From NCBI GenBank assembly GCA_017640665.1, contig JAEPQE010000002.1, positions 124,001 to 188,000 of the forward strand: a stretch of DNA of 64,000 nucleotides, in the 5' to 3' direction. The notes under the pieces were generated by a model. That model ran no database searches, was not told the DNA's origin, and was given only the letters and a program-made list of their open reading frames with translations. Within the stretch, counting starts at the first letter, position 1; each line of letters starts with the position of its first letter. The position numbers and the translations under genes were made by a program. Positions 1 through 64,000 of this stretch are shown piece after piece. Source of the DNA: Balneolaceae bacterium (GTDB lineage Bacteria > Bacteroidota > Rhodothermia > Balneolales > Balneolaceae).

Positions 1-234
1 ACATTAGTTGGGTTAGAGCAAACCACAAATAGTATCCAGCTCCCCGATTTTGATGCAAAAGCTTACCCCAAACTCTGTTTAATTATGGGGAATGAGGTTA
101 CAGGTATTGATGATGACATACTGCCCTTTATTGATGAGTTTATTTCTATTCCCCAGTTTGGTCAAAAACATTCACTTAATGTTTCAGTGGCTGCAGGAGT
201 AATGCTCTATGCTTTGCTCGAAAAGCTGTGGTGA
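1..234 (+). CDS. SpoU/TrmH-family RNA 2'-O-methyltransferase, C-terminal part
   Basis: The reading frame is open from the first base and ends at TGA 232-234, so only about 77 C-terminal residues are present. They carry two SpoU (SPOUT) signatures: IMGNEVTGI, and IPQFGQKHSLNVSVAAG near the end. In the family these build the trefoil-knot SAM site, and enzymes of this type methylate ribose in tRNA or rRNA. The start and any substrate-specific N-terminal domain lie outside the window, so the substrate cannot be named. No terminator is visible before the next gene. Confidence 0.85.
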   Translation, partial: TLVGLEQTTNSIQLPDFDAKAYPKLCLIMGNEVTGIDDDILPFIDEFISIPQFGQKHSLNVSVAAGVMLYALLEKLW

Positions 235-325
235 AAATTTTAAAACAGTATTCCTTTCTTTAAAAAGACTATTGCCAAAAGTCAGAATCAGAGTATTTTA
301 AGCCGGAACTTAAAAAAAGGATATT

Positions 326-1882
326 ATGACATCAGGGCAATCTTCGAATTCAATCTTCAATACATTTCTGAACAAAATAGAAAAAGCAGGAAACAAGCTT
401 CCTGATCCTGCTATTTTGTTCTTTTATCTTATGGTTTTTGTTTGGATACTCTCCGCCATACTCGCTCCCATTGATTTTGGAGAAGTTCATCCACTTACAG
501 GAGCTGAACTTTCGGTAAACAACTTACTTACTGGAACAGCATTAGCAAATTTCTTTGCTACCATGACAACCACCTTTACCGGTTTTGCACCGCTCGGGAT
601 TGTTCTAGTAGCCATGCTTGGTGTTGGAGTAGCCGAAAACTCGGGATGGATTGATGCTGGGCTTAAAAAACTATTAAATGTTACTCCAAAATTCCTGCTA
701 ACTCCTATGCTTGTTCTCATAGCGATTGTTAGTCACACAGCAGCTGATGCGGGTTATATTCTTGTTATCCCTCTGGGCGGAGTTATTTTTTACGCTGCAG
801 GTCGCCATCCATTAGCGGGTATTGCTGCTGCTTTTGCGGGTGTAAGTGGTGGGTTTGCTGCCAATTTTATTCCTTCTGCTATCGATCCGTTAATCATGAG
901 TTTTACCCTTGAAGCAGCTCGTATTCTTGATCCTGAAATTGCCTTGAATCCATTGAATAATATTTACTTTACAGGACTCTCTTCTCTTTTGATTGTATCG
1001 GTTGGGTGGTTTGTTACGGATAAAATCGTTGAGCCAAGATTGGCTTCTTCTGTAGTAGATGGGGATGAGGAGGAAATGCCAAAAATGGAGAAGGTTTCAG
1101 ACAAAGAAAGCAAAGCATTCTGGCTAGGTCTTGGAGCTATGCTGATTGGTTTAGTAGGATTAATCATCTGGGCAATCCCGGAAAGTTCTGCTCTTCGCGG
1201 ACCTGATATGATAGATCCAGAGGTTAGTTCATTGACTTCTTTCAATGCTCCATTAATGCAAGCAATTGTTCCTTTGATTTTTGTATTCCTGTTGATTCCG
1301 GGCGTAGTTTACGGGATTGCTTCAGGAAAGTACAGTACCTCTAAAGATATGATCGATAATATGACCAAATCGATGCAAAGCATGGGATACTATATTGTGA
1401 TGGCTTTTTTCTGTGCGCTTTTTATTGATGCATTCTCAAGTTCAAATATCGGATTACTGGTTGCCTTAAAAGGAGCTAATTTCCTTCAGTCACTTGATCT
1501 TCCGGCTCAAATAACTATTGTAGGAATTATCATACTCAGTGGTTCAGTAAACCTCTTAGTTGGCTCTGCTTCCGCTAAATGGGCCTTGATAGCCCCGATC
1601 TTTGTACCAATGTTGATGCAGCTTGGAATCTCTCCTGATTTAACTCAGGCAGCGTACCGGGTCGGCGATTCCGTTTCGAATATCATAACTCCTCTTCTGC
1701 CATACTTCCCGCTTGTGGTCGTATTCTGCCAGCGATATGTGAAGAACACGGGAATTGGAACACTGATATCTATGATGCTCCCTTATTCCATTATTTTTGG
1801 AATAACCTGGACGATCTTCCTGCTCATTTACTGGTGGATTGGAATTCCATTAAGCTTTGAGGCAAGTTATTTCTACCCTTAA
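326..1882 (+). CDS. abgT: AbgT-family transporter (p-aminobenzoyl-glutamate type)
   Basis: This 518-residue inner-membrane protein is close to the usual length of the AbgT family (about 510). It has many hydrophobic segments with a hydrophilic loop around residues 240-265. The N-terminal stretch AGNKLPDPAILFFYL and the later GSASAKWALIAPIF and RVGDSVSNIITPL are typical of the family. Characterised members take up p-aminobenzoyl-glutamate or export sulfonamides, probably coupled to ions; the substrate here is unknown. AAAGGA just before the ATG acts as ribosome binding site. A TTG (272-274) and TATTTTA (294-300) 19 bases apart form a weak promoter candidate upstream. Confidence 0.88.
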   Translation: MTSGQSSNSIFNTFLNKIEKAGNKLPDPAILFFYLMVFVWILSAILAPIDFGEVHPLTGAELSVNNLLTGTALANFFATMTTTFTGFAPLGIVLVAMLGVGVAENSGWIDAGLKKLLNVTPKFLLTPMLVLIAIVSHTAADAGYILVIPLGGVIFYAAGRHPLAGIAAAFAGVSGGFAANFIPSAIDPLIMSFTLEAARILDPEIALNPLNNIYFTGLSSLLIVSVGWFVTDKIVEPRLASSVVDGDEEEMPKMEKVSDKESKAFWLGLGAMLIGLVGLIIWAIPESSALRGPDMIDPEVSSLTSFNAPLMQAIVPLIFVFLLIPGVVYGIASGKYSTSKDMIDNMTKSMQSMGYYIVMAFFCALFIDAFSSSNIGLLVALKGANFLQSLDLPAQITIVGIIILSGSVNLLVGSASAKWALIAPIFVPMLMQLGISPDLTQAAYRVGDSVSNIITPLLPYFPLVVVFCQRYVKNTGIGTLISMMLPYSIIFGITWTIFLLIYWWIGIPLSFEASYFYP

Positions 1883-1894
1883 TCCATTTACGAT

Positions 1895-1984
1895 CCATTG
1901 GGTGGCCGAGAAGTGATCTTATTGGGCAGTGCGAGAAATTCCGATTTGCAAAACCTGAGATCACTTCGCTACGCTCGTGAATGG
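1895..1984. repeat. imperfect palindromic intergenic repeat
   Basis: The 193-base gap between the transporter and metG holds an imperfect palindrome. A 10-base arm at 1910-1919 (GAAGTGATCT) pairs perfectly with 1958-1967, and outer CCATT (1895-1899) pairs with AATGG (1980-1984). Its right arm reads GATCACTTCGCTACGCTCGTGA, close to the right arm of the palindrome at 63121-63192. The similarity suggests one dispersed repeat family. No gene is seen here; the rest, 1985-2075, is AT-rich and probably holds the metG promoter. Confidence 0.55.
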
Positions 1985-2075
1985 TGAAACTAATTCAAAA
2001 TTCAATAATTCAGCATTCATAATTCTCTTCACCTTTGTTTATCTTCGGGTCTTATAAAAGGATTTTAGATTATAG

Positions 2076-4109
2076 ATGGCAGACAAAAAGAGAATTTTAG
2101 TTACTTCGGCACTTCCCTATGCAAATGGTCCACTCCATTTAGGACATTTAGCCGGAGCGTATTTAACCGCAGATTTATATGTTCGCTACAAACGTCTTGT
2201 TGGAGATGATGTCGTGTATATATGCGGATCAGACGAACACGGAGTTCCAATAACTATCGCAGCAGAAAAAGAAGGTGTTTCTCCACAGGATATTGTAGAT
2301 CGATATCATGAGATGAATAAGAAGGTGTTTGAAGATTTTGGAATTTCCTTCGACTACTATGGCCGTACCAGTTCGAAAGTTCATCACCAGACGTCACAGG
2401 AAATTTTTACTCATCTGAATGAAAAAGGCTTCTTTCGGAAAAAAACCGAGCAGCAGCTTTATGACGCTAAATCAGATATGTTCCTCCCAGATCGATATGT
2501 GAAAGGAACATGCCCTAATTGTAGTTTTCCAGAGGCTTATGGAGATCAATGTGAGAACTGTGGTACATCACTCTCGCCTACTGAATTGATCAATCCAATC
2601 AGTGCGCTTTCCGGTGAAGTTCCTGAGCTCAAAGAAACCGAGCATTGGTATATGCCTTTGGGCGATGTTCAGCCTAAGTTCGAAAAATGGCTGGAAACAC
2701 GCGAGGGCTGGAAGCCAAATGTGATGGGTCAGGTTAAAAGCTGGCTTAAGGATGGACTTTCAGACCGTGCAGCCACTCGTGACCTAAGCTGGGGAGTACC
2801 TGTACCATTAGATGAAGCTCAGGGAAAAGTACTTTATGTCTGGTTTGATGCTCCGATCGGGTATATCTCCGCAACCAAAGAATGGGCTCAGAAGCAAGGG
2901 AATCCTGATGCCTGGAAGAAGTATTGGCAGGATCAGGAAACTGAATTATATCACTTTATAGGAAAGGATAATATTGTATTCCATTGCATCATGTTTCCTA
3001 TCGTTTTGATGGAGCATGGAGACTATGTACTTCCGAAGAATGTACCAGCGAACGAGTTTCTCAATCTTGAAGGAAAGAAACTATCTACTTCACGCGGTTG
3101 GGCGGTTTGGTTACATGAGTATCTCGAAGATTTCGAGCCTGATTTATTGCGTTACGCGCTAGGCTCTACCCTTCCCGAAAGCAAAGATTCAGATTTTTCC
3201 TGGAAGGATTTTCAAGCCCGTGTAAATAATGAGCTCGCTGCCGTATTGGGGAACTTTGTTAACCGCTCACTTACTTTTACTGATAAATTTGCTGATGGAA
3301 AAGTCCCTGAACTAGTTGACCCAACCGAAACAGATTCTGAAGCACTGGGATCCATTGTTAAGCAAAAAAAGAAAGTAACGGCAGCTTTTGAAGCATTCCG
3401 TTTTAAAGAAGCAATTTCAGAAAGTATTAATCTGGCCAGAGCCGGAAACAAGTACTTCACTGAAACTGAACCCTGGAAAACCCGGAATGAAAACCCACAG
3501 GCATGTAATAATACGTTATATGTAAGCCTCCAGATTTGTGCGGCGTTATCTATGCTGATGGAGCCTGTACTTCCTGCTTCAATGAAGAAATTAAGGAATC
3601 AGCTGAAAGTAGCTGAAGGACTTAGTTGGGATGAAATAAACGACTTTATGCTAACTTCAGGTACTGATGTTGAAGTTGGTGAAGTATTATTTAATAAAGT
3701 AGAAGACTCAGACATCGAAAAACAAATACAGAAATTGGAAGAACGAGCAGAAACAAACGATCCGGTATCCAAATTCCCAAAATTAAAGGAGAATATTGGC
3801 TTTGAAGATTTCATGAAACTTGATTTACGAGCTGGTCAAATCTTATCAGCAGAGAAAATCAAGAAATCAGACAAGCTCCTTAAACTTCAAGTCGATTTAG
3901 GACTGGAAAAAAGAACCATCGTTTCAGGTATCGCCAAGCATGTTGACATAGACTCCTTGAAAGGGCAAAAAGTATGCGTTGTGGCTAACCTCGCACCTAA
4001 AAAATTGATGGGTGTTGAAAGTCAGGGTATGATTCTAATGGCCGAGGATGCGGAAGGAAATTTAAAATTTGCTGAAACAACTGCCGAAGCGGGTAGCACC
4101 ATCACCTGA
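2076..4109 (+). CDS. metG: methionyl-tRNA synthetase
   Basis: This class I aminoacyl-tRNA synthetase charges tRNA-Met in the cytoplasm. At 677 residues it has the full bacterial layout. The HIGH motif is HLGH at residues 21-24. A zinc knuckle with two CxxC pairs (CPNC and CENC) lies around residues 145-165. The KMSKS loop is KLSTS at 335-339, a variant I recall from Bacteroidota-type enzymes. The C-terminal 100 residues form the dimerising tRNA-binding OB domain (DLRAGQILSAEKI ... ANLAPKKLMGVESQGMIL). The stop is one base before the ATG of the debranching enzyme, so the two genes are probably cotranscribed. Confidence 0.97.
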   Translation: MADKKRILVTSALPYANGPLHLGHLAGAYLTADLYVRYKRLVGDDVVYICGSDEHGVPITIAAEKEGVSPQDIVDRYHEMNKKVFEDFGISFDYYGRTSSKVHHQTSQEIFTHLNEKGFFRKKTEQQLYDAKSDMFLPDRYVKGTCPNCSFPEAYGDQCENCGTSLSPTELINPISALSGEVPELKETEHWYMPLGDVQPKFEKWLETREGWKPNVMGQVKSWLKDGLSDRAATRDLSWGVPVPLDEAQGKVLYVWFDAPIGYISATKEWAQKQGNPDAWKKYWQDQETELYHFIGKDNIVFHCIMFPIVLMEHGDYVLPKNVPANEFLNLEGKKLSTSRGWAVWLHEYLEDFEPDLLRYALGSTLPESKDSDFSWKDFQARVNNELAAVLGNFVNRSLTFTDKFADGKVPELVDPTETDSEALGSIVKQKKKVTAAFEAFRFKEAISESINLARAGNKYFTETEPWKTRNENPQACNNTLYVSLQICAALSMLMEPVLPASMKKLRNQLKVAEGLSWDEINDFMLTSGTDVEVGEVLFNKVEDSDIEKQIQKLEERAETNDPVSKFPKLKENIGFEDFMKLDLRAGQILSAEKIKKSDKLLKLQVDLGLEKRTIVSGIAKHVDIDSLKGQKVCVVANLAPKKLMGVESQGMILMAEDAEGNLKFAETTAEAGSTIT

Positions 4110-4110
4110 T

Positions 4111-6141
4111 ATGCCTTTAACCTCTCCTTCTGCTACTGTAAAAGAACTTCAGTTTGATAATTATCAACTTGGGTATACTATTCTTGATAAGGGAATTGTA
4201 TTCCGTCTTTTTGCTCCACAGGCTGATGAAGTAATTCTCGAAGTATTTGATCATTATGAACAAACTTCAGGATCCCGATTTAAGATGACCAAGGATGAAA
4301 AGGGAATCTGGAATTACCATCACACTACAGGTAGGATGCTCGGTAAATGGTATGGCTATTCTCTTCACAAAAACGAAGAATCGTTATTTTTTGAACAAAC
4401 TGAGTATCTAATTGCCGATCCTTGGAGTAAACATGTAACTTCAAGAAATCACTATCTCGGGTTTGCCAAGACAAAGATTATAGAGGAGAAAGCATTCGAC
4501 TGGGAAGGCGATGATTTTTTAGCACCAAAAGATCCCAGAGATTTGGTGATTTATGAGACACATATTAAAGATATGGTCGCCCATCCTTCTGCTAAAACGT
4601 ATGTTCAGGGGATTTATAATGATTTCCGCGAAGCTGAAGTCGGGGGCATCAATTACCTTAAGACCCTTGGGGTTAACGCGGTTGAATTTCTTCCGCTCCA
4701 GAAGTTTGCATACTACGAGCCTCCCTTCAATGAAAAAATAGAAGGTGGATTAACCAACACATGGAATCTTTATGCAAGGAATTATTGGGGCTATATGACA
4801 TCCTTCTTCTTTGCTCCGGAAACAATTTATGCGTCTGATGCTACTTTAGAAGAAAAAGAAATCATCGGGCGAACTGACGCTGCCTCTGCTGAATTGAAGG
4901 AATTGGTTAAAGCACTTCATAAAGAAGAAATAACCGTGATTATGGATGTGGTATATAATCATGCTTCTCAATACGACCTTAATCCTCTAAAGTACACGGA
5001 TAAGGGACACTACTTCAGAACTAATGAGTTGGGCCAATACTTAAACGATAGTTGGACAGGCAACGATATAGAAACTCAAACCGAGTACTCCAGAAAACTA
5101 ATTGTAGAGTCAATAAAATATTGGATGACTGAATATCATATTGATGGATTCAGATTCGATCTTGCCGGTATTCTTGATTGGGAGACTGTTGATCTGATTA
5201 AGAAAGAAGCTCAGAAAATAAATCCAAATGTGATATTAATTGCTGAGCCTTGGGGCGGTGAATATAAACCAGCGGGCTTTTCTGATCATGGCTGGGCTTC
5301 CTGGAATGACAGAATTAGAAATGGGTTAAAGGGATACGACCCTGTTTTCAATAAGGGCTTCATTTTAGGAGAATGGAGTCACGGCACTACCCGTTTTGCT
5401 TTAGAAAATTTTATCCGCGGAACACTTGAAAGCGCTGAACATGGATTGTTTAATAGTTCTAAAGATTCGGTCAATTATATTGAAAGTCATGATGGCTATA
5501 CTCTTGGCGATTTTATCCGAATAGCGCTAAATCCCGCAAAGAAAGAAAAAGTATTCAAAAAGAAATCAGTATCAACCAAGCTCACAAAAAAGGAACTGAA
5601 AGTCGCAAAACTGGGTGCTTTGAGTTTATTTGTGAGCCAAGGCATTACCATGATTCATGCCGGCCAGGAATGGGCTCGTGCAAAAGTAATAACTGATCAC
5701 ACAGGTAAAGATCCAAACGCCGGGAAATTGGATCATGATAGCTATAACAAAGATAATGGGACCAACTGGCTCAATTTTAATGAGATCAAACTCAACCAGG
5801 AATTGTTTGATTATTACCTTGGATTAATTGAGTTACGTAAATCAAGTCCTGCCCTTCGTAAGGCAAAGCCAGAAGAAATCGTTTTTAAAGTATACAAAGA
5901 TCCACTGCATATTACGTTCTCAGTTGAAGGAATATCGAGTGGCGATTCCTATGATTATTTCATCTCTTTGAATGCAAATACTAAATCGGATCACGAAATT
6001 GATCTCCCAAAAGGAAGTTGGGAAGTCGTCGCTGACGGCAAACAGGTAGACAGTTCTGGTATAAATCGTATACAAAAAGTATACAATGTAGCAGCTTCGT
6101 CAAGTGTTGTATTAAGAAAGTTGCGTGTGAGCCCGTCTTAA
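4111..6141 (+). CDS. pulA: pullulanase-type alpha-glucan debranching enzyme (GH13)
   Basis: This enzyme hydrolyses alpha-1,6 branches in glycogen or pullulan-type glucans. An N-terminal CBM48-like region (FRLFAPQADEVILEVF) is followed by the GH13 barrel. The nucleophile is D350 (DGFRFD), the acid/base E379 (IAEPWGG), and the third carboxylate D461 (IESHDG). VMDVVYNH is barrel motif I, and NYWGYMTSFFFAPE is the pullulanase-like NWGY motif. I chose ATG 4111, one base after the metG stop, rather than the upstream ATG at 4069 inside metG, because the domain begins after it. There is no signal peptide, so it is probably cytoplasmic and acts on stored glycogen. Confidence 0.88.
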   Translation: MPLTSPSATVKELQFDNYQLGYTILDKGIVFRLFAPQADEVILEVFDHYEQTSGSRFKMTKDEKGIWNYHHTTGRMLGKWYGYSLHKNEESLFFEQTEYLIADPWSKHVTSRNHYLGFAKTKIIEEKAFDWEGDDFLAPKDPRDLVIYETHIKDMVAHPSAKTYVQGIYNDFREAEVGGINYLKTLGVNAVEFLPLQKFAYYEPPFNEKIEGGLTNTWNLYARNYWGYMTSFFFAPETIYASDATLEEKEIIGRTDAASAELKELVKALHKEEITVIMDVVYNHASQYDLNPLKYTDKGHYFRTNELGQYLNDSWTGNDIETQTEYSRKLIVESIKYWMTEYHIDGFRFDLAGILDWETVDLIKKEAQKINPNVILIAEPWGGEYKPAGFSDHGWASWNDRIRNGLKGYDPVFNKGFILGEWSHGTTRFALENFIRGTLESAEHGLFNSSKDSVNYIESHDGYTLGDFIRIALNPAKKEKVFKKKSVSTKLTKKELKVAKLGALSLFVSQGITMIHAGQEWARAKVITDHTGKDPNAGKLDHDSYNKDNGTNWLNFNEIKLNQELFDYYLGLIELRKSSPALRKAKPEEIVFKVYKDPLHITFSVEGISSGDSYDYFISLNANTKSDHEIDLPKGSWEVVADGKQVDSSGINRIQKVYNVAASSSVVLRKLRVSPS

Positions 6142-6184
6142 AATATTTTACCCCGATATAAAATCAATTAATGGAGGAAATCTC

Positions 6185-7531
6185 TTGGCTGTAACATCAT
6201 CTTCAGAACGCGGATCCTGGAACTCAAAACTAGGTTTCATTTTAGCCGCAGCAGGTTCAGCGGTTGGGCTTGGAAATATTTGGGGGTTCCCCACTAAAGT
6301 TGCTACCGAGGGTGGCGGGGCTTATCTGGTTATTTATTTGCTTTGCACCTTTTTAATCGGTTTCCCGGTTATGGTTGCAGAACTTTCTATTGGTCGTAAG
6401 TCCGGTAAAAACCCGGTTGGTGCTTTCAAAGCACTTTCCTCTAACAAATTTTTTCCGCTTGTAGGTCTTTGGGGAGTAATTTGCGGAGTCATGATCCTTT
6501 CTTTCTACACCGTTATTGCAGGTTGGGCATTTGGATATGCTTTCGAAGAGATTTTCTATTATTTAGGATGGGATGCGGCGGCAGCATGGTTAACCGATAC
6601 AGGAAATGGTCCCAAAAATGCACTTATTGCATCTGTTTTTATGTTGGGAACCATCAAAATTATAACAGGTGGCGTAAGTAATGGAATTGAAAAAGCTACC
6701 AAAACCATGATGCCAATGTTAATTGGTATTATCGTAATAATGATCGGGTATGTACTCACACAGCCGGGTGCATCCGAAGGAGTAAAAGAATACTTACTCC
6801 CTGACTTCAGTCGCATTAACGCAGGGTTGATATTCTCAGCAATGGGTCAGGCCTTCTTTTCACTTTCTTTGGGGATGGGAGCTTTAATCACTTACGGATC
6901 TTATCTCAGTAAAAAAGAAAATATTCCTCAGGCTGCGGCATTCGTAACTCTTGCAGATGTTGGGATCGCTTTCCTTGCAGGTTTAATGATTATACCCGCA
7001 ATGTATGTTGCTCAGGCAGCTGGAATTGAAATCTTCGTTGGAGATCAGCTCGCTTCAAGTACAGATCTTGTTTTTCAGATTTTACCTGCATTGTTTCACA
7101 CCATTGGCGGAGCAGTTGGGCTGATTCTTGGAGTTGTTTTCTTTCTCCTTCTAAGTATCGCTGCACTTACCTCCACTATTTCCCTGCTAGAGGTACCTGT
7201 TGCATTTGTGATTGATGAATATTCTGTCCCTCGAAAAAAAGCGGCCTATGGAGTTGGATTAGGTATTTTAGTGATTTCCATCATCATTTCTTTTAACCCC
7301 GCTCTGATTGGAACCTTTGATAGTATTTTTAATAATCTCGGGCTACCTATCGGTGGATTACTGATGTGTATTTTCGTCGGTTTTGTGTGGAAAACAGACT
7401 CAGCGCTTTCAGAAATGGAACATGGGTTCGAAGGGATCAAACAGACGCTTTTTGCAAAAGTCTGGCCGGTATTTATATGGATAATTTGTCCTGCAGCCAT
7501 TGCTTACAACATCATAAGCAATTTCCTGTAA
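6185..7531 (+). CDS. sodium-dependent transporter, neurotransmitter:sodium symporter family
   Basis: This 448-residue polytopic inner-membrane protein has the NSS (LeuT-fold) opening: GFILAAAGSAVGLGNIWGFP, the unwound helix 1 that binds sodium and substrate. Helix 6 carries FFSLSLGMGALITYGSY, also typical. Family members import amino acids or similar compounds with Na+. The substrate cannot be read from sequence. The start is TTG at 6185, supported by GGAGG at 6173-6177 seven bases upstream and by the lack of an ATG before the conserved first helix. A second NSS gene lies at 43427-44917, in a different branch. Confidence 0.9.
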   Translation: MAVTSSSERGSWNSKLGFILAAAGSAVGLGNIWGFPTKVATEGGGAYLVIYLLCTFLIGFPVMVAELSIGRKSGKNPVGAFKALSSNKFFPLVGLWGVICGVMILSFYTVIAGWAFGYAFEEIFYYLGWDAAAAWLTDTGNGPKNALIASVFMLGTIKIITGGVSNGIEKATKTMMPMLIGIIVIMIGYVLTQPGASEGVKEYLLPDFSRINAGLIFSAMGQAFFSLSLGMGALITYGSYLSKKENIPQAAAFVTLADVGIAFLAGLMIIPAMYVAQAAGIEIFVGDQLASSTDLVFQILPALFHTIGGAVGLILGVVFFLLLSIAALTSTISLLEVPVAFVIDEYSVPRKKAAYGVGLGILVISIIISFNPALIGTFDSIFNNLGLPIGGLLMCIFVGFVWKTDSALSEMEHGFEGIKQTLFAKVWPVFIWIICPAAIAYNIISNFL

Positions 7532-7536
7532 TTAAC

Positions 7537-7567
7537 TTGTTATCGAAAGCGGGGCGCTGTATTTTTG
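7537..7567 (+). promoter_or_regulatory. Bacteroidota-type promoter before efp
   Basis: TTG at 7537-7539 is separated by 20 bases from TATTTTTG at 7560-7567. This matches the known Bacteroidota housekeeping consensus (-33 TTG, -7 TAnnTTTG) without mismatch in the fixed positions. It lies 27 bases upstream of the efp ATG. It probably drives efp-accB-accC-gcvH and possibly guaA. Confidence 0.6.
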
Positions 7568-7594
7568 CGCAACTAAAAACGGAGATTATTCTTA

Positions 7595-8164
7595 ATGGCT
7601 AAAGTATCTACATCAGATTTCAGAAATGGAATGGTTCTGAATATGGATGGCGAATTATACTCAATTACAGAGTTTCAACATGTTAAGCCTGGAAAAGGGC
7701 CAGCATTTGTCCGAACCAAACTAAAAGGCATTATTAATGGTAAAAACATTGACAAAACCTGGAGATCAGGTGAAAACTCTGAAGCCGTTCGTGTTGAAAA
7801 TCGTGATTATCAATATTTATATAATGATGGCACGATGTACTATTTCATGAATAACAGCACCTACGAGCAAATACCTATTGCTCCGCATCAGGTAGAACGT
7901 CAGGATTTCCTTATTGAAGGACAGACATGTAACGTTTTATTTAACGCAGATGACGAGCAGGTACTTTATGCCGAGCCACCAGATCACCTAATTCTTACTG
8001 TAGCCCAAACCGACCCTGGAGTTAAAGGTGACACTGCACAAGGCGGATCAAAACCTGCTACTCTTGATTCAGGAGCTGTGGTAAATGTGCCTTTATTCAT
8101 TTCTGAAGGCGAACAAATTAAAGTTGATACCCGAACCGGAACCTATATTGAACGAGCTAAATAA
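7595..8164 (+). CDS. efp: elongation factor P
   Basis: EF-P binds between the P and E sites of the ribosome and relieves stalling at polyproline stretches. The 189-residue protein has the three-domain length of the family. The conserved loop KPGKGPAFVR places K34 at the tip, where some bacteria modify lysine. The C-terminal signature VDTRTGTYIERA is present. It is followed seven bases later by accB, a common neighbour pairing in bacteria, and the two are probably cotranscribed from the promoter at 7537-7567. No modification enzyme (EpmA/EpmB or EarP) is seen in the window. Confidence 0.97.
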   Translation: MAKVSTSDFRNGMVLNMDGELYSITEFQHVKPGKGPAFVRTKLKGIINGKNIDKTWRSGENSEAVRVENRDYQYLYNDGTMYYFMNNSTYEQIPIAPHQVERQDFLIEGQTCNVLFNADDEQVLYAEPPDHLILTVAQTDPGVKGDTAQGGSKPATLDSGAVVNVPLFISEGEQIKVDTRTGTYIERAK

Positions 8165-8171
8165 TTGAATT

Positions 8172-8642
8172 ATGGATTTAAAACAGATTAAAAAGATTCT
8201 AGACTTAATTGCTGAAAGTGAAGTTGATGAGGTTTCCATTGAGGAAGGCGATTTCAAAATTAAGGTGAAGAAAACTGGAACTGTAGAGCAGGTTACTTAT
8301 ACTCAGCCAATGGTACATGCCGCACCCGCTGCTGCTCCACAACCAACAGCGCCAGCCCCTGCTGCTCAGGAAAGCAGTGAATCGGCAAAACCAGCTGCTA
8401 CCGGAGACACTGTGAAGTCTCCAATTGTGGGCACCTTTTATGAAGCTTCATCACCGGACTCTGATCCTTTTGTAAAAGTTGGGGATAAAGTAAGCAAAGG
8501 TGATACACTTTGCATTATCGAAGCAATGAAGATTATGAACGAAATTGAAGCTGAGTTCAGTGGAACAGTTCAGGAAATTCTTGTTTCTGATGCCACCCCG
8601 GTTGAATTTGACCAACCTCTATTTACCATTAAAAAAGACTAA
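8172..8642 (+). CDS. accB: acetyl-CoA carboxylase biotin carboxyl carrier protein
   Basis: This 156-residue protein carries the biotin that is carboxylated by AccC and then passed to the carboxyltransferase, the first step of fatty acid synthesis. An N-terminal AccC-interaction region is followed by an Ala/Pro-rich flexible linker (about residues 45-75) and a C-terminal biotinyl domain. The biotin-accepting lysine is K120 in EAMKIMNE. It lies between efp and accC with gaps under 10 bases, consistent with one transcript. Confidence 0.97.
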
Positions 8643-8651
8643 GCGGCTTTC

Positions 8652-10004
8652 ATGTTTAAAAAAGTACTGATTGCCAACCGAGGCGAAATAGCATTACGAA
8701 TTATTCGTACCTGTAGAGAATTAGGTATTAAAACTGTTGCTGTATACTCTACTGCCGATGCAGATAGCCTTCACGTAAAATTTGCAGATGAAGCTGTTTG
8801 CATTGGACCTCCCTCCGGTAAAGAAAGCTACCTTAAAATTCAGAGTATTTTAGCTGCTGCAGAAATAACTGCTGCTGAAGCCATTCACCCCGGGTATGGA
8901 TTTTTAGCAGAAAACGCAGAATTCTCACGGATATGTGGTGAACATGATATTAAGTTTATCGGGCCTTCACCTCACGCTATTAACTCAATGGGAGATAAAG
9001 CGGTAGCAAAGGCAACTATGATAAAAAATAAAGTACCGGTTGTTCCCGGTAGTGATGGCGTAGTTGAAAGTTACGAAGATGCCAAAAAAGTATGTGAGGA
9101 AATCGGCTTCCCGGTAATCATTAAAGCTTCTGCCGGTGGTGGTGGCCGTGGTATGCGTGTGGTTCTGGAGGAATCAGAGCTTAAAAAGAATTACGAAATG
9201 TGTCGTAATGAAGCTGAGTCTGCATTCAATAACCCGGAAGTTTATATCGAGCGTTTTGTACAGAACCCTCATCACGTTGAAATTCAGGTATTAGCAGACC
9301 AACATGGAAATGCAATGCACCTGGGAGAGCGGGATTGCTCATTACAACGCAGGCACCAAAAGATTCTGGAAGAAGCCCCATCTCCTTTAGTTACCCCCGA
9401 ACTCCGCGCTAAGATGGGTGAAGCTGCGGTTAATGCTGCGCTTTCTGTGAATTATGAAGGCGCTGGAACCGTGGAGTTTTTAGTTGATGATGATTTGAAC
9501 TTCTACTTCATGGAGATGAATACCCGAATTCAGGTAGAACACCCCGTTACCGAAGAGGTTACCGGTTACGATCTTATCGAAGAGCAGCTCAAAATTGCTT
9601 ATGGAGAAAGCATAAAAGATTATAAAGTTGAAATTGAAGGTCATTCTATTGAGTGTAGAATCAATGCAGAAGATCCGGAACATGGATTCCGACCTTCGGC
9701 TGGTGAAATTACAGTCTTCCACCCGCCGGGTGGACACGGGGTACGTTTGGATACCCATGCCTATTCAGGTTATCGCATACCTCCTTTTTATGATTCTATG
9801 ATCGCAAAATTAATTGTGACTGCGCCTACCCGCGAACTTGCAATCCGGAAAATGAAGCGAGCTTTAGAAGAGTTTATCATCGAAGGAATTAAAACTACGA
9901 TTCCCTATCACATTCAACTAATGGACGATCCAAATTTTAACAAAGGATCAGTTTCCACTAAATACTTAGAAACATCATTCGAATTTAAACCGGAGGCAAA
10001 ATAA
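8652..10004 (+). CDS. accC: acetyl-CoA carboxylase biotin carboxylase subunit
   Basis: AccC carboxylates the biotin of AccB using ATP and bicarbonate. The 450-residue protein has the normal length and the three ATP-grasp parts: N-terminal [16 protein letters not shown], the glycine-rich ATP loop [14 protein letters not shown], and the metal/biotin region [14 protein letters not shown]. The TAA stop overlaps the gcvH ATG by one base, so gcvH is probably translationally coupled to it. AccA and AccD are not in the window. Confidence 0.98.
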
Positions 10005-10384
10005 TGAGCACACCATCAGATCTTAAGTACACCAAAGAACATGAATGGGTTAAAGATAATGGTGACGGAACTGCAACAATAGGCATTACTGAATTTGCAC
10101 AGGGCGAATTAGGAGATATCGTTTTTGTAGAGCTCGAAGAACCTGGTTTTGATTTTTCTCAGGATGACGTTTTCGGTACTGTTGAAGCTGTAAAAACGGT
10201 GTCAGAACTTTTTGCGCCTGTTGATGGTGAAGTAGTTGAACTGAATGAAGAGCTAGAGGATAATCCTGAATTGGTTAACGATGATCCTTATGGTGATGGA
10301 TGGATGATTAAGATTAAATTAAGTGATGCTTCTCAGCTGGACTCCCTCCTCAGCGCAGACGAATACAACGAGCTAACTTCTTAA
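10004..10384 (+). CDS. gcvH: glycine cleavage system H protein
   Basis: The H protein shuttles the aminomethyl group between the P, T and L proteins on a lipoyl arm. The 126-residue protein has the lipoyl domain with acceptor K64 in [13 protein letters not shown], and the N-terminal KYTKEHEWV start typical of GcvH. GGAGG at 9992-9996 precedes its ATG. The partner genes (gcvT, gcvP) are absent nearby. Instead gcvH is attached to the accB-accC pair, which also carries a swinging-arm cofactor protein. In some bacteria GcvH is also a lipoate donor for other complexes. Confidence 0.96.
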
Positions 10385-10402
10385 ATTTTCGGTCAAAACT
10401 TA

Positions 10403-11950
10403 ATGAGTCGACATAGCGAATGGATTTTAATCCTTGATTACGGTTCTCAGTTCACCCAATTAATTGCTCGTCGACTCCGCGAGTTCAACATTTACTGCGA
10501 AATTCATCCATTCAACGTCTCTTTGGATTCGGTTTCTACCCCAAAACCAAAAGGAGTGATTCTTTCTGGTGGTCCCATGAGTGTAAATGATGAAGATGCT
10601 CCACATCTTCAAACAGAAATTTTCGATTGGGATGTGCCTGTTCTTGGCGTTTGTTATGGACTCCAGCTTCTGGCTCATACTGAGATTCCGGGCAGCGTTG
10701 AAAAGGCTGAAAAAAGAGAATATGGACGTGCTCATCTAATTATTGACAATTCTGCCGATTTATTAAAAGGAATTGAAGACGGTTCCGTAGTCTGGATGAG
10801 TCATGGTGATCATATTCATGAACTTCCACACTCTTATGAGATTATTGGGCATACTGCCAATGCTGATGTCGCAGCAGTTCGCCATCTTGATAATCATATT
10901 TACGGAGTCCAGTTTCATCCTGAAGTAGCCCATACGGAGTGCGGAAAACAGATTCTGAAGAATTTTGCTATTGATATTTGTGGGCTTTCAGGTGATTGGA
11001 CAGCAGCTTCGTTTATTGATGAGCAAATTGAAGCAATCAGGGCTAAAGTGGGTTCAGATAAAGTCCTTTGTGCACTTTCAGGAGGTGTGGATTCAACGGT
11101 TGTGGCTACACTCATCTACAAAGCCATAGGTGACCAACTGGAATGCGTATTTGTTGATAATGGGCTTTTAAGAAAAGATGAGTTTGAAGATGTCCTCCAT
11201 CTTTATACCCGAGACCTTCATCTTCCCGTAAAAGGTGTTGATGCTTCAAAACTATTCTTAGATCGGCTTACCGGAGTTTCTGATCCGGAAAAAAAGAGGA
11301 AAATTATTGGGAACGCCTTTATTGATGTTTTTGATGAAGAAATTGGGGATCAGTCTGAGTTTAAATACCTGGCTCAGGGTACCCTTTATCCTGATGTAAT
11401 TGAAAGTGTCTCCTTTAAAGGTCCTTCTGCTACCATTAAGTCTCACCATAATGTGGGTGGGCTTCCCGAAAAGATGAAGCTGGATCTCATCGAACCAGTT
11501 CGGGAGTTGTTTAAAGACGAAGTTCGTGTGGTTGGACGAGAACTGGGTATTCCGGAGCATTTTATTTCCAGACATCCATTTCCAGGGCCTGGTTTAGGAA
11601 TTAGAGTGATTGGTGAGCTGAGTAAAGAAAAACTCGATCTGCTTCGTGACGCAGATAAAATCTTTATTGATGAGTTGAAAGCCAATCACTTATATAATGA
11701 GGTTTGGCAGGCTTTAGTGGTTCTTCTACCAGTTCAAAGCGTTGGAGTTATGGGAGATGAGCGAACCTACGAATTTACGGCTGCAATCCGTGCGGTAACA
11801 AGTCTGGATGGTATGACCGCTGACTGGGCACACCTTCCCTACGATTTCTTAGCTCATGTTTCTAATCGAATTATCAATGAAATTAAAGGTATTAACCGTG
11901 TGGTATACGATATCAGCTCTAAACCACCAGCTACCATCGAGTGGGAATAA
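10403..11950 (+). CDS. guaA: GMP synthase (glutamine-hydrolysing)
   Basis: GuaA converts XMP to GMP with ATP and glutamine. The 515-residue protein has the class I glutamine amidotransferase domain (C84 in GVCYGLQ, H172 and E174 in FHPEV), the ATP pyrophosphatase P-loop SGGVDS (226-231), and the C-terminal dimerisation domain ending in [10 protein letters not shown], as in the family. It follows gcvH by 18 bases and may share its transcript. No clear terminator follows. Confidence 0.98.
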
Positions 11951-12006
11951 ACCAGCGAACTTTTTTTGAGTACCAAAGTTATAGAGAGAAACCCTACATT
12001 TAGTCC

Positions 12007-13743
12007 ATGAAAAAAGCGTTACTACTTATATTTTTCGTTCTTACATCCATGTCCACTGTCTTTGGTCAGACTTTTGAAAGCGGACTCGACCTCTACCAAC
12101 AAGGAGATTACGAACGAGCAGCACGAATCCTACAGCAATCTGATGAGCCTGAGGCTATTCTTTTTACAGGAAAAAGTTATTTCTCACTGAATAATTACCT
12201 GTTGGCGTTATATTACTTGAATACTATTCCTGAAAATTCTGCTACTGAAATTAAACAAGAGGCACAGTTCACTGCTGCTTTGACACATTTTCAATTAGAC
12301 GACTTCGCTAAATCCCTGGACATTCTTAAAACGCTTTCAAAGGCTCAACCCTCTGGCTCAACCACAAGAGCTGCATTGACTTACTACGATCAGATTCTTG
12401 GATATCTTACATTAAAACAGCGCAGAGAAGTTTTCAGAGAATCCGTTTATGATGAGGTTAGACTTGATGTACTTGAATCTTCCATTGGTTTGGTGAGCTA
12501 CAGTTCCGCCATTTCACTCCTGAATCTTTATAAACGTTCAGTTCCCTCTTCATCCCCACTCCGTTTAAACAGAATTGAAACAATGCTTAATGATTCTGTT
12601 TCTTACATGCAGCGATATAATCCTAATCGTGTGGTTCAAGCTCCTAAAGGAATTTCTTACAACATTGGCGTGGTACTTCCTGAATTCGAATACGAGGCTC
12701 CTGAATATGAGATCCCTCAGCATCTTTACTTTGGTATACAACTGGCTGTAGAAGAATTTAATAGTGAGAATGCTGATCAAAAAGCATTTATAACTTATAG
12801 AAATACTAACGATGCTTTAAATAGTGCGGAAGGAATTGTAAATGACCTTGTTTGGAATGAAGATGTAGATTTTATTCTAGGTCCACTTTTCTCAGGTGTT
12901 GCTAAAGAGTTTTCGAATCTTGCTGAAGAATATGAAGTCCCCTTGCTTCTCCCCCTGGCAAATGCTGACAGTCTTGATTTATATAATGACTATGTGTTCC
13001 AACTTAATCCATCATTCGCAACGCAAGGAAAAGTGATGGCTAATTACGCGGTAAATACTTTAGGCTATGACACACTTGGGGTGATTGCAGAGAAAGGTTC
13101 TTTAGGTGACCCTGCCGCCCGTTCATTTGTACATGAAGCTGAAAGAAATGGTGCTTTGGTAGAGTACTATTTTGTAGAAAACCTTGAAGAGTATGGGTAC
13201 GATATCAGAGACTACACTCAATTCTTTACTTCGGATACCCTGGACAGTGTAGACATGGTTGAGGCGGTGTACGCTCCTTTCACTGGTACAGTAGCAGCAA
13301 CTTTAGTCGAATCTATGTTAACTGATCTGGAAGCCATGAGAAGTACTGTTGCAATTCTTGGCTCCGAAGAATGGATGAATGTGAATTTGGAAGACCGAAG
13401 GCTTGACGAAACGGAGTTGTATTACACAGAATCGTTTAATGTGGATACAAGTACAGTGAAAGCTAATACTTTTGCCTCTTCTTTCAGATTGAGGTTTAGC
13501 ACTCAGCCAAACCAGTTTGCCTACATAGGTTATGATGCAGCTAAAATTGTTCTTGAAACCTTAAAACGGGTAAAAAATCCGGCGTATCTCAGAGATGCAC
13601 TCAAAGATTTAAACAATTATGAAGGAATGAGTACACGGGTTAGTTTCAGAGGTGCTCATGTGAACCATGAAATTAAGATAAAGCGAATGCCTCGTGATTC
13701 AGATCTGCTGGAAGAAATAACAGAAGACTCGATTGAGCGGTAG
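12007..13743 (+). CDS. exported TPR plus periplasmic-binding-fold protein (LpoA/ABC-binding-protein-like)
   Basis: The 578-residue protein starts with a signal peptide ending near VFGQ. Residues about 25-200 form helical TPR-like repeats (LYQQGDYERAARIL). Residues about 215-560 resemble the type I periplasmic-binding fold of branched-chain amino acid receptors, with a phrase such as DFILGPLFSGVAKEF. This order recalls LpoA-type activators of penicillin-binding proteins and the ABC substrate-binding-like proteins common in Bacteroidota. No permease gene is adjacent, so a non-transport role is plausible. It converges on mltG with a 5-base gap; the shared cell-wall theme is suggestive only. Confidence 0.6.
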   Translation: MKKALLLIFFVLTSMSTVFGQTFESGLDLYQQGDYERAARILQQSDEPEAILFTGKSYFSLNNYLLALYYLNTIPENSATEIKQEAQFTAALTHFQLDDFAKSLDILKTLSKAQPSGSTTRAALTYYDQILGYLTLKQRREVFRESVYDEVRLDVLESSIGLVSYSSAISLLNLYKRSVPSSSPLRLNRIETMLNDSVSYMQRYNPNRVVQAPKGISYNIGVVLPEFEYEAPEYEIPQHLYFGIQLAVEEFNSENADQKAFITYRNTNDALNSAEGIVNDLVWNEDVDFILGPLFSGVAKEFSNLAEEYEVPLLLPLANADSLDLYNDYVFQLNPSFATQGKVMANYAVNTLGYDTLGVIAEKGSLGDPAARSFVHEAERNGALVEYYFVENLEEYGYDIRDYTQFFTSDTLDSVDMVEAVYAPFTGTVAATLVESMLTDLEAMRSTVAILGSEEWMNVNLEDRRLDETELYYTESFNVDTSTVKANTFASSFRLRFSTQPNQFAYIGYDAAKIVLETLKRVKNPAYLRDALKDLNNYEGMSTRVSFRGAHVNHEIKIKRMPRDSDLLEEITEDSIER

Positions 13744-13748
13744 TTGAA

Positions 13749-14822
13749 TTATTGATTCAAAGCTTCCTCAGCCTCACGTTGTCGCTTAATACGGTATTGT
13801 TGTCGAAGCCATTTCCTCCACTTTTCACTTTCAATCTGATGCTCCTCAAATGTTCGGGTGAAAACGTGTCCTCCCTCAGGATTTGCAACCATATAAATAT
13901 AATCATGCTGCTGAGGGAACACCGATGCCTCAATTGTTGAAAGGCTTGGATTTGTAATTGGCCCCGGAGGCAATCCCTTTTTTAAATAGGTATTATAAGG
14001 GTGATCAAATTGATAATCTTCAAATAAAAGCCTGCGTCGTTCTCCCAATGCAAAATTAATCGTGGGATCTGCCTGAAGTCTCATTCCTCGATTAAATCGG
14101 TTCCAATACAACCCGCTTATGATAGGTTTTTCTTCTTCAATATTTGCTTCCCATTCCACAATGGAAGCCATAGTCAACACATCATCGATGGTTAAGTCTT
14201 GTTGATTCACTTCTTCACTAAAGCGATCGACTACCTGTGCGTTGAACTCTCTGAGTACACGGCGTACAACATCTTTTGGAGAACTTGTCCAGTACATCAG
14301 ATAAGTTTCCGGGAGCATCCTCCCAAATAAATCTTCTGATGAAAGTCTTAACTCATCCAGAAATAGACTATCAGTAAAAATATCAAGCATCTCTTCTTTT
14401 GATACATCTATCTGATTGCTAATCGACTCGGCAAAACGAGACTGATTAATCCCCGGTAATATTACGACTGGTACCGGGTCTTGGATCCCCCGTGCAAGTT
14501 TAGCTAAGAATACTTCATACGAATATTCTCCCGCTAAATTGTAGCTTCCTTTTTTAAAGGTTCTCCAACCCAACATTCTGGAAGACCATTCTAATTCTTT
14601 CTTACTAAAGTCCACTCCAAGAGAATCTAAGTAAAAAGAAAGGTCATTCAGATTGGCTCTTTCAGGGATGATTAATCTTGATTCCTTATCGACTGTAATT
14701 GCACTTCCTGATGATAACCTGAACTGCCTCGACCCAAAGGTAGCCAGAAATAGAAAAAGGAACGTAAGTACTCCGGTAAGGAGCTCACTTTTATTGATTG
14801 ATAGAGAACTGCTCAAATTCAT
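13749..14822 (-). CDS. mltG: endolytic murein transglycosylase
   Basis: MltG (YceG family) cleaves nascent peptidoglycan strands and sets glycan length. The 357-residue protein has one N-terminal membrane segment (LLTGVLTFLFLFLATF), a LysM-like region, and the catalytic YceG domain. The conserved motif ASIVEWEAN contains the family's catalytic glutamate, and RLQADPTINFALGERR and HDYIYMVANPEGGHVFT follow as in other MltG proteins. It is anchored in the inner membrane and acts in the periplasm. It is transcribed towards the preceding gene. Its promoter must lie in the 183-base gap 14823-15005. Confidence 0.93.
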   Translation of the reverse strand: MNLSSSLSINKSELLTGVLTFLFLFLATFGSRQFRLSSGSAITVDKESRLIIPERANLNDLSFYLDSLGVDFSKKELEWSSRMLGWRTFKKGSYNLAGEYSYEVFLAKLARGIQDPVPVVILPGINQSRFAESISNQIDVSKEEMLDIFTDSLFLDELRLSSEDLFGRMLPETYLMYWTSSPKDVVRRVLREFNAQVVDRFSEEVNQQDLTIDDVLTMASIVEWEANIEEEKPIISGLYWNRFNRGMRLQADPTINFALGERRRLLFEDYQFDHPYNTYLKKGLPPGPITNPSLSTIEASVFPQQHDYIYMVANPEGGHVFTRTFEEHQIESEKWRKWLRQQYRIKRQREAEEALNQ

Positions 14823-14951
14823 AAGTATAAGATACCATTCTTCTAAAAAAAGAAAACAATATCCGAAACATTAGCTTTTCTATGGCGTAATCAGCCACCG
14901 AAGAGCAAACGAGCTTTTGGATGCTGCAAAGCACCAAATGCCCTAAAGAAA

Positions 14952-14979
14952 AAACCCGAACTTTGACCGGTTCGGGTTT
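14952..14979 (-). terminator. Rho-independent terminator of the surface-antigen gene
   Basis: A perfect 10-base stem, AAACCCGAAC (14952-14961) with GTTCGGGTTT (14970-14979), encloses an 8-base loop. On the minus strand it is followed by a run rich in T, and it lies 27 bases beyond the stop of the gene at 15006-16385. The plus strand also has a T-rich tail, so it could act both ways. Confidence 0.8.
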
Positions 14980-15005
14980 CTTTTTATTAGAAAAAAAATG
15001 CTCAT

Positions 15006-16385
15006 TTAAAAGGTAGGGTTCAACCTAATCCAAAAAGCGGAGAAGCCCCCACTATTTGAGATGGGCTTGGCAAATTCAATTCTAAAGGAATCACTCCCAA
15101 AACCTACTCCGGCATTATGATTTAGCTTATTAACACTAAAGCTCTGTAGCGCAAGAACTGGATCTGTGTTATTCAAAAGTTCATTATTAAACTCAGACCA
15201 GCCTGAGTCCATAAATACACTAAAATAGAACCCATCAAAATTTATAAACCCTAAATCAAAGTCAGAGTTTCTTCCAAAAATTAATTCAGCGTTACTTAAA
15301 ACCATTGCATTGCCTTGTAAGCTCTTGTAATTGGTCGCCCTCATAGTTCCAATTCCACCCAAAGCAAATTGTTTGAAGTCGGGAGCATTTCCAGTGATAG
15401 CTCCTCCCATTACTCTCCATTTTAGTGATGTAGTGCGATCAATCCTCATAACAGACTTAGATTGAATGATGTACTTATTAAATAAAAACTGATTCGAACT
15501 TTCCGGAAGGTTTCCTATTTCTCCACGTAAAGTCAGGCTCGTGGCAAAGTTCCGGGTCTGGTTATACATTTTGGGGTTTAGGTTTACACTAAAACCTATG
15601 CTTTGGTGGTTGATCTCATCGAAATCGGAATCTATAGACGGGTTAACCCGATATATATTTCCTTCACCGTAAATGTTATACTCAGTAACTGCGTCCAGCG
15701 AACTAAATAAGTCGCTATTATAACTGGCTCCCAAGTAGGTGTTTCTAAGAAGCCGGAGCGATCCGTAAAGACTAAACCCCTCTGCTTTGAAATAATCGTG
15801 AAAATCATAACCTGCAACAACGCTTGAGATACTGTTTTCTGAAAGTCCGCTTCTCCACACATCTTCCGTATTCGTTATACTGTGAATATCTCCCCCTACC
15901 CTCAATTTTCTGCCGATCGGCTTTTCAATTCCTAACTGGTATTGCCATTCATCCTGACCAAAAGAGTATCCACCAAGTGCCTGAACTTCAAATCCATATA
16001 TGTGAGTAAAATCATGTATCAAATCTTCGAACTCAGTGTCAATGCCAAGAAACAATCCATTTACCCGGTTAAAATGAATTGCCTGAACTGAGGGTGAGAA
16101 ACTATAGATGGCAGGATTTGGACCTATATGAGAAAAGAAATCGAATTCGTTATCAATTCCATCATTCTTGTAATTGCTTCTGTACTTGTAATAACCTCTT
16201 TCCTTATGATAAGACTTACTTTCGATTTTTTCTTCTACCCTGCAATTGCAATGCCAGTCCCAATCACTCCACCTGCTGGAATAAATCAACTTCATATCTT
16301 CTTTTTCCTGACTAGTTTCTTGTGCAGGGAGCACACAAATAATTGAAAGTGACAGAAATAAAGGAAGGGTGTATTTTACTTTCAT
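15006..16385 (-). CDS. outer-membrane beta-barrel protein, surface-antigen (Omp85 C-terminal) type
   Basis: From ATG 16385 the product is 459 residues with a signal peptide (MKVKYTLPLFLSLSII ... LPAQ). The reading frame extends 18 codons upstream, but only the internal ATG gives a proper signal sequence. The C-terminal half contains ALGGIGTMRATNYKSLQGN followed by alternating strands and ends in phenylalanine, as in the bacterial surface antigen barrel of Omp85-like proteins. There are no obvious POTRA domains, and a short W/C-rich segment (WSDWDWHCNC) follows the signal peptide. Related patatin-less barrels in this group have no defined function. It is probably an outer-membrane channel or assembly-type barrel. 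Confidence 0.65.
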   Translation of the reverse strand: MKVKYTLPLFLSLSIICVLPAQETSQEKEDMKLIYSSRWSDWDWHCNCRVEEKIESKSYHKERGYYKYRSNYKNDGIDNEFDFFSHIGPNPAIYSFSPSVQAIHFNRVNGLFLGIDTEFEDLIHDFTHIYGFEVQALGGYSFGQDEWQYQLGIEKPIGRKLRVGGDIHSITNTEDVWRSGLSENSISSVVAGYDFHDYFKAEGFSLYGSLRLLRNTYLGASYNSDLFSSLDAVTEYNIYGEGNIYRVNPSIDSDFDEINHQSIGFSVNLNPKMYNQTRNFATSLTLRGEIGNLPESSNQFLFNKYIIQSKSVMRIDRTTSLKWRVMGGAITGNAPDFKQFALGGIGTMRATNYKSLQGNAMVLSNAELIFGRNSDFDLGFINFDGFYFSVFMDSGWSEFNNELLNNTDPVLALQSFSVNKLNHNAGVGFGSDSFRIEFAKPISNSGGFSAFWIRLNPTF

Positions 16386-16445
16386 AACAATAGTATTTAA
16401 GTGCATAGTTAATAGACTCAAAGCCGAAAGGTTTATCAACTCTTA

Positions 16446-16486
16446 CACTCAAAAAAAATACTAAGGTTACAATCTTTTTTTGAGTG
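16446..16486 (-). terminator. AT-rich hairpin after the SpoIIE phosphatase gene
   Basis: CACTCAAAAAAA (16446-16457) pairs perfectly with TTTTTTTGAGTG (16475-16486), giving a 12-base stem with a 17-base loop, three bases past the stop of the gene ending at 16489. The A/T half of the stem supplies the T-run on either strand. It is a plausible terminator of the minus-strand gene. Confidence 0.55.
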
Positions 16487-16488
16487 CT

Positions 16489-18534
16489 TTATTTAGCCTT
16501 CATTACTACAATAGTAACATCATCTTCCTGGCGAGCCTTACCAAGCCATTCATCCCGAAATAATTTAAGTTCATCCAGAATTTCGCTGGCCGATTTACCG
16601 GAAATGACCTTTAATTTTTCGCCTACTTTTTCCACTCCTAACTGCTCTCTATTCTCGTTAAATAGCTCCATAAGTCCATCACTAAACAAAAGGAAAATAT
16701 CCCCGGATTGTAACTCATGCTTGGTTTCCTGATATGGAAAATGAGGACTGCTTCCGAGGGGCATGGCTTTTTGAAGTACTTCTTCAACGGTGTTAGATGA
16801 GGCACGGTAAATCAATGATGGTGGCATACCGGCAGAACTAAACTTAATATGATTTTCTTTACACTTCAAAAGCATTAATCCCATGTACATCATTTTGATA
16901 TTCATGTTTTTAATACCGGAAGACATTTTTTTAATTACATCCACATTGTCGTGATCGTTAACCAATGAATGGAAGTAACTCTTAGCGGTGGCAACGACAA
17001 TGCCTGCTTTCATTCCATGTCCGGTAGCGTCGCCGAGAGCAACAGTAAGTTCTCCGGTTTTAGAAAGGCTAAAATCATAATAGTCCCCACCTACTTCCTG
17101 AGAAGGCTCCATAAAAGCTGCGATATCCCAATAATCTGTATCAGGAATTTTAGCTGGAAGCATCGAAATCTGAAGTGCCCGGGCTTCTTCCAACTCGGCT
17201 GTTTTTCGCTGATTCTCTCTTTCCAGAATTTTCTGTTCGATTTCTTTCACCTTACTTCTCCTCTCCTGTTCAATTGATCGTTCAGAAAGGTGCTTTACTT
17301 CCAGATATTTATATTCAAGCTTGGTTTGAGCTTTCGCAAAATCTTTGAGTAGGTAAGCAGAAACAGAAAACACGAAAAATGAGGTAGCCCAAAGGTTATC
17401 AAACAAAGCAAACTTTTCTGAATAAAAGTCAGCGAAAGTTTCAGTAGAATAAATTATCCAAACGATATAAATAGCAAAGCCCCATATTAAAATTCCAACA
17501 TGCTCTTTTAATTTGAATTGAAGAAGAACATAAATGCGGGCAACCTCTATCAATGTAAGAAGGCTAAATAGCGCAAATAGTTGGTTGAGCATAAGCCACC
17601 CACCAAACCACAAGATTAAAATTACTATTCCAATTATCAAAAAGAGGCTTAGCTGAATTGGGGTCGAGTTCTTTAAAAATGAGTAACTGAATTTCAATAG
17701 CCCAATTAAAGCTGCAAGCCATGATACGTATCCCCATTTCTGTACTGCTATTACCAAATCGGGAGAATCGCTAAACACATGAATATTTGAGAACAAAACA
17801 AAAAGTGTAATCCCACCTGCAAAAAGAACAAAGTACAGATTCTTCTCTCCGGCCGGATAGAAAACCAAAAACATAAAGTGAACAAGTGTTAAAGCACCAA
17901 GTAATCCTAAAAGAAGTATAACAGCAAAATCAGTGAGTGAAGCATCTGAATCTGATTCCAATCCATCCTGAGAAGAAACAGCTAGTACAAATCCCGGGGA
18001 TAATCCATATTTAAAAAAGTCGAGTACTTTATGATTACTGAATCTCAAGCTAATTACATGAGTGGTGGTATCCTGAAACTGAACAATGTTTGGATTAGCA
18101 CCCTTTGAAGAAATATGATCTCCTTCAAGAATAGAAAATGTTCCTGTTCTAAATTGTAGTTCATCATTCAAAAAAAACTGAGATGCACCGTTATGTACTT
18201 TGAATTGAAATAAAAGAGGTTGATTCACTAGCGAGGAATCCACTTTTATATTGAGCTTGAACCACCCAAAACCTTCCCAATTAAGGGTACTTAGAGAGGT
18301 AGAGTCTAACAATGGGTTTACTTGCTGCCAATCCTCAAAATTATAATCGCCTTCAATCCACCTGAAATTATCTCCGGAGTTGGCCCTCCAGCCTTCATCC
18401 AGGATAACCTCATTGGCATTGATAAGCTTAGAGGGTGTTAACTCAACCGTTGTCTGAGCAAAAATATGCCCCCCAAACAAAGCATGAAGAAGCATACCCA
18501 AAAATAAAACGAAGTATTTAGCCCTGAAAATCAC
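16489..18534 (-). CDS. 7TM-DISM sensor with SpoIIE-type PP2C phosphatase domain
   Basis: The 681-residue protein has a signal peptide (LLHALFGGHIFAQ) and an extracytoplasmic region of about 170 residues that resembles a DISM sensory domain. About seven membrane helices follow (residues 200-400), then a coiled coil (about 400-455) and a C-terminal phosphatase. The phosphatase shows EVGGDYYDF and LGDATGHGMKAG, with metal-binding aspartates typical of SpoIIE/RsbU. Such proteins dephosphorylate anti-sigma-factor antagonists in partner-switching pathways. No STAS or HATPase partner gene is adjacent, so its target is not visible here. Confidence 0.85.
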   Translation of the reverse strand: MIFRAKYFVLFLGMLLHALFGGHIFAQTTVELTPSKLINANEVILDEGWRANSGDNFRWIEGDYNFEDWQQVNPLLDSTSLSTLNWEGFGWFKLNIKVDSSLVNQPLLFQFKVHNGASQFFLNDELQFRTGTFSILEGDHISSKGANPNIVQFQDTTTHVISLRFSNHKVLDFFKYGLSPGFVLAVSSQDGLESDSDASLTDFAVILLLGLLGALTLVHFMFLVFYPAGEKNLYFVLFAGGITLFVLFSNIHVFSDSPDLVIAVQKWGYVSWLAALIGLLKFSYSFLKNSTPIQLSLFLIIGIVILILWFGGWLMLNQLFALFSLLTLIEVARIYVLLQFKLKEHVGILIWGFAIYIVWIIYSTETFADFYSEKFALFDNLWATSFFVFSVSAYLLKDFAKAQTKLEYKYLEVKHLSERSIEQERRSKVKEIEQKILERENQRKTAELEEARALQISMLPAKIPDTDYWDIAAFMEPSQEVGGDYYDFSLSKTGELTVALGDATGHGMKAGIVVATAKSYFHSLVNDHDNVDVIKKMSSGIKNMNIKMMYMGLMLLKCKENHIKFSSAGMPPSLIYRASSNTVEEVLQKAMPLGSSPHFPYQETKHELQSGDIFLLFSDGLMELFNENREQLGVEKVGEKLKVISGKSASEILDELKLFRDEWLGKARQEDDVTIVVMKAK

Positions 18535-18624
18535 TTAAAGAATTCTGCTTTTTTTAAAATGAGACGATAAAATTCAGATAATGGTTTGACTGAAAAATGG
18601 TATAAAAGTTACAATTTCAATCCA

Positions 18625-19161
18625 TTAAGAAAATACACCAATTAAAAATTGAATATGCTCATTTAATTCTTTTTTAATCAACTTTGTACCTTTCATAATA
18701 TCTTCTCTGGGAACATTTGCAGCAAAATTTACTGCTTTAAGTTTCTTTGTAACCGATTTCACTTTCATCCCATCAAAACCAGTTGGTCTCATCAGTGAGA
18801 CTGCATTCATGAAGCCCGAAAGTTCATCACATGCAAAAAGATAGCACTCAATTTCTGTTTCGGGTTCTTTACCGGTTCTTTCAGGAGCATGAGCTTTAAT
18901 TGCATTTAAGACTGACTCAGAATATCCTTGCTTGGGTAAAATCTCATTTACTGCTTTACCGGGATGTTCATCAGGATATTTTTCCCAATCTAAATCGTGA
19001 AGTAGTCCCGCAGTCCACCACTCATTAATTTCTTCTTCATCTTTACCCAAGTGTTTAGCATATGCCTCCATTGCCTGTGCAACCATTCTGCAATGTTGAT
19101 TTAAGCTTTCTCCTTCTACATAAGTGTTTAAAAGCTTGGAACTTCTTTCCCTTGTTATCAT
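18625..19161 (-). CDS. HD-domain phosphohydrolase-like protein
   Basis: The 178-residue soluble protein carries the HD motif in GLLHDLDWEKYPDEHPG, with an upstream histidine in HCRMVAQAMEAYA as expected for the metal site. Small stand-alone HD proteins of this type are often annotated as hydrolases acting on nucleotides or phosphorylated substrates; the substrate is unknown. It ends with several lysines and lies upstream of the SpoIIE phosphatase in the same direction, with a 90-base gap, so linkage is uncertain. Confidence 0.8.
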   Translation of the reverse strand: MITRERSSKLLNTYVEGESLNQHCRMVAQAMEAYAKHLGKDEEEINEWWTAGLLHDLDWEKYPDEHPGKAVNEILPKQGYSESVLNAIKAHAPERTGKEPETEIECYLFACDELSGFMNAVSLMRPTGFDGMKVKSVTKKLKAVNFAANVPREDIMKGTKLIKKELNEHIQFLIGVFS

Positions 19162-19293
19162 AATGCTTGTATTCCAGTCTCCTTATTTATTAATTATTAA
19201 GCGTCTTTGTATATATATTATTAATCGAACTGAGAATGGTATTATTCGCTCTCAATTTCAATCCAATAGAACATAACGTTCGTATTTTAAACT

Positions 19294-19683
19294 ATGAAAA
19301 AAATATTACTTCCCGCGCTTATTGTGTTCAGCTTATTTTCAGCAAACTGTCTAACGAATGTTGAAGATAATACCGGAGAGATTCCAAGTGAACCGATTAG
19401 CTACGCGTCTGATATCCAACCCATTTTCAATGCACGTTGTACTGTCTGCCATGGAAATAACGGAGGTGTTAATTTAAGCTCATATCAAGCTTTAATGAAT
19501 AGTACTGGTAACTTTTATGGGACTAATCTAGTTGTTCCGGGAGATGCTGCTGCAAGCGGACTGGTTGATGTATTAGAACCTAACCCACAAAATAATAATC
19601 CTATGCCTCAGGGCTCTTCATTATCAGGAAATGATATCGAGAAAATCCGCGCCTGGATAAATGAAGGCGCTTTAAATAACTAA
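19294..19683 (+). CDS. c-type cytochrome lipoprotein
   Basis: The 129-residue protein has a lipoprotein signal ending at C19 (SANC) and one haem c site, CTVCHG (C49, C52, H53), after DIQPIFNARC. The C-terminal part (NPMPQGSSLSGNDIEKIRAWINEGA) provides a methionine that probably acts as the distal haem ligand. It resembles the small planctomycete-type cytochrome domains widespread in Bacteroidota. It starts a three-gene cluster with a YceI-like and a DUF5777-like gene, both exported, spaced by 4 and -1 bases. It probably carries electrons in the periplasm. Confidence 0.85.
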   Translation: MKKILLPALIVFSLFSANCLTNVEDNTGEIPSEPISYASDIQPIFNARCTVCHGNNGGVNLSSYQALMNSTGNFYGTNLVVPGDAAASGLVDVLEPNPQNNNPMPQGSSLSGNDIEKIRAWINEGALNN

Positions 19684-19687
19684 GACT

Positions 19688-20233
19688 ATGAAAAAACTAT
19701 TTACTTTTTTAACAATGCTTGTAGTTTCGTTTCCACTTTCGGCACAGTCGTTTTATTCAGAGACCGGAACTGCAAAATTTACTTCAAGTGTACCTCTTCA
19801 CAATTTTACTGGTACATCTGAGAGTTTAGTCGGGATGATTAAACTGGATGATATGTCGGTCGATTTTTATATCGATCTGGAAACGTTGGATACAGGTAAT
19901 GCTAAACGAGACAAGGATATGTTAATCACACTTGAGACTGATAAGCACCCCTTTGCAGAATTTTTTGGGGAAATAACCTCTGATTTTGATCCGGAAAGCT
20001 CTTCCGAGCAGCCCGTTACCGTTAAAGGTGATTTCACGATACACGGGGGAACAAAAGAAGTAGAAATTGATGGAACCATCACCAAAACAGAAGGAGGCCT
20101 TTTAGTGAAGGCGGATTGGATTTTAAATCTCGAAGACTATGATATTGAACCCCCAAGACTCCTGATCGTTAAAGTTGATGAAGAGCAGGCTATAGAGATT
20201 GAAGTCTTACTTAAACCTGTGGAGGAAGGATAA
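19688..20233 (+). CDS. YceI-family exported protein
   Basis: The 181-residue protein has a signal peptide ending in SAQS and the YceI lipocalin-like fold signature: VPLHNFTGTSESL, then DMLITLETDKHPFAEFFGEI and a VKGDFTIHGGTKEVEIDG core. YceI proteins bind long isoprenoid or fatty ligands in a barrel; their cellular role is poorly known. The gene sits between the cytochrome gene and the DUF5777 gene and overlaps the latter's start by one base, suggesting a joint function in the periplasm, perhaps with quinone-like lipids. That role is inference. Confidence 0.88.
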   Translation: MKKLFTFLTMLVVSFPLSAQSFYSETGTAKFTSSVPLHNFTGTSESLVGMIKLDDMSVDFYIDLETLDTGNAKRDKDMLITLETDKHPFAEFFGEITSDFDPESSSEQPVTVKGDFTIHGGTKEVEIDGTITKTEGGLLVKADWILNLEDYDIEPPRLLIVKVDEEQAIEIEVLLKPVEEG

Positions 20234-21108
20234 TGAAGTCTATTTTACTTTCCGCTTTTATTCTATTTTTTGGGCTTGAATCTCTTTCGGCACAAATGCA
20301 GCGAACACGTGCCGTTCAGGATGGGCCGGTCGATGAGTTATTCTTAATTGGTTCAGTAGCTGGAATGAGTACAGTTACCAATCTGGAGGCAAACAATATG
20401 AATAGCCTGATTATGCATAATTTTGGATTGGTTAGTGGAGGTCTCGAAGACTTTTATGGCTTAGATCAGGGTGCTGCTGTCCGTCTTGGAATCGACTATG
20501 GTGTAACTGATAAACTTTCTATTGGAATAGGCAGAACCAGTGTGGAAGATAATGTGGACTTACGGTTCAAGTACACGGTTCTCAGACAGCTTAAATCTGA
20601 TAAAGTGCCAGTAGAAGTTGCAGTAAAAGGAGACATCGGTGTTACTACACAAAAGAATAACCGTGGATTTGAGGATTTTACTTTCTCAGAGCGGCTTAAT
20701 TACTTTGGTTCTGTGATGATTGCCCGTCAGTTTAACGGGAAGTTTACCCTGCAAGTTGCTCCAATGGTTTCTCACTTTAACACTGTTGTAATTGATGTTG
20801 TAGGTCAACCTGAGCCAGAGCATACTCATTTTGGAGTTGGCTTTGCAGGTAGAATCAAACTTGGAGTCAGGAACTCACTCACTTTCGAATACCTTCCTGT
20901 TTTGGGAGAACGGACCGAAGGAACTAAAAACCACTTCGCTTTAGGATACGAAATTGAAACTGGCGGACACGTATTTCAAATGTTCTTTATGGCCGGACAA
21001 TGGTTTACCGAACAGCATCTGTTAGCCAGAAATACAAATGATTTCTTCGCTGGAGATTTCAGACTTGGTTTTAATGTAAACCGAATTTTCAGCTTAGGTA
21101 AAAAATAA
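20233..21108 (+). CDS. DUF5777-like outer-membrane beta-barrel protein
   Basis: The 291-residue protein begins with a signal peptide (ending in SLSAQ) and is rich in alternating strands. The segments VDELFLIGSVAGMSTVTNLE, GAAVRLGIDYGVTDKLSIGIGR and FALGYEIETGGHVFQMF are characteristic of DUF5777 barrels. Such genes recur behind cytochrome c and YceI genes in Bacteroidota, but no function has been shown that I know of. It overlaps the YceI gene by one base and ends 12 bases from the convergent TM2 gene. Confidence 0.78.
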   Translation: MKSILLSAFILFFGLESLSAQMQRTRAVQDGPVDELFLIGSVAGMSTVTNLEANNMNSLIMHNFGLVSGGLEDFYGLDQGAAVRLGIDYGVTDKLSIGIGRTSVEDNVDLRFKYTVLRQLKSDKVPVEVAVKGDIGVTTQKNNRGFEDFTFSERLNYFGSVMIARQFNGKFTLQVAPMVSHFNTVVIDVVGQPEPEHTHFGVGFAGRIKLGVRNSLTFEYLPVLGERTEGTKNHFALGYEIETGGHVFQMFFMAGQWFTEQHLLARNTNDFFAGDFRLGFNVNRIFSLGKK

Positions 21109-21113
21109 ATACT

Positions 21114-21144
21114 CAGGAAATCAGAGCATAGATTTGATTTCCTG
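21114..21144 (-). terminator. terminator at the end of the Pel-like operon
   Basis: CAGGAAATCA (21114-21123) pairs perfectly with TGATTTCCTG (21135-21144) around an 11-base loop. It overlaps the TM2 stop codon. On the minus strand the stem is followed by a T-rich run (21113 down to about 21098), so it fits a terminator for the eleven-gene minus-strand operon. The plus-strand side lacks a T-run. Confidence 0.65.
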
Positions 21145-21462
21145 GGCTACTCCCCTGTTGTACTGAAATGTGAGGTCTTTGTAATTAACTAAATCTACAA
21201 TCACCCCAATGAAACATAACCCGGCAGTAAAGAAGTACAGAATTCCCATCCCAATTTGATTTAGAACAAAGCGGTGAACACCTGCTAATCCCAAAAACCC
21301 AAGAATACATAAAATCATTATAGTTTGCGGGTCTTTTCTTCTTGCCCGATATACGTTTGAAAACTTTTTCATCTGTTCATCACTCATTTCGCTGAATAAC
21401 TTCCCGAGATATAAAGCTTCATCCCCCTGTGCTTCGGGTACATAATCCATAACTTTAGACAT
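21121..21462 (-). CDS. TM2-domain membrane protein
   Basis: The 113-residue protein has a hydrophilic N-terminal half followed by two membrane helices separated by a short turn, the TM2 layout: ILGFLGLAGVHRFVLNQIGMGILYFFTAGLCFIGVIVDLV. The GVHRF turn matches the family's G-x-HRFY-like motif. TM2 proteins are common small inner-membrane proteins without a settled role. It overlaps the DUF2752 gene by 8 bases and is the last gene of the Pel-like operon, just before the terminator. Confidence 0.85.
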   Translation of the reverse strand: MSKVMDYVPEAQGDEALYLGKLFSEMSDEQMKKFSNVYRARRKDPQTIMILCILGFLGLAGVHRFVLNQIGMGILYFFTAGLCFIGVIVDLVNYKDLTFQYNRGVAQEIKSML

Positions 21463-21763
21463 GACAATCCTCCTGTAAATCCATTGTTTGTTTTTGTATC
21501 AAGTTCTTCCAAATTGTGAAGATTCTGGCGCTAAGCCCGATTACGACAACCGGTCCCATAAGATTCGCTTCTAAAGATTCCGAAAATTCTCCTCTGAATA
21601 AAAAAGCGATAGAATGCCCAAGCCCTTCTCCCGGACAAAATGTAAAACCTAATGCCTCAAGTAAACATAAAGAAACACCCTCAACATAAGGATTCATAGT
21701 GGCCATTAACATCAAGCCAATCAAAAACACCACCCATTCGCTATGCCTGTTTATAAACTTCAT
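21455..21763 (-). CDS. DUF2752-like small membrane protein
   Basis: The 102-residue protein has two or three hydrophobic segments. CLLEALGFTFCPGEGLGHSIAFLFRGE resembles the DUF2752 core (usually CPGCGLTRA followed by a short amphipathic segment). The second cysteine is replaced by glutamate here. No function is known for the family. It starts 2 bases after the stop of the 1307-residue deacetylase/barrel gene and overlaps the TM2 gene, so it belongs to the operon at least transcriptionally. Confidence 0.72.
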   Translation of the reverse strand: MKFINRHSEWVVFLIGLMLMATMNPYVEGVSLCLLEALGFTFCPGEGLGHSIAFLFRGEFSESLEANLMGPVVVIGLSARIFTIWKNLIQKQTMDLQEDCHV

Positions 21764-21765
21764 AT

Positions 21766-24700
21766 TTATCGAGTCGGTTTGGGCAATTTCTTTCTAAAAT
21801 AATGAGACACTGTGAAGAATATACGGTTCGAACTATAAATTTTACTTGTAGAAATCTCTGTTCCCAGCCTTAGTTCCCAGTATTTTTTGAATTTATGATC
21901 CAGTTGGAGCCTTCCCGATCCAAATATCCCTTCCGAAAACTCATGCTTTGCCATTAGTTCCAATTCCAGTTTGGTGAAGAAATCGAAGGTATCCGGGTTT
22001 CTGAACCTGAAATCTACTCCCAGCCCTTGTTCAAAGTATTGATTCGGGGTGAAGTACGGAACTCCTGAAGTAAAGTTTTCAGATGCATCAGCCCAGCTTA
22101 AAGATAGAATAGGCCGAGCTCTGAATCGGTTTGATAATATCTGATAGTATAACCTGCCTGTGGCTTCATATTCCGTTACTGAATTTGTGTAGTACATTCC
22201 TGCCGCTGATAAGGAAGTAACCCATTTTGGAGACCAAGTATCTTCTCTATAGCTTTCGAAACGTAATTTATAGTAGTTGTTAATCACAGACTGGTTTGTT
22301 AGCTCAGGGCCATATGACAACCTGCCTGATGTAAACGAACTGGGGCCTGATCGCGAAAGTGATGTAAAAACTTCCGAAAGAAGATCTCCGGAGCCACCAA
22401 ACAGACCTCCCCCCACTTTAAATTCATTAGCCTGCTCAGAATACCTGTTTGAAAATTCATAGCCCAACCCTGCATAGTTACTCAAGGTTGTGCTCCCTGA
22501 GTTTTCAAAGAATAAGTCCTCAAGTTTAAATAAATGAGTTTGATTCTTACGATTTCCAAATTGAAAGGATAAGCCAAATCGGGCGAAACGATTATCAAAA
22601 TTGTCATCTCTATATTCCCCAAAAGCGGATAAACGAATACCTTCTGTCCATCTCATTTCATCTTTCAACCGTTCTGTTTCCTTATCACTAAAAAAAGCAG
22701 GGTATTCTTTATAAAGATCTTTTCTTTGTTCATAACTGAAAAATTGCATTTCGTTATTAATCAGTTGATGACCAGGGCTACTTCCTTTGGGGTCTTTCAA
22801 AAAGAGCGGGTAAAGAATTTCTCTTCCTTCCTCGATAAACCCTTGATAATAGAGCTCTGTTCCAATTTGCACTCGGAGGCTATCATCATCAGGACTTTCC
22901 TTTAATAGTTGATTTGCCTTTTGTTGGTACTCAGAATATAAATTGAGTTGCCCTAACCAACTTAACTTGACGGCTTCATCGAAACCCTCTGCTCTGTTTG
23001 CCCAAAAAAGTGCACTCGGGTATTTATTCAATTCGAATGCATAAATAAGAGCGAAATTAGTAGCAAATTGATCGAGTTGAGGATGAGCGGATAGTGGGAA
23101 ACCTTCAAGAAGTTCAATACTTGTTTTTGAGGAATCATAAAAGAAAGAGCGCTGCATGGTATATGCATATAGTGAATCCGAATCCGGATTAAGCTGAATA
23201 AGACGAAGAAGTTCTGGTTTGATGACAGACCAGTTTTCCTGATTCTCAATCAATCGATTATATCGGAGGACAATAGTTTCGCTATTAGGATTCAACTCTT
23301 TTTCTCTAAGTGCCCACCTCAGATTGAATTCTTCAGTAAATAGATCGAGTTTTTGAGTAGCAAAATTTTTCACATCTATCACTTCAGGGCTACGATATCT
23401 AAGCCAAAGTCTCTCCAGAAAATTCTGAGCCTGATTAGTGAGACCTTCCCATCCATAATAGGTGAAAAGTCTTTCAAGATCGTTTTGAACCCATTTAGGA
23501 GAACTGAGCAATCGTCTCTCCAGAATCAATATAGCTCTTCGTATTTCGCTAAATTCGATGCTAAGGCTTATTAACGCCTCTTGTACTTTAATATCATCAG
23601 GATTGTTGTTGTAAGCTCGAATTGCATCTTCAAGCCGTGTATCAATCCAGTCTGCCTGAATCAGCTCAGGATTAGTGATTAAATTTCCAAACTCATCCGT
23701 GAACTCAGTTTGGTATTGGCTGCTTTTTTGAATCACATCGTTTAACTGGGCAGTCCTAAATTGATCATCATATCGGTATTTAGGATCAAAATTAGGCACT
23801 TTCAAAGAATCCAGATTGGTGCTGAACTGATAAAGGGCTCCATCCCATAGTTCAGACATACTAAAGTCTATATCATTATGTGCAAGTTCTTCTTCAAATT
23901 CTTCAGCATTTAGCTCACTTACATACGCAAACCAATAATCCTTTTCTTGATTTGATCTTGACTCATATCCCGGATTTAATAACGGGATTAATGTTCTATG
24001 GTATTGATTCTCTTTATGTAGTACAAAACTATTCTGCCAGTCTTCGGTGATAGCTCCTGCCTTATCTGCGGCGTAATACCTTAATGTAGGATATCTTTCG
24101 TTGGTAAATAAAACCCGGTCTCTGAAAACATGATATAATCCATACCCATGTACAGGATGTGATTTCCATCCGAGCTTCAAAGGATTCCTGCTCGCAAATT
24201 GATCCTCGTCTCGTTGACTTACCTGAAAAACATCATCAGGATGAATGAAATGAGTCCAGATTCCGGTAAGCAACTGCATCCCTTGTTGTTCGAACAGGGA
24301 GTTTTCTCTCATAGTGAACCCACTTGAAATTCTGGGATAGTCAAACAAACGGTCATCCGGTGCATAAGGTTCATAACCAAACTCCCTTCCTGTTCCCAGT
24401 TCTATATCTCCCAGATATAGAGAAGACATGTAACGGATTGAAGGCATTCCTTTCATAATAGCGGAAATACCTGTTGAATCTATGTAATTGGTAGGCGGAA
24501 CATAGGTGACAGGCAAATCTCCCATACGATCAATCCGCCAACGTTTTCGGGCTGCGTACACTGAGCTAGCCATAAAGTTCACATTATCCCAATCTTCTAA
24601 CCAAAGTGAGAAATGATTGTACCCATGAAAGGCAAGCTCATGTCGGGTTTCCAGTATGTCACGTGCAACGGATGCACTTGCATCTACTTCTCTCCCATTT

Positions 24701-25689
24701 TCAATCGTCTTTCCTGCTGTCCATTCGTCAAAATCAAAAGGAGGTGTTACGTTAGCATTATAATTGAACGCAGTCATCGCAGAGTATGAAATGTTGAACG
24801 TGTCAGCAAAAGCCTTCATGTCTGGCCACCAGATATTTGCTACAAATTCAGCATGTGTGACATCATATTCCTCATCTATAGGAGGTAACTTTTCATTATA
24901 TAACGGAGCGGGGAAATCATCCAGAAAAATTGTTGCTACATTGGCCACACTATATGGAATTCCATCAAGTCCTTTTAGAATGGAAGAGAAAATGAGCCCT
25001 CGGTAAAGCTTATTGTACAATAGACTAGTATTAATGGTAATTACCTCCCCGAGACCTACCTGATTAACAACTACTAAGGGATATTCAGGATCATTCCCGG
25101 CACCGGCAGCTATAACCACATCATTTTTAAACTGATTCGAAGCAAGTCCCTCATGAGGAAGTTCGGCCGGAGCATAGTAGGTTTTACCAGCATGCCCCGG
25201 AAAAATATCCCTGTGCAGATGAACCCCCTTCGCAGTTGAATCAATGCTATAGTCAGTAAATGGTAACACGCCTTGCAGAAAAGCAAAATCATCGTAATAG
25301 ACAGCACCAAGGAAAACAATATTATTCCCATTTGCTACGAATTGAGTTAACCGCTCTACAACTGAAGGAGAAAGTTCCGCAATCAATTCTGTAGTGACTA
25401 CTATGGTTCTAACTGATGATTTAATATCCACACCCTCAGATACCAATCCTAAATCTATAGTTTCAACCGGGAGTTTAGCATATTGCATGGCGATGGTGGT
25501 ATGATCCGTCAAAACAGTACTATTGCTATCCTGACGGTGCTTTACTACCAGTACAATCGGGTCCTGATCAATAAGCCCGGACGCATCTATTCTAATCCTG
25601 TTATCGAAATCACAGCTGGTTACAACGAAAAGAACTAAGAGTAAACCTGCGAGGATATTACTGCTGAATCGCATCAGTCCCTTCCTCAT
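21766..25689 (-). CDS. PelA-like deacetylase fused to PelB-like TPR and outer-membrane barrel
   Basis: The 1307-residue lipoprotein (lipobox ending C26) has four parts. Residues 40-245 form a DUF2194-like alpha/beta domain. Residues about 250-520 look like a polysaccharide deacetylase with metal-ligand candidates D258 (FLDDFP) and H355/H359 (HGYNH). Residues about 680-1010 are helical TPR-like repeats. Residues about 1015-1307 are a strand-rich barrel, ending near PKPTR. In Pseudomonas, PelA deacetylates Pel and PelB (TPR plus barrel) exports it; here one chain seems to do both. The start overlaps the preceding gene by 32 bases; an ATG 15 bases downstream (25674) is an alternative. A lipid anchor on a barrel protein is odd. 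Confidence 0.72.
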   Translation of the reverse strand: MRKGLMRFSSNILAGLLLVLFVVTSCDFDNRIRIDASGLIDQDPIVLVVKHRQDSNSTVLTDHTTIAMQYAKLPVETIDLGLVSEGVDIKSSVRTIVVTTELIAELSPSVVERLTQFVANGNNIVFLGAVYYDDFAFLQGVLPFTDYSIDSTAKGVHLHRDIFPGHAGKTYYAPAELPHEGLASNQFKNDVVIAAGAGNDPEYPLVVVNQVGLGEVITINTSLLYNKLYRGLIFSSILKGLDGIPYSVANVATIFLDDFPAPLYNEKLPPIDEEYDVTHAEFVANIWWPDMKAFADTFNISYSAMTAFNYNANVTPPFDFDEWTAGKTIENGREVDASASVARDILETRHELAFHGYNHFSLWLEDWDNVNFMASSVYAARKRWRIDRMGDLPVTYVPPTNYIDSTGISAIMKGMPSIRYMSSLYLGDIELGTGREFGYEPYAPDDRLFDYPRISSGFTMRENSLFEQQGMQLLTGIWTHFIHPDDVFQVSQRDEDQFASRNPLKLGWKSHPVHGYGLYHVFRDRVLFTNERYPTLRYYAADKAGAITEDWQNSFVLHKENQYHRTLIPLLNPGYESRSNQEKDYWFAYVSELNAEEFEEELAHNDIDFSMSELWDGALYQFSTNLDSLKVPNFDPKYRYDDQFRTAQLNDVIQKSSQYQTEFTDEFGNLITNPELIQADWIDTRLEDAIRAYNNNPDDIKVQEALISLSIEFSEIRRAILILERRLLSSPKWVQNDLERLFTYYGWEGLTNQAQNFLERLWLRYRSPEVIDVKNFATQKLDLFTEEFNLRWALREKELNPNSETIVLRYNRLIENQENWSVIKPELLRLIQLNPDSDSLYAYTMQRSFFYDSSKTSIELLEGFPLSAHPQLDQFATNFALIYAFELNKYPSALFWANRAEGFDEAVKLSWLGQLNLYSEYQQKANQLLKESPDDDSLRVQIGTELYYQGFIEEGREILYPLFLKDPKGSSPGHQLINNEMQFFSYEQRKDLYKEYPAFFSDKETERLKDEMRWTEGIRLSAFGEYRDDNFDNRFARFGLSFQFGNRKNQTHLFKLEDLFFENSGSTTLSNYAGLGYEFSNRYSEQANEFKVGGGLFGGSGDLLSEVFTSLSRSGPSSFTSGRLSYGPELTNQSVINNYYKLRFESYREDTWSPKWVTSLSAAGMYYTNSVTEYEATGRLYYQILSNRFRARPILSLSWADASENFTSGVPYFTPNQYFEQGLGVDFRFRNPDTFDFFTKLELELMAKHEFSEGIFGSGRLQLDHKFKKYWELRLGTEISTSKIYSSNRIFFTVSHYFRKKLPKPTR

Positions 25690-27718
25690 TTTCCGGAAAA
25701 ATATTCATTAGTACAGCATTTATCTTAGACTCTTTCTCCCTATTCACGATTTCGTAAATAATGGCATCTTCACTTTCATAATAAACTTCGATAATACGGT
25801 CTTCCAATGTTTCGAAAACTTGAATCCATTGCTGCATATCACTCATAGTACTTTGTGAATTATATAAGATACCTTGCTGAATACCTGAATATGGAGGTTT
25901 TTCGAGAAAAAGAAAGATACTTGCCGGTGGGATTTCCTCTCCTGCCCTCATCGCTTTTGGAAGCTCTAAATACTGTTGGTATAGGGAGTCAATCACACCG
26001 TAATTATCAAGAAAGAACTCATAATTCATAAAAAAATGGCGATTTAATGCCAGCTGCCTGTCAAGCTCTGGCCCTACCGTTGCATAAGTATAGGGTACTC
26101 TCTCCCCTACTATTTCATAATAAGCTTCAAAGAAGCCGTTTGGTAAAGTTTCAGGTAATGCCCGGCTGATAAGTATACCCTGTTGCAAAAAAATTATGAG
26201 CCCAAGTAACCCAGCTGCAGAACTAATATTGATAATATTGTAAGTGTTCTTTGATCGTTTTACCAAGTAGCCAAATAAACGGGATATGTTCAGAAAAACT
26301 ATTCCTAAAAATACAGCAATAGTTACTGCATAAAATAAATTGAGCTGATCCGGATCGATAAGTATATATGAAAATGGAAAGTATGGAGTATAAACGTAGG
26401 CAATGAGCGCAAATAGAACTAAGAAAACCAACTCCTTCTTTTGATCTATCACCTTTAATGCCAACAGAATAATATTAATGATGATCAATACTCCTGCCCC
26501 CATCAGGTAGTACATGCTCAATTCATCCAGAAAAGTAATCAGGTTTGGGAAGTAACTGAATACCAATGTATCAAATAACTCTTGTTGGAAAAAATCACGT
26601 AGTGAAATGCCATTAACCATACAGGCAATGATGTAAGGACTTACAGCTACTGAGGCACTTAGAATAAGGTAAATCAGGGCTTTTGAAAGCCTTGATGCAT
26701 ATAACTTTAATGGCAACGTAAATAATCCCAGGAAAAGAGTAGGCAATAAGACGATTAAGAAGACAAAGAGATTTATCAGGGCAGTGGCAAATACTCCCAT
26801 GACTATATAAAACCAAAAAGCTTTTTTGTCTAACCGGATTTGCCTCAGGAAAAAAACGCAGGTTGGGATGGCGAACGTTAGTGCCAATGAAATTGAATTC
26901 GCTTCAACTTCCATATCGAGAATTATAGGCGTCAAATACATGGGAGTAATCGCATATATCGCCATCCCGAATAGCGCTGCAACTGGGTTTTTATTATCCG
27001 TTATTACATTTATAACCCAATAAATAATAAGTGCCAGAAAAAAACTGGTTAACGCTCCTAATATGTGAAGAATTAACTCGGGAGTAACTTGGGTAAGCGT
27101 ACTGAACACGTGAACAATTACATGAATTCCTTTTGGTTCTGGTATAGCTCCAAAGTAGTTTTGTAAAGAAAGCATCTTCACATTTGTAAGCTCGAAATAC
27201 CAGGTACGGCTAAAAGGTGCTGAATTTTGTACCGCAGGTATTATTCTGATTATAGCAGCCACAGCTGCGAGTAGAAAAGCAATAATTCGGGGAGAAGTAT
27301 CCTTTAGGTTTTTTTCTTTAATCTCCCTTGCCTTTTCGTGCATCCCCCCCTTAAAAAGATTCCAAACAGAAACCGTATTCTCAATCCACCGGACGTGCTG
27401 GGCTATGATATTGGTTTCTATTTTAGTGAGAGCCTCTGAAGTCGTAAGTCCGGTTTTACGCTCTCTGTAAACGTGAACAAGGAATGGGATTAAAAGAAGC
27501 GTAACCAGAAGACTAATAAAGTCATATAGTCCGAGTACAGTGAGAATCATTACATCAACAATAATCAGACCTCCAAGGCCAATCCATGAATACATCAGCT
27601 TGTCGATGCTGTTTTCTTTTTTTATAGAAGGAAGAAATAGTGGCGCAAGTACCCCAAAAAGAAGATAGAAACACAATATAATCCTAAAAACCGCAAACAA
27701 ACCTTGAAAGAGATACAA
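25658..27718 (-). CDS. large polytopic membrane protein of the Pel-like operon, function unknown
   Basis: The 686-residue protein has about 12-13 predicted membrane helices: two or three at the N-terminus, a hydrophilic stretch around residues 85-145, then a long membrane block to about 525 and a soluble C-terminal domain of about 150 residues. The first large loop (NSAPFSRTWYFE) and the general layout resemble GT-C-type glycosyltransferases or polymerases, but I see no diagnostic catalytic motif. In standard pel operons the non-PelG membrane proteins are PelD and PelE; this is not recognisably either. It lies between the hydrolase-like lipoprotein (1-base gap) and the deacetylase/barrel gene. 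Confidence 0.6.
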   Translation of the reverse strand: MYLFQGLFAVFRIILCFYLLFGVLAPLFLPSIKKENSIDKLMYSWIGLGGLIIVDVMILTVLGLYDFISLLVTLLLIPFLVHVYRERKTGLTTSEALTKIETNIIAQHVRWIENTVSVWNLFKGGMHEKAREIKEKNLKDTSPRIIAFLLAAVAAIIRIIPAVQNSAPFSRTWYFELTNVKMLSLQNYFGAIPEPKGIHVIVHVFSTLTQVTPELILHILGALTSFFLALIIYWVINVITDNKNPVAALFGMAIYAITPMYLTPIILDMEVEANSISLALTFAIPTCVFFLRQIRLDKKAFWFYIVMGVFATALINLFVFLIVLLPTLFLGLFTLPLKLYASRLSKALIYLILSASVAVSPYIIACMVNGISLRDFFQQELFDTLVFSYFPNLITFLDELSMYYLMGAGVLIIINIILLALKVIDQKKELVFLVLFALIAYVYTPYFPFSYILIDPDQLNLFYAVTIAVFLGIVFLNISRLFGYLVKRSKNTYNIINISSAAGLLGLIIFLQQGILISRALPETLPNGFFEAYYEIVGERVPYTYATVGPELDRQLALNRHFFMNYEFFLDNYGVIDSLYQQYLELPKAMRAGEEIPPASIFLFLEKPPYSGIQQGILYNSQSTMSDMQQWIQVFETLEDRIIEVYYESEDAIIYEIVNREKESKINAVLMNIFPENEEGTDAIQQ

Positions 27719-27719
27719 A

Positions 27720-28583
27720 CTATTCCCTCCTTATCGTGTTTGCCACTTTTCCAGGCACTCGTGGTAATTGGGAAAGTTGAATATTGCTTATAAAGTAAGG
27801 AGTACCTGTTGTATCCAACCTCGATTTAATCTCAGAAATACCTGAGTTGGATTCAGCAAAATCAATAATAAAAACAGGTATATCATATTTCTTTGATGTA
27901 GAAGTTACCAGTTCATATCGTTCATGAAAGTCACTCAAATTTTTCACATAGTACATTTCATTCTCAAAACTATAACCCGAAGCTACGTCTTCAAGCAATA
28001 CTGCATCAAGTGATGATCTGGTTTCTTCAAGCAAAAATAATCCTGCGTTTTGAATAACGGTGGCAGTTGGATAAAGAGTTCTAATTTTCGTAATTAGTTC
28101 TACCATATAAGGAGCTAAATCCCTTCGTTCTCCATAAGGCGCTACGGCATCAATAGTATCAAGGAACAAGCCGTCTACTCCCTTTCCCATTATTTCGGGA
28201 ATCACTCGATCTAATAAAATAGATTGCACCTCTTTTTTGGAAATGTCGATGTAGGAACTCCCCCAATTTTTATTCACACCTAAAAATCCTTGTTGTTCTA
28301 AAAGTGGGAAGTACCATCGATTTGAATCAACTTCACCCAAAGTAGTGTATGCAATAATTGAAGTACCCGTAGCTTTTAACGCCTGAATCTCAGCTTTTGT
28401 ATAGAAGTCAGGTTCAATGATTACTAACTTATACCCTTGCACCTGCTCAGGACTTACCTTAGAATAACAAACTCCAAATGGGGTTTTATCAAGAATAGAA
28501 TAATCACCAATCCCTGAATATGTATTACAGGCTATGCACATTATAAGTAAACTGATTAAAAAAGCTGCCGGAGTAAATCTCAT
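27720..28583 (-). CDS. GH114-like/PelA-hydrolase-like lipoprotein
   Basis: The 287-residue protein has a lipoprotein signal ending at C19 and a TIM-barrel resembling endo-alpha-1,4-polygalactosaminidase and the hydrolase domain of PelA. Visible motifs are SIIAYTTLGEVDSNRW, GVDGLFLDTIDAV (D142) and AVLLEDVAS (E198), which sit where catalytic acids are expected. PelA's hydrolase cleaves alpha-1,4-linked aminosugar polymer. Here it stands as its own gene, apart from the deacetylase in the 1307-residue protein. The gene starts 2 bases after the HD-GYP stop and ends one base before the membrane protein gene. It probably trims or recycles the polymer in the periplasm or at the outer membrane. Confidence 0.8.
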   Translation of the reverse strand: MRFTPAAFLISLLIMCIACNTYSGIGDYSILDKTPFGVCYSKVSPEQVQGYKLVIIEPDFYTKAEIQALKATGTSIIAYTTLGEVDSNRWYFPLLEQQGFLGVNKNWGSSYIDISKKEVQSILLDRVIPEIMGKGVDGLFLDTIDAVAPYGERRDLAPYMVELITKIRTLYPTATVIQNAGLFLLEETRSSLDAVLLEDVASGYSFENEMYYVKNLSDFHERYELVTSTSKKYDIPVFIIDFAESNSGISEIKSRLDTTGTPYFISNIQLSQLPRVPGKVANTIRRE

Positions 28584-28585
28584 CT

Positions 28586-30166
28586 TTAATCATCAGTACC
28601 AAGTTGACAACAAAGCTCCCAACCCATCATTTTGATTAGCTCGATTACAGTTGGTACTAACACCATATCAAATTGTTGATCTGCACGTTCTATAATACTT
28701 TGTGTTAGCTGATCAATCCATTCATCTGCCGATTTCGAGTTATCATTTTTATTAGACTCAATAAATTCGACGATGTATTCAAAAATACCGATCACTTTTC
28801 CGGTCCAAGAGATTTCCTCTGCACTTAATCCACGGGGACTTCCATCACCGCTTACCCACTCCTGATGAGTTAACACTCCTTGTTTAATATCCTCATGAAT
28901 CGGAAGCTGATCGATGAGTTTATACCCCGTTAATGGGTGTGATAGCTCTGAACCAATAGAAATATCTTTTTCAACGCTTACCGAGCCTACATAACCAATA
29001 TCATGTAATTTAGCGGTTGTTTTTATAATGTTTGTTTCATTCTCATCAAGTCCAAATATCATAGCGAAACGTTCAACAAAAGCAATCATCCTTGGTGTAT
29101 GGTACTCTGTTTTATCCCGGGAACGCTCAATAGCCCTAAGCATTTGGTAATAGGTATCAATCAACAATTTCGTAAAAGAATCGTTTTCATCTCTGAAATC
29201 AAGTAGTTTTGCAACTTGATTGGAAACAGCCAGGCCTATCGATTCCATATCCAATTTTGAGGAACCGCCTTCGTTTAAAGTGACAATCCAACCTTTAGAA
29301 AGATCACCCTTAAAAGGAATCAAGCCAGTTTTACCCACTCCGTTAATGTCGAGAACACTATTATCCTTAGGTGTACTTTTAGCTAGTTCGCCTGCAATTA
29401 ATGCGAGTTTCTCTTCTTCAATTCCTTCATTAAAAACCACCATTGGGTTTTCATTTTTATACTCGATTACTGCTCCCGTCGAACAGCCAAAGCCATTCAG
29501 CAAAAATCGCAAGAAAAAACGAGCCAACCCTTCAGTATTTAAAGCCCCGGAACCAAGTTCTGAAACTATTTCCTCCATTTTGTTGCGATATTTATTTCGC
29601 TGCCCTATTTCTTCTTTTTCAATATTAATAAGCCAAATAGAAAGCAACCTGCCAACAATGGAAAGGCGGGGAACAATAACTTCCGGGCATTTCGAATCAG
29701 GACCAACGATATACAAACCCCAAACTTCTCTGTTTTCATCGAATAACGGAATATGCTCGCAGTTTCCTATTGAAGTTGAGGATATACCATGCTCATTCAG
29801 ATCAGGGTACCATTGGATTTTTTGCTGAAGATTCTGGACTTGTTGCTCAAAGTTGTTAATCGCTTCTTTTTCGACGTCCGTATAGTTTGAGGACTTATCT
29901 TTTCCAATTAGGTTCTGAACATTAATAAAACGTTTAAAAAGTACCAGTTCATCTACTTCCTTTTTATAAACAACGTGGACGGGCGCCTTATACAGAATAT
30001 CCATCCATTGAACAATATCCTGAAAAGATGGAGGCTTAGCCCGTGACATGTGTTCAGCTGACAGTGACCAAAATTCGAGCTCGTCTTCTGTATCAAACTC
30101 ACGAATAGAAAACGCTTTGCCTAAGCGGTTCCCTACAAGATTGAAATATGATTTTACGTCTTTCAT
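28586..30166 (-). CDS. GAF-like plus degenerate HD-GYP regulatory protein
   Basis: The 526-residue soluble protein has two alpha/beta, GAF-like segments (about 60-185 and 200-325) and an HD-GYP domain (about 340-520). The HD pair is H388-D389 in HDIGYVG, and H356, H410 and H434 match other metal ligands. The family's HHE and GYP motifs read THQ and GSP (442-444), so it may bind c-di-GMP without efficient hydrolysis. In other pel operons PelD is the membrane c-di-GMP receptor; this gene takes its place between PelG and the hydrolase. Sensory control of polymer synthesis is the likely role, by inference. There are no membrane segments. Confidence 0.78.
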   Translation of the reverse strand: MKDVKSYFNLVGNRLGKAFSIREFDTEDELEFWSLSAEHMSRAKPPSFQDIVQWMDILYKAPVHVVYKKEVDELVLFKRFINVQNLIGKDKSSNYTDVEKEAINNFEQQVQNLQQKIQWYPDLNEHGISSTSIGNCEHIPLFDENREVWGLYIVGPDSKCPEVIVPRLSIVGRLLSIWLINIEKEEIGQRNKYRNKMEEIVSELGSGALNTEGLARFFLRFLLNGFGCSTGAVIEYKNENPMVVFNEGIEEEKLALIAGELAKSTPKDNSVLDINGVGKTGLIPFKGDLSKGWIVTLNEGGSSKLDMESIGLAVSNQVAKLLDFRDENDSFTKLLIDTYYQMLRAIERSRDKTEYHTPRMIAFVERFAMIFGLDENETNIIKTTAKLHDIGYVGSVSVEKDISIGSELSHPLTGYKLIDQLPIHEDIKQGVLTHQEWVSGDGSPRGLSAEEISWTGKVIGIFEYIVEFIESNKNDNSKSADEWIDQLTQSIIERADQQFDMVLVPTVIELIKMMGWELCCQLGTDD

Positions 30167-30176
30167 TTCTTAGTCC

Positions 30177-31802
30177 TCAATATGCGGAGTAATAATAATA
30201 ATCCAAATGCTTAAAAAAGTGCAATGCTCGCAGACCTGTAACTAATGCAAATACAAATGCTCCAGCCAACATACCAATAGTTGCGTACTCAAAACCAAAT
30301 AACCTGCTGCAAAGGAAACCTATTGCAAAATTTACTACCAGTGCCCCGAAGATTGAATAAAGAGCGAAAGGAGCCCGGTTGAGAGTAAAAAAGAACAATG
30401 AGTTTAGGAGCCCGAATACCAGAAATACATAGCCGATACTACCCATCCAGAAAACTTTAAACGTGATAGGATTTGCAAAAAAGTCTCTGATTTCCGGAAC
30501 GTCATTCTCAAATGCCCTCAAACTTAGAATTCCATAATAGGTCAACAGAATAGAAATGGTGCTGATAAATAAAAGTACAATTATTTGTTTTAAGTAGAAG
30601 CGTTTAAAGTGTTTATTAAATTCAGAAAAATTATTTAAGGTGATATTTTTTTGTGCAGGTATCAGGTATCTGGAAAACGTATGAATACTGAATTCTAACG
30701 TAGCTATGGTAATTACAAAACTAATTAAAGCCCAGTCCATACCTAGTTCATAAGGGGTATTGAACCAGATTAGATAAGGCGGCGGCGGTGGACCAGCAGA
30801 CCAGGCTAACAAACGATCAACAAATAGAAACAGAAAGTAGCTTAATCCATAAATGAAATAGCGATAATTATTATAATAGCTTACTTCCTGATTTGGGAGC
30901 GATTGTTTTGTTAACTCCTGACGAAGAGATCGAATTTTAATTCGGTAATAGAGAAACGAATAAACTCCCATCATTAGGGTTGCGATAACAATTCCAATCC
31001 ATTGAGCGAAATAAACTCCAAAAAGTTCTGCCTCCATTATCAAAATTACTATTACAGTACCAACTGTAATTGAAAATAAAATCATAAACCGTAATTCTGA
31101 GGCAAATAATACTGCTGCCGCAAGGAGCAATAGAGAGATAAGAATCATATATGCTACAGATAATAACATCATACCAACAGGGTAAAATGGAAATGCTGCA
31201 TTAATTGCCACCATAACAAATGCACTGATAAGCACAAATGGAATTGCGAACCGCATTACTTTGATAATAGATTTTTCAGCAAGGTAATAGTTCTCTTCCC
31301 CTTTATATTTCGAAACCAACCTCCCAATAACCTGGATAAAACCTCCTGTTAGCACAAAAGCAGCAATAGTACCAAATGCTATTACCGTTGCTTGCGCTTC
31401 ATTAAATCGTAACCAGGCCCAAAGTGCATATTCAAACACAAGAATTGCAATAATCTGGAAAAGCATGGGCATAGACAGAACCAAACCGCCGCTATAATGC
31501 TTTGCAAAAAGTTGAATGGTTTTAAAGAAATTATCTTTGTATTCCTCATTCTCCTTTTTCTTGCTCTCTTCCTTAATTTGCTGTTGGATTTTCTCAAAAA
31601 CAAAATCAGCTAGCTCAAATACATTTTTAAACTCAAAATCAGACTCAGCGTCAATATCCCTGATACCCAGCGATTCGATAGTAGCAGCCACGGCCCAGTT
31701 ACTCATAGGGATATCTACAACTTCCCTGACGGTTTTTACTAGTTCGGTTCTGCGCTCATCAACACTTTCGGCTGAGTTTAATATGTCAGATTGCTGGCTC
31801 AC
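30177..31802 (-). CDS. pelG: PelG-like inner-membrane polysaccharide transporter
   Basis: The 541-residue protein has a soluble N-terminal extension of about 95 residues (ESKKKENEEYKDN) and then about 12 membrane helices. Its order and motifs fit PelG, a Wzx-like transporter of the MOP superfamily: ETELSGxx-type start of the membrane block (AKHYSGGLVLSMP), FLFVDRLLAWSAGPPPP, and FNTPYELGMDWALISF. In Pseudomonas PelG works with PelF, PelD and PelE in synthesis and inner-membrane translocation. Here it overlaps pelF by 17 bases and precedes the HD-GYP gene. The long N-terminal extension is not something I know from PelG of Pseudomonas and may mediate regulation. Confidence 0.82.
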   Translation of the reverse strand: MSQQSDILNSAESVDERRTELVKTVREVVDIPMSNWAVAATIESLGIRDIDAESDFEFKNVFELADFVFEKIQQQIKEESKKKENEEYKDNFFKTIQLFAKHYSGGLVLSMPMLFQIIAILVFEYALWAWLRFNEAQATVIAFGTIAAFVLTGGFIQVIGRLVSKYKGEENYYLAEKSIIKVMRFAIPFVLISAFVMVAINAAFPFYPVGMMLLSVAYMILISLLLLAAAVLFASELRFMILFSITVGTVIVILIMEAELFGVYFAQWIGIVIATLMMGVYSFLYYRIKIRSLRQELTKQSLPNQEVSYYNNYRYFIYGLSYFLFLFVDRLLAWSAGPPPPPYLIWFNTPYELGMDWALISFVITIATLEFSIHTFSRYLIPAQKNITLNNFSEFNKHFKRFYLKQIIVLLFISTISILLTYYGILSLRAFENDVPEIRDFFANPITFKVFWMGSIGYVFLVFGLLNSLFFFTLNRAPFALYSIFGALVVNFAIGFLCSRLFGFEYATIGMLAGAFVFALVTGLRALHFFKHLDYYYYSAY

Positions 31803-33366
31803 TAACCTCTTCTTTTTGTTTTAAAAAGTTAACAACAGATTTCTGAGTAATTGTAGTTGAAAGTGGTTTTTTGGGTTGGTTCATGAGTTTAACATAACTC
31901 TCGTAATACGAATCCACACTTTTCTTTGTGGTGAAATTGACCAAAACCTTTTCGCGTGATTTCTTCCCCAATTCGAGTCTTAGTTCGGTATCATTCAAAA
32001 GTTTGATTACTCCATTGGCAAGAGCTTGAGGATCTCTGGGTTTACACAGGATGCCACATCCTTCAAGAGCATCTTTAATCCCACCTACATCAGTTGCTAC
32101 TACCGGGCGACTACAACTCATAGACTCAATGACGGTATAAGGAAATCCCTCAGAGATGGAGGTAAGTATCGAAATATCACCTTCATTAAAAACCATACTC
32201 GGTTTATCATGAAAACCTCCAAAACGGAAGTTATCGCCTACTCCCAACTCTTTTATTAATAGTTCGCACTTTTCTACATAGTCCTTATCCACGTCTAAAC
32301 TACCGTATACAATGAACTGCACGTTCGGGATTTCTTTTCGAACCAAATCGCAGGTTTTTATCATTGTTTCTATATCCTTCAACGGGAATATATGAGCTAC
32401 AGCTACCACTGTCGGTTGATCTGCTGTATGAGAAGGCTTTAGTGTTGGCTTAAAAATATTAGTGTCCACACCATTATAAATAGGAAGTATTTTAGATTCA
32501 TCCGCTTCAAATTTAACCTCCCATTTTTGGTTGGCAGTAGTAACAGGTGAAATCTGATCTGCGGTGAAATACACCGCTCTTGTAACCAGAATGGATAAAT
32601 TCAAAAGAAGTTTCTTAGAGAAAAAAGGCATATCTGCCTGTCCAAGGTTAATCAGCCTTTCACGAATATAGACCCCATGATCAGTTACCATACTTGGCGT
32701 TCCATATTCATACTTCGCCACTATCGATAGTAAAGCCGGAAAACCTGCAATTGTAGCATGAGTTACATCAACCTCTTTAGGCATTTTAGTAGCAAGGGGC
32801 ATTAAAAAATGATATAGCCACCGCATTCCAAAAGTAACATCGAAAACCCTTGGCTCATCGATAAAATCTTCTTCATCTTTAAAATCTTGTACTAGTCTGC
32901 TCTTAAAGTCAATCCAAAGAGAAGTCTCTTTCATAGTCAATTTATAGTCGTACATCTGGAAGTACTTCCACAGCCCATAAATAATTTCACTTATTTCCTT
33001 TGGGTCTCTATAAGGGTTAAACAGGCATTTCACAAAATCCCTGAATATGGGCATAAACTGAGATTTAACTACTGCCCTGGTTGTCCTTGCTTTTTTTTCA
33101 ATTTGCTTAGAGAAAGGAACCCCCTCATCATAATACTGAACTGGTTCTTCAACACCCCAAAGAGGTATATGAATAATCTTTTTAACGTTCTCCGTTAATT
33201 TATACCTGCTTTCAACAAAGGGATTCCCTGTAATTGCAAGGATATAGAAGTCGATTTTATCCTGAAGCTCAGAACATAAAATATGCGCCCATGTTGAAAC
33301 CCCTCCTCCACTGTATGGATAAGAACCTTCTGTTTCAAATAAAACAATGGGCGTTTTCTTATTCAC
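31786..33366 (-). CDS. pelF: PelF-like glycosyltransferase
   Basis: The 526-residue cytoplasmic protein has the PelF start (LFETEGSYPYSGGGVSTWAH) belonging to the DUF3492-type N-terminal domain, then a GT4 glycosyltransferase domain with VVAVAHIFPLKDIETMI, FRFGGFHDKPSM and the nucleotide-sugar motif ILTSISEGFPYTVIESMSC. Pseudomonas PelF (about 507 residues) polymerises aminosugar units from UDP-GalNAc/UDP-GlcNAc. The length and motifs match. It overlaps the preceding glycosyltransferase gene by 4 bases and pelG by 17, so translation is probably coupled. The first of the two GT genes has the same N-terminal motif but is shorter. Confidence 0.86.
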   Translation of the reverse strand: MNKKTPIVLFETEGSYPYSGGGVSTWAHILCSELQDKIDFYILAITGNPFVESRYKLTENVKKIIHIPLWGVEEPVQYYDEGVPFSKQIEKKARTTRAVVKSQFMPIFRDFVKCLFNPYRDPKEISEIIYGLWKYFQMYDYKLTMKETSLWIDFKSRLVQDFKDEEDFIDEPRVFDVTFGMRWLYHFLMPLATKMPKEVDVTHATIAGFPALLSIVAKYEYGTPSMVTDHGVYIRERLINLGQADMPFFSKKLLLNLSILVTRAVYFTADQISPVTTANQKWEVKFEADESKILPIYNGVDTNIFKPTLKPSHTADQPTVVAVAHIFPLKDIETMIKTCDLVRKEIPNVQFIVYGSLDVDKDYVEKCELLIKELGVGDNFRFGGFHDKPSMVFNEGDISILTSISEGFPYTVIESMSCSRPVVATDVGGIKDALEGCGILCKPRDPQALANGVIKLLNDTELRLELGKKSREKVLVNFTTKKSVDSYYESYVKLMNQPKKPLSTTITQKSVVNFLKQKEEVSEPAI

Positions 33367-34547
33367 AAAACAACTCCGGTTTTCTCAACGGTTTCATTCA
33401 ATAAGAATTGGTAATCAGAAAAAATAGTTTCCCATGTGTGTGTTTTACTAACTCTTTCAAAACGATTTTGAATGAATTCATCTCTATTTATTTTGTCTCC
33501 CCAGAATTGAATTACCTTATCACACAATTCAGAATTAGAGATTTCAGGAGAAAAAGTTAATCCATATTTACTGGTTAAGTCACCTACTTCTCTGCCTATG
33601 GGAAGCACCTTCTTTGATAAAGCTTCAAACATAACTAAGGGCTGAGATTCGTTATGGCTGGTAATTAGAAGCATATCCATTTTTAGATAATAATCTTCAG
33701 CCGATTTATTCCAAACTATGGATACAGAATCATACTTATCAGAACGGGATCTCACAATTTCTTCCAAATCTTTCTCACCGGCATCACTTAAAAGCATAAG
33801 AAATGAACAGTTAAATTTTTTTCTCTGAAATTCATCGACCAGATCAAAAAATTGTAATGGGTTTTTCATTTCCGCACACCTTCCGACCCACCCAAATACT
33901 GGATTATCACAAATAGTAGCTTCAGGGTTGATCCAGGAAGCTGGAATCCCATTTGGAATATACTGTATACCTGATGCCCCTAATTTTTGCTGTAAAGGAA
34001 TATTACATTCTGAAACGGTGATGGTTTCATTAGCTTGTTCATAAACTAAGTTTGCAATCTTTTTAAACAGATAAACAATTTCTTTTTTCTGAGCACCTGA
34101 ATCTGGGATTTTATACCCACATTCTAATGCAACTGCCCCCTTTTCTACCTCCAGCCAGTAAATGGCATGCTCGGTTAAAACTAAAGGCAAATTATGGTCT
34201 TGTGAAATTTTTGCGCCAAGCCATCCTGCAAAACCTGTATTTGTTACATGAATTACATCGTTTTTACTGATACTTGAAAAGTTTATTAATTGATCCAAAT
34301 ACCATGCTTCCAGGGATTGATCCCAATCCTTAATCATTACGGGTGGGGTAATTCTTTGAAATGATTTTACGTTATCGGGAATTGGGTATAAAGCTTTTTC
34401 AGGCTCAAGTGATATAAATGTATCAGTGGCTATTTGAAGAATGGAAAAGCTAAATTGTGGACAATTCTTTATATACTGATATACCCATTCACTTACCCCA
34501 CCCCGATACCAAGGGTAAGTACCTTCAATGACAAGTAATACGTTCAA
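33363..34547 (-). CDS. second PelF-like GT4 glycosyltransferase
   Basis: The 394-residue protein begins with VIEGTYPWYRGGVSEWVYQ, the same signature as PelF, and carries a GT4-type C-terminal domain (GWVGRCAEMKNPLQF, TSHNESQPLVMFEALSK). It lacks about 130 residues relative to PelF. It overlaps the pelF start by 4 bases, which suggests translational coupling and a stoichiometric or sequential partnership. Possible roles are adding a first sugar, a branch, or forming a heterodimer with PelF. The linkage and sugar cannot be read from sequence. Confidence 0.82.
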   Translation of the reverse strand: MNVLLVIEGTYPWYRGGVSEWVYQYIKNCPQFSFSILQIATDTFISLEPEKALYPIPDNVKSFQRITPPVMIKDWDQSLEAWYLDQLINFSSISKNDVIHVTNTGFAGWLGAKISQDHNLPLVLTEHAIYWLEVEKGAVALECGYKIPDSGAQKKEIVYLFKKIANLVYEQANETITVSECNIPLQQKLGASGIQYIPNGIPASWINPEATICDNPVFGWVGRCAEMKNPLQFFDLVDEFQRKKFNCSFLMLLSDAGEKDLEEIVRSRSDKYDSVSIVWNKSAEDYYLKMDMLLITSHNESQPLVMFEALSKKVLPIGREVGDLTSKYGLTFSPEISNSELCDKVIQFWGDKINRDEFIQNRFERVSKTHTWETIFSDYQFLLNETVEKTGVVL

Positions 34548-34559
34548 GCCTCCTCCTGC

Positions 34560-35495
34560 TTAACTTACGGTCTTTTTATACAAGCGCCATAAAATGGAAC
34601 CCGTTTGTGTTATAAGTCTTGAAATAAGCATGAATTCGTTCGATGAGAAAAGAACAGATCGTTTAATCACGATTACTCCAAACATAGATGACTTCTCGGG
34701 AACTTTGAGGCTGTTCATCAACAGATTTTTCTCGTTGATTGAGAACAAAGGAACTGCAATTTCAGCTGATAATTTATGCTCTTTTGAAAAATCCGTAAAG
34801 AACCCTAACTCATCATTATAGATGTGATTACACAAATAAGGTTCTTGCGTACTCTGAAGCTGCTTAAATGATTGTTCTTCGTTAAAAGCTGCTAATGAAC
34901 TGTCATCGGGTTTGTCTTCTCCATAAAAATGAATTAGTTCAGAACTTTCTCTATTTACAATCCAGAAACCGAGGAAATTTGAGTCGAGAATAGCAAGTAA
35001 TTCAGAACAAAGCACATCAACAGTATCATTAAAAGAGCCACTGAGCGCACTTTCCATTAACCTCATCACCAACTTGTTCTTGTTGTCTGCCAAATCTTCT
35101 TCCAGATCGGTTACGTCTATGTCAGTAACCAACTTCATCCGAACAAGCTCAAGGATGCGTTCTTTATTGGAAGTGAAGAGTTCTTTTTTGATAAAATCAG
35201 CAGCTCCTAAATCCAGAGCTTTTTTTTCCTTTTCGACGGTTGGTAAATTCGTCATAACCAGCACTGGAATCTTCTTCTTTTCATCATCCTGGCGAAGAGA
35301 CTCCAATAATTCAAGTCCTGTTAAACCGGGCATGTGAATATCTGAAAGAATGAGATTTATCTTGGTATTAGATAATATATCTATTGCTTCCTGGGCATTT
35401 TTTGCATGCACTAAATTGAATTCGCTTCCCAGCAAATTCTTGGTCATAAAATGTATTGGTTCGTCATCATCTATGACAAGAACAGTGTACTTCAT
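34560..35495 (-). CDS. response regulator with GAF-like C-terminal domain
   Basis: The 311-residue protein has an N-terminal receiver domain (residues 1-125) with acidic pair D9/D10 and phospho-acceptor D52 (LILSDIHMPG). The C-terminal part (about 140-300) resembles a GAF domain (FLGFWIVNRESSELIHFYG). It has no DNA-binding or enzymatic output that I can recognise, so it probably relays signals through protein contacts. It is 12 bases upstream of the first glycosyltransferase gene and 13 bases downstream of the kinase gene, which points to a paired system controlling the polysaccharide machinery. Confidence 0.85.
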   Translation of the reverse strand: MKYTVLVIDDDEPIHFMTKNLLGSEFNLVHAKNAQEAIDILSNTKINLILSDIHMPGLTGLELLESLRQDDEKKKIPVLVMTNLPTVEKEKKALDLGAADFIKKELFTSNKERILELVRMKLVTDIDVTDLEEDLADNKNKLVMRLMESALSGSFNDTVDVLCSELLAILDSNFLGFWIVNRESSELIHFYGEDKPDDSSLAAFNEEQSFKQLQSTQEPYLCNHIYNDELGFFTDFSKEHKLSAEIAVPLFSINEKNLLMNSLKVPEKSSMFGVIVIKRSVLFSSNEFMLISRLITQTGSILWRLYKKTVS

Positions 35496-35508
35496 TGCTA
35501 TATATGTT

Positions 35509-36663
35509 CTATGATTTTAAGGGTAGTTTAATAAAGAATGTTGTCCCAACTTTTTCTTCTGATTCTACCCAAACTTTACCGTTATGCATATTAACATATT
35601 TTTTAACAACGTCTAAACCTAAACCCGTTCCAATTTCACCCTCGGTTCCCAATTTCGAAATAGTTTTTTTTCCAGCTTCAGAATCGAATAGCAAAGGTAC
35701 TATATTCTCTGATATTCCAATACCGTTGTCTTTTACCATGAAAGTGATTCCTTTCTCATCAGATTTGACAACTAATTGTACCAAGCCATCTTTAAGAGTG
35801 AATTTTAATGCGTTTGAAACAAGATTATTCAAAGCAATCTCAATCTTAGTGTGATCTAAAAGAACTTTTCTTTTCTGGATATCCTCAACAAGTTCAAGAG
35901 AAATATTTTTTAATATGGCTTTAGGTTTATTTACTGATATTACTTTCTCGGCCAAATCCCTAAGAAACTCTTCACTAAGTTTAAGAGACTCGTTATGTTT
36001 TGAGTCCCCTTCCTCGTCAAGTACTTTCGCTACCATATCCATCAACTTCTTACCGCTCTTCTCCATAACATTAAGCATGTTATTAATTTCCGACTGAGGA
36101 AGATCCGGGTTTTCTCTCATTAAATTTGCGAGCCCTACAATACCCGTTAATGGATTTTTAATGTCGTGACTAACTATCCGAACTAATTGATCCTTCTTTG
36201 AATTCAGTTCTCTTAATTCAATTTCTCTGCTTCGAAGTATTTCTATTCGTTCATCTCTTTCTTTTTGTAATTTATTTAATGACAAATGAGTTTTAATTCG
36301 GGCAAGAACCTCATCTTTCTGGTACGGTTTGGTAATATAGTCAACTCCTCCAACCTCAAAACCCTCCACTTTGTCACTTGTTTCTGACAAAGCGCTTAAG
36401 AAAATAATTGGAGTTGATCTGAGTTCTTCATCATCATTAATGATCTTACAAACATCATATCCAGTCATGTCTGGCATCATGATATCCAGTAAAACTAAAT
36501 CGGGGCGACGAGATCTAATGAGTTCGATGGCATCTGTACCGTTAAATGCTACTATTGGCGAAAATCCGGCATCACGGAGGACATGAGACAATAGTCTTAT
36601 ATTAGCCTCTGTATCATCAACAATAAGAATTAAAAATTCAGATGGATTTATCTGGAATTGCAT
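35509..36663 (-). CDS. receiver-histidine kinase (REC-HisKA-HATPase)
   Basis: The 384-residue soluble protein has an N-terminal receiver domain (phospho-acceptor D60 in LVLLDIMMPD) followed by a short coiled coil and a histidine kinase. The H-box is SHDIKNP with H166, the N-box is NLVSNALKF, and GTGLGLDVVKKYV is the G2 box. There is no membrane sensor, so it likely takes its input through the receiver domain or a partner. It is the first gene of the minus-strand Pel-like operon. Its start region borders a 133-base divergent gap. Together with the next gene it probably controls polymer output. Confidence 0.9.
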   Translation of the reverse strand: MQFQINPSEFLILIVDDTEANIRLLSHVLRDAGFSPIVAFNGTDAIELIRSRRPDLVLLDIMMPDMTGYDVCKIINDDEELRSTPIIFLSALSETSDKVEGFEVGGVDYITKPYQKDEVLARIKTHLSLNKLQKERDERIEILRSREIELRELNSKKDQLVRIVSHDIKNPLTGIVGLANLMRENPDLPQSEINNMLNVMEKSGKKLMDMVAKVLDEEGDSKHNESLKLSEEFLRDLAEKVISVNKPKAILKNISLELVEDIQKRKVLLDHTKIEIALNNLVSNALKFTLKDGLVQLVVKSDEKGITFMVKDNGIGISENIVPLLFDSEAGKKTISKLGTEGEIGTGLGLDVVKKYVNMHNGKVWVESEEKVGTTFFIKLPLKS

Positions 36664-36796
36664 TTAAATAATTTTAAAACACCTTAAGCTTTTTTTAATA
36701 ATCTATAGAATCTTTACTTACCTTGAAACTAAATTGATATTAAAAACGTCAAACCTAAGATAGTTTTAAGATTTTTAGTAAAAAAATGTATTTATC
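36664..36796. promoter_or_regulatory. divergent promoter region of the Pel-like operon and the 165-residue gene
   Basis: This 133-base AT-rich gap separates divergently transcribed genes, so it must hold both promoters. On the minus strand TAGGTTTG (complement of 36750-36757) is a perfect match to the Bacteroidota -7 element TAnnTTTG. No TTG lies about 20 bases upstream of it, so the promoter assignment is weak. No operator-like palindrome is obvious. Confidence 0.45.
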
Positions 36797-37294
36797 ATGA
36801 ACGTATTAGCAGCTAAGTATTCTTTCCTTATGGTGTTATTTCTTACATCTAACATGCTTTTGGCTTCTAATTTTGAAGATAATGCTCCTGGGACTGATAA
36901 ACCCATCCTCGAAATAGCTGACAAATTTAATGAAGTCAGATTAGGCATTACTAATAATACCATTTACATGACTTTTAGCGAAAATGTACGTTTAATAGCT
37001 AATAAATCCTTCCAAAATAGGTACGAAGTTGACTCTCAAAACTTTGAAGACTCTGAGGGTAATTTTATTGTAGGAACAGCTTCATATCTTGAATCTAACC
37101 GGCTCGAATATAATTTCGACGACATCAAGAATATTGAGTTTAAAAATGGAAAACTTAATTTCCAGTACAAGAATAAATCCAGCATTGGTTTCGAAGACAT
37201 CTATTCTTATAGCGGCACAAAAGCTATTAATAATTTTTATGTAGAAGATCTTGAAGCTTTTATTTTTACGCTTACTGAGAATTTAAAATCTTAG
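36797..37294 (+). CDS. exported protein of unknown function
   Basis: The 165-residue protein begins with a signal peptide (about residues 1-24, ending in LLAS). The mature part is strand-rich with no cysteine and no motif I recognise. It contains FNEVRLGITNNTIYMTF and FKNGKLNFQYKNK. It probably sits in the periplasm or at the cell surface. It is divergent from the histidine kinase of the Pel-like operon and 68 bases before another small gene in the same direction. No function is proposed. Confidence 0.65.
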   Translation: MNVLAAKYSFLMVLFLTSNMLLASNFEDNAPGTDKPILEIADKFNEVRLGITNNTIYMTFSENVRLIANKSFQNRYEVDSQNFEDSEGNFIVGTASYLESNRLEYNFDDIKNIEFKNGKLNFQYKNKSSIGFEDIYSYSGTKAINNFYVEDLEAFIFTLTENLKS

Positions 37295-37335
37295 TATTCT
37301 TTCTCCAATCTTGTAACATTACATATTCATTCATA

Positions 37336-37356
37336 CTCCTTTTATAAAAAAAGGAG
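37336..37356 (+). promoter_or_regulatory. hairpin covering the ribosome binding site of the next gene
   Basis: CTCCTTTT (37336-37343) pairs perfectly with AAAAGGAG (37349-37356) around a 5-base loop. The right arm contains the Shine-Dalgarno AAGGAG, 6 bases before the ATG at 37363. The stem would hide the ribosome binding site. Alternatively it may end transcripts of the preceding gene. Confidence 0.45.
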
Positions 37357-37362
37357 AAGGCG

Positions 37363-37947
37363 ATGCTGAGGTTTATACTGCTAAGTATAGTAGCATTTTC
37401 AGGTTTTTATTTATGGTCTGTTTTCCCTGTAAATCACGGTCCGGGTGAAGTAGCTCCAAATAGACCTGACATTGAGCGCATTGGATGGGAGAAGCCATTT
37501 GCATACAAGTCTGCAGAGGTAATCCCTCTTAGAAAAATATCGGGAGAGGTTCGCATCCTTGAAAAAAAACGCTATTTCTTTGACGCTAAAGCTCAACATT
37601 CCCCGATTGATGTACTAGTTGGGTGGCATGAAATGTCTGACGAGCGAAACATAGAGCATTTAAGGTTTAACTTGGACGATCGATACTTTGATCTGGGATA
37701 TTCTAAACCTCCTCTTCCATTGAATGAAATATTCAACCAAATCAACCTTTGGCACTTAATGGCCTCAAATGAAAGTATCGATAAAAAAATTAAGGGTTTA
37801 CGAAAAGGGAATATAGTTAAGCTGGAAGGTTTTATTGTGGATGTAGAATTCGAAAATAATTACCCTTGGAAATCTGAACTCAAAAAAGGAAAAGGCGAGC
37901 ATCTGAATAATACTATTGTTTGGATTACTGATTTATATGTCCATTAG
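37363..37947 (+). CDS. small membrane-anchored or exported protein of unknown function
   Basis: The 194-residue protein has an N-terminal membrane helix or signal sequence (MLRFILLSIVAFSGFYLW). The mature part carries VGWHEMSDERNIEHLRFN, LWHLMASNESIDKKIKGLRKGNIVKLEGF and a C-terminal TIVWITDLYV. I recall these as signatures of an unnamed bacterial family with a W-G-x-M-S-D motif, an H-L-x-A/P motif and a CE/TxVWV-like end. Function is unknown to me. Its ribosome binding site lies inside a hairpin. The gene is isolated, with the cold-shock gene 95 bases downstream. Confidence 0.65.
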   Translation: MLRFILLSIVAFSGFYLWSVFPVNHGPGEVAPNRPDIERIGWEKPFAYKSAEVIPLRKISGEVRILEKKRYFFDAKAQHSPIDVLVGWHEMSDERNIEHLRFNLDDRYFDLGYSKPPLPLNEIFNQINLWHLMASNESIDKKIKGLRKGNIVKLEGFIVDVEFENNYPWKSELKKGKGEHLNNTIVWITDLYVH

Positions 37948-38042
37948 TATTAGTTCTTGAAATTTATTTTTTTACTTGAATACATGTAGAAATAGCGTTT
38001 TATTTAAGATGCTTAATCGGGTCAGTAATCAAGGATTAAATC

Positions 38043-38288
38043 ATGTCGTCAAAATCAAAACATACAGGTACAGTGAAGTGGTTCCATAACATCAAAGGTT
38101 ATGGTTTTATTAGTTCTGATCAGGAAGAAGAGATATTCGTTCATTATTCAGAAATAAACTCGGAAGGCTTTAAGAAATTAAAACGGGGCGAAAAAGTTGA
38201 GTTTATTCTTGATAACGGAGAAAAAGGACTTTTGGCCAGGGATGTATCCCTTGTGGATAATAATGAAGAAGACTCTGACCTTTTTTAG
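38043..38288 (+). CDS. cold-shock domain protein
   Basis: The 81-residue protein is a single cold-shock domain. It has the RNP1-like KGYGFI and RNP2-like IFVHYSEI motifs on a five-stranded barrel. Such proteins bind single-stranded RNA or DNA and act as RNA chaperones. It has a short acidic C-terminal tail (NNEEDSDLF). The next gene follows 5 bases later and two more follow in the same direction, so this is probably the first gene of a four-gene transcript. Confidence 0.93.
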   Translation: MSSKSKHTGTVKWFHNIKGYGFISSDQEEEIFVHYSEINSEGFKKLKRGEKVEFILDNGEKGLLARDVSLVDNNEEDSDLF

Positions 38289-38293
38289 CCTAT

Positions 38294-38629
38294 ATGAATT
38301 GGGTTAAAGAAGCACTCTTAGATATACTTTCGCTAATTGTTATTCTTGTTTTTGCTTTCACCGCACTTGATACATTATACGTGGTAATCTGGGTTTATAC
38401 TGGATTTTTGCTCATAAGTAAAATCCTTGTCTTTTTCGTTGACTTTCTCCAGTTCAAAGCAAAAAAAACATCCGTTCCGGATTGGTTTTACCATAGTATA
38501 TACGCGCTTGCTATTGGAGTTCTCTTCTATTCCAAAAGCTATTATTTAACAGGAGCATGGGTATTAGTTTGGATACTTTCTGCGATTCAAAATCCAAACA
38601 AAAGAAAAAAATCAGTCTCAAAATCTTAA
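38294..38629 (+). CDS. small membrane protein of unknown function
   Basis: The 111-residue protein has three or four hydrophobic helices (for example LSLIVILVFAFTALDTLYVVIWVYTGF written in two segments: residues 13-30 and 32-48) and a basic C-terminus (NKRKKSVSKS). No recognised domain. It starts 5 bases after the cold-shock gene and is probably cotranscribed with it, and precedes the PagL-like gene by 32 bases. Integral inner-membrane location is likely; the role is unknown. Confidence 0.65.
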   Translation: MNWVKEALLDILSLIVILVFAFTALDTLYVVIWVYTGFLLISKILVFFVDFLQFKAKKTSVPDWFYHSIYALAIGVLFYSKSYYLTGAWVLVWILSAIQNPNKRKKSVSKS

Positions 38630-38661
38630 ACTAATACTCTACCCAGTATAGATTCTAAATT

Positions 38662-39264
38662 GTGATCTCGAAAAGCTGTCTTGTACTACTATTATTTTTA
38701 TTGTCCCCCTTTTTATCTTCCGCACAGGAAAATTCATATGTAAAAGGCAATTCATTTTTTCGAGTGACTTCAGCCTACTCTCCAAAATCAATTATCTTTT
38801 TGGGTAAAACTCCAGATAGCCAAACTTTTGCGCTTCAGTTTAATTATGGATGGAGATCAAAACTTTACCTGAAATCTACCCCTATCTCCTATTTAGTAAA
38901 CTTCACTCCATATATTAATTACAATTATCCAAAACGAGATGAAGGTTCTAAAAGGGATGTTGTTATAGGACTTGGATTTTCTCCCTTAGGATTTGAAATC
39001 CAAAAGAAATTGAACAATAAGATTGGACTGGTACTAAACACATCCGGAGGTTTTATACTTATCGATAAAACGTTCCCAACAGATAAAGGAAGACGGATGA
39101 ATTATACCTTTTCACTAAGCCCGGGTCTCATATTCCAAACTAATCAAACACTTTTCTTTTTATTGGGATATAAATTTCATCATATTTCGAATGCACAAAC
39201 CGGAAGCGAAAACCCTGGTATCGATTCTAACTTTATTTTTTTTTCAACTCAACTAACCTTATAA
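38662..39264 (+). CDS. acyloxyacyl hydrolase, PagL-like lipid A 3-O-deacylase
   Basis: The 200-residue protein has a signal peptide ([14 protein letters not shown]) and an eight-strand-type outer-membrane barrel pattern. The C-terminal [17 protein letters not shown] matches the PagL catalytic region, where H and S act with an acidic residue. PagL removes the 3-O acyl chain of lipid A at the outer membrane. The start is GTG at 38662, the only start codon that keeps the signal peptide and has an in-frame stop just upstream. It runs into the PPIase gene, 2 bases apart. Confidence 0.8.
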
Positions 39265-39266
39265 CT

Positions 39267-39791
39267 ATGCCGCTTAAAGCTATATTTAATACATCTAAAG
39301 GAACTATTAATATCACTCTTTTTGATGATAAGACTCCCAAAACAGTAGCTAACTTTGTAAACCTGGCGACCAGAGGATATTATGATGGTTTAGGTTTTCA
39401 TAGAGTTATAAATGATTTCATGGTACAGGGCGGTTGTCCAAATGGAGACGGGCGTGGAGGTCCCGGTTATGTTTTTGAAGATGAGTTTCATCCCGAATTA
39501 ATTCACGACCAACCCGGTAAACTTTCGATGGCTAATGCTGGTCCCGGAACAAATGGAAGTCAGTTTTTTATTACTCACGTTCCTACCCAATGGTTAGATG
39601 GAAGACATTCAGTTTTTGGAGAAGTTGATTCAGAAAAAGATCAAGAAGTTGTTAATCAAATTGTTCAAGGCGATAAAATTGAGTCCGTGAAGATTGAAGG
39701 CTCCTATGATGAGCTTCTTGAAAGCATTAATGAGGTTGAATTCTGGAACGAAACCTTAAACGAACGCTTCCCTAATCTCAATGATGGATAA
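39267..39791 (+). CDS. cyclophilin-type peptidyl-prolyl isomerase
   Basis: The 174-residue protein is a single cyclophilin domain. [24 protein letters not shown] and [18 protein letters not shown], then [12 protein letters not shown], give the active site (the catalytic R in FHRV, the Q of the VQGG loop and the FFIT motif). It has no signal peptide, so it acts in the cytoplasm on proline bonds of client proteins. It is the last gene of the four-gene group that starts with the cold-shock gene. A second PPIase (FKBP type) lies at 56087. Confidence 0.94.
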
Positions 39792-39868
39792 GTCTTTTTC
39801 TTACTGAAACTTTTAGTATAAGTATCGTAGTAGTGTCGAACATATTTGCGACCAATTACTTCTTCACT

Positions 39869-41341
39869 ATGCGAAAAAAATTTACTCTGCTCTTAGGGTT
39901 TTCTGTACTGTTTTCATTTGCTGTATTTGCACAAAATTCTGAAAATAATCTCGAATACCGAAAATGGAGAGTTACCCTTGTCCCTCCCATAAGTACAAAT
40001 GGAGCACATACACAAAATTTTTCGGCTAAATACTCCATCAATTTGTTAGGGGGTTATCATGGAGCCTTAGATGGATATGAAATAGGAGCTTTATTCAACT
40101 ACACCAAGTTCTACTCTTATGGCTTTCAGTTAGCAGGCTTAGTGAACGCAACTGGAGGTGATATGGCCGGTGTCAACTTAGCTGGTTTGGCAAATTACTC
40201 AAAAGATGATATGTCTGGAGTTCAGGTTTCAGGGATTGTCAATTATTCGAACGATGCACTTGAAGGAATTAATGTAACCGGTGGTATCAACTATTCTGAA
40301 AGAGGTTCATCGGGTTTGCAAGCTGCAGGAATCGCTAATATTAGTGGTCGTGACATAGAAGGTCTTCAGGCTAGTGGTCTTTTTAACTATACCAAATACG
40401 ATATTTCCGGCTTACAAGCAGCGGGTCTTTTTAATTTTGCTGGAGATAATGTCGAAGGATTACAGGCCGCAGCTGGATTCAACTATGCAGAAGATGGAAT
40501 ATCAGGCTTACAAGCCGCCGGGATTGCTAATATTTCCGGAGGATATATCGAGGGTTTATTGGCTTCGGGTATAATTAATTATTCTAAGGGCAATGCAAGT
40601 GGATTACTTGCCTCCGGAGGTTTCAATGTTAGCGAAAATATTGAGGGGCTTGCTGCAGCTGGAATCGGTAACTTTGGAAGATCTATGCAAGGGGTTCAGT
40701 TTGCAGCGGTAAACATTGCTGAAGAAGCCGTTGGATTACAAGTTGGGATCATAAATATTGCCAAAGAATTTCAGGGAGCTCCGGTTGGGTTGTTAAGTAT
40801 CTATGGTAATGGTCGTAAAAACTTTGATGTTCGTTTTTCTGATGGAGGTTTTACTGAATTGGGAATCACTACTGGAACTTATCGGGTATATAACTCTTTC
40901 CTACTTGGCTATAACACCCTACTTGACCGAGATGTTTATCGCTTAGGATTAGCTATCGGGTTAGAAAAAAACATACAGGATTCTTTTGAAAATATAGAAA
41001 GTACTACGTTGTTCGTGAACCAGGAATTCAGCATGTATCATCATTTCGAAGGAGATTGGTCAAAAAGAAAGAATAGAATTTATTCGTATAAATATTTGCT
41101 GGGAAATCGCTTTGGAAATGGGCTATCTATTTATGCTGGCCCTTCTATAAATATGCAGGTAACCCGGGTTGATGAATCGAACGATTATACCTGGTACAGC
41201 TTATGGTCTCCTGAAAGAAAAGGTCGGCAATACCGTTTCTGGGTTGGTTTAACGGTTGGTATTCGTCTTCTGCATCAAAAAGATTTACCACTTATTAGTG
41301 ATGATTTCGATAATGATTGGGGCTGGGGAAGAGATTGGTAA
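39869..41341 (+). CDS. surface protein with 14 tandem 16-residue repeats (LA_2272-like)
   Basis: From ATG 39869 the product is 490 residues with a signal peptide (ending in VFAQ). The frame extends 12 codons upstream, but only this ATG gives a signal sequence at the N-terminus. The repeats are about 14 copies of a 14-16 residue unit with pattern G-L-Q-A-A/S-G-x-x-N-x-S-x-x-x-x-x, spanning about residues 85-302. The rest is strand-rich, and the C-terminus looks like an outer-membrane barrel. This matches the LA_2272-type surface repeat families of Leptospira and Bacteroidota. Function unknown; probably outer membrane. Confidence 0.75.
   Translation: MRKKFTLLLGFSVLFSFAVFAQNSENNLEYRKWRVTLVPPISTNGAHTQNFSAKYSINLLGGYHGALDGYEIGALFNYTKFYSYGFQLAGLVNATGGDMAGVNLAGLANYSKDDMSGVQVSGIVNYSNDALEGINVTGGINYSERGSSGLQAAGIANISGRDIEGLQASGLFNYTKYDISGLQAAGLFNFAGDNVEGLQAAAGFNYAEDGISGLQAAGIANISGGYIEGLLASGIINYSKGNASGLLASGGFNVSENIEGLAAAGIGNFGRSMQGVQFAAVNIAEEAVGLQVGIINIAKEFQGAPVGLLSIYGNGRKNFDVRFSDGGFTELGITTGTYRVYNSFLLGYNTLLDRDVYRLGLAIGLEKNIQDSFENIESTTLFVNQEFSMYHHFEGDWSKRKNRIYSYKYLLGNRFGNGLSIYAGPSINMQVTRVDESNDYTWYSLWSPERKGRQYRFWVGLTVGIRLLHQKDLPLISDDFDNDWGWGRDW
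40121..40774 (+). repeat. tandem repeat array of 14 units, mostly 48 bases
   Basis: Within the surface-protein gene, 218 codons split into 14 units: ten of 16 residues, two of 15 and two of 14. The units begin G-(F/V/I/L)-(Q/N)-x-(A/S)-G and contain an asparagine at position 9. Copies 5-9 are the most alike (GLQAAGIANISG). The nucleotide copies are diverged, so this is an old repeat, not a recent slippage expansion. Confidence 0.8.
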
Positions 41342-41435
41342 TATCCGGCAATTAAATATGTTATAGTTTTGTGAGGATGTTAGCAGCCGGAATGATTAAA
41401 TACTTTCGAGCTGTTATAAAAATAAAACTTTTATT

Positions 41436-42002
41436 ATGAAACTATTTCTTATATCATCGGTGAGCTTAAGTGCGGTACTGGTCATCTTAACTTTAAATAA
41501 TACTTCTGTTCATACAGAAGAGCTATCAGGTAGTCATTCACATACGTTAGCTAATTACGAAATGGTCATGGATACAGTACCCGAGTTTCCCTATCAAAAA
41601 ACAGAGGCGGAATGGAAAGAAATTCTTACCTCTTCTCAATACAGAATACTTAGAAAAAAAGGGACTGAGTTTCCTTATGTAAACGAATATTTCGATTCTA
41701 AGAAAGACGGCATTTATGTTTGTGCGGGTTGTGGACAAAAACTGTACGATTCCAAGCATAAGTATAAAAGCGGCACCGGCTGGCCGAGCTTTTGGAAACC
41801 GATTGATGACTCGTTGGTAGTAGAACTAGAAGACAAAAGTCTTTTCATGACACGCACAGAAATTGTTTGCTCTAATTGTGGCGGACATCTTGGGCACGTA
41901 TTCGATGACGGCCCCCAGCCCACTAACTTGCGTTATTGTATGAACTCTGCAGCAATGAAGCTCGTAGATCGTGATAAACTTCCAGAGGTGGCTCAAAACT
42001 AA
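41436..42002 (+). CDS. msrB: peptide methionine-(R)-S-oxide reductase
   Basis: MsrB reduces methionine-R-sulfoxide in proteins. The 188-residue protein has an N-terminal signal or membrane segment (LISSVSLSAVLVILTL), then the MsrB domain. Two zinc CxxC pairs are visible (CAGC and CSNC), with TGWPSFWKPI between them and the catalytic cysteine in RYCMNS near the end. The N-terminal segment indicates export, so it probably repairs envelope proteins. No MsrA gene is adjacent. A strong terminator follows at 42032. Confidence 0.94.
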   Translation: MKLFLISSVSLSAVLVILTLNNTSVHTEELSGSHSHTLANYEMVMDTVPEFPYQKTEAEWKEILTSSQYRILRKKGTEFPYVNEYFDSKKDGIYVCAGCGQKLYDSKHKYKSGTGWPSFWKPIDDSLVVELEDKSLFMTRTEIVCSNCGGHLGHVFDDGPQPTNLRYCMNSAAMKLVDRDKLPEVAQN

Positions 42003-42031
42003 GTTCCTTTTTATTACAAAAAGCAGTATCT

Positions 42032-42052
42032 AAGGCGCAATCATTGCGCCTT
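42032..42052 (+). terminator. Rho-independent terminator after msrB
   Basis: AAGGCGCAA (42032-42040) pairs perfectly with TTGCGCCTT (42044-42052) around a 3-base loop and is followed by a run of T (42051-42056). It lies 29 bases after the msrB stop. Confidence 0.93.
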
Positions 42053-42074
42053 TTTTATTTAACCAAATTTCGAG

Positions 42075-42602
42075 ATGAGCCAAAAAGCTATTGTCCTTAA
42101 AAAAGCTGAATTCAATCCAAGATTGAAAACCTATTTAAACCTCTATGGGGTTTTCATGATGCTTATTATGATTTTCACCATTCCGTTTATCCCCATTTGG
42201 TTAATTATTGCACCTATCTTTATTAATAAATACTACGAACGGCTTGAATGTGAACTTACCTCCCGTTCCCTGCGCTTCAAAAAAGGGTTTATCGTTCAAA
42301 CTGAGAAAACCATCCCGTTAGATAAAATTCAGGATTTAACATTTAAAGAAGGCCCACTCCTTAAAAAGCTTGGACTTAGTATTCTCAAAATAGAAACTGC
42401 CGGAAATTCTGCCTCTGGTGGTGCTGATTTAAGCTTGATTGGAATTATTGATGCCCATGATTTTCGACAAATGGTCTTCGATCAACGAGATAAAGTAACC
42501 GACAACACTTCTTCGAGTTCAGATGAATCTGAATCGGTAGTTAACGTACTTAAAGATATCAGAGATTCCCTTCTACGAATTGAATCAAAAATTGAGGCTT
42601 AA
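42075..42602 (+). CDS. PH-domain (bPH2, YdbS-like) membrane protein
   Basis: The 175-residue protein has two close membrane helices (about residues 28-58, MMLIMIFTIPFIPIWLIIAP), then a bacterial PH domain (bPH2): YERLECELTSRSLRFKKGF and EKTIPLDKIQDLTFKEGPLLKKLGL, with LSILKIETAG in the last strand. A hydrophilic Ser-rich tail follows. The layout matches YdbS/YdbT-like proteins; their role is not established. It converges on the creatininase-family gene. Confidence 0.83.
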   Translation: MSQKAIVLKKAEFNPRLKTYLNLYGVFMMLIMIFTIPFIPIWLIIAPIFINKYYERLECELTSRSLRFKKGFIVQTEKTIPLDKIQDLTFKEGPLLKKLGLSILKIETAGNSASGGADLSLIGIIDAHDFRQMVFDQRDKVTDNTSSSSDESESVVNVLKDIRDSLLRIESKIEA

Positions 42603-42608
42603 CAAGCT

Positions 42609-43430
42609 TTACTTATAGAGTTTCGCTAAATCCCATTTAGTGATTATATCCTCTATTAAAGCTAACACTCTTTTGTTCACCCTTTCGTAGTATTCTTGCG
42701 CCTGATCTTCATCAAAGGTCGGGTAGCCCTGCCCAGCTTCATACAACCCTATAGATGATGGAAATGGATAAGCGGACCAGGTTGATCCTGAAGGATAAGG
42801 AGTAGTCATTTCTTTTCCGGAGTATCTTTCTTTATGGATGTGTTCAGGAACTATAGCCTGAATATAAGCGGTCTCATTATTTCCACTGTGTCCTCCATTT
42901 TCGCCAAAAACCGCAAAGGTATCTTCAGAAACTACGCTCCACCAGTTGATGACAAGAATCCGAACCTTTAGCTCTTGTGATAATTCATTCGCAATAGATT
43001 GCAAGATCGCGGTTTGTGGACCGCCATGCCCATTAAGCACAATGACATTTTTAAACCGATTTTCTGCCAGTCCGGTTATAATATCTCCAACAAACCCTCG
43101 GTATGATTCTTCCGAAATTGCAAAAGCACCCGGATAGGCTTTAAGTGATCCGGTAACTCCATAATTCAAAGTTGGCGCAATCAAAGCATTTAAAGGCTCT
43201 GCAAATACCTTAGCCATCCGTTCCGGGGCAATATTGTCTGCCCCATTTGGAATCACTCCATGAGGTTCTAAAGTACCAACTGGAAGCAAAACGGTTTCAA
43301 TTTTATCAGGAACGAACTCAGCGAATTCCATCCAGTTAAGTAAATTCATTTCTCTGGTAGATGGATTGTCTTGAGCTAGTACTACCCCACTGAAAATCAT
43401 AAATGAACAAATGAATATCACTTTCTTCAT
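42609..43430 (-). CDS. exported creatininase-family amidohydrolase
   Basis: The 273-residue protein has a signal peptide (FICSFMIFSGVVLAQ) before a creatininase-type fold. VGTLEPHGVIPNGAD, VLNGHGGPQTAI and HSGNNETA match the family's metal-binding motifs (usually E-x-H-G, N-G-H-G-G and A-G-E-x-E-T). The last reads NNET, so one ligand may differ. The family hydrolyses cyclic amides or formamides. Its gene starts inside the NSS transporter stop (4-base overlap), so it is coupled to a sodium symporter. A secreted creatininase next to an uptake system suggests uptake of its product, by inference. Confidence 0.82.
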   Translation of the reverse strand: MKKVIFICSFMIFSGVVLAQDNPSTREMNLLNWMEFAEFVPDKIETVLLPVGTLEPHGVIPNGADNIAPERMAKVFAEPLNALIAPTLNYGVTGSLKAYPGAFAISEESYRGFVGDIITGLAENRFKNVIVLNGHGGPQTAILQSIANELSQELKVRILVINWWSVVSEDTFAVFGENGGHSGNNETAYIQAIVPEHIHKERYSGKEMTTPYPSGSTWSAYPFPSSIGLYEAGQGYPTFDEDQAQEYYERVNKRVLALIEDIITKWDLAKLYK

Positions 43431-44917
43431 GATGCTGCCTTTTTAGAAATCAGTTTTTTGTTGAAGAAATACACAATCCCTAAAGCAATTGCCCATTGTC
43501 CAACCACTGTTGCCACAGAGAAAGGATCAAATGGATTGTACCAGGTATCAGGAGCATATTCAGTCGCGCTGAGGTACATCCACCAAAAAAGTAGTGTAAT
43601 TACTTCTACTGGTACAATATAGCGGATAATGACAGCCCACCAATAGCCCAGTTTTGTTTTACTTTCTTCTGAATTAACCAGATTTAGCCTGAATTTATCA
43701 GCTCCATAACTAATCACTGCATAAGAGATAAATGCTCCTGATACCATCAGACCCACCCCCCATACAAAATCCTGATTCGCAAAGAATGTAAGATTCAATG
43801 CAGATGGAATTCCGAATGCAAATCCGGCTCCCGATATAAACAGTGTAGCTTTTTTCCGACTCATTCCTGTATCTACAAATACCTTAACGGCCAGCTCTAT
43901 CATAGAAATAAGAGAACTAAATGCCGCAAAGGTTAAACCCAGGAAGAATAAGATAGAAAACAATCCTCCACCAGTCATTGAAGCAAATAACTGCGGCATC
44001 CAAATAAACGTCAACCCTGTACTGGCAGGGCCTGAAGTTTTCATTACATCCAGGATCTCCGAATTACTCAGCGATGAACCAAGCGTACCAAAGACGGTAG
44101 AAAAAATAATAACAGCAGCCAGAAGTGAGATCATATTATTACCAATACCCGTCTGAAAAGCACTGACAGTGATATCATCTGATTTTCTCATATAAGCGCC
44201 ATAAGTAAGGATAAGTCCCCAAGCTGCTCCTGTATCCCATGCATTTTGTGTAAGCGCCTCAAGCCAGATCTTCGGATTTGAAAGTGTACTCCAGTCCGGA
44301 GTAAACAAGTAGGAAATTCCGGCGCCACTTCCCTCAAGGCTCAATGCTTTAGCTAAGGAAACTATCAAGACCACCAACAAAGATGGAATCAATACTTTAT
44401 TAACCCTCTCGATAGATGATATCCCTTTGATCACAACAATGGCCCCAAAAAACATGATTACACCATGAAATAATACCGGTAACCCATTGGCATGGAATGA
44501 ATCCCAAACCTGAAGAGACACTTCATAGGTATCCGGAAGGCCTCCTCCTATTGATTGAAATAGATAGTACAAACACCATCCGGCAACCACGCTGTAATAA
44601 AACATAATCGCGGTAGCAACAAAGCCAATGAAGCCACCCATCCATCCTTTCTTTTCTCCAATCAGTTTAGAAAATGAACCGATGATCCCTTTGCGTCCAT
44701 TTCTTCCAATTCCGTATTCAGCTATAATTAGCGGGATAGACCACAAGAATAAAAAGCAAAGCCAGGCAACCAGAAATGCACCAGCTCCCTCTTCGCCTCC
44801 ATTTTGAGCCGCAATACGTGGAAACCTCCAGATATTACCCGTTCCAATAGCAATACCCAGAACACTGAGAATAAGCCCAAGTTTAGATGAAAACCGTTCC
44901 GAAGATTGTTCTGCCAT
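43427..44917 (-). CDS. sodium-dependent symporter, NSS family, longer type
   Basis: The 496-residue protein has the NSS signature in helix 1 (LSVLGIAIGTGNIWRFPRIA) and helix 6 (NAWDTGAAWGLILTYGAYM), and about 12 membrane helices. It differs clearly from the 448-residue NSS gene at 6185. It imports an amino acid or related solute with Na+. It overlaps the creatininase-family gene by 4 bases, so the two are translationally coupled, suggesting linked substrates. The 173-base gap upstream (44918-45090) is divergent with the DUF2723 gene and must hold both promoters. Confidence 0.9.
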   Translation of the reverse strand: MAEQSSERFSSKLGLILSVLGIAIGTGNIWRFPRIAAQNGGEEGAGAFLVAWLCFLFLWSIPLIIAEYGIGRNGRKGIIGSFSKLIGEKKGWMGGFIGFVATAIMFYYSVVAGWCLYYLFQSIGGGLPDTYEVSLQVWDSFHANGLPVLFHGVIMFFGAIVVIKGISSIERVNKVLIPSLLVVLIVSLAKALSLEGSGAGISYLFTPDWSTLSNPKIWLEALTQNAWDTGAAWGLILTYGAYMRKSDDITVSAFQTGIGNNMISLLAAVIIFSTVFGTLGSSLSNSEILDVMKTSGPASTGLTFIWMPQLFASMTGGGLFSILFFLGLTFAAFSSLISMIELAVKVFVDTGMSRKKATLFISGAGFAFGIPSALNLTFFANQDFVWGVGLMVSGAFISYAVISYGADKFRLNLVNSEESKTKLGYWWAVIIRYIVPVEVITLLFWWMYLSATEYAPDTWYNPFDPFSVATVVGQWAIALGIVYFFNKKLISKKAAS

Positions 44918-45090
44918 GCAAATAAATGTTAATTAGAAAATAGCTTGAAAAGAGAGTCGTTTTAAAGCCCGAATGGTTTGTAAATTTACGCCGTTCTATT
45001 TTGAATAGAATCAGGCTATGCCTATAATTGCAAGCTAATCATAAAGGTAAAAATTGACTATCCAAAACTTTTCAGCCGGATAATACACAC

Positions 45091-48081
45091 ATGTTTTCAG
45101 ATCATAAAACGACGAATAAATATTTAGCCCTTTTTACGTTTCTAGTTTCTCTTATTATTTACACGCTCACATTAGCGCCAACCGCTAGTTTTTGGGATGC
45201 AGGCGAGTTCATCGCTGTGGCGCATGGCCTTCAGGTAAATCACCCCCCTGGAGCACCTTTATATTCCATTATTGGACGCCTGGCCTCTATGTTTATGCCA
45301 ACTGAGTATGTAGCAGTGAGCATCAACTTTATAAGTGCTCTGTCTTCCGCATTCACAGTCATGTTCCTTTACCTTATTACTATCCGATTGGTTAGAGAAT
45401 TTCGAGGTGACCCGAATGAGATGTCTTTAGTGGACAAAATCGGAATGTATGGAGGAGCTTTAGTGGGCTCACTGACCTTTGCTGTTACTGATACATTTTG
45501 GTTTAACGCGGTTGAAGCCGAGGTTTATGCTATGTCAATGTTCTTTACCGCGATTGTAGTTTGGCTCGCACTAAAATGGTCTGAGAATCATGATAAAGAG
45601 TACAACGAACGCTGGCTGGTATTAATCGCCTATATGTTTGGTTTAGCCATTGGAGTTCACTTATTGAATCTTCTGGCCTTGTTCTTTGTGGCGTTGATCG
45701 TGTACTTCAAAAAGAAAGATTTCACATTGGTCTCATTCTCTATAATGGGAGCCGCCGCTGTTGCTTCGTTTCTTGTGGTCTATCCTTTTACTATTCAAAC
45801 ACTACCGGATTGGGCTGATAAAATAGGTGACGTTACGTATGGACTAATCGGCCCTTTAACCTTCGTTCTTATCATTTTACTTTCCCTCGCGTGGGGAATC
45901 TATTATACCCAGAAGAATAAATATCGATTAGCAAATATCTGTCTGATCAGTTATGCAATGATTATGATTGGGTATTCTTCCTATTCTGTGATTATGATAC
46001 GTTCGATTGCCGATCCTCCGGTAGATGAAAACGACCCGGAAACTGTAGAAGCTTTCGTGAAATACCTTAAACGAGAGCAATATGGAGATACCCCAATCTT
46101 CCAGGGTCGTAATTTCGATAATGCTACAGGCAGAATAAATCCGGATGCCGATGCTTATTTCCCACGCAGACATTCGCAGGATCCAAGAGATTTACAATTC
46201 TATGCTCGCTATGATAGCGATTGGGGTTTCTTCTGGGATTATCAAATCAACCACATGTATGTCCGGTATTTTAACTGGAACTTTATAGGTCGTGAAGCGG
46301 ACATCCAGGATACCGGTTGGCGTTCTGGATTTGAGGAGGCTAAGTACCCCAACAATAGAGCTAATAACGCCTATTTCTTCATTCCATTCCTCTTAGGAGT
46401 ATTTGGATTAATCTTCCACTTTACTTCCGACTGGAGGCGGGCTTTTGCAGTTCTAACGCTGTTCATTGTAACAGGGTTAGCTATTATCATATTCCTGAAT
46501 CAGGATCCCTATCAACCCAGGGAGCGTGATTACGCGTATGTAGGTTCGTTCTTTGCCTTCTCGATTTGGGTTGGACTTGGGGTTACAGGCATCATAGAAT
46601 TACTAAAAGGATATTTAAAAGATAATGCTGCAGTAAGTTATGCAGTGGTTGGGCTCTGCCTTATCGGTTCGCCGGTTATGATGGGATCTCAAAACTGGGA
46701 TGATCACGACCGGAGTGATCGTTATGTAGCTCCTGATTATGCCAAAAATCTGTTGAATTCTCTGGCACCTAATGCTATCGTCTTTACCAATGGAGATAAT
46801 GATACCTTCCCTCTTTGGTACGCTCAGGAAGTTGAAGGTATAAGAACCGATGTTCGTATTGTTTGTTTGAGCCTTTTAAATACAGACTGGTACATCAAAC
46901 AATTAAAAAATCAATGGTCACATGAATCTGCGCCACTTCCTATAAAGCTTACTGATGAAGATGTAGATCGGATAACTGCACGTATTGATCGCTGGCAACC
47001 GAGAAACATCAATATTCCGGTTGATAAAGAATTGCTTAAGCAAGCATTCTCTGAGGACGCTCAATACAAAGAAGCTATTGGAGTAACTCCGGACACCTCC
47101 CTTCAGATTTTATATACCGGAACCGATTTTGAAATCCCGGTAGACTCGTTGGATAATGAAGTCTCCTGGAGAGTAAATGGCCGAGTATTTGGACAAGACG
47201 CTCAAGGGAACAGCGTAAACTATATGCAGGTTCAGGATTTGATGATCCTGGAAATTCTGCAATCCAATGACTGGTTGCGACCTGTTTATTTCGCGAATAC
47301 AGTTTCTCAGCAAAGTATGCTTGGTCTTGATGATAACGACTATCTACGCGCTGAAGGTAAAGCCTATCGTGTAGTACCAAAGAAGACTCCTTCCCGATAT
47401 ACTGGTTGGATCGAACCCGAAATCCATTCACGTAGAATTCGTGACTTTAGCTTTACAGAATGGAATAATCCGGATGCTTATTTCGATGAAAACATTCGTC
47501 GAATGCTTGGCAATTATCGATATAGCTTCCTTCAATTGGCGGAAACCTTTGAAGGGCAGAATCAACCTGACAGCGCTGCTCATTACTTAAGAATGGCTGA
47601 GGAAAAAATTCCATTCCGACCTGATGAGGAGAATTATAATCTACAGGCCCTTTTTGCAGCGAAATACATCAGCCTGGATGATTCCATTTCCGGTGGCAGA
47701 CTTGCGATGGATATCAAAGATGGAATTTTAACCGAGTTTACTAATACATATGACAGTTTTATTTCCACTCAGGCTCAGGCTGAAGAAATGCGTTTAGAAT
47801 TTGAAGCGGCTCGCCGAAGCGGTGATGTTACTAAACAACGTAGTTTGAGACCTCAGATTAATTCTGTTTATGAACGAACTCAGAATTTAGGTGATAACCT
47901 AATGCGTATCAGACAGTATCTTTCAATTACAGTGTATGCGTTATTTAAATCAAGTAATGATGCCGAAGCTGAACGAATAGTTTCTGAGATTAATCCTTTG
48001 TTTGAAGGGACACCCTTCCCTCAACTACCAACAAATGAAGCAGAGAGTCTGATCGAAATGCAGAGGTACGGCCTTGATTAA
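45091..48081 (+). CDS. DUF2723 (TMEM260-like) polytopic membrane protein
   Basis: The 996-residue protein opens with a DUF2723 membrane domain: PTASFWDAGEFIAVAHGLQ and NHPPGAPLYSIIGR, then about 10-12 helices to about residue 540. A soluble, mostly helical C-terminal region follows (about 560-996), with TPR-like helices near residue 830. The human homologue TMEM260 is an O-mannosyltransferase of the GT-C type, so a glycosyl transfer role is possible here; bacterial members are not characterised. The length is usual for Bacteroidota. It is divergent from the NSS gene, with a TTTG (44977-44980) and TATTTTG (44997-45003) 16 bases apart upstream. Confidence 0.85.
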   Translation: MFSDHKTTNKYLALFTFLVSLIIYTLTLAPTASFWDAGEFIAVAHGLQVNHPPGAPLYSIIGRLASMFMPTEYVAVSINFISALSSAFTVMFLYLITIRLVREFRGDPNEMSLVDKIGMYGGALVGSLTFAVTDTFWFNAVEAEVYAMSMFFTAIVVWLALKWSENHDKEYNERWLVLIAYMFGLAIGVHLLNLLALFFVALIVYFKKKDFTLVSFSIMGAAAVASFLVVYPFTIQTLPDWADKIGDVTYGLIGPLTFVLIILLSLAWGIYYTQKNKYRLANICLISYAMIMIGYSSYSVIMIRSIADPPVDENDPETVEAFVKYLKREQYGDTPIFQGRNFDNATGRINPDADAYFPRRHSQDPRDLQFYARYDSDWGFFWDYQINHMYVRYFNWNFIGREADIQDTGWRSGFEEAKYPNNRANNAYFFIPFLLGVFGLIFHFTSDWRRAFAVLTLFIVTGLAIIIFLNQDPYQPRERDYAYVGSFFAFSIWVGLGVTGIIELLKGYLKDNAAVSYAVVGLCLIGSPVMMGSQNWDDHDRSDRYVAPDYAKNLLNSLAPNAIVFTNGDNDTFPLWYAQEVEGIRTDVRIVCLSLLNTDWYIKQLKNQWSHESAPLPIKLTDEDVDRITARIDRWQPRNINIPVDKELLKQAFSEDAQYKEAIGVTPDTSLQILYTGTDFEIPVDSLDNEVSWRVNGRVFGQDAQGNSVNYMQVQDLMILEILQSNDWLRPVYFANTVSQQSMLGLDDNDYLRAEGKAYRVVPKKTPSRYTGWIEPEIHSRRIRDFSFTEWNNPDAYFDENIRRMLGNYRYSFLQLAETFEGQNQPDSAAHYLRMAEEKIPFRPDEENYNLQALFAAKYISLDDSISGGRLAMDIKDGILTEFTNTYDSFISTQAQAEEMRLEFEAARRSGDVTKQRSLRPQINSVYERTQNLGDNLMRIRQYLSITVYALFKSSNDAEAERIVSEINPLFEGTPFPQLPTNEAESLIEMQRYGLD

Positions 48082-48134
48082 GCTTGTTTTTAGTTAACCT
48101 GCTGTGTTGTATATTCACAGCAAAGATTTTTGAT

Positions 48135-48581
48135 ATGATACATCAGTTCACAAAAGAGAATATTGATACCATCGGAAAAGTGCTCGGATCAACTCCAAAG
48201 CCACTTGGCGATGATGTTTTTAGAATAGAAGTTAAAAACGAAGAAGAAAATCGTCATCTGGCGCTTGAAATCCATTTGGGATTAGACGTAAATGACGAGC
48301 AAATGAATATGGTTTCAGTGTATTCATATAATACTTTTCTTCAACTGCATAACTGCACAGCTTTTGTTGCAAGTGACATCCTTCAGCAGGTTACTTTCTT
48401 CGGGAAATCCGGCACTAAAACCTCAGGATTAATCGTGGAACAAACCGCAGGTTGTAGTTTGTATGCGAATGTAGACGAAGCTATTATCTCCGGCGATTTT
48501 ACCGCGCTTCCTGAAGATTTGATGATGTGCGGAATTGCCCTTTCCCTTACTGAATCTATGGACGACGATTTCAGCTTTTAA
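48135..48581 (+). CDS. small cytoplasmic protein of unknown function
   Basis: From ATG 48135 the product is 148 residues. The frame extends 17 codons further to a non-ATG start just after the DUF2723 stop, but that stretch reads like upstream sequence and I prefer the ATG. The protein is acidic at the C-terminus and has no membrane helix or motif I recognise. Cysteines lie in HNCTAF, AGCSLY and MMCGIA. It precedes ybeY by a few bases and may share its transcript. No function is proposed. Confidence 0.6.
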   Translation: MIHQFTKENIDTIGKVLGSTPKPLGDDVFRIEVKNEEENRHLALEIHLGLDVNDEQMNMVSVYSYNTFLQLHNCTAFVASDILQQVTFFGKSGTKTSGLIVEQTAGCSLYANVDEAIISGDFTALPEDLMMCGIALSLTESMDDDFSF

Positions 48582-48587
48582 GCTGTG

Positions 48588-49034
48588 ATGGAAACTCCGG
48601 ATCATCCCCTTCAACTATTTAATACAAGCGGCTTAGAACTCCCTTTTAAGGAATCTGAAGCCGCTTTTTTATTGGATGTTATTCGCGAACATCAATCCTG
48701 TAATTATTCTTTTGTTGAAGTGGTTTTTGTGGACGAAAAAGAAATTGTTCGTATTAATAAAGAATTTTTAGGACGTGATTACGTCACTGATATTATTTCT
48801 TTTCGATATGATGAGGATACCACCAATATGGAAATCGAAGGAACGCTTTATTGCTGCACTTCGCGGATACAGGAACAGGCTAAAGAATACTGTGATTCAG
48901 AGAAACAGGAATTTCTTCGCATAATTGTACATGGCTTGATCCATTTGATTGGATATGACGATCAAACCCCGGAAGAGAAAGCTGAGATGACCCGGTTAGA
49001 GAACCACTACCTGAAGATGCACCTTGATTCATAA
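48588..49034 (+). CDS. ybeY: rRNA maturation endoribonuclease YbeY
   Basis: YbeY takes part in 16S rRNA maturation and ribosome quality control. The 148-residue product has the core VTDIISFRYDED and the metal site HGLIHLIGYDDQTPEEKAEM. The canonical motif has three zinc histidines (H-x3-H-x4-5-D-H). Here the third reads D, a variant I also recall from Bacteroidota relatives. ATG 48588 follows a GTG at 48585; either could be used. The gene lies just after the 148-residue unknown gene. Confidence 0.9.
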   Translation: METPDHPLQLFNTSGLELPFKESEAAFLLDVIREHQSCNYSFVEVVFVDEKEIVRINKEFLGRDYVTDIISFRYDEDTTNMEIEGTLYCCTSRIQEQAKEYCDSEKQEFLRIIVHGLIHLIGYDDQTPEEKAEMTRLENHYLKMHLDS

Positions 49035-49155
49035 TATTCAGATCACAGAAAATCTTCTTTCTGCTATTCTGAGTTAAACAAACGGAATAACCAATGAAAT
49101 TGAACTTTTTTTCTATCCTCTAAACTTTAATATTGAGATAACGTATTTGCGGACT

Positions 49156-50292
49156 ATGAAGGAAATTGAAGAAAAGAACATCATCACAGAAAACAGCAAA
49201 CGCTACGCTTCTCAGCTTTGGGGGTTGATTACCACTCAGATTGAGAAACAGACCGCAGACTTACAACCCACAAATACTCGTCCTGCCCCACCAAGAAGTG
49301 AAGCGAAGTATAAATGGCTGATTAACTTGCTCTTCATTTTTCCACTATTTCTTCTAATCGGTTTTACTTTATCTTTTTTTTGGGATTTTAACGGACTATC
49401 TGCCTCTGTTTTGGGATTAACCATCAGTTTCGAAGGGTTGCTCAGAATTCTTAGTATAAGCGGAATGATTGGATTCCTGACCAATTGGTTGGCTATAAAA
49501 ATGCTTTTCCGCCCAACTAAGAAAAGACCTATACTCGGCCAGGGGCTTATTCCCGCTCAAAAAGAACGAATTGCATACAGACTTGCTGTAGCCGTTTCTG
49601 AAGATTTAATTAATCCCGAAATTATTAAAAAGAAAATCCATGAATCTCAAGCCATTACGAAATACAGGGAAAAAGCTACCGATTATATCAAGGCGATTAT
49701 TGATGATCCGGAGTTTAGATTAGAGCTAAAAAAACTCGTAGTAAGTTATGTTGATGAAATGGTCGCAGACCCGGAGATCCGTGGAACACTTGCAAAAACT
49801 GTGATAGAACAGATTGAAGGTGCTATTGAGCAAAACTCTTTCGAGCGTGTTGCGCTAAAAGCCTATAGTTTTCTAAAAGGTCAGGAAATGCAGGATTTAG
49901 TAGAAGAAGCGTTAAACAAAGTTCCCGGAGGTGTCGAAAAAGGATTGGATAAAATGGATACCTTTCTTGATGATTTGCCCAATCGCATTGATAAACATAG
50001 TAGCACTATTGAGGATATAGTTACTTCTCTGCTATATAAACTCATTAATCAATTAGATGTCCATTCTCTGGTTGAAGATAATCTCAGACAATATGATGAA
50101 AAACGATTAGAGATAATGATTAAGAATGCCAGTAATGATCAATTACGATATATCCAGTATTTAGGTGCGGTTTTAGGAACCCTGGGAGGGTTTGTTATCT
50201 GGCAGCCTCTGGCCAGTTTAGCGGTATTGGGTTTCATTATCCTGATAACTCTTGGATTAGACTCCCTTTTAGTGAAAATGAAAACATCTTAG
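49156..50292 (+). CDS. DUF445 membrane protein
   Basis: From ATG 49156 the product is 378 residues. The family core is visible: GMIGFLTNWLAIKMLFRPTKK and GLIPAQKERIAYRLAVAVSEDLI. Two N-terminal helices (about residues 50-120) and one or two C-terminal helices anchor it, and a long helical coil lies between them. DUF445 proteins are abundant in envelopes of many bacteria, but their role is not known. The frame also opens at TTG 49147; the ATG is preferred. It is followed by the subtilase lipoprotein gene 52 bases later. Confidence 0.82.
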   Translation: MKEIEEKNIITENSKRYASQLWGLITTQIEKQTADLQPTNTRPAPPRSEAKYKWLINLLFIFPLFLLIGFTLSFFWDFNGLSASVLGLTISFEGLLRILSISGMIGFLTNWLAIKMLFRPTKKRPILGQGLIPAQKERIAYRLAVAVSEDLINPEIIKKKIHESQAITKYREKATDYIKAIIDDPEFRLELKKLVVSYVDEMVADPEIRGTLAKTVIEQIEGAIEQNSFERVALKAYSFLKGQEMQDLVEEALNKVPGGVEKGLDKMDTFLDDLPNRIDKHSSTIEDIVTSLLYKLINQLDVHSLVEDNLRQYDEKRLEIMIKNASNDQLRYIQYLGAVLGTLGGFVIWQPLASLAVLGFIILITLGLDSLLVKMKTS

Positions 50293-50344
50293 TTTTTATT
50301 CGTTATTTTGCTTCTTGTTAAGTTTTAATTAATTCTTTGAGGCA

Positions 50345-51985
50345 ATGACTATTCGTCTGAAACTAACTTCTCTACTCTTCATTCTTATTTTATTAGGATG
50401 TTCTTCTTCGAAAGAACTTTCTTCAGGAGTTGAGACCAATATTGAAACCTCTTCTCTTCCTGAAGATCTCACAGCAACCAAAGACTGGCATCTAACTACT
50501 CCTGAGTTTGATCCCTATATTGGAACCGGAGTTGAAATGGCTTACAAGGAATTACTAGCCAATAAAGACCCAAAGCAAGAAGTCATCGTAGCAATCATTG
50601 ATTCCGGTACAGATATCGAACATGAAGATCTTAAAGATAATGTTTGGGTAAATGAAGATGAAATAGCCGGAAATGGAATTGATGATGATGGGAATGGCTA
50701 TATCGATGACATGCATGGGTGGAACTTTATTGGGGGACCTGATGGAACTCATGTAAGAGATGATACCTACGAATTAACACGGATTTATGCCTCATTAAGA
50801 GATGATTATCTCGGACTAAAAAGAGAAGAAATTCCCGAAGATCAATTAGAAGACTATGACTACTTCCAGGAAATAAAGACGGAGTTTGAGGCGAAAAAAG
50901 ATGAAAACGATCAAATCCTGACCAACATCAAAAATATTAATCAGGCGATATTCGGGGCCAAGCAAATACTAGGGGTTACCAGCTTAGATTCTCTCACAGC
51001 AGAGCAAAAAAAACCTAGGCCTACCGATGGTCCTTATCTTCAGCAAGCTAAAGCACTCGTTCAATTTCTGGATGAAAATGAATTAACAGAAACAGATATT
51101 GAGGAAGCTCTGGAGCAATTCCAAAGTTTGTCCGATTACGGGTTAAACCCTGATTTTAACCCAAGACCTATAGTTGGAGATGACTATACTGATTTAACTT
51201 ATCGCTTTTATGGTAATAATGATGTTAAAGCCATTCGAAATGATCACGGAACTCATGTAGCAGGAATTGTTGGAGCTGTTCGCAATAATGATCTAGGAAT
51301 TGATGGAATTGTAAATGTGAAGCTTATGATTCTCAGGACTACTCCAAACGGCGATGAGAGAGATAAAGACGTTGCTAATGCAATCCGCTACGCCGCTGCA
51401 AATGGTGCTAAAGTGATGAACATGAGCTTTGGGAAAGGATACTCGCCGGAAAAAGAATATGTTGATGCAGCAGTTAAATTCGCAGATAGCCTCGGAGTTT
51501 TGTTAGTGAGCGGAGCAGGAAATGATGCCACTAATGTGGACAGTACTGAATCTTTTCCGAATAAATACTACAAATCAGGTGGTAAGGCAGAAGGTTTCTT
51601 AACAGTAGGAGCTTCCTCATGGAAAGAAGGTGAAGAACTAACTGCTACATTTAGTAATTACGGAAAAGAGAACGTTGATATCTTTGCACCAGGTGTAGAG
51701 GTCTACTCTACCTATCCAGATAATGAATATAAAGCCGAAGATGGAACAAGCATGGCTTCCCCTGTAGTAGCTGGAGTAGCAGCTTTAATTATAGCGTACT
51801 ATCCTGAGCTAACAGCTGTTCAGGTAAAAAATATTTTGATGGAAACATCCACAAAACCAAACATAATGGTTAATCGCCCCGGATCTGAATCTCTGGTCCC
51901 TTTTTCATCTTTGTCTGTTTCCGGCGGAATAGTAAATGCTTATGAAGCTCTGAAACGGGCAGAAGAAATCGTAAATGGTCAATAA
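50345..51985 (+). CDS. S8 subtilisin-like serine protease lipoprotein
   Basis: The 546-residue protein has a lipoprotein signal ending at C19 and a catalytic triad of D86 (IIDSGTDIEHEDL), H301 (NDHGTHVAG) and S469 (GTSMASPVVAG), with the oxyanion asparagine in GAGNDA. The gap between D86 and H301 is about 215 residues against about 35-40 in classical subtilisins. The insert is charged and partly helical, so it may shape the active-site cleft. It is probably anchored to the outer or inner membrane and cleaves envelope or external proteins. It is followed by the CrtI-like gene with a 2-base gap. Confidence 0.92.
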   Translation: MTIRLKLTSLLFILILLGCSSSKELSSGVETNIETSSLPEDLTATKDWHLTTPEFDPYIGTGVEMAYKELLANKDPKQEVIVAIIDSGTDIEHEDLKDNVWVNEDEIAGNGIDDDGNGYIDDMHGWNFIGGPDGTHVRDDTYELTRIYASLRDDYLGLKREEIPEDQLEDYDYFQEIKTEFEAKKDENDQILTNIKNINQAIFGAKQILGVTSLDSLTAEQKKPRPTDGPYLQQAKALVQFLDENELTETDIEEALEQFQSLSDYGLNPDFNPRPIVGDDYTDLTYRFYGNNDVKAIRNDHGTHVAGIVGAVRNNDLGIDGIVNVKLMILRTTPNGDERDKDVANAIRYAAANGAKVMNMSFGKGYSPEKEYVDAAVKFADSLGVLLVSGAGNDATNVDSTESFPNKYYKSGGKAEGFLTVGASSWKEGEELTATFSNYGKENVDIFAPGVEVYSTYPDNEYKAEDGTSMASPVVAGVAALIIAYYPELTAVQVKNILMETSTKPNIMVNRPGSESLVPFSSLSVSGGIVNAYEALKRAEEIVNGQ

Positions 51986-51987
51986 CT

Positions 51988-53433
51988 TTGTCTGAAGTCA
52001 TAAACCCGGAATATGATGCGGTAATTGTAGGCTCTGGCCCGAACGGCCTTGCTGCTGCAGTTTTGTTAGCTCAAAACGGGCTTTCTATAAAGGTGATTGA
52101 AGCCGAAGAAACCATTGGTGGTGGAACAAGAACCAAAGAACTTACTGAACCGGGCTTTTTTCATGATGTCTGCTCAGCCGTACACCCTACGGGACTCGGT
52201 TCTCCATTCTTCCGAACCCTGCCATTGCATAAACATGGTCTGGAATGGATTCACCCCAAATACCCAGTAGCTCATCCACTGGAGAATGGAGATGCAATGA
52301 TTGTTTCCAAATCCTTGGAAGAAACACTGGTACGAATGGGAAGAGATGGTAAAAACTACCGTAACCTGGTTAAGAGTTTTGTGGATGGTTGGGACTATCT
52401 TTCTCATGATTTTTTAGGACCGATCCGAATCCCTAATAACCCGCTTTCACTTGCCCGTTTTGGCTGGTTTGGAATACTCTCAGCCAAGCTTCTTGCCAAT
52501 TCGATGTTTGATACCGAGAAGGTAAAAGCGTACTTCGCAGGATTGGCAGCACACAGTATTGTGCCTTTAGAGAAATCATTTACAGGTTCATTCGGGCTTG
52601 TTTTCGCAACTACTGTTCACGCTGTAGGCTGGCCTGTAGCAAAAGGTGGCTCCAATAATATCTCTAATGCCCTGGCTCAATATTTTAAATCTCTGGGTGG
52701 TGAAATAGAAACCGGAAACCAGATTTCAAGAACTTCAGAGCTTCCTTCAGCAAAAACAGTTTTATTTGATTTAACTCCTCACCAAATTGTTCGGATAGCA
52801 GAAAAAGAATTACCGGATTCATTCAGGAAAAAATTTCTAAAGTTCAAATATGGCCCTGGGGTTTTCAAGATGGATTTCGCTCTTTCTGAACCTGTACCCT
52901 GGTCAAACCCGGATTGTGCCGGAGCTGGAACACTTCATCTTGGAGGTTCTTTTGAAGAAATCGCTTATTCCGAGAGAGAAACCTGGAAAGGTAATCACCC
53001 CGAAAAACCTTATGTACTTCTCTCCCAACCCAGCTTATTTGATGACACACGAGCTCCGGAAGGTAAACACACCCTTTGGGCTTACTGCCATGTTCCAAAT
53101 GGCTCTGATAAAGATTGTTCGGAAGAAATCATCAATCAGATTGAACGATATGCACCCGGATTCAGAGATACGATTATCTCAACCCATACCATGAATGCTA
53201 CTGAGTTTGAATCCTATAATGAAAATTATATCGGCGGAGATATTAATGGAGGCGCTCAAACAATTAAGCAATTACTAGGAAGGCCAGTACCCCAATGGGA
53301 TCCTTATAAACTTCCAGCTAAAGGAATGTACATTTGCTCATCTTCCACTCCTCCCGGAGGTGGTGTACACGGCATGAGTGGGTATCACGCAGCAAAGTCT
53401 GCACTTAAGAATGAGTTTGGAATTAAAGTATAG
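51988..53433 (+). CDS. phytoene-desaturase-like FAD-dependent oxidoreductase
   Basis: The 481-residue protein has the Rossmann FAD motif GSGPNGLAAAVLLA near residue 15, ending in a glycine-rich pair (EETIGGGTRTK), and a C-terminal FAD site (SSSTPPGGGVHGMSGY). It is of the CrtI/NAD(P)-binding amine-oxidase type, which includes phytoene dehydrogenases and retinol saturases. No crtB or crtE gene is adjacent, so the substrate is open. The start is TTG at 51988, three bases after the subtilase stop. No ATG lies between it and the FAD motif. Confidence 0.85.
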   Translation: MSEVINPEYDAVIVGSGPNGLAAAVLLAQNGLSIKVIEAEETIGGGTRTKELTEPGFFHDVCSAVHPTGLGSPFFRTLPLHKHGLEWIHPKYPVAHPLENGDAMIVSKSLEETLVRMGRDGKNYRNLVKSFVDGWDYLSHDFLGPIRIPNNPLSLARFGWFGILSAKLLANSMFDTEKVKAYFAGLAAHSIVPLEKSFTGSFGLVFATTVHAVGWPVAKGGSNNISNALAQYFKSLGGEIETGNQISRTSELPSAKTVLFDLTPHQIVRIAEKELPDSFRKKFLKFKYGPGVFKMDFALSEPVPWSNPDCAGAGTLHLGGSFEEIAYSERETWKGNHPEKPYVLLSQPSLFDDTRAPEGKHTLWAYCHVPNGSDKDCSEEIINQIERYAPGFRDTIISTHTMNATEFESYNENYIGGDINGGAQTIKQLLGRPVPQWDPYKLPAKGMYICSSSTPPGGGVHGMSGYHAAKSALKNEFGIKV

Positions 53434-53454
53434 TTGTGAGGAATTACATGACAT

Positions 53455-53784
53455 CTACAATTCCGAGTTCCCTGGATCCAGCTTTCTCAACGTCTCCCAG
53501 CCATACATTCCGGCATTATGCCCATCAACCCAGGTAATCTGAATAGCATGATTTCCAATTTGTTTGATGTTAGTGATATTCATCAACGGAGGGTTTTCAA
53601 TATGAAAAGCTTCAGGTTCAAAGGTATTCATCCTGTCGTGACCTCCCCTGCAGGCTACGCATGGACAGTTTTTGCGAAGTCCAAATAGCGGAAATATAGA
53701 TGAATGTCCATCTTCCCAGGAAATCTCCAATACTTGATCTTCATTGCTAACTTCTATTCCTGTCGGGGTGGTTGATGGTTCCAT
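53455..53784 (-). CDS. DUF971 protein
   Basis: The 109-residue soluble protein has the DUF971 core: GIEVSNEDQVLEISWEDG, FPLFGLRKNCPCVACRGGHD and ITWVDGHNAGMYGWETLR. The CPCVAC motif could bind an iron-sulfur cluster or metal. Family members occur next to iron-sulfur and NifU-type genes in other bacteria, but not here. It faces the CrtI-like gene with a 22-base gap, and a 41-base gap separates it from the divergent membrane gene upstream. Confidence 0.9.
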   Translation of the reverse strand: MEPSTTPTGIEVSNEDQVLEISWEDGHSSIFPLFGLRKNCPCVACRGGHDRMNTFEPEAFHIENPPLMNITNIKQIGNHAIQITWVDGHNAGMYGWETLRKLDPGNSEL

Positions 53785-53824
53785 GAATTTTTACCTTTGG
53801 TTATTCAACAATTAAAATTAAGAA

Positions 53825-54505
53825 ATGCTCTGGATATATATTTCCAATATTGTAATAGCAGGAGTAAGCCTTTGGCTTGGGTACCGCAGATTGTTCTTTC
53901 TATATCAGATATCACTTAGAAAATTACTATGGTCTGTATTGATTGCTTTATCACTTTATTCTTTGCTTCTTCTTCTTTTTAAGATTGAAGTGTTAACTGA
54001 GGCTTTCGCAGGAGCCGTTATCGCAAACGTATACGCTTCTGTATTTGGATTTTTTGCCGGGTCATCCATCAATCAATATAAAACCAGAGTTGATTCTGGT
54101 AGTGTACTTTATTGCCATCGAACGTTCATTTCGGAATATATTCCCGTAATCGTTGCCATAATTTTAATCTTGCTTGGAGTCCATCGATCTGCAATCTTCT
54201 CAGATCTGGCTATTACTCCAATTCGGGTTAGTTCGGGACTTTCACTGTTGGGAATTGGTGTTTGGGGGATCACACTTCGATTAGTACCTGAATTTCGTGC
54301 TAAAGGAATCGTTCTTTTAGATTCCGTAATAAAGTGGGATGATTTACTCAGTTATGAATGGTATACCGTAGAAATTCTTGAGGTTGAATATACTCAGGAT
54401 GAAGCGATCCGAAGTTTTAAAACACTCATTTCTCCCAACGATCAACTTGAAATAGAGCGCTTACTTTCCAAAAAAATGAGAGAGAAGCTTGAGAAAGACA
54501 ATTAA
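53825..54505 (+). CDS. membrane protein of unknown function
   Basis: The 226-residue protein has four or five membrane helices in the first 160 residues and a C-terminal soluble part: FRAKGIVLLDSVIKWDDLLSYEWYTVEILEV, given here as residues about 156-187 in two strands around a turn. This tail resembles the DUF5673-type module of small bacterial membrane proteins, but I am not sure. It ends with a basic/acidic coil. The function is unknown. A 14-base inverted repeat lies just after it. Confidence 0.6.
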   Translation: MLWIYISNIVIAGVSLWLGYRRLFFLYQISLRKLLWSVLIALSLYSLLLLLFKIEVLTEAFAGAVIANVYASVFGFFAGSSINQYKTRVDSGSVLYCHRTFISEYIPVIVAIILILLGVHRSAIFSDLAITPIRVSSGLSLLGIGVWGITLRLVPEFRAKGIVLLDSVIKWDDLLSYEWYTVEILEVEYTQDEAIRSFKTLISPNDQLEIERLLSKKMREKLEKDN

Positions 54506-54506
54506 G

Positions 54507-54569
54507 AATTAAAAATGATTCAATTAAGAATTCTTACATTGCAAATTGAACATTTAATCATTTTTAATT
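54507..54569. repeat. 14-base inverted repeat between the membrane gene and yajQ
   Basis: AATTAAAAATGATT (54507-54520) pairs perfectly with AATCATTTTTAATT (54556-54569). The inner part holds a small palindrome AAGAATTCTT. The spacing of 35 bases is long. As it lies between two same-strand genes, it may be a weak terminator or a repeat end. It overlaps the likely leader of yajQ. Confidence 0.4.
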
Positions 54570-54574
54570 GAACT

Positions 54575-55063
54575 ATGGCCTCTTTTGATATTGTAAATGA
54601 AATCAACGCACAGGAAGTTGATAATGCAGTAAATAATACTCTTAAAGAAATTAACACACGATACGATTTCCGGGGGCTTCATACCGAAGTAACCTATCAC
54701 AAAAATGAAAACCGCATTCACCTTGTAGCCGCGGAAAGCATGAAAATGAAAGCAATCAAGGAAATGCTTATCAAAAACTTTGTGAAGCGGGGAATCGACT
54801 CAAAGGTACTGGAGTTTGGAGATGAGGAAGGTACTTCTCAAGGGCATCTGAAAATGGATGTAGCCCTGAAGGAAGGAATTGATAGAGAAACTGCTAAGAA
54901 GATTGTGAAAGAAATCAAAACCATGAAAATGAAAGTTCAGCCTCAGATTCAGGATAACCAGGTTCGTGTTACCGGTAAAAAGATTGACGATCTTCAGGCG
55001 GCCATCAAGGAATTGAAGTCAAAGGACATGGGAATTCCGCTTCAATTTGTTAATTTCAAATAG
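54575..55063 (+). CDS. yajQ: YajQ-family nucleotide-binding protein
   Basis: The 162-residue protein matches YajQ along its length: MASFDIVNEINAQEVDNAVNN, then TRYDFRG and IPLQFVNFK at the end. Some YajQ proteins bind c-di-GMP in Xanthomonas and Pseudomonas and affect virulence or phage expression. Here it is the second potential c-di-GMP-linked gene in the window, the first being the HD-GYP protein of the Pel-like operon. A functional link between them is speculation. Confidence 0.94.
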   Translation: MASFDIVNEINAQEVDNAVNNTLKEINTRYDFRGLHTEVTYHKNENRIHLVAAESMKMKAIKEMLIKNFVKRGIDSKVLEFGDEEGTSQGHLKMDVALKEGIDRETAKKIVKEIKTMKMKVQPQIQDNQVRVTGKKIDDLQAAIKELKSKDMGIPLQFVNFK

Positions 55064-55098
55064 TGGGTAATTAATAATCATTTAATCCTGTTCAAATT

Positions 55099-55575
55099 AT
55101 GAAGTTACTCACATTAATTGCTCTTCCCGCTTTATTTCTCTTTTGTACACCTGTAGAAAATCAACCCACTTCTGAAGAACTCCAGGTTCGGGAAGTTGTT
55201 CAAAGTTATGTAGAAGGTTGGAGAAACATGGATGAAGAACAGGTACTTTCAGTATTTGAAGATGGTGCCCGGATATCTCCAAACTCACTTAACCCAATAG
55301 AAGGAAAAGAAAACCTTAAGAATTTCTGGTTTCCCGATGATGGCTCACAAACTATAATCAACAGATACGAAATTGAGATTATAGATACACAGATAATGGA
55401 TTCATTGGCAATTACTACACACACTTCGGTGTTAGATTGGGACTACATCAATGGTGAAACTGAGTTCGGGAGAATACAAAATGGAATCTCGACAATCGTT
55501 TATAGAAAACAGAACGATGATTCATGGAAGATATGGCGAGCAATGTGGACCGACATAAAAGCCATTCCTAAATAA
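55099..55575 (+). CDS. SnoaL/DUF4440-like exported protein
   Basis: The 158-residue protein has an N-terminal signal with a possible lipobox (ALFLFC, C16) and an NTF2-like fold: LQVREVVQSYVEGWRNMDEEQ, VSVFEDGARISPN and WKIWRAMWTD. These folds are used for ligand or substrate binding in many unrelated proteins, so no specific role can be given. It lies 35 bases after yajQ and converges on the CoA-binding gene. Confidence 0.78.
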   Translation: MKLLTLIALPALFLFCTPVENQPTSEELQVREVVQSYVEGWRNMDEEQVLSVFEDGARISPNSLNPIEGKENLKNFWFPDDGSQTIINRYEIEIIDTQIMDSLAITTHTSVLDWDYINGETEFGRIQNGISTIVYRKQNDDSWKIWRAMWTDIKAIPK

Positions 55576-55578
55576 AAC

Positions 55579-56001
55579 TTACATTCTGTCCATCTCTACC
55601 ATAATACACAGGTTTCTAACATACGGCAGTTCTGCTTCTTCAGCTTTTAGCTCTGCCTGAGGCGATGAAACATCCAATTGGGTCCATATAACCGGATTTT
55701 GCCCGGTTTTTTGTTTCCACTGCTCTACTTCCTTAACAACTCCTTCTGTGTGAACAGATCTACGAAAAACATTAACTACATCGACTTGTATTTCCTCTGG
55801 GATTGAGTTCAAATCGGGGTAGCATCTCTCACCCAAAATCTCTTTTTCATTGGGATTTACCGGGATCATCGTATACCCTTTCTTTAGTAAATATTTCGCT
55901 GCATAATTACTGGTCCGATAAGGATCGGGAGAACATCCTATCACCGCTACAGTTTTGGCTTTTCTGAGGATATCCTGAGGATTTGGAGTCATTGTATTCA
56001 T
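55579..56001 (-). CDS. CoA-binding-domain protein
   Basis: The 140-residue protein is a single Rossmann-type CoA-binding domain: VAVIGCSPDPYRTSNYAAKYLL, then YTMIPVNPNEKEILGERCYPDL and IWTQLDVSSPQAELKAEEA. It resembles the small YccU-type proteins. In larger acyl-CoA synthetases this fold binds CoA; here it stands alone. The role is unknown. It is divergent from the FKBP-type PPIase. Confidence 0.88.
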   Translation of the reverse strand: MNTMTPNPQDILRKAKTVAVIGCSPDPYRTSNYAAKYLLKKGYTMIPVNPNEKEILGERCYPDLNSIPEEIQVDVVNVFRRSVHTEGVVKEVEQWKQKTGQNPVIWTQLDVSSPQAELKAEEAELPYVRNLCIMVEMDRM

Positions 56002-56086
56002 TCAAATGGAAGCTTATATCTATTTGTTAAGTTCCTTATCTTTAAACCACTAATCAATTTATAATTCCTAAAAAGTAAGGATCATT

Positions 56087-56515
56087 TTGTCGACTATAAA
56101 AAACGGAGACACCGTAAAAGTACATTACACAGGAACCCTAGAGAACGGAGAAGTTTTTGACTCTTCTGAAGGACGCGACCCACTTCAATTTACTTTGGGT
56201 GCAGGACAGTTAATCCCGGGATTCGAAAAAGCAGTAATGGGACTTAAAGTAGGTGACTCCACCAAAACAGAAATCCCAAGTGCTGAAGCCTACGGAGAGC
56301 ATAATCCACAAATGGAAGTAACCGTAGCAAAAACTCAACTTCCAGAAGATTTAGAACCGGCTATCGGAATGCAGCTTCAATTGAACCAGGAAAACGGTCA
56401 GCCGGTACCTTGCCAGATTACTAAAATTGAAGGCGAAGAAATTACCATCGATGCAAACCACCCTTTAGCTGGAAAAGATCTCACCTTCGACATCGAAGTT
56501 GTTGAAATCGGATAA
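56087..56515 (+). CDS. FKBP-type peptidyl-prolyl isomerase (SlyD-like)
   Basis: The 142-residue protein has the SlyD layout: an FKBP core (VKVHYTGTLENGEVFDSSEG) with an inserted flap (residues about 65-120), and a return strand DANHPLAGKDLTFDIEVVEI. It catalyses proline isomerisation and acts as a chaperone in the cytoplasm. The C-terminus lacks the histidine-rich tail of E. coli SlyD. The start is TTG at 56087 with AAGGA 6-10 bases upstream. A terminator follows. Confidence 0.92.
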   Translation: MSTIKNGDTVKVHYTGTLENGEVFDSSEGRDPLQFTLGAGQLIPGFEKAVMGLKVGDSTKTEIPSAEAYGEHNPQMEVTVAKTQLPEDLEPAIGMQLQLNQENGQPVPCQITKIEGEEITIDANHPLAGKDLTFDIEVVEIG

Positions 56516-56521
56516 TTTAAA

Positions 56522-56559
56522 AGGGAATAAGGAAATAGGTTAACCCCTCCTTATTCCCT
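56522..56559 (+). terminator. Rho-independent-like terminator after the FKBP gene
   Basis: AGGGAATAAGGA (56522-56533) pairs perfectly with TCCTTATTCCCT (56548-56559), a 12-base stem with a 14-base loop, 7 bases after the stop. The following sequence is only moderately T-rich. It separates the FKBP gene from the THUMP methyltransferase gene. Confidence 0.7.
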
Positions 56560-56604
56560 GTTTACCTTTTCCCATCCTATACTTATCACCCTTTCACATA
56601 CACC

Positions 56605-57753
56605 TTGGCCAACTTCTCTCTCACTTCCACCATTTCTATTACCTGTCCTAAGGGCATCACTCCTTATTTAAAAAAAGAATTGGAGGAACTTGGATTTCCA
56701 ATCAAGAAAGTTCGACCCGCCGGAATTGAAACAGAGGGTTCACTATACGATTGTATGAAGTTGAACCTGGTTCTGAGAACCGCGCACCGGGTTCATTTTT
56801 TGATGGATTTCTTTAAAGCAGAAAATGCCGATGATCTTACAGTAGGATTAAAAAAGATTGCCTGGGAAAACTTCATCGATAAGCATGGCTATGTAAGTAT
56901 TACCTCCTTTATCAAGAATCCCACCATTAATAACAACCAATTTGCGAATCTTACGGTTAAAGACGCTATTGTAGATCGGATTCGAATGACTCGCGGAGCA
57001 CGACCTGATTCCGGTGCTGATCTCACCAAAACAGTGGTTTTTCTTTTCTGGAAAGGTGATGAGGCCTCTGTTTATCTGGATACTTCAGGGGAATCTATTT
57101 CACGAAGAAATTACAAAGTGGATAATCACACAGCTTCTATGCAGGAAACCCTTGCCGCGGCGGTGATACTAGCCAGTAAATGGAAGCCGGGGCAGCATCT
57201 CATTAATCCTATGTGCGGTAGTGGAACCATAGCTATTGAAGCAGCTATGATGGCGCTGAATCGCCCAGCCGGACAGCTGCGACCTAACTATGGTATCAAA
57301 CATATTCTGGGCTTTGATGAGGAGAAATGGACCGAATTACGCAATGAGCTAAAACAGGAATCCCTCAAAGATTTCCCGAATCATAGCCGAATCTTGGCTA
57401 CAGATAATGACCCTAAAGCTATTGAAGCTGCAAAAAAGAATGCCAAAACTGCGGGAGTGGATCATTTGATTGAGTTCCACGAATGTGAATTCTACGATAC
57501 CGAAATTCCTTATGGTGATGGAGTCGTGATTTTTAACCCTCCCTATGGCGAGCGTTTAGGAGAAGACAAAAATCTTCCCGGACTCTACCGCGCCATTGGT
57601 GATTTCTTTAAGCAGGATTGCAGTGGTAAGTGGGGCTACGTCTTCACCGGGAATTTCGCGCTCGCCAAGAAAGTAGGTCTACGCTCTAACCAACGTATCG
57701 AATTCTATAACTCCACGATTGAGTGCCGTTTGTTGGAGTATGAGTTGTATTGA
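56605..57753 (+). CDS. THUMP-domain RNA methyltransferase (RlmL-like, N-terminal half)
   Basis: The 382-residue protein carries an N-terminal THUMP domain (about 1-160), which binds RNA, and a class I methyltransferase domain with INPMCGSGTIAIEAAMMALNRP and the NPPY motif at residues 311-314 (VIFNPPYGERLGE). This matches the RlmL family, which makes N2-methylguanine in 23S rRNA, but the C-terminal RlmK half of the E. coli enzyme is absent. The start is TTG at 56605. No second rRNA gene or partner is nearby. Confidence 0.9.
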   Translation: MANFSLTSTISITCPKGITPYLKKELEELGFPIKKVRPAGIETEGSLYDCMKLNLVLRTAHRVHFLMDFFKAENADDLTVGLKKIAWENFIDKHGYVSITSFIKNPTINNNQFANLTVKDAIVDRIRMTRGARPDSGADLTKTVVFLFWKGDEASVYLDTSGESISRRNYKVDNHTASMQETLAAAVILASKWKPGQHLINPMCGSGTIAIEAAMMALNRPAGQLRPNYGIKHILGFDEEKWTELRNELKQESLKDFPNHSRILATDNDPKAIEAAKKNAKTAGVDHLIEFHECEFYDTEIPYGDGVVIFNPPYGERLGEDKNLPGLYRAIGDFFKQDCSGKWGYVFTGNFALAKKVGLRSNQRIEFYNSTIECRLLEYELY

Positions 57754-57889
57754 GTTCAATTGGCGTATTTATGATATCCCTTCCGTATGTTTACTCTTGC
57801 AATAATTATATTTCATTTTATCCATACCTGTAATACTATTAATCGTAAGACAGCGTATAAACACCAATCCTAATTAACTCTTTGAGCTC

Positions 57890-58771
57890 ATGAAAACAAT
57901 CAGATATGTAGTTAGCATTTTGATGCTTGGAATATGTATTAATTTTTATGGATCAGACATTCATGCCCAAACGCAAAGAGATGCTTCAAAAACTTACCTG
58001 ATTATTAAAAATGATGGTTCAAGGTATACCGGAAAGATTATTTCCGAAGATGCCAGAGAAGTGACTTTATTAACCAGTAATCTTGGTGAAATAGCAATCC
58101 CTAAGCATGAAATCAGAGAGATACGGGAGTTGGAAGATAATGAGGTAAATGAAGACGGTTCGATGAGAAACTCCCAGACTTTTGCAACCCGTTACTTTTT
58201 ATCAACTAACGGATTGGGAATAGATAAAGGAGAAAATTACATCATCTGGAATCTTTTTGGTCCTGACGCTCAATTCGGAGTTTCCGACAATGTTTCTTTA
58301 GGAATTGTTACCACATGGTTTGGAACACCAATACTCGGTTCTGTAAAATACAGTTATTCATTATCTGATAAAGCTCATTTAGGATTCGGAACACTCTTAG
58401 GAACCGGTTCATGGACAAATTTAGAAGCTTTTATTGGACTTCCATTCGTTTCTATTACCACAGGAGATACAAATAAAAACTTTACGCTCTCAGCCGGATA
58501 TGGATTCATTTCTGAACCTTCTTATTCTGAAGGTAGTCTGCTTTTTTCTGTTGCGGGAATGACTCCGATAAATGATAAACTCAGCTTTGTATTCGATTCA
58601 TACTTTCTTCCGCTCAGAGACGATTATGGGACCTTAGCGTTGATAATTCCCGGTCTTCGTTTTCAAACGGAAGAGCGAAAGGCTTTTCAGCTTGGGTTCG
58701 CCGGCGTAGCTTTTGATGGTGAGTTGGCACCCTTTCCATTCCCAATGATTCAATGGTTTAGGAAGCTTTAG
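57890..58771 (+). CDS. exported protein with possible outer-membrane barrel, function unknown
   Basis: The 293-residue protein has a signal peptide (about residues 1-26, ending in HAQT), a short strand-rich segment (KNDGSRYTGKIISEDAREVTLLTSN) that resembles a small beta domain, then strand-rich glycine-aromatic sequence typical of outer-membrane barrels (GIVTTWFGTPILGSVKYSY, FSAGYGFISE-type strands). No family is recognised with confidence. Its promoter must lie in the 136-base gap 57754-57889. It converges on the TPR gene across a 172-base gap. Confidence 0.6.
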   Translation: MKTIRYVVSILMLGICINFYGSDIHAQTQRDASKTYLIIKNDGSRYTGKIISEDAREVTLLTSNLGEIAIPKHEIREIRELEDNEVNEDGSMRNSQTFATRYFLSTNGLGIDKGENYIIWNLFGPDAQFGVSDNVSLGIVTTWFGTPILGSVKYSYSLSDKAHLGFGTLLGTGSWTNLEAFIGLPFVSITTGDTNKNFTLSAGYGFISEPSYSEGSLLFSVAGMTPINDKLSFVFDSYFLPLRDDYGTLALIIPGLRFQTEERKAFQLGFAGVAFDGELAPFPFPMIQWFRKL

Positions 58772-58799
58772 GGAATTTTCAGATTAGTTCTTAGTCAAT

Positions 58800-58940
58800 G
58801 GTAACGTGTCCCTCTTTGGAGAGGGAAAGCATCAAAGTTTGTTTTGGCTCTGGGAGCGGATGGTAGCGGTTCGTTCTTTCTCAGCCTTCATCCATCCTTC
58901 CTCTTGCCGCAGGCGTCCTTTCGGGAGACACTTTTTAATT
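58800..58940. repeat. intergenic palindromic/inverted-repeat region
   Basis: This gap between convergent genes holds a hairpin (CCCTCTTTGGAGAGGG), a GGATGG/CCATCC pair (58858-58863, 58892-58897), and a GTGTC (58806-58810) that pairs with GACAC near 58927. It has phrases (GGCAAGAGG-type, CAGGCGTCCTTTCGGGAGACAC) like dispersed intergenic repeats in this phylum. A 67-codon frame inside it (58806-59009) looks spurious. No gene is supported. Confidence 0.4.
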
Positions 58941-58943
58941 AGA

Positions 58944-60542
58944 TTAAAACTTCGAGCCTCTAATCCAGGTATCCGATCTGGCCCAGCTTTCTTCGAAAGC
59001 CGCTTCTAATTCTTTGTCTTCTTTTCCCTGACCTTCAAGTGCTCGCAATAACCCAAAATAACTCCATCCGTTGTTCGGGTGATCTAACAACTCAGCTCTG
59101 AATACTTCTTCAGCTTCTTCAAACTCGCCATATTCTAATAAGGCTGCACCGAGCCAGTGTCTGGCAGCAAAAGGAATAGGCTCCGGTTCATCATAGTCCA
59201 GTGAGTCGTCCCACATCACAGCTCGTTCAAAGGAAGTAATCGCGGATAAAGTGTCCCCTTTTGTAAGATGAATCTCTCCTTCCAGAATACCTCCAACGGT
59301 TCCTAGCAAACGATCTGCGGAATGAAATCGGAAGCGGGCATTGGAGACCTCAGCTGCTTCAAGTACTTTCTCTAAATAATTCTCTGCCATAGAAATATCA
59401 CCTTCTTTTAAACGGGAATATCCCATAGAAAAATCCCACATTCCGCCGTGTACTTCATGGGCCGGACGCTCTGTAACACGCAGTACTTCATCAAAACGAC
59501 CAAATCGTATTAGAGTCAGCAGTTCGTACATATTATTTCCGGTTAACTTGGTATAATCTCTTCCTGCCTGAGTAGCAACACCACTCTGCCCATCCATTGA
59601 GGCAGCAAAAGCAAGCATGTGCAAATTGTGGCTCGGGTAAATAGCGAAACCCTCTCCTATTGCCTCTTTCTGATCGGAATGCCAAGCCATAATATTAGCT
59701 CGAACCGCATCTCCCCAACGACCAATTTCATTCCAGGTATGCGACGGCATATGATTTATATGACTCGCTCCCGGAATGGATGTCCCAATAAATTCAGCAC
59801 AGGCTTCTGCTTTTCCCGGATCAGTTGTAGATTCGGTGGCATGAATGTACAAATGACAAGCTCCAGGATGCTTGATATCTATTTCTAAAACTCGTTCCAG
59901 TTCTGCATGGAGTTTCTGTACATCCGGGTCATTAATGTCTCTATATCCCCTTCTGGGTTCTAAAAGGAATAAAGCTTCTGCATAAAAAGTCCCGGCATCC
60001 AAGTCATCCGGATATTTTTCAGCCACTTCTTTCATTGCCATCGCATAAGCAGTATCACGGGCTGCCTGGGTATCAGAATCATACTCCTCAACATAACGAA
60101 CTGACATCGCCTCAATAAAGTCTTTCTCTTTCTCAGATGAATGTCCTTCTTCAGCAAGTTCTACAGCCTTTTGAATAGCTGCATAAGCCCTTGGTGCTTC
60201 AGAAGCTCTCATGCTGCCATTTAAGTATGATCCCCATGACCAGGCCTCGCCCCAGTAACATATTGCACAATTTGGGTCAGCTTTTTGAGCTTCTTTAAAA
60301 GATCTTGCTGCATCTTCTTTAGTGAAGGCATACATCATCTGGAAACCCTGATTAAAATAAGCCTGAGCCGTTTCGCTTTCTGATGAAATAGGACGTTCAA
60401 AATCACCCAACGCCTTTTCAAATAAAGGAAATGGCTCTGAGAATTCGGGTGGGTAAGATATATGCTGAGCAAAAAGAATATTACTTGTAGTAAAAAGCAT
60501 AAGCAATATATTAAGCCAATTATTTTGTGTTAATTTCTTCAA
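58944..60542 (-). CDS. exported TPR-repeat protein
   Basis: The 532-residue protein has a signal peptide (LNILLMLFTTSNILFAQ) and then at least six TPR-like helical pairs. The first carries FNQGFQMMYAFTKEDAARSF and PNCAICYWGEAWSWG; CAxC-Y-W-G-E-A-W marks a common family of secreted TPR proteins. The C-terminal part (EEAEEVFRAELLDHPNNGWS) repeats the pattern. Such proteins scaffold other proteins in the periplasm; no partner is visible. It is divergent from the AT-rich PIN-like gene. Confidence 0.85.
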   Translation of the reverse strand: MKKLTQNNWLNILLMLFTTSNILFAQHISYPPEFSEPFPLFEKALGDFERPISSESETAQAYFNQGFQMMYAFTKEDAARSFKEAQKADPNCAICYWGEAWSWGSYLNGSMRASEAPRAYAAIQKAVELAEEGHSSEKEKDFIEAMSVRYVEEYDSDTQAARDTAYAMAMKEVAEKYPDDLDAGTFYAEALFLLEPRRGYRDINDPDVQKLHAELERVLEIDIKHPGACHLYIHATESTTDPGKAEACAEFIGTSIPGASHINHMPSHTWNEIGRWGDAVRANIMAWHSDQKEAIGEGFAIYPSHNLHMLAFAASMDGQSGVATQAGRDYTKLTGNNMYELLTLIRFGRFDEVLRVTERPAHEVHGGMWDFSMGYSRLKEGDISMAENYLEKVLEAAEVSNARFRFHSADRLLGTVGGILEGEIHLTKGDTLSAITSFERAVMWDDSLDYDEPEPIPFAARHWLGAALLEYGEFEEAEEVFRAELLDHPNNGWSYFGLLRALEGQGKEDKELEAAFEESWARSDTWIRGSKF

Positions 60543-60603
60543 TTATTTATGACTTTATTTTGTTAATTATTTAGAGTTTAATAATACATATAAAATTTTT
60601 CGC

Positions 60604-62511
60604 ATGAATGATTTTGACATTTTTAGAATTAACTGCTGGTTAGAAGACTTAGAAGATTATGATTATAGGTCGAGTATTCTAGTTACAGTTTTTGAGATTC
60701 TGTTATCTAACAATAATAATGAACAATCCAGAAGTGATATTTTCATCTACATCTCAAAAACGTTAGGTCTTAAAATTCAATATCAGAAATTTGTAGAAAT
60801 ATTAGATTCTTCTGATGACTTAGAATTAGATCCCATTGATGATGATTTACTCATCAAACTTAAAGAAGATTCGCTAAATAAATATAGAGAACGACTTGAT
60901 CGGAATTCAATTGATCATCTCATAATTAAATATTGTGAAAGAGAAAATCTAGATAATAAAGTAGCGATTTCAATACGAGATATTTTAAACAAAAGCCTTT
61001 ATACAAATATTAATTCATTTGTGGTTTCTGATTTAAAAACACTTATCTCAGATTCGATAAGGAGAGAGTTTTCAGCTGATGAAATTGAATACTTTAATTC
61101 TTTTTTAGATTGGAATGATCTTGAAAAAAATAAAGCTATCTACTCATTATTCTCGAAATCGATAGAATTTGCTTTACTCACTTCCGGCAGAGGTGTTACT
61201 GCAATCTCAAAAGATTTATTTGAAGGTAAAACTTATTATTTAGACACAAATGTTGTAATTAGAGCATTAGGTGTAGATGGTATACACAGAAAAGAGAGTA
61301 TTATTTCCGTTTTAGATTCATGCTACCATGATGGAATAAAATTTAAATTTGCTCAAGCAACTTATGATGAATTGAGTTCTACAATAAGTAAGCGTGCAAA
61401 TGATATAGTTGAGAAAACATCACCTGAAGCAGAAAAAATATTATTAAGTACTCGCGATGAACTTCCTGTGAATAATTCTTTTGAAACTGATTATATATTT
61501 AATCGGAAAAATGGAACTGTTACTTCACCTGGTAAATACTTATTAACACTAGAACAAAAACTACAAGAATTCATTTCTAAATATTCAATTGAAGTTGAAA
61601 AAATTAAAAATATTTCTGGAATATCAATCAATAAACTCCAGAATAAACTTTATAGATCAAAAAAAGATGAGTTTAAAGTATTTGGTTATTCTAAAGGAGC
61701 TGCAATTGTGGATGCTAAAAACATTCTACATGTTAGAAATATTAGAGCAGGAAATGATCATAACTATAAGGATATAAAATCTTTTTATTTAACAACTGAT
61801 TCTACCCTGAATGAAATTATGTCATCTATTACACCTTCAGTTGCTTCTGAAACAATTCTACCTTCTCAATTATTCTTAATTCATAACTCATTTCACAAAG
61901 ATACCACTAATGAAGACTATAATAATTTTATAAAGTTCATTAAAATAAGAAGAACAGAATTTAAATTGCCTGGACAAGAAATATTCGACTTTATAGATCA
62001 AGTTAGAGGAATTGACTCTAATCCGGATATGATAGTTGGAAATTTAAAAGCATATGCTAATTATAAGTTTAAAATGAAGGGTAATAAATTAATAGGTCCT
62101 TCAAAGATTAAAACATTTAAAGAGTTTACGGAAGATAGGGTTACTAAAGAGCTAGCAGAATCAAGACAATTTTTGGATAAATATTCGAAACAAAGATCAA
62201 TTGCATTGTCAAAATTTGAATCTCTTTATAAAACATCAAAATTAATTGCTTATTTATTCGAATTAATTATTCTTTCAATTGTATCATTGGTCTATATTTC
62301 CATTTCTAGCGATATAAAATCGACACTTATATTGTTTATTGTTATCGCATCTGCAAGATTATTCACTCTTATGTTTAAAGATTATTTTGGCATCCATAAA
62401 TGGATGAAAAACAAGTTGTTTTTATTTTTAGTTAAACGTTTGACATTTGTGAAATTATACCCAGAAGATTCAGATCTTAATGAAGCTTTAAACCATTATT
62501 TAGATAAATAA
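60604..62511 (+). CDS. PIN-like domain protein with C-terminal membrane segments, AT-rich
   Basis: The 635-residue protein shows a PIN-like nuclease start, TYYLDTNVVIRALGVD with D214, in its middle. Before it lies a 190-residue helical region; after it follow helices and, near residues 550-590, two hydrophobic segments (LIAYLFELIILSIVSLVYI, STLILFIVIASARLFT). The nuclease motif, the coils and the anchor suggest a membrane-attached RNA- or DNA-cleaving effector, as in some toxin or defence systems, but I see no partner gene. Its base composition is strikingly AT-rich, with A/T-ending codons, unlike its neighbours, so horizontal transfer is likely. Only the PIN-like motif is supported; catalysis is not shown. 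Confidence 0.6.
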   Translation: MNDFDIFRINCWLEDLEDYDYRSSILVTVFEILLSNNNNEQSRSDIFIYISKTLGLKIQYQKFVEILDSSDDLELDPIDDDLLIKLKEDSLNKYRERLDRNSIDHLIIKYCERENLDNKVAISIRDILNKSLYTNINSFVVSDLKTLISDSIRREFSADEIEYFNSFLDWNDLEKNKAIYSLFSKSIEFALLTSGRGVTAISKDLFEGKTYYLDTNVVIRALGVDGIHRKESIISVLDSCYHDGIKFKFAQATYDELSSTISKRANDIVEKTSPEAEKILLSTRDELPVNNSFETDYIFNRKNGTVTSPGKYLLTLEQKLQEFISKYSIEVEKIKNISGISINKLQNKLYRSKKDEFKVFGYSKGAAIVDAKNILHVRNIRAGNDHNYKDIKSFYLTTDSTLNEIMSSITPSVASETILPSQLFLIHNSFHKDTTNEDYNNFIKFIKIRRTEFKLPGQEIFDFIDQVRGIDSNPDMIVGNLKAYANYKFKMKGNKLIGPSKIKTFKEFTEDRVTKELAESRQFLDKYSKQRSIALSKFESLYKTSKLIAYLFELIILSIVSLVYISISSDIKSTLILFIVIASARLFTLMFKDYFGIHKWMKNKLFLFLVKRLTFVKLYPEDSDLNEALNHYLDK

Positions 62512-62529
62512 TGATTTAAAAATTAAATT

Positions 62530-63099
62530 TTGAAAACTCAGTATATCTACATCAAAAACATGGTTTGCGACCGCTGTATAAAAGTAGTCAGAGAAGAGCT
62601 CGAGCAATTAGGATATCCCATAAAAGAAATTGAACTGGGCAAAGTGCAACTGTCTAAAGAGGTTGAAGTTGATATTGATAAAATAGCCTCAGCATTAGAA
62701 AAAGAAGGGTTTGAATTAATTGATGATCAAAGTTCAAAGACCATAAGTACTATCAAAACAAAAATTATTGAACTTATTCATCAAAAAAAACAGGCAGATA
62801 AAAATCAAAACCTTTCGACCTACCTTGAGAAAGAATTAAAGAAAAGCTACTCCTCATTAAGTAGTTTATTCTCTGAAGTTGAAGGTCGAACTATTGAGAA
62901 ATATGCAATTCAACAACGTATTGAACGGGTTAAAGAATTATTGGTATATGGAGAGAAAACGATCAGTGAAATTGCATGGGAACTTGGGTACAGCAGTGCA
63001 CAGTATTTATCTAATCAGTTTAAGTCAGAAACCGGACTCTCTCCTTCTCAGTTCAGGAATATGATGAGAAATTCCCGCAAGTCACTGGATGAGGTTTAG
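62530..63099 (+). CDS. HMA-domain/AraC-type transcription regulator
   Basis: The 189-residue protein joins an N-terminal HMA-like fold (about residues 1-68; IKNMVCDRCIKVV with C13 and C16) with a C-terminal AraC DNA-binding domain (RIERVKELLVYGEKTISEIAWELGYSSAQYLSNQFKSETGLSPSQF). The CxxC probably binds a metal ion such as copper. It is followed, 203 bases later, by the heavy-metal ATPase gene. The pair suggests a metal-sensing regulator of that ATPase. The start is TTG at 62530. Confidence 0.85.
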   Translation: MKTQYIYIKNMVCDRCIKVVREELEQLGYPIKEIELGKVQLSKEVEVDIDKIASALEKEGFELIDDQSSKTISTIKTKIIELIHQKKQADKNQNLSTYLEKELKKSYSSLSSLFSEVEGRTIEKYAIQQRIERVKELLVYGEKTISEIAWELGYSSAQYLSNQFKSETGLSPSQFRNMMRNSRKSLDEV

Positions 63100-63120
63100 G
63101 ATTTCGTTCTCCTTTTCCTG

Positions 63121-63192
63121 GTCATCCTGAGGATACTTCCGAAGGATCTTGCTGGGTATCCGCTTAGATCCTTCGCTTTCGCTCAGGAAGAC
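63121..63192. repeat. imperfect palindromic intergenic repeat
   Basis: CGAAGGATCT (63140-63149) pairs perfectly with AGATCCTTCG (63166-63175). TCCTGAG (63125-63131) pairs with CTCAGGA (63182-63188), and outer GTC pairs with GAC. The centre of symmetry lies near 63157. The right arm (GATCCTTCGCTTTCGCTCAGGA) is related to the right arm of the repeat at 1895-1984. It lies in the gap between the AraC-type regulator and the ATPase gene; the regulator's target site might lie downstream in 63193-63302. Confidence 0.6.
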
Positions 63193-63302
63193 AATTAAAT
63201 AGTTCATTGGTCTTTAACGTAAAATCCTACACATCTTTTCTGTAATTCTGTAAGGAGAACGGCATCTGGATTCCTGATATTCTTTAAAAGAATTTAAAGA
63301 CT

Positions 63303-64000
63303 ATGAAACACAACTATAGTATCCAGGGAATGAGTTGCAGCGGCTGCAAAGATCATGTAGAACAGGCCCTCAGTAAAGTAATCGGAGTAAATGAAGTTCA
63401 AGTAGATTTAGAAAAAGGAACTGCTGAAATCAAAATGAACTTCGATTTGAGTATTTCTATGCTACAGGATGCGTTGAAAGAAACTGGAGGTCAATACTCT
63501 ATTCGAAAAGCTGACGAACAGTCAACACCAAACCATTCCAATCACAACCAGAATCAACCCAAAAAGGACGGGAATGGAACCGGTAAATTTTACTGCCCCA
63601 TGCAATGTGAAGGCGATAAAATGTATGACGAGCCGGGTGATTGTCCGGTTTGCGGGATGGATTTAGTAGAGGAAGTAAGCATGAATTCTTCGGTAAGTTC
63701 TGCTCAGTATACATGTCCTATGCATCCCGAGGTGATCAAGGATGAACCCGGCTCATGCCCGAAGTGCGGAATGGATCTGGTTCCTAAAGAAGCAGATGAG
63801 TCAGCCGAGGAAAAGAAATACAGAGGACTATTAAAGAAATTCTGGATAGCAGTCGCTTTTACCTTACCTATATTCATTATCGCAATGAGCGAGATGATTC
63901 CTGAGAATCCATTGTATCAGATAATGAATATAAAAATCTGGAACTGGATTCAATTCGGGCTCTCCCTTCCGGTCGTTTTCTATGCCACCTGGATGTTCTT
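63303..64000 (+). CDS. copA: copper-type P1B ATPase, N-terminal part (runs off the window)
   Basis: The first 232 codons of a metal-exporting P1B ATPase are present; the catalytic domain lies outside the window. The N-terminus has an HMA domain (IQGMSCSGCKDHV, C12 and C15) followed by a histidine/asparagine-rich linker and two heavy-metal-binding modules with paired cysteines (YCPMQCEG ... CPVCGMDL, and YTCPMHPE ... CPKCGMDL). The first membrane helices begin near residue 180. This layout is common in Cu+ exporters of Bacteroidota. The upstream HMA-AraC regulator probably controls it. The repeat at 63121-63192 lies between them. Confidence 0.88.
   Translation, partial: MKHNYSIQGMSCSGCKDHVEQALSKVIGVNEVQVDLEKGTAEIKMNFDLSISMLQDALKETGGQYSIRKADEQSTPNHSNHNQNQPKKDGNGTGKFYCPMQCEGDKMYDEPGDCPVCGMDLVEEVSMNSSVSSAQYTCPMHPEVIKDEPGSCPKCGMDLVPKEADESAEEKKYRGLLKKFWIAVAFTLPIFIIAMSEMIPENPLYQIMNIKIWNWIQFGLSLPVVFYATWMF

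Follow-up and report, generated by a model that had tools for sequence, protein, structure and literature searches.

The window, a stretch of 64,000 nucleotides from a Balneolaceae bacterium, carries on its reverse strand a cluster of genes resembling those for the biofilm polysaccharide Pel (Table 1). The final core gene of this cluster encodes a single chain of 1307 amino acids with no internal stop codon, in which a lipoprotein signal is followed by a deacetylase head, a beta-rich segment, a TPR-like scaffold and a predicted β-barrel. An earlier note, made from the sequence alone, had claimed that one chain unites deacetylase, TPR and barrel, and the intact reading frame confirms this. The start of the fusion gene overlaps the upstream 12-TM gene, and the next ATG lies 15 nt further downstream, so the fusion is either translationally coupled to its neighbour or initiated at the second ATG.

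Table 1. Parts of the fusion gene and genes of the surrounding cluster, with window positions.
Feature	Position	Strand	Basis or remarks
Fusion gene: lipoprotein signal, CBM114-like and CE26-like deacetylase, beta-rich segment, TPR-like scaffold, 16-strand barrel	21766..25689	-	ORF, PF09960, 9ZAU match, AlphaFold2, Foldseek, conserved single ORF in relatives
Signal sequence with lipobox VTSC, Cys26	25612..25689	-	Sequence; a single hydrophobic stretch near the N-terminus, 4-30
N-terminal alpha/beta domain, residues 42-245	24955..25566	-	Counterpart of BcPelADA CBM114; aligns with 9ZAU from residue 63
CE26-type de-N-acetylase domain (by sequence), residues 246-545	24055..24954	-	D257, D258, H355, H359, P399, R453, H483, D485, D486
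Beta-rich segment and linker, residues 546-684	23638..24054	-	Strands at 584-632 in the AlphaFold2 model
TPR-like helical scaffold (predicted), 20 helices, residues 685-1016	22642..23637	-	AlphaFold2; Foldseek to consensus TPR 8chy, E 3.3e-7
16-strand outer-membrane beta-barrel (predicted), residues 1019-1297	21799..22635	-	AlphaFold2; Foldseek PgaA 4y25, PelB 9h80, BcsC
12-TM membrane protein	25658..27718	-	Overlaps fusion by 32 nt; adjoins fusion in 44/44 named loci
GH114 endo-alpha-1,4-polygalactosaminidase-type hydrolase	27720..28583	-	PF03537, E 1.4e-13
GAF-like and HD-GYP-like cytoplasmic protein	28586..30166	-	PF13487, E 8e-13
pelG, exopolysaccharide transporter, extra N-terminus of ~100 aa	30177..31802	-	PF16933, E 2e-9
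pelF, GT4 glycosyltransferase	31786..33366	-	NF038011, 156 bits (cut-off 100)
Second PelF-like GT4 glycosyltransferase	33363..34547	-	NF038011, 92 bits (below cut-off); DUF3492, E 2e-34

The genes run in the order pelF, pelG, GAF/HD-GYP, GH114, 12-TM and fusion, so that pelF and pelG stand adjacent to each other and are accompanied by deacetylase, hydrolase and export functions; a hybrid histidine kinase and a response regulator lie further upstream in the same direction. The hydrolase function of PelA is covered by the separate GH114 gene, two genes upstream of the fusion. The protein encoded between this gene and pelG may contain a GAF-like part and occupy the place of PelD, while the 12-TM neighbour matched no Pfam family and no other recognisable family. 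We recognised no separate PelB gene, no PelC gene and no classical PelD or PelE in the cluster. The classical order pelABCDEFG is found in Paraburkholderia graminis, and Paraburkholderia PelB and PelC queries each gave no match in the genome of the window, in searches run without a positive control. Since PelC and classical PelD/PelE were not recognised, the system differs from that of Pseudomonas in several parts.

In the fusion protein, the single Pfam family matched was PF09960 (DUF2194), which spans residues 42-561 (E 3.6e-65) and bears out the DUF2194-like domain proposed in the note. Among the sequences of solved structures, the sole match was 9ZAU (E 2.3e-32; fusion residues 63-490 against residues 54-470), the structure of Bacillus cereus PelADA (BcPelADA), an active α-1,4-GalNAc de-N-acetylase with an N-terminal CBM114 domain and the founding member of CE26 (PMC13254593). 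In this alignment the active-site residues D262/D263, H350/H354, P405, R458, H488 and D491 of BcPelADA correspond to D257/D258, H355/H359, P399, R453, H483 and D486 of the fusion, and the mapped residues are identical in 45/45 fused homologues. Thus the metal motifs sit where the note had placed them, and D485 aligns with BcPelADA as well. Judged from its sequence, the head is a CE26-type de-N-acetylase with a complete catalytic set.

The proposed NodB-type fold at residues 250-520 has a more mixed outcome. The deacetylase core was modelled at low confidence, with pLDDT below 50 and a shallow alignment at about residues 384-461, and the fold therefore rests on sequence homology to 9ZAU. A Foldseek search with the N-terminal model matched TPRs and GH42/GH164-type domains; 9ZAU was missing from the matches, which the poor model of the esterase core probably explains. 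As for the identification with PelA, the deacetylase stands, but it is of the CE26 plus CBM114 type found in Bacillus cereus and not the four-domain Pseudomonas PelA, in which CE21 and hydrolase share one chain. A profile comparison between the fusion and Paraburkholderia PelA, which is of the CE21 plus hydrolase type, gave no sequence match.

The C-terminal half (residues 560-1307) was modelled with AlphaFold2 from 15 related sequences at a mean pLDDT of 84.7. The model contains a small beta-rich segment, 20 helices arranged in about ten TPR-like hairpins, and exactly 16 strands, in agreement with the helices and the barrel that the note had expected at 680-1010 and 1015-1307. Because a profile of this half found just weak eukaryotic TPR matches among PDB sequences, a comparison of folds was needed. 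Foldseek against 350,542 PDB chains ranked BcsC first and second (9b8h and 9b8a, E 1e-12), followed by PelB of the PelBC complex (9h80, E 1.6e-10), PgaA (4y25, E 4.3e-10, target TM 0.73) and BcsC 6tzk as the fifth; porins and autotransporters gave weaker, lower-ranked matches. By this model and these matches, a TPR-like scaffold stands immediately before a 16-strand barrel, and the C-terminal half is predicted to be a member of the TPR plus 16-strand exopolysaccharide secretin class, an assignment that is certain at the level of fold only. The identity with PelB holds to the same extent: the fold matches, but hhalign with a single Paraburkholderia PelB sequence as query gave a probability of 0.2%, and BcsC and PgaA match as well. 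Since the match is by fold alone and is shared with these two proteins, "PelB" describes here an analogy of architecture.

Between the two halves, residues 546-684 form the least conserved part of the fusion (identity 18-66%) and are partly disordered, with pLDDT values of 37-57 around residues 630-680. This segment is likely to be the counterpart of the C-terminal beta-rich domain of BcPelADA together with a linker.

The lipobox noted at the N-terminus is present, with Cys26 following VTS, and occurs in about 40/45 relatives (34 by a strict pattern and the remainder by eye); the position that follows the cysteine shows no conservation. In the Balneola clade (L063-L067), however, the lipobox is missing and is replaced by an ordinary cleavable signal of the signal-peptidase-I type ending in AQ. 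The suggestion that the lipobox serves as a special device for inserting or tethering the barrel was therefore not borne out as an essential feature. Rather, the lipid would give most of these proteins an additional N-terminal anchor that barrel insertion does not require, and it may perhaps stand in for the membrane helix found in BcPelADA. Lipidated barrel proteins already exist, for example in the OprM/CusC family.

To see how widely the fused form occurs, we examined named loci in the genome collection, from Balneola, Gracilimonas, Fodinibius, Flavobacterium, Maribacter, Mesonia, Christiangramia, Salegentibacter, Zeaxanthinibacter and others. All 44 encode a single fusion ORF of 1264-1586 aa. 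The order pelF-pelG-[HD-GYP]-GH114-12TM-fusion is kept in the named relatives with a complete flank, with one exception, a second copy in Fodinibius sediminis (L078) with GH114 upstream of pelF. The form found in Flavobacteriaceae consists of five genes, pelF-pelG-GH114-12TM-fusion; the HD-GYP protein, a putative c-di-GMP module, was not detected in these clusters. The bacteria that carry the fusion, Balneolaceae, Flavobacteriaceae and others, live in marine and fresh waters and form a large group.

The systematic survey covered the window's phylum with a sample of 393 genomes. A barrel profile, DUF2194 and PelF were each used in a separate, independent search, and all three matched the identical 27 genomes with no exception; this overlap is not to be read as a probability from independent trials because the genomes are related. 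In 27/27 of these genomes a single ORF, about 1270-1370 aa long, contained both DUF2194 and barrel; other proteins in the sample gave DUF2194 matches that were weak (E 1e-8 or worse) and incomplete. The check for split versus fused forms in other genomes thus returned the fused form throughout the named loci and the sampled phylum genomes. Trees of the DUF2194 and exporter parts, built for 45 sequences, were strongly correlated (Pearson 0.94) and had 27 supported splits in common, of 31 and 32, with one conflict. Since the deacetylase and exporter trees agree, the sequences suggest that a single ancient fusion, inherited as a unit, is the likely origin of the gene. Among plasmid records, DUF2194 was found in Fusobacteriota only.

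The two halves of the fusion have counterparts in different known systems. BcPelADA shares with the head the DUF2194-type N-terminal and esterase domains, the catalytic residues named above and a pelF-pelG cluster, but it is a separate protein of 610 aa that crosses the membrane once, comes from a Gram-positive bacterium and has neither TPR nor barrel. A stand-alone DUF2194 protein of similar size (609 aa) occurs in Cetobacterium somerae (Fusobacteriota, L119), whose cluster resembles that of the fusion in combining GH114, a GAF protein, DUF2194, pelF and pelG, and represents the split form. In Pseudomonas, of which P. aeruginosa is the well-studied species, a pel cluster likewise provides a deacetylase that works beside TPRs and a barrel of 16 strands, but these are two separate proteins (three with PelC, which forms a ring), and PelA combines CE21 with a hydrolase. 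The scaffold of Pseudomonas PelB comprises 19 TPRs, about twice as many as in the fusion, and a membrane helix lies at the N-terminus of PelB. BcsC and PgaA, the best structural matches, also place a barrel of 16 strands after a TPR scaffold, but carry no enzyme domain in the chain and serve different polymers. BcsZC of Zymomonas is described in a large operon survey of 2020 as a natural fusion in which the outer-membrane pore is joined to an enzyme that acts on the polysaccharide in the periplasm (PMC7112194); in that case the enzyme is a hydrolase rather than a deacetylase, and the system is that of cellulose.

On the basis of the deacetylase homology, the predicted secretin fold, the pel neighbourhood and the strict co-occurrence with pelF in the sampled genomes of the phylum, we consider it probable that the fusion is a one-chain outer-membrane machine that modifies and exports a Pel-type (GalNAc-rich) polysaccharide. 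PelF would synthesise the chain in the cytoplasm and PelG would move it across the inner membrane. The C-terminal barrel would hold the fusion in the outer membrane, with the N-terminal lipid as a second anchor in most species. In the periplasm, the CBM114/CE26 head would use a Zn-type Asp-His-His mechanism to deacetylate some of the sugars, after which the TPR-like scaffold would hand the cationic chain to the barrel for export, so that the polymer may pass from PelG to the CBM/esterase head, the TPR groove, the barrel and the outside. When the PelA of Pseudomonas docks on PelB, at TPRs 9-14/15, its deacetylase activity rises (PMC12022489), and PelB exports the chain via its 16-strand barrel with the PelC ring (PMC12141448). 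The effect of docking counts in favour of a machine that deacetylates and exports in one chain; the covalent tether may replace the docking surface for PelA on the PelB TPRs. Points against such a machine are the low-confidence model of the deacetylase core, the lack of a sequence match between the exporter half and PelB, the unrecognised PelC and classical PelD/PelE, and the undetected c-di-GMP module in Flavobacteriaceae clusters. We lean, with less assurance, towards a further reading for Bacteroidota and their Balneolaceae relatives, in which this single polypeptide does all that the PelA deacetylase, PelB and PelC do in Pseudomonas. A compact Pel system, of five genes in its Flavobacteriaceae version, would then have no other component dedicated to the outer membrane, and the deacetylase would be covalently fixed in the polymer path.

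Several other explanations have to be weighed against the one-chain machine for a Pel-type polymer. An artefact of frameshift, misassembly or readthrough joining two genes, as the note itself had considered, can be dismissed for practical purposes, because the fusion is an intact single ORF in the 44 named relatives, which come from independent genomes, and in all 27 sampled genomes; we found nothing in favour of such an artefact. The secretin might instead serve a polymer that resembles Pel but differs from it in chemistry, in which case the deacetylase would act on a different N-acetylated sugar. The extra PelF-like glycosyltransferase and the 12-TM protein in the cluster are in accordance with this, as is the lack of sequence similarity between exporter and PelB. 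However, a GalNAc polymer is indicated by the galactosaminidase-type GH114 hydrolase, by the CE26-type active site and by PelF/PelG alike, and we regard a different polymer as unlikely.

The position of the head deserves separate consideration, as Bacteroidota lipoproteins are often displayed on the cell surface. A head located there would deacetylate the polymer after export, with the barrel reversed in its threading or acting as a mere anchor, and the frequent lipobox and the action of BcPelADA outside the membrane (PMC13254593) would agree with this arrangement. Against it, the helical scaffold lies immediately before the first strand, an arrangement shared with PelB, BcsC and PgaA, whose scaffolds are periplasmic, and the Balneola clade has no lipobox. 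Moreover, one relative (L019) carries a SPOR domain C-terminal to the barrel, and this domain is peptidoglycan-binding and therefore periplasmic. A surface-exposed head thus appears improbable. To about the same degree we doubt that a periplasmic protease cuts the chain into a soluble deacetylase and a pore, the fusion just ensuring equal amounts of the two. The poor conservation and partial disorder of residues 546-684 would suit such a cut, but no conserved cleavage motif was seen and the chain length is kept across relatives.

How PelA and PelB coordinate deacetylation with export is a stated open question of the Pel field (PMC12022489, PMC13254593). We found no description of a deacetylase-exporter fusion, or of pel in Bacteroidetes/Flavobacterium, in the open-access literature; the 2020 survey reports BcsZC-like fusions and pelB fission, and no PelA-PelB fusion was found in the sections consulted (PMC7112194). 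The note had taken a natural fusion as direct support for coupling between modification and export, and the present gene is conserved widely enough, and in a pel-type cluster, to count as one. Fixed in a whole bacterial branch, it provides independent evolutionary support for direct coupling. It also offers a 1:1, non-dissociating deacetylase-exporter for structural work, links a Gram-positive-type deacetylase (CE26) to an outer-membrane secretin, and indicates that PelC may not be universally needed. With it, the recognisable pel cluster is extended to Balneolaceae and Flavobacteriaceae.

The gene encoding a 12-TM protein adjoins that of the deacetylase-TPR-barrel fusion in all 44 of the named loci. 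A family assignment was sought for this protein and none was recognised; its C-terminal region is conserved as YSYAVV..NRHxFMNY. Possible roles are those of an enzyme of GT-C-like type and of a partner in the inner membrane.

In the HD-GYP-like domain protein occupying the place of PelD, the GYP motif is GSP (HQEWVSGDGSPRGL), and the protein may bind c-di-GMP without hydrolase activity. This protein was not detected in the Flavobacteriaceae clusters. Most clusters of Balneolaceae have the DUF2752 and TM2 genes after the fusion; these genes were not found in those of Flavobacteriaceae.

Features of the pel-like cluster and of fusion genes in relatives
Feature	Positions	Strand	Remark
Second PelF-like glycosyltransferase	33363-34547	-	shorter
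PelG	30177-31802	-	
HD-GYP-like domain protein	28586-30166	-	place of PelD
12-TM protein	25658-27718	-	
DUF2752 and TM2 genes	21121-21763	-	two small membrane proteins
C-terminal extension with SPOR domain, L019	502-1500	-	SPOR E 2.9e-6
C-terminal extension with SPOR domain, L078	11700-12755		SPOR match weak

The second PelF-like glycosyltransferase gene overlaps pelF by 4 nt. PelG carries an additional N-terminus of about 100 aa that precedes the first TM segment (at 103) and contains an IESLGIRD motif, which Flavobacteriaceae PelG shares. In some Flavobacteriaceae a second gene adjoins pelF (L080:860-1924, L098:879-1892); the former codes for a further GH114 protein (E 2.6e-18 in Pfam), and the latter is similar in size and start and lies on the opposite strand.

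Fodinibius sediminis has two divergent pel clusters (L073 and L078), each with a fusion gene. The fusion proteins of loci L019 and L078 (1650 and 1586 aa) extend C-terminally beyond the barrel, and the SPOR domain in these extensions suggests that the tail lies on the periplasmic side and binds peptidoglycan.
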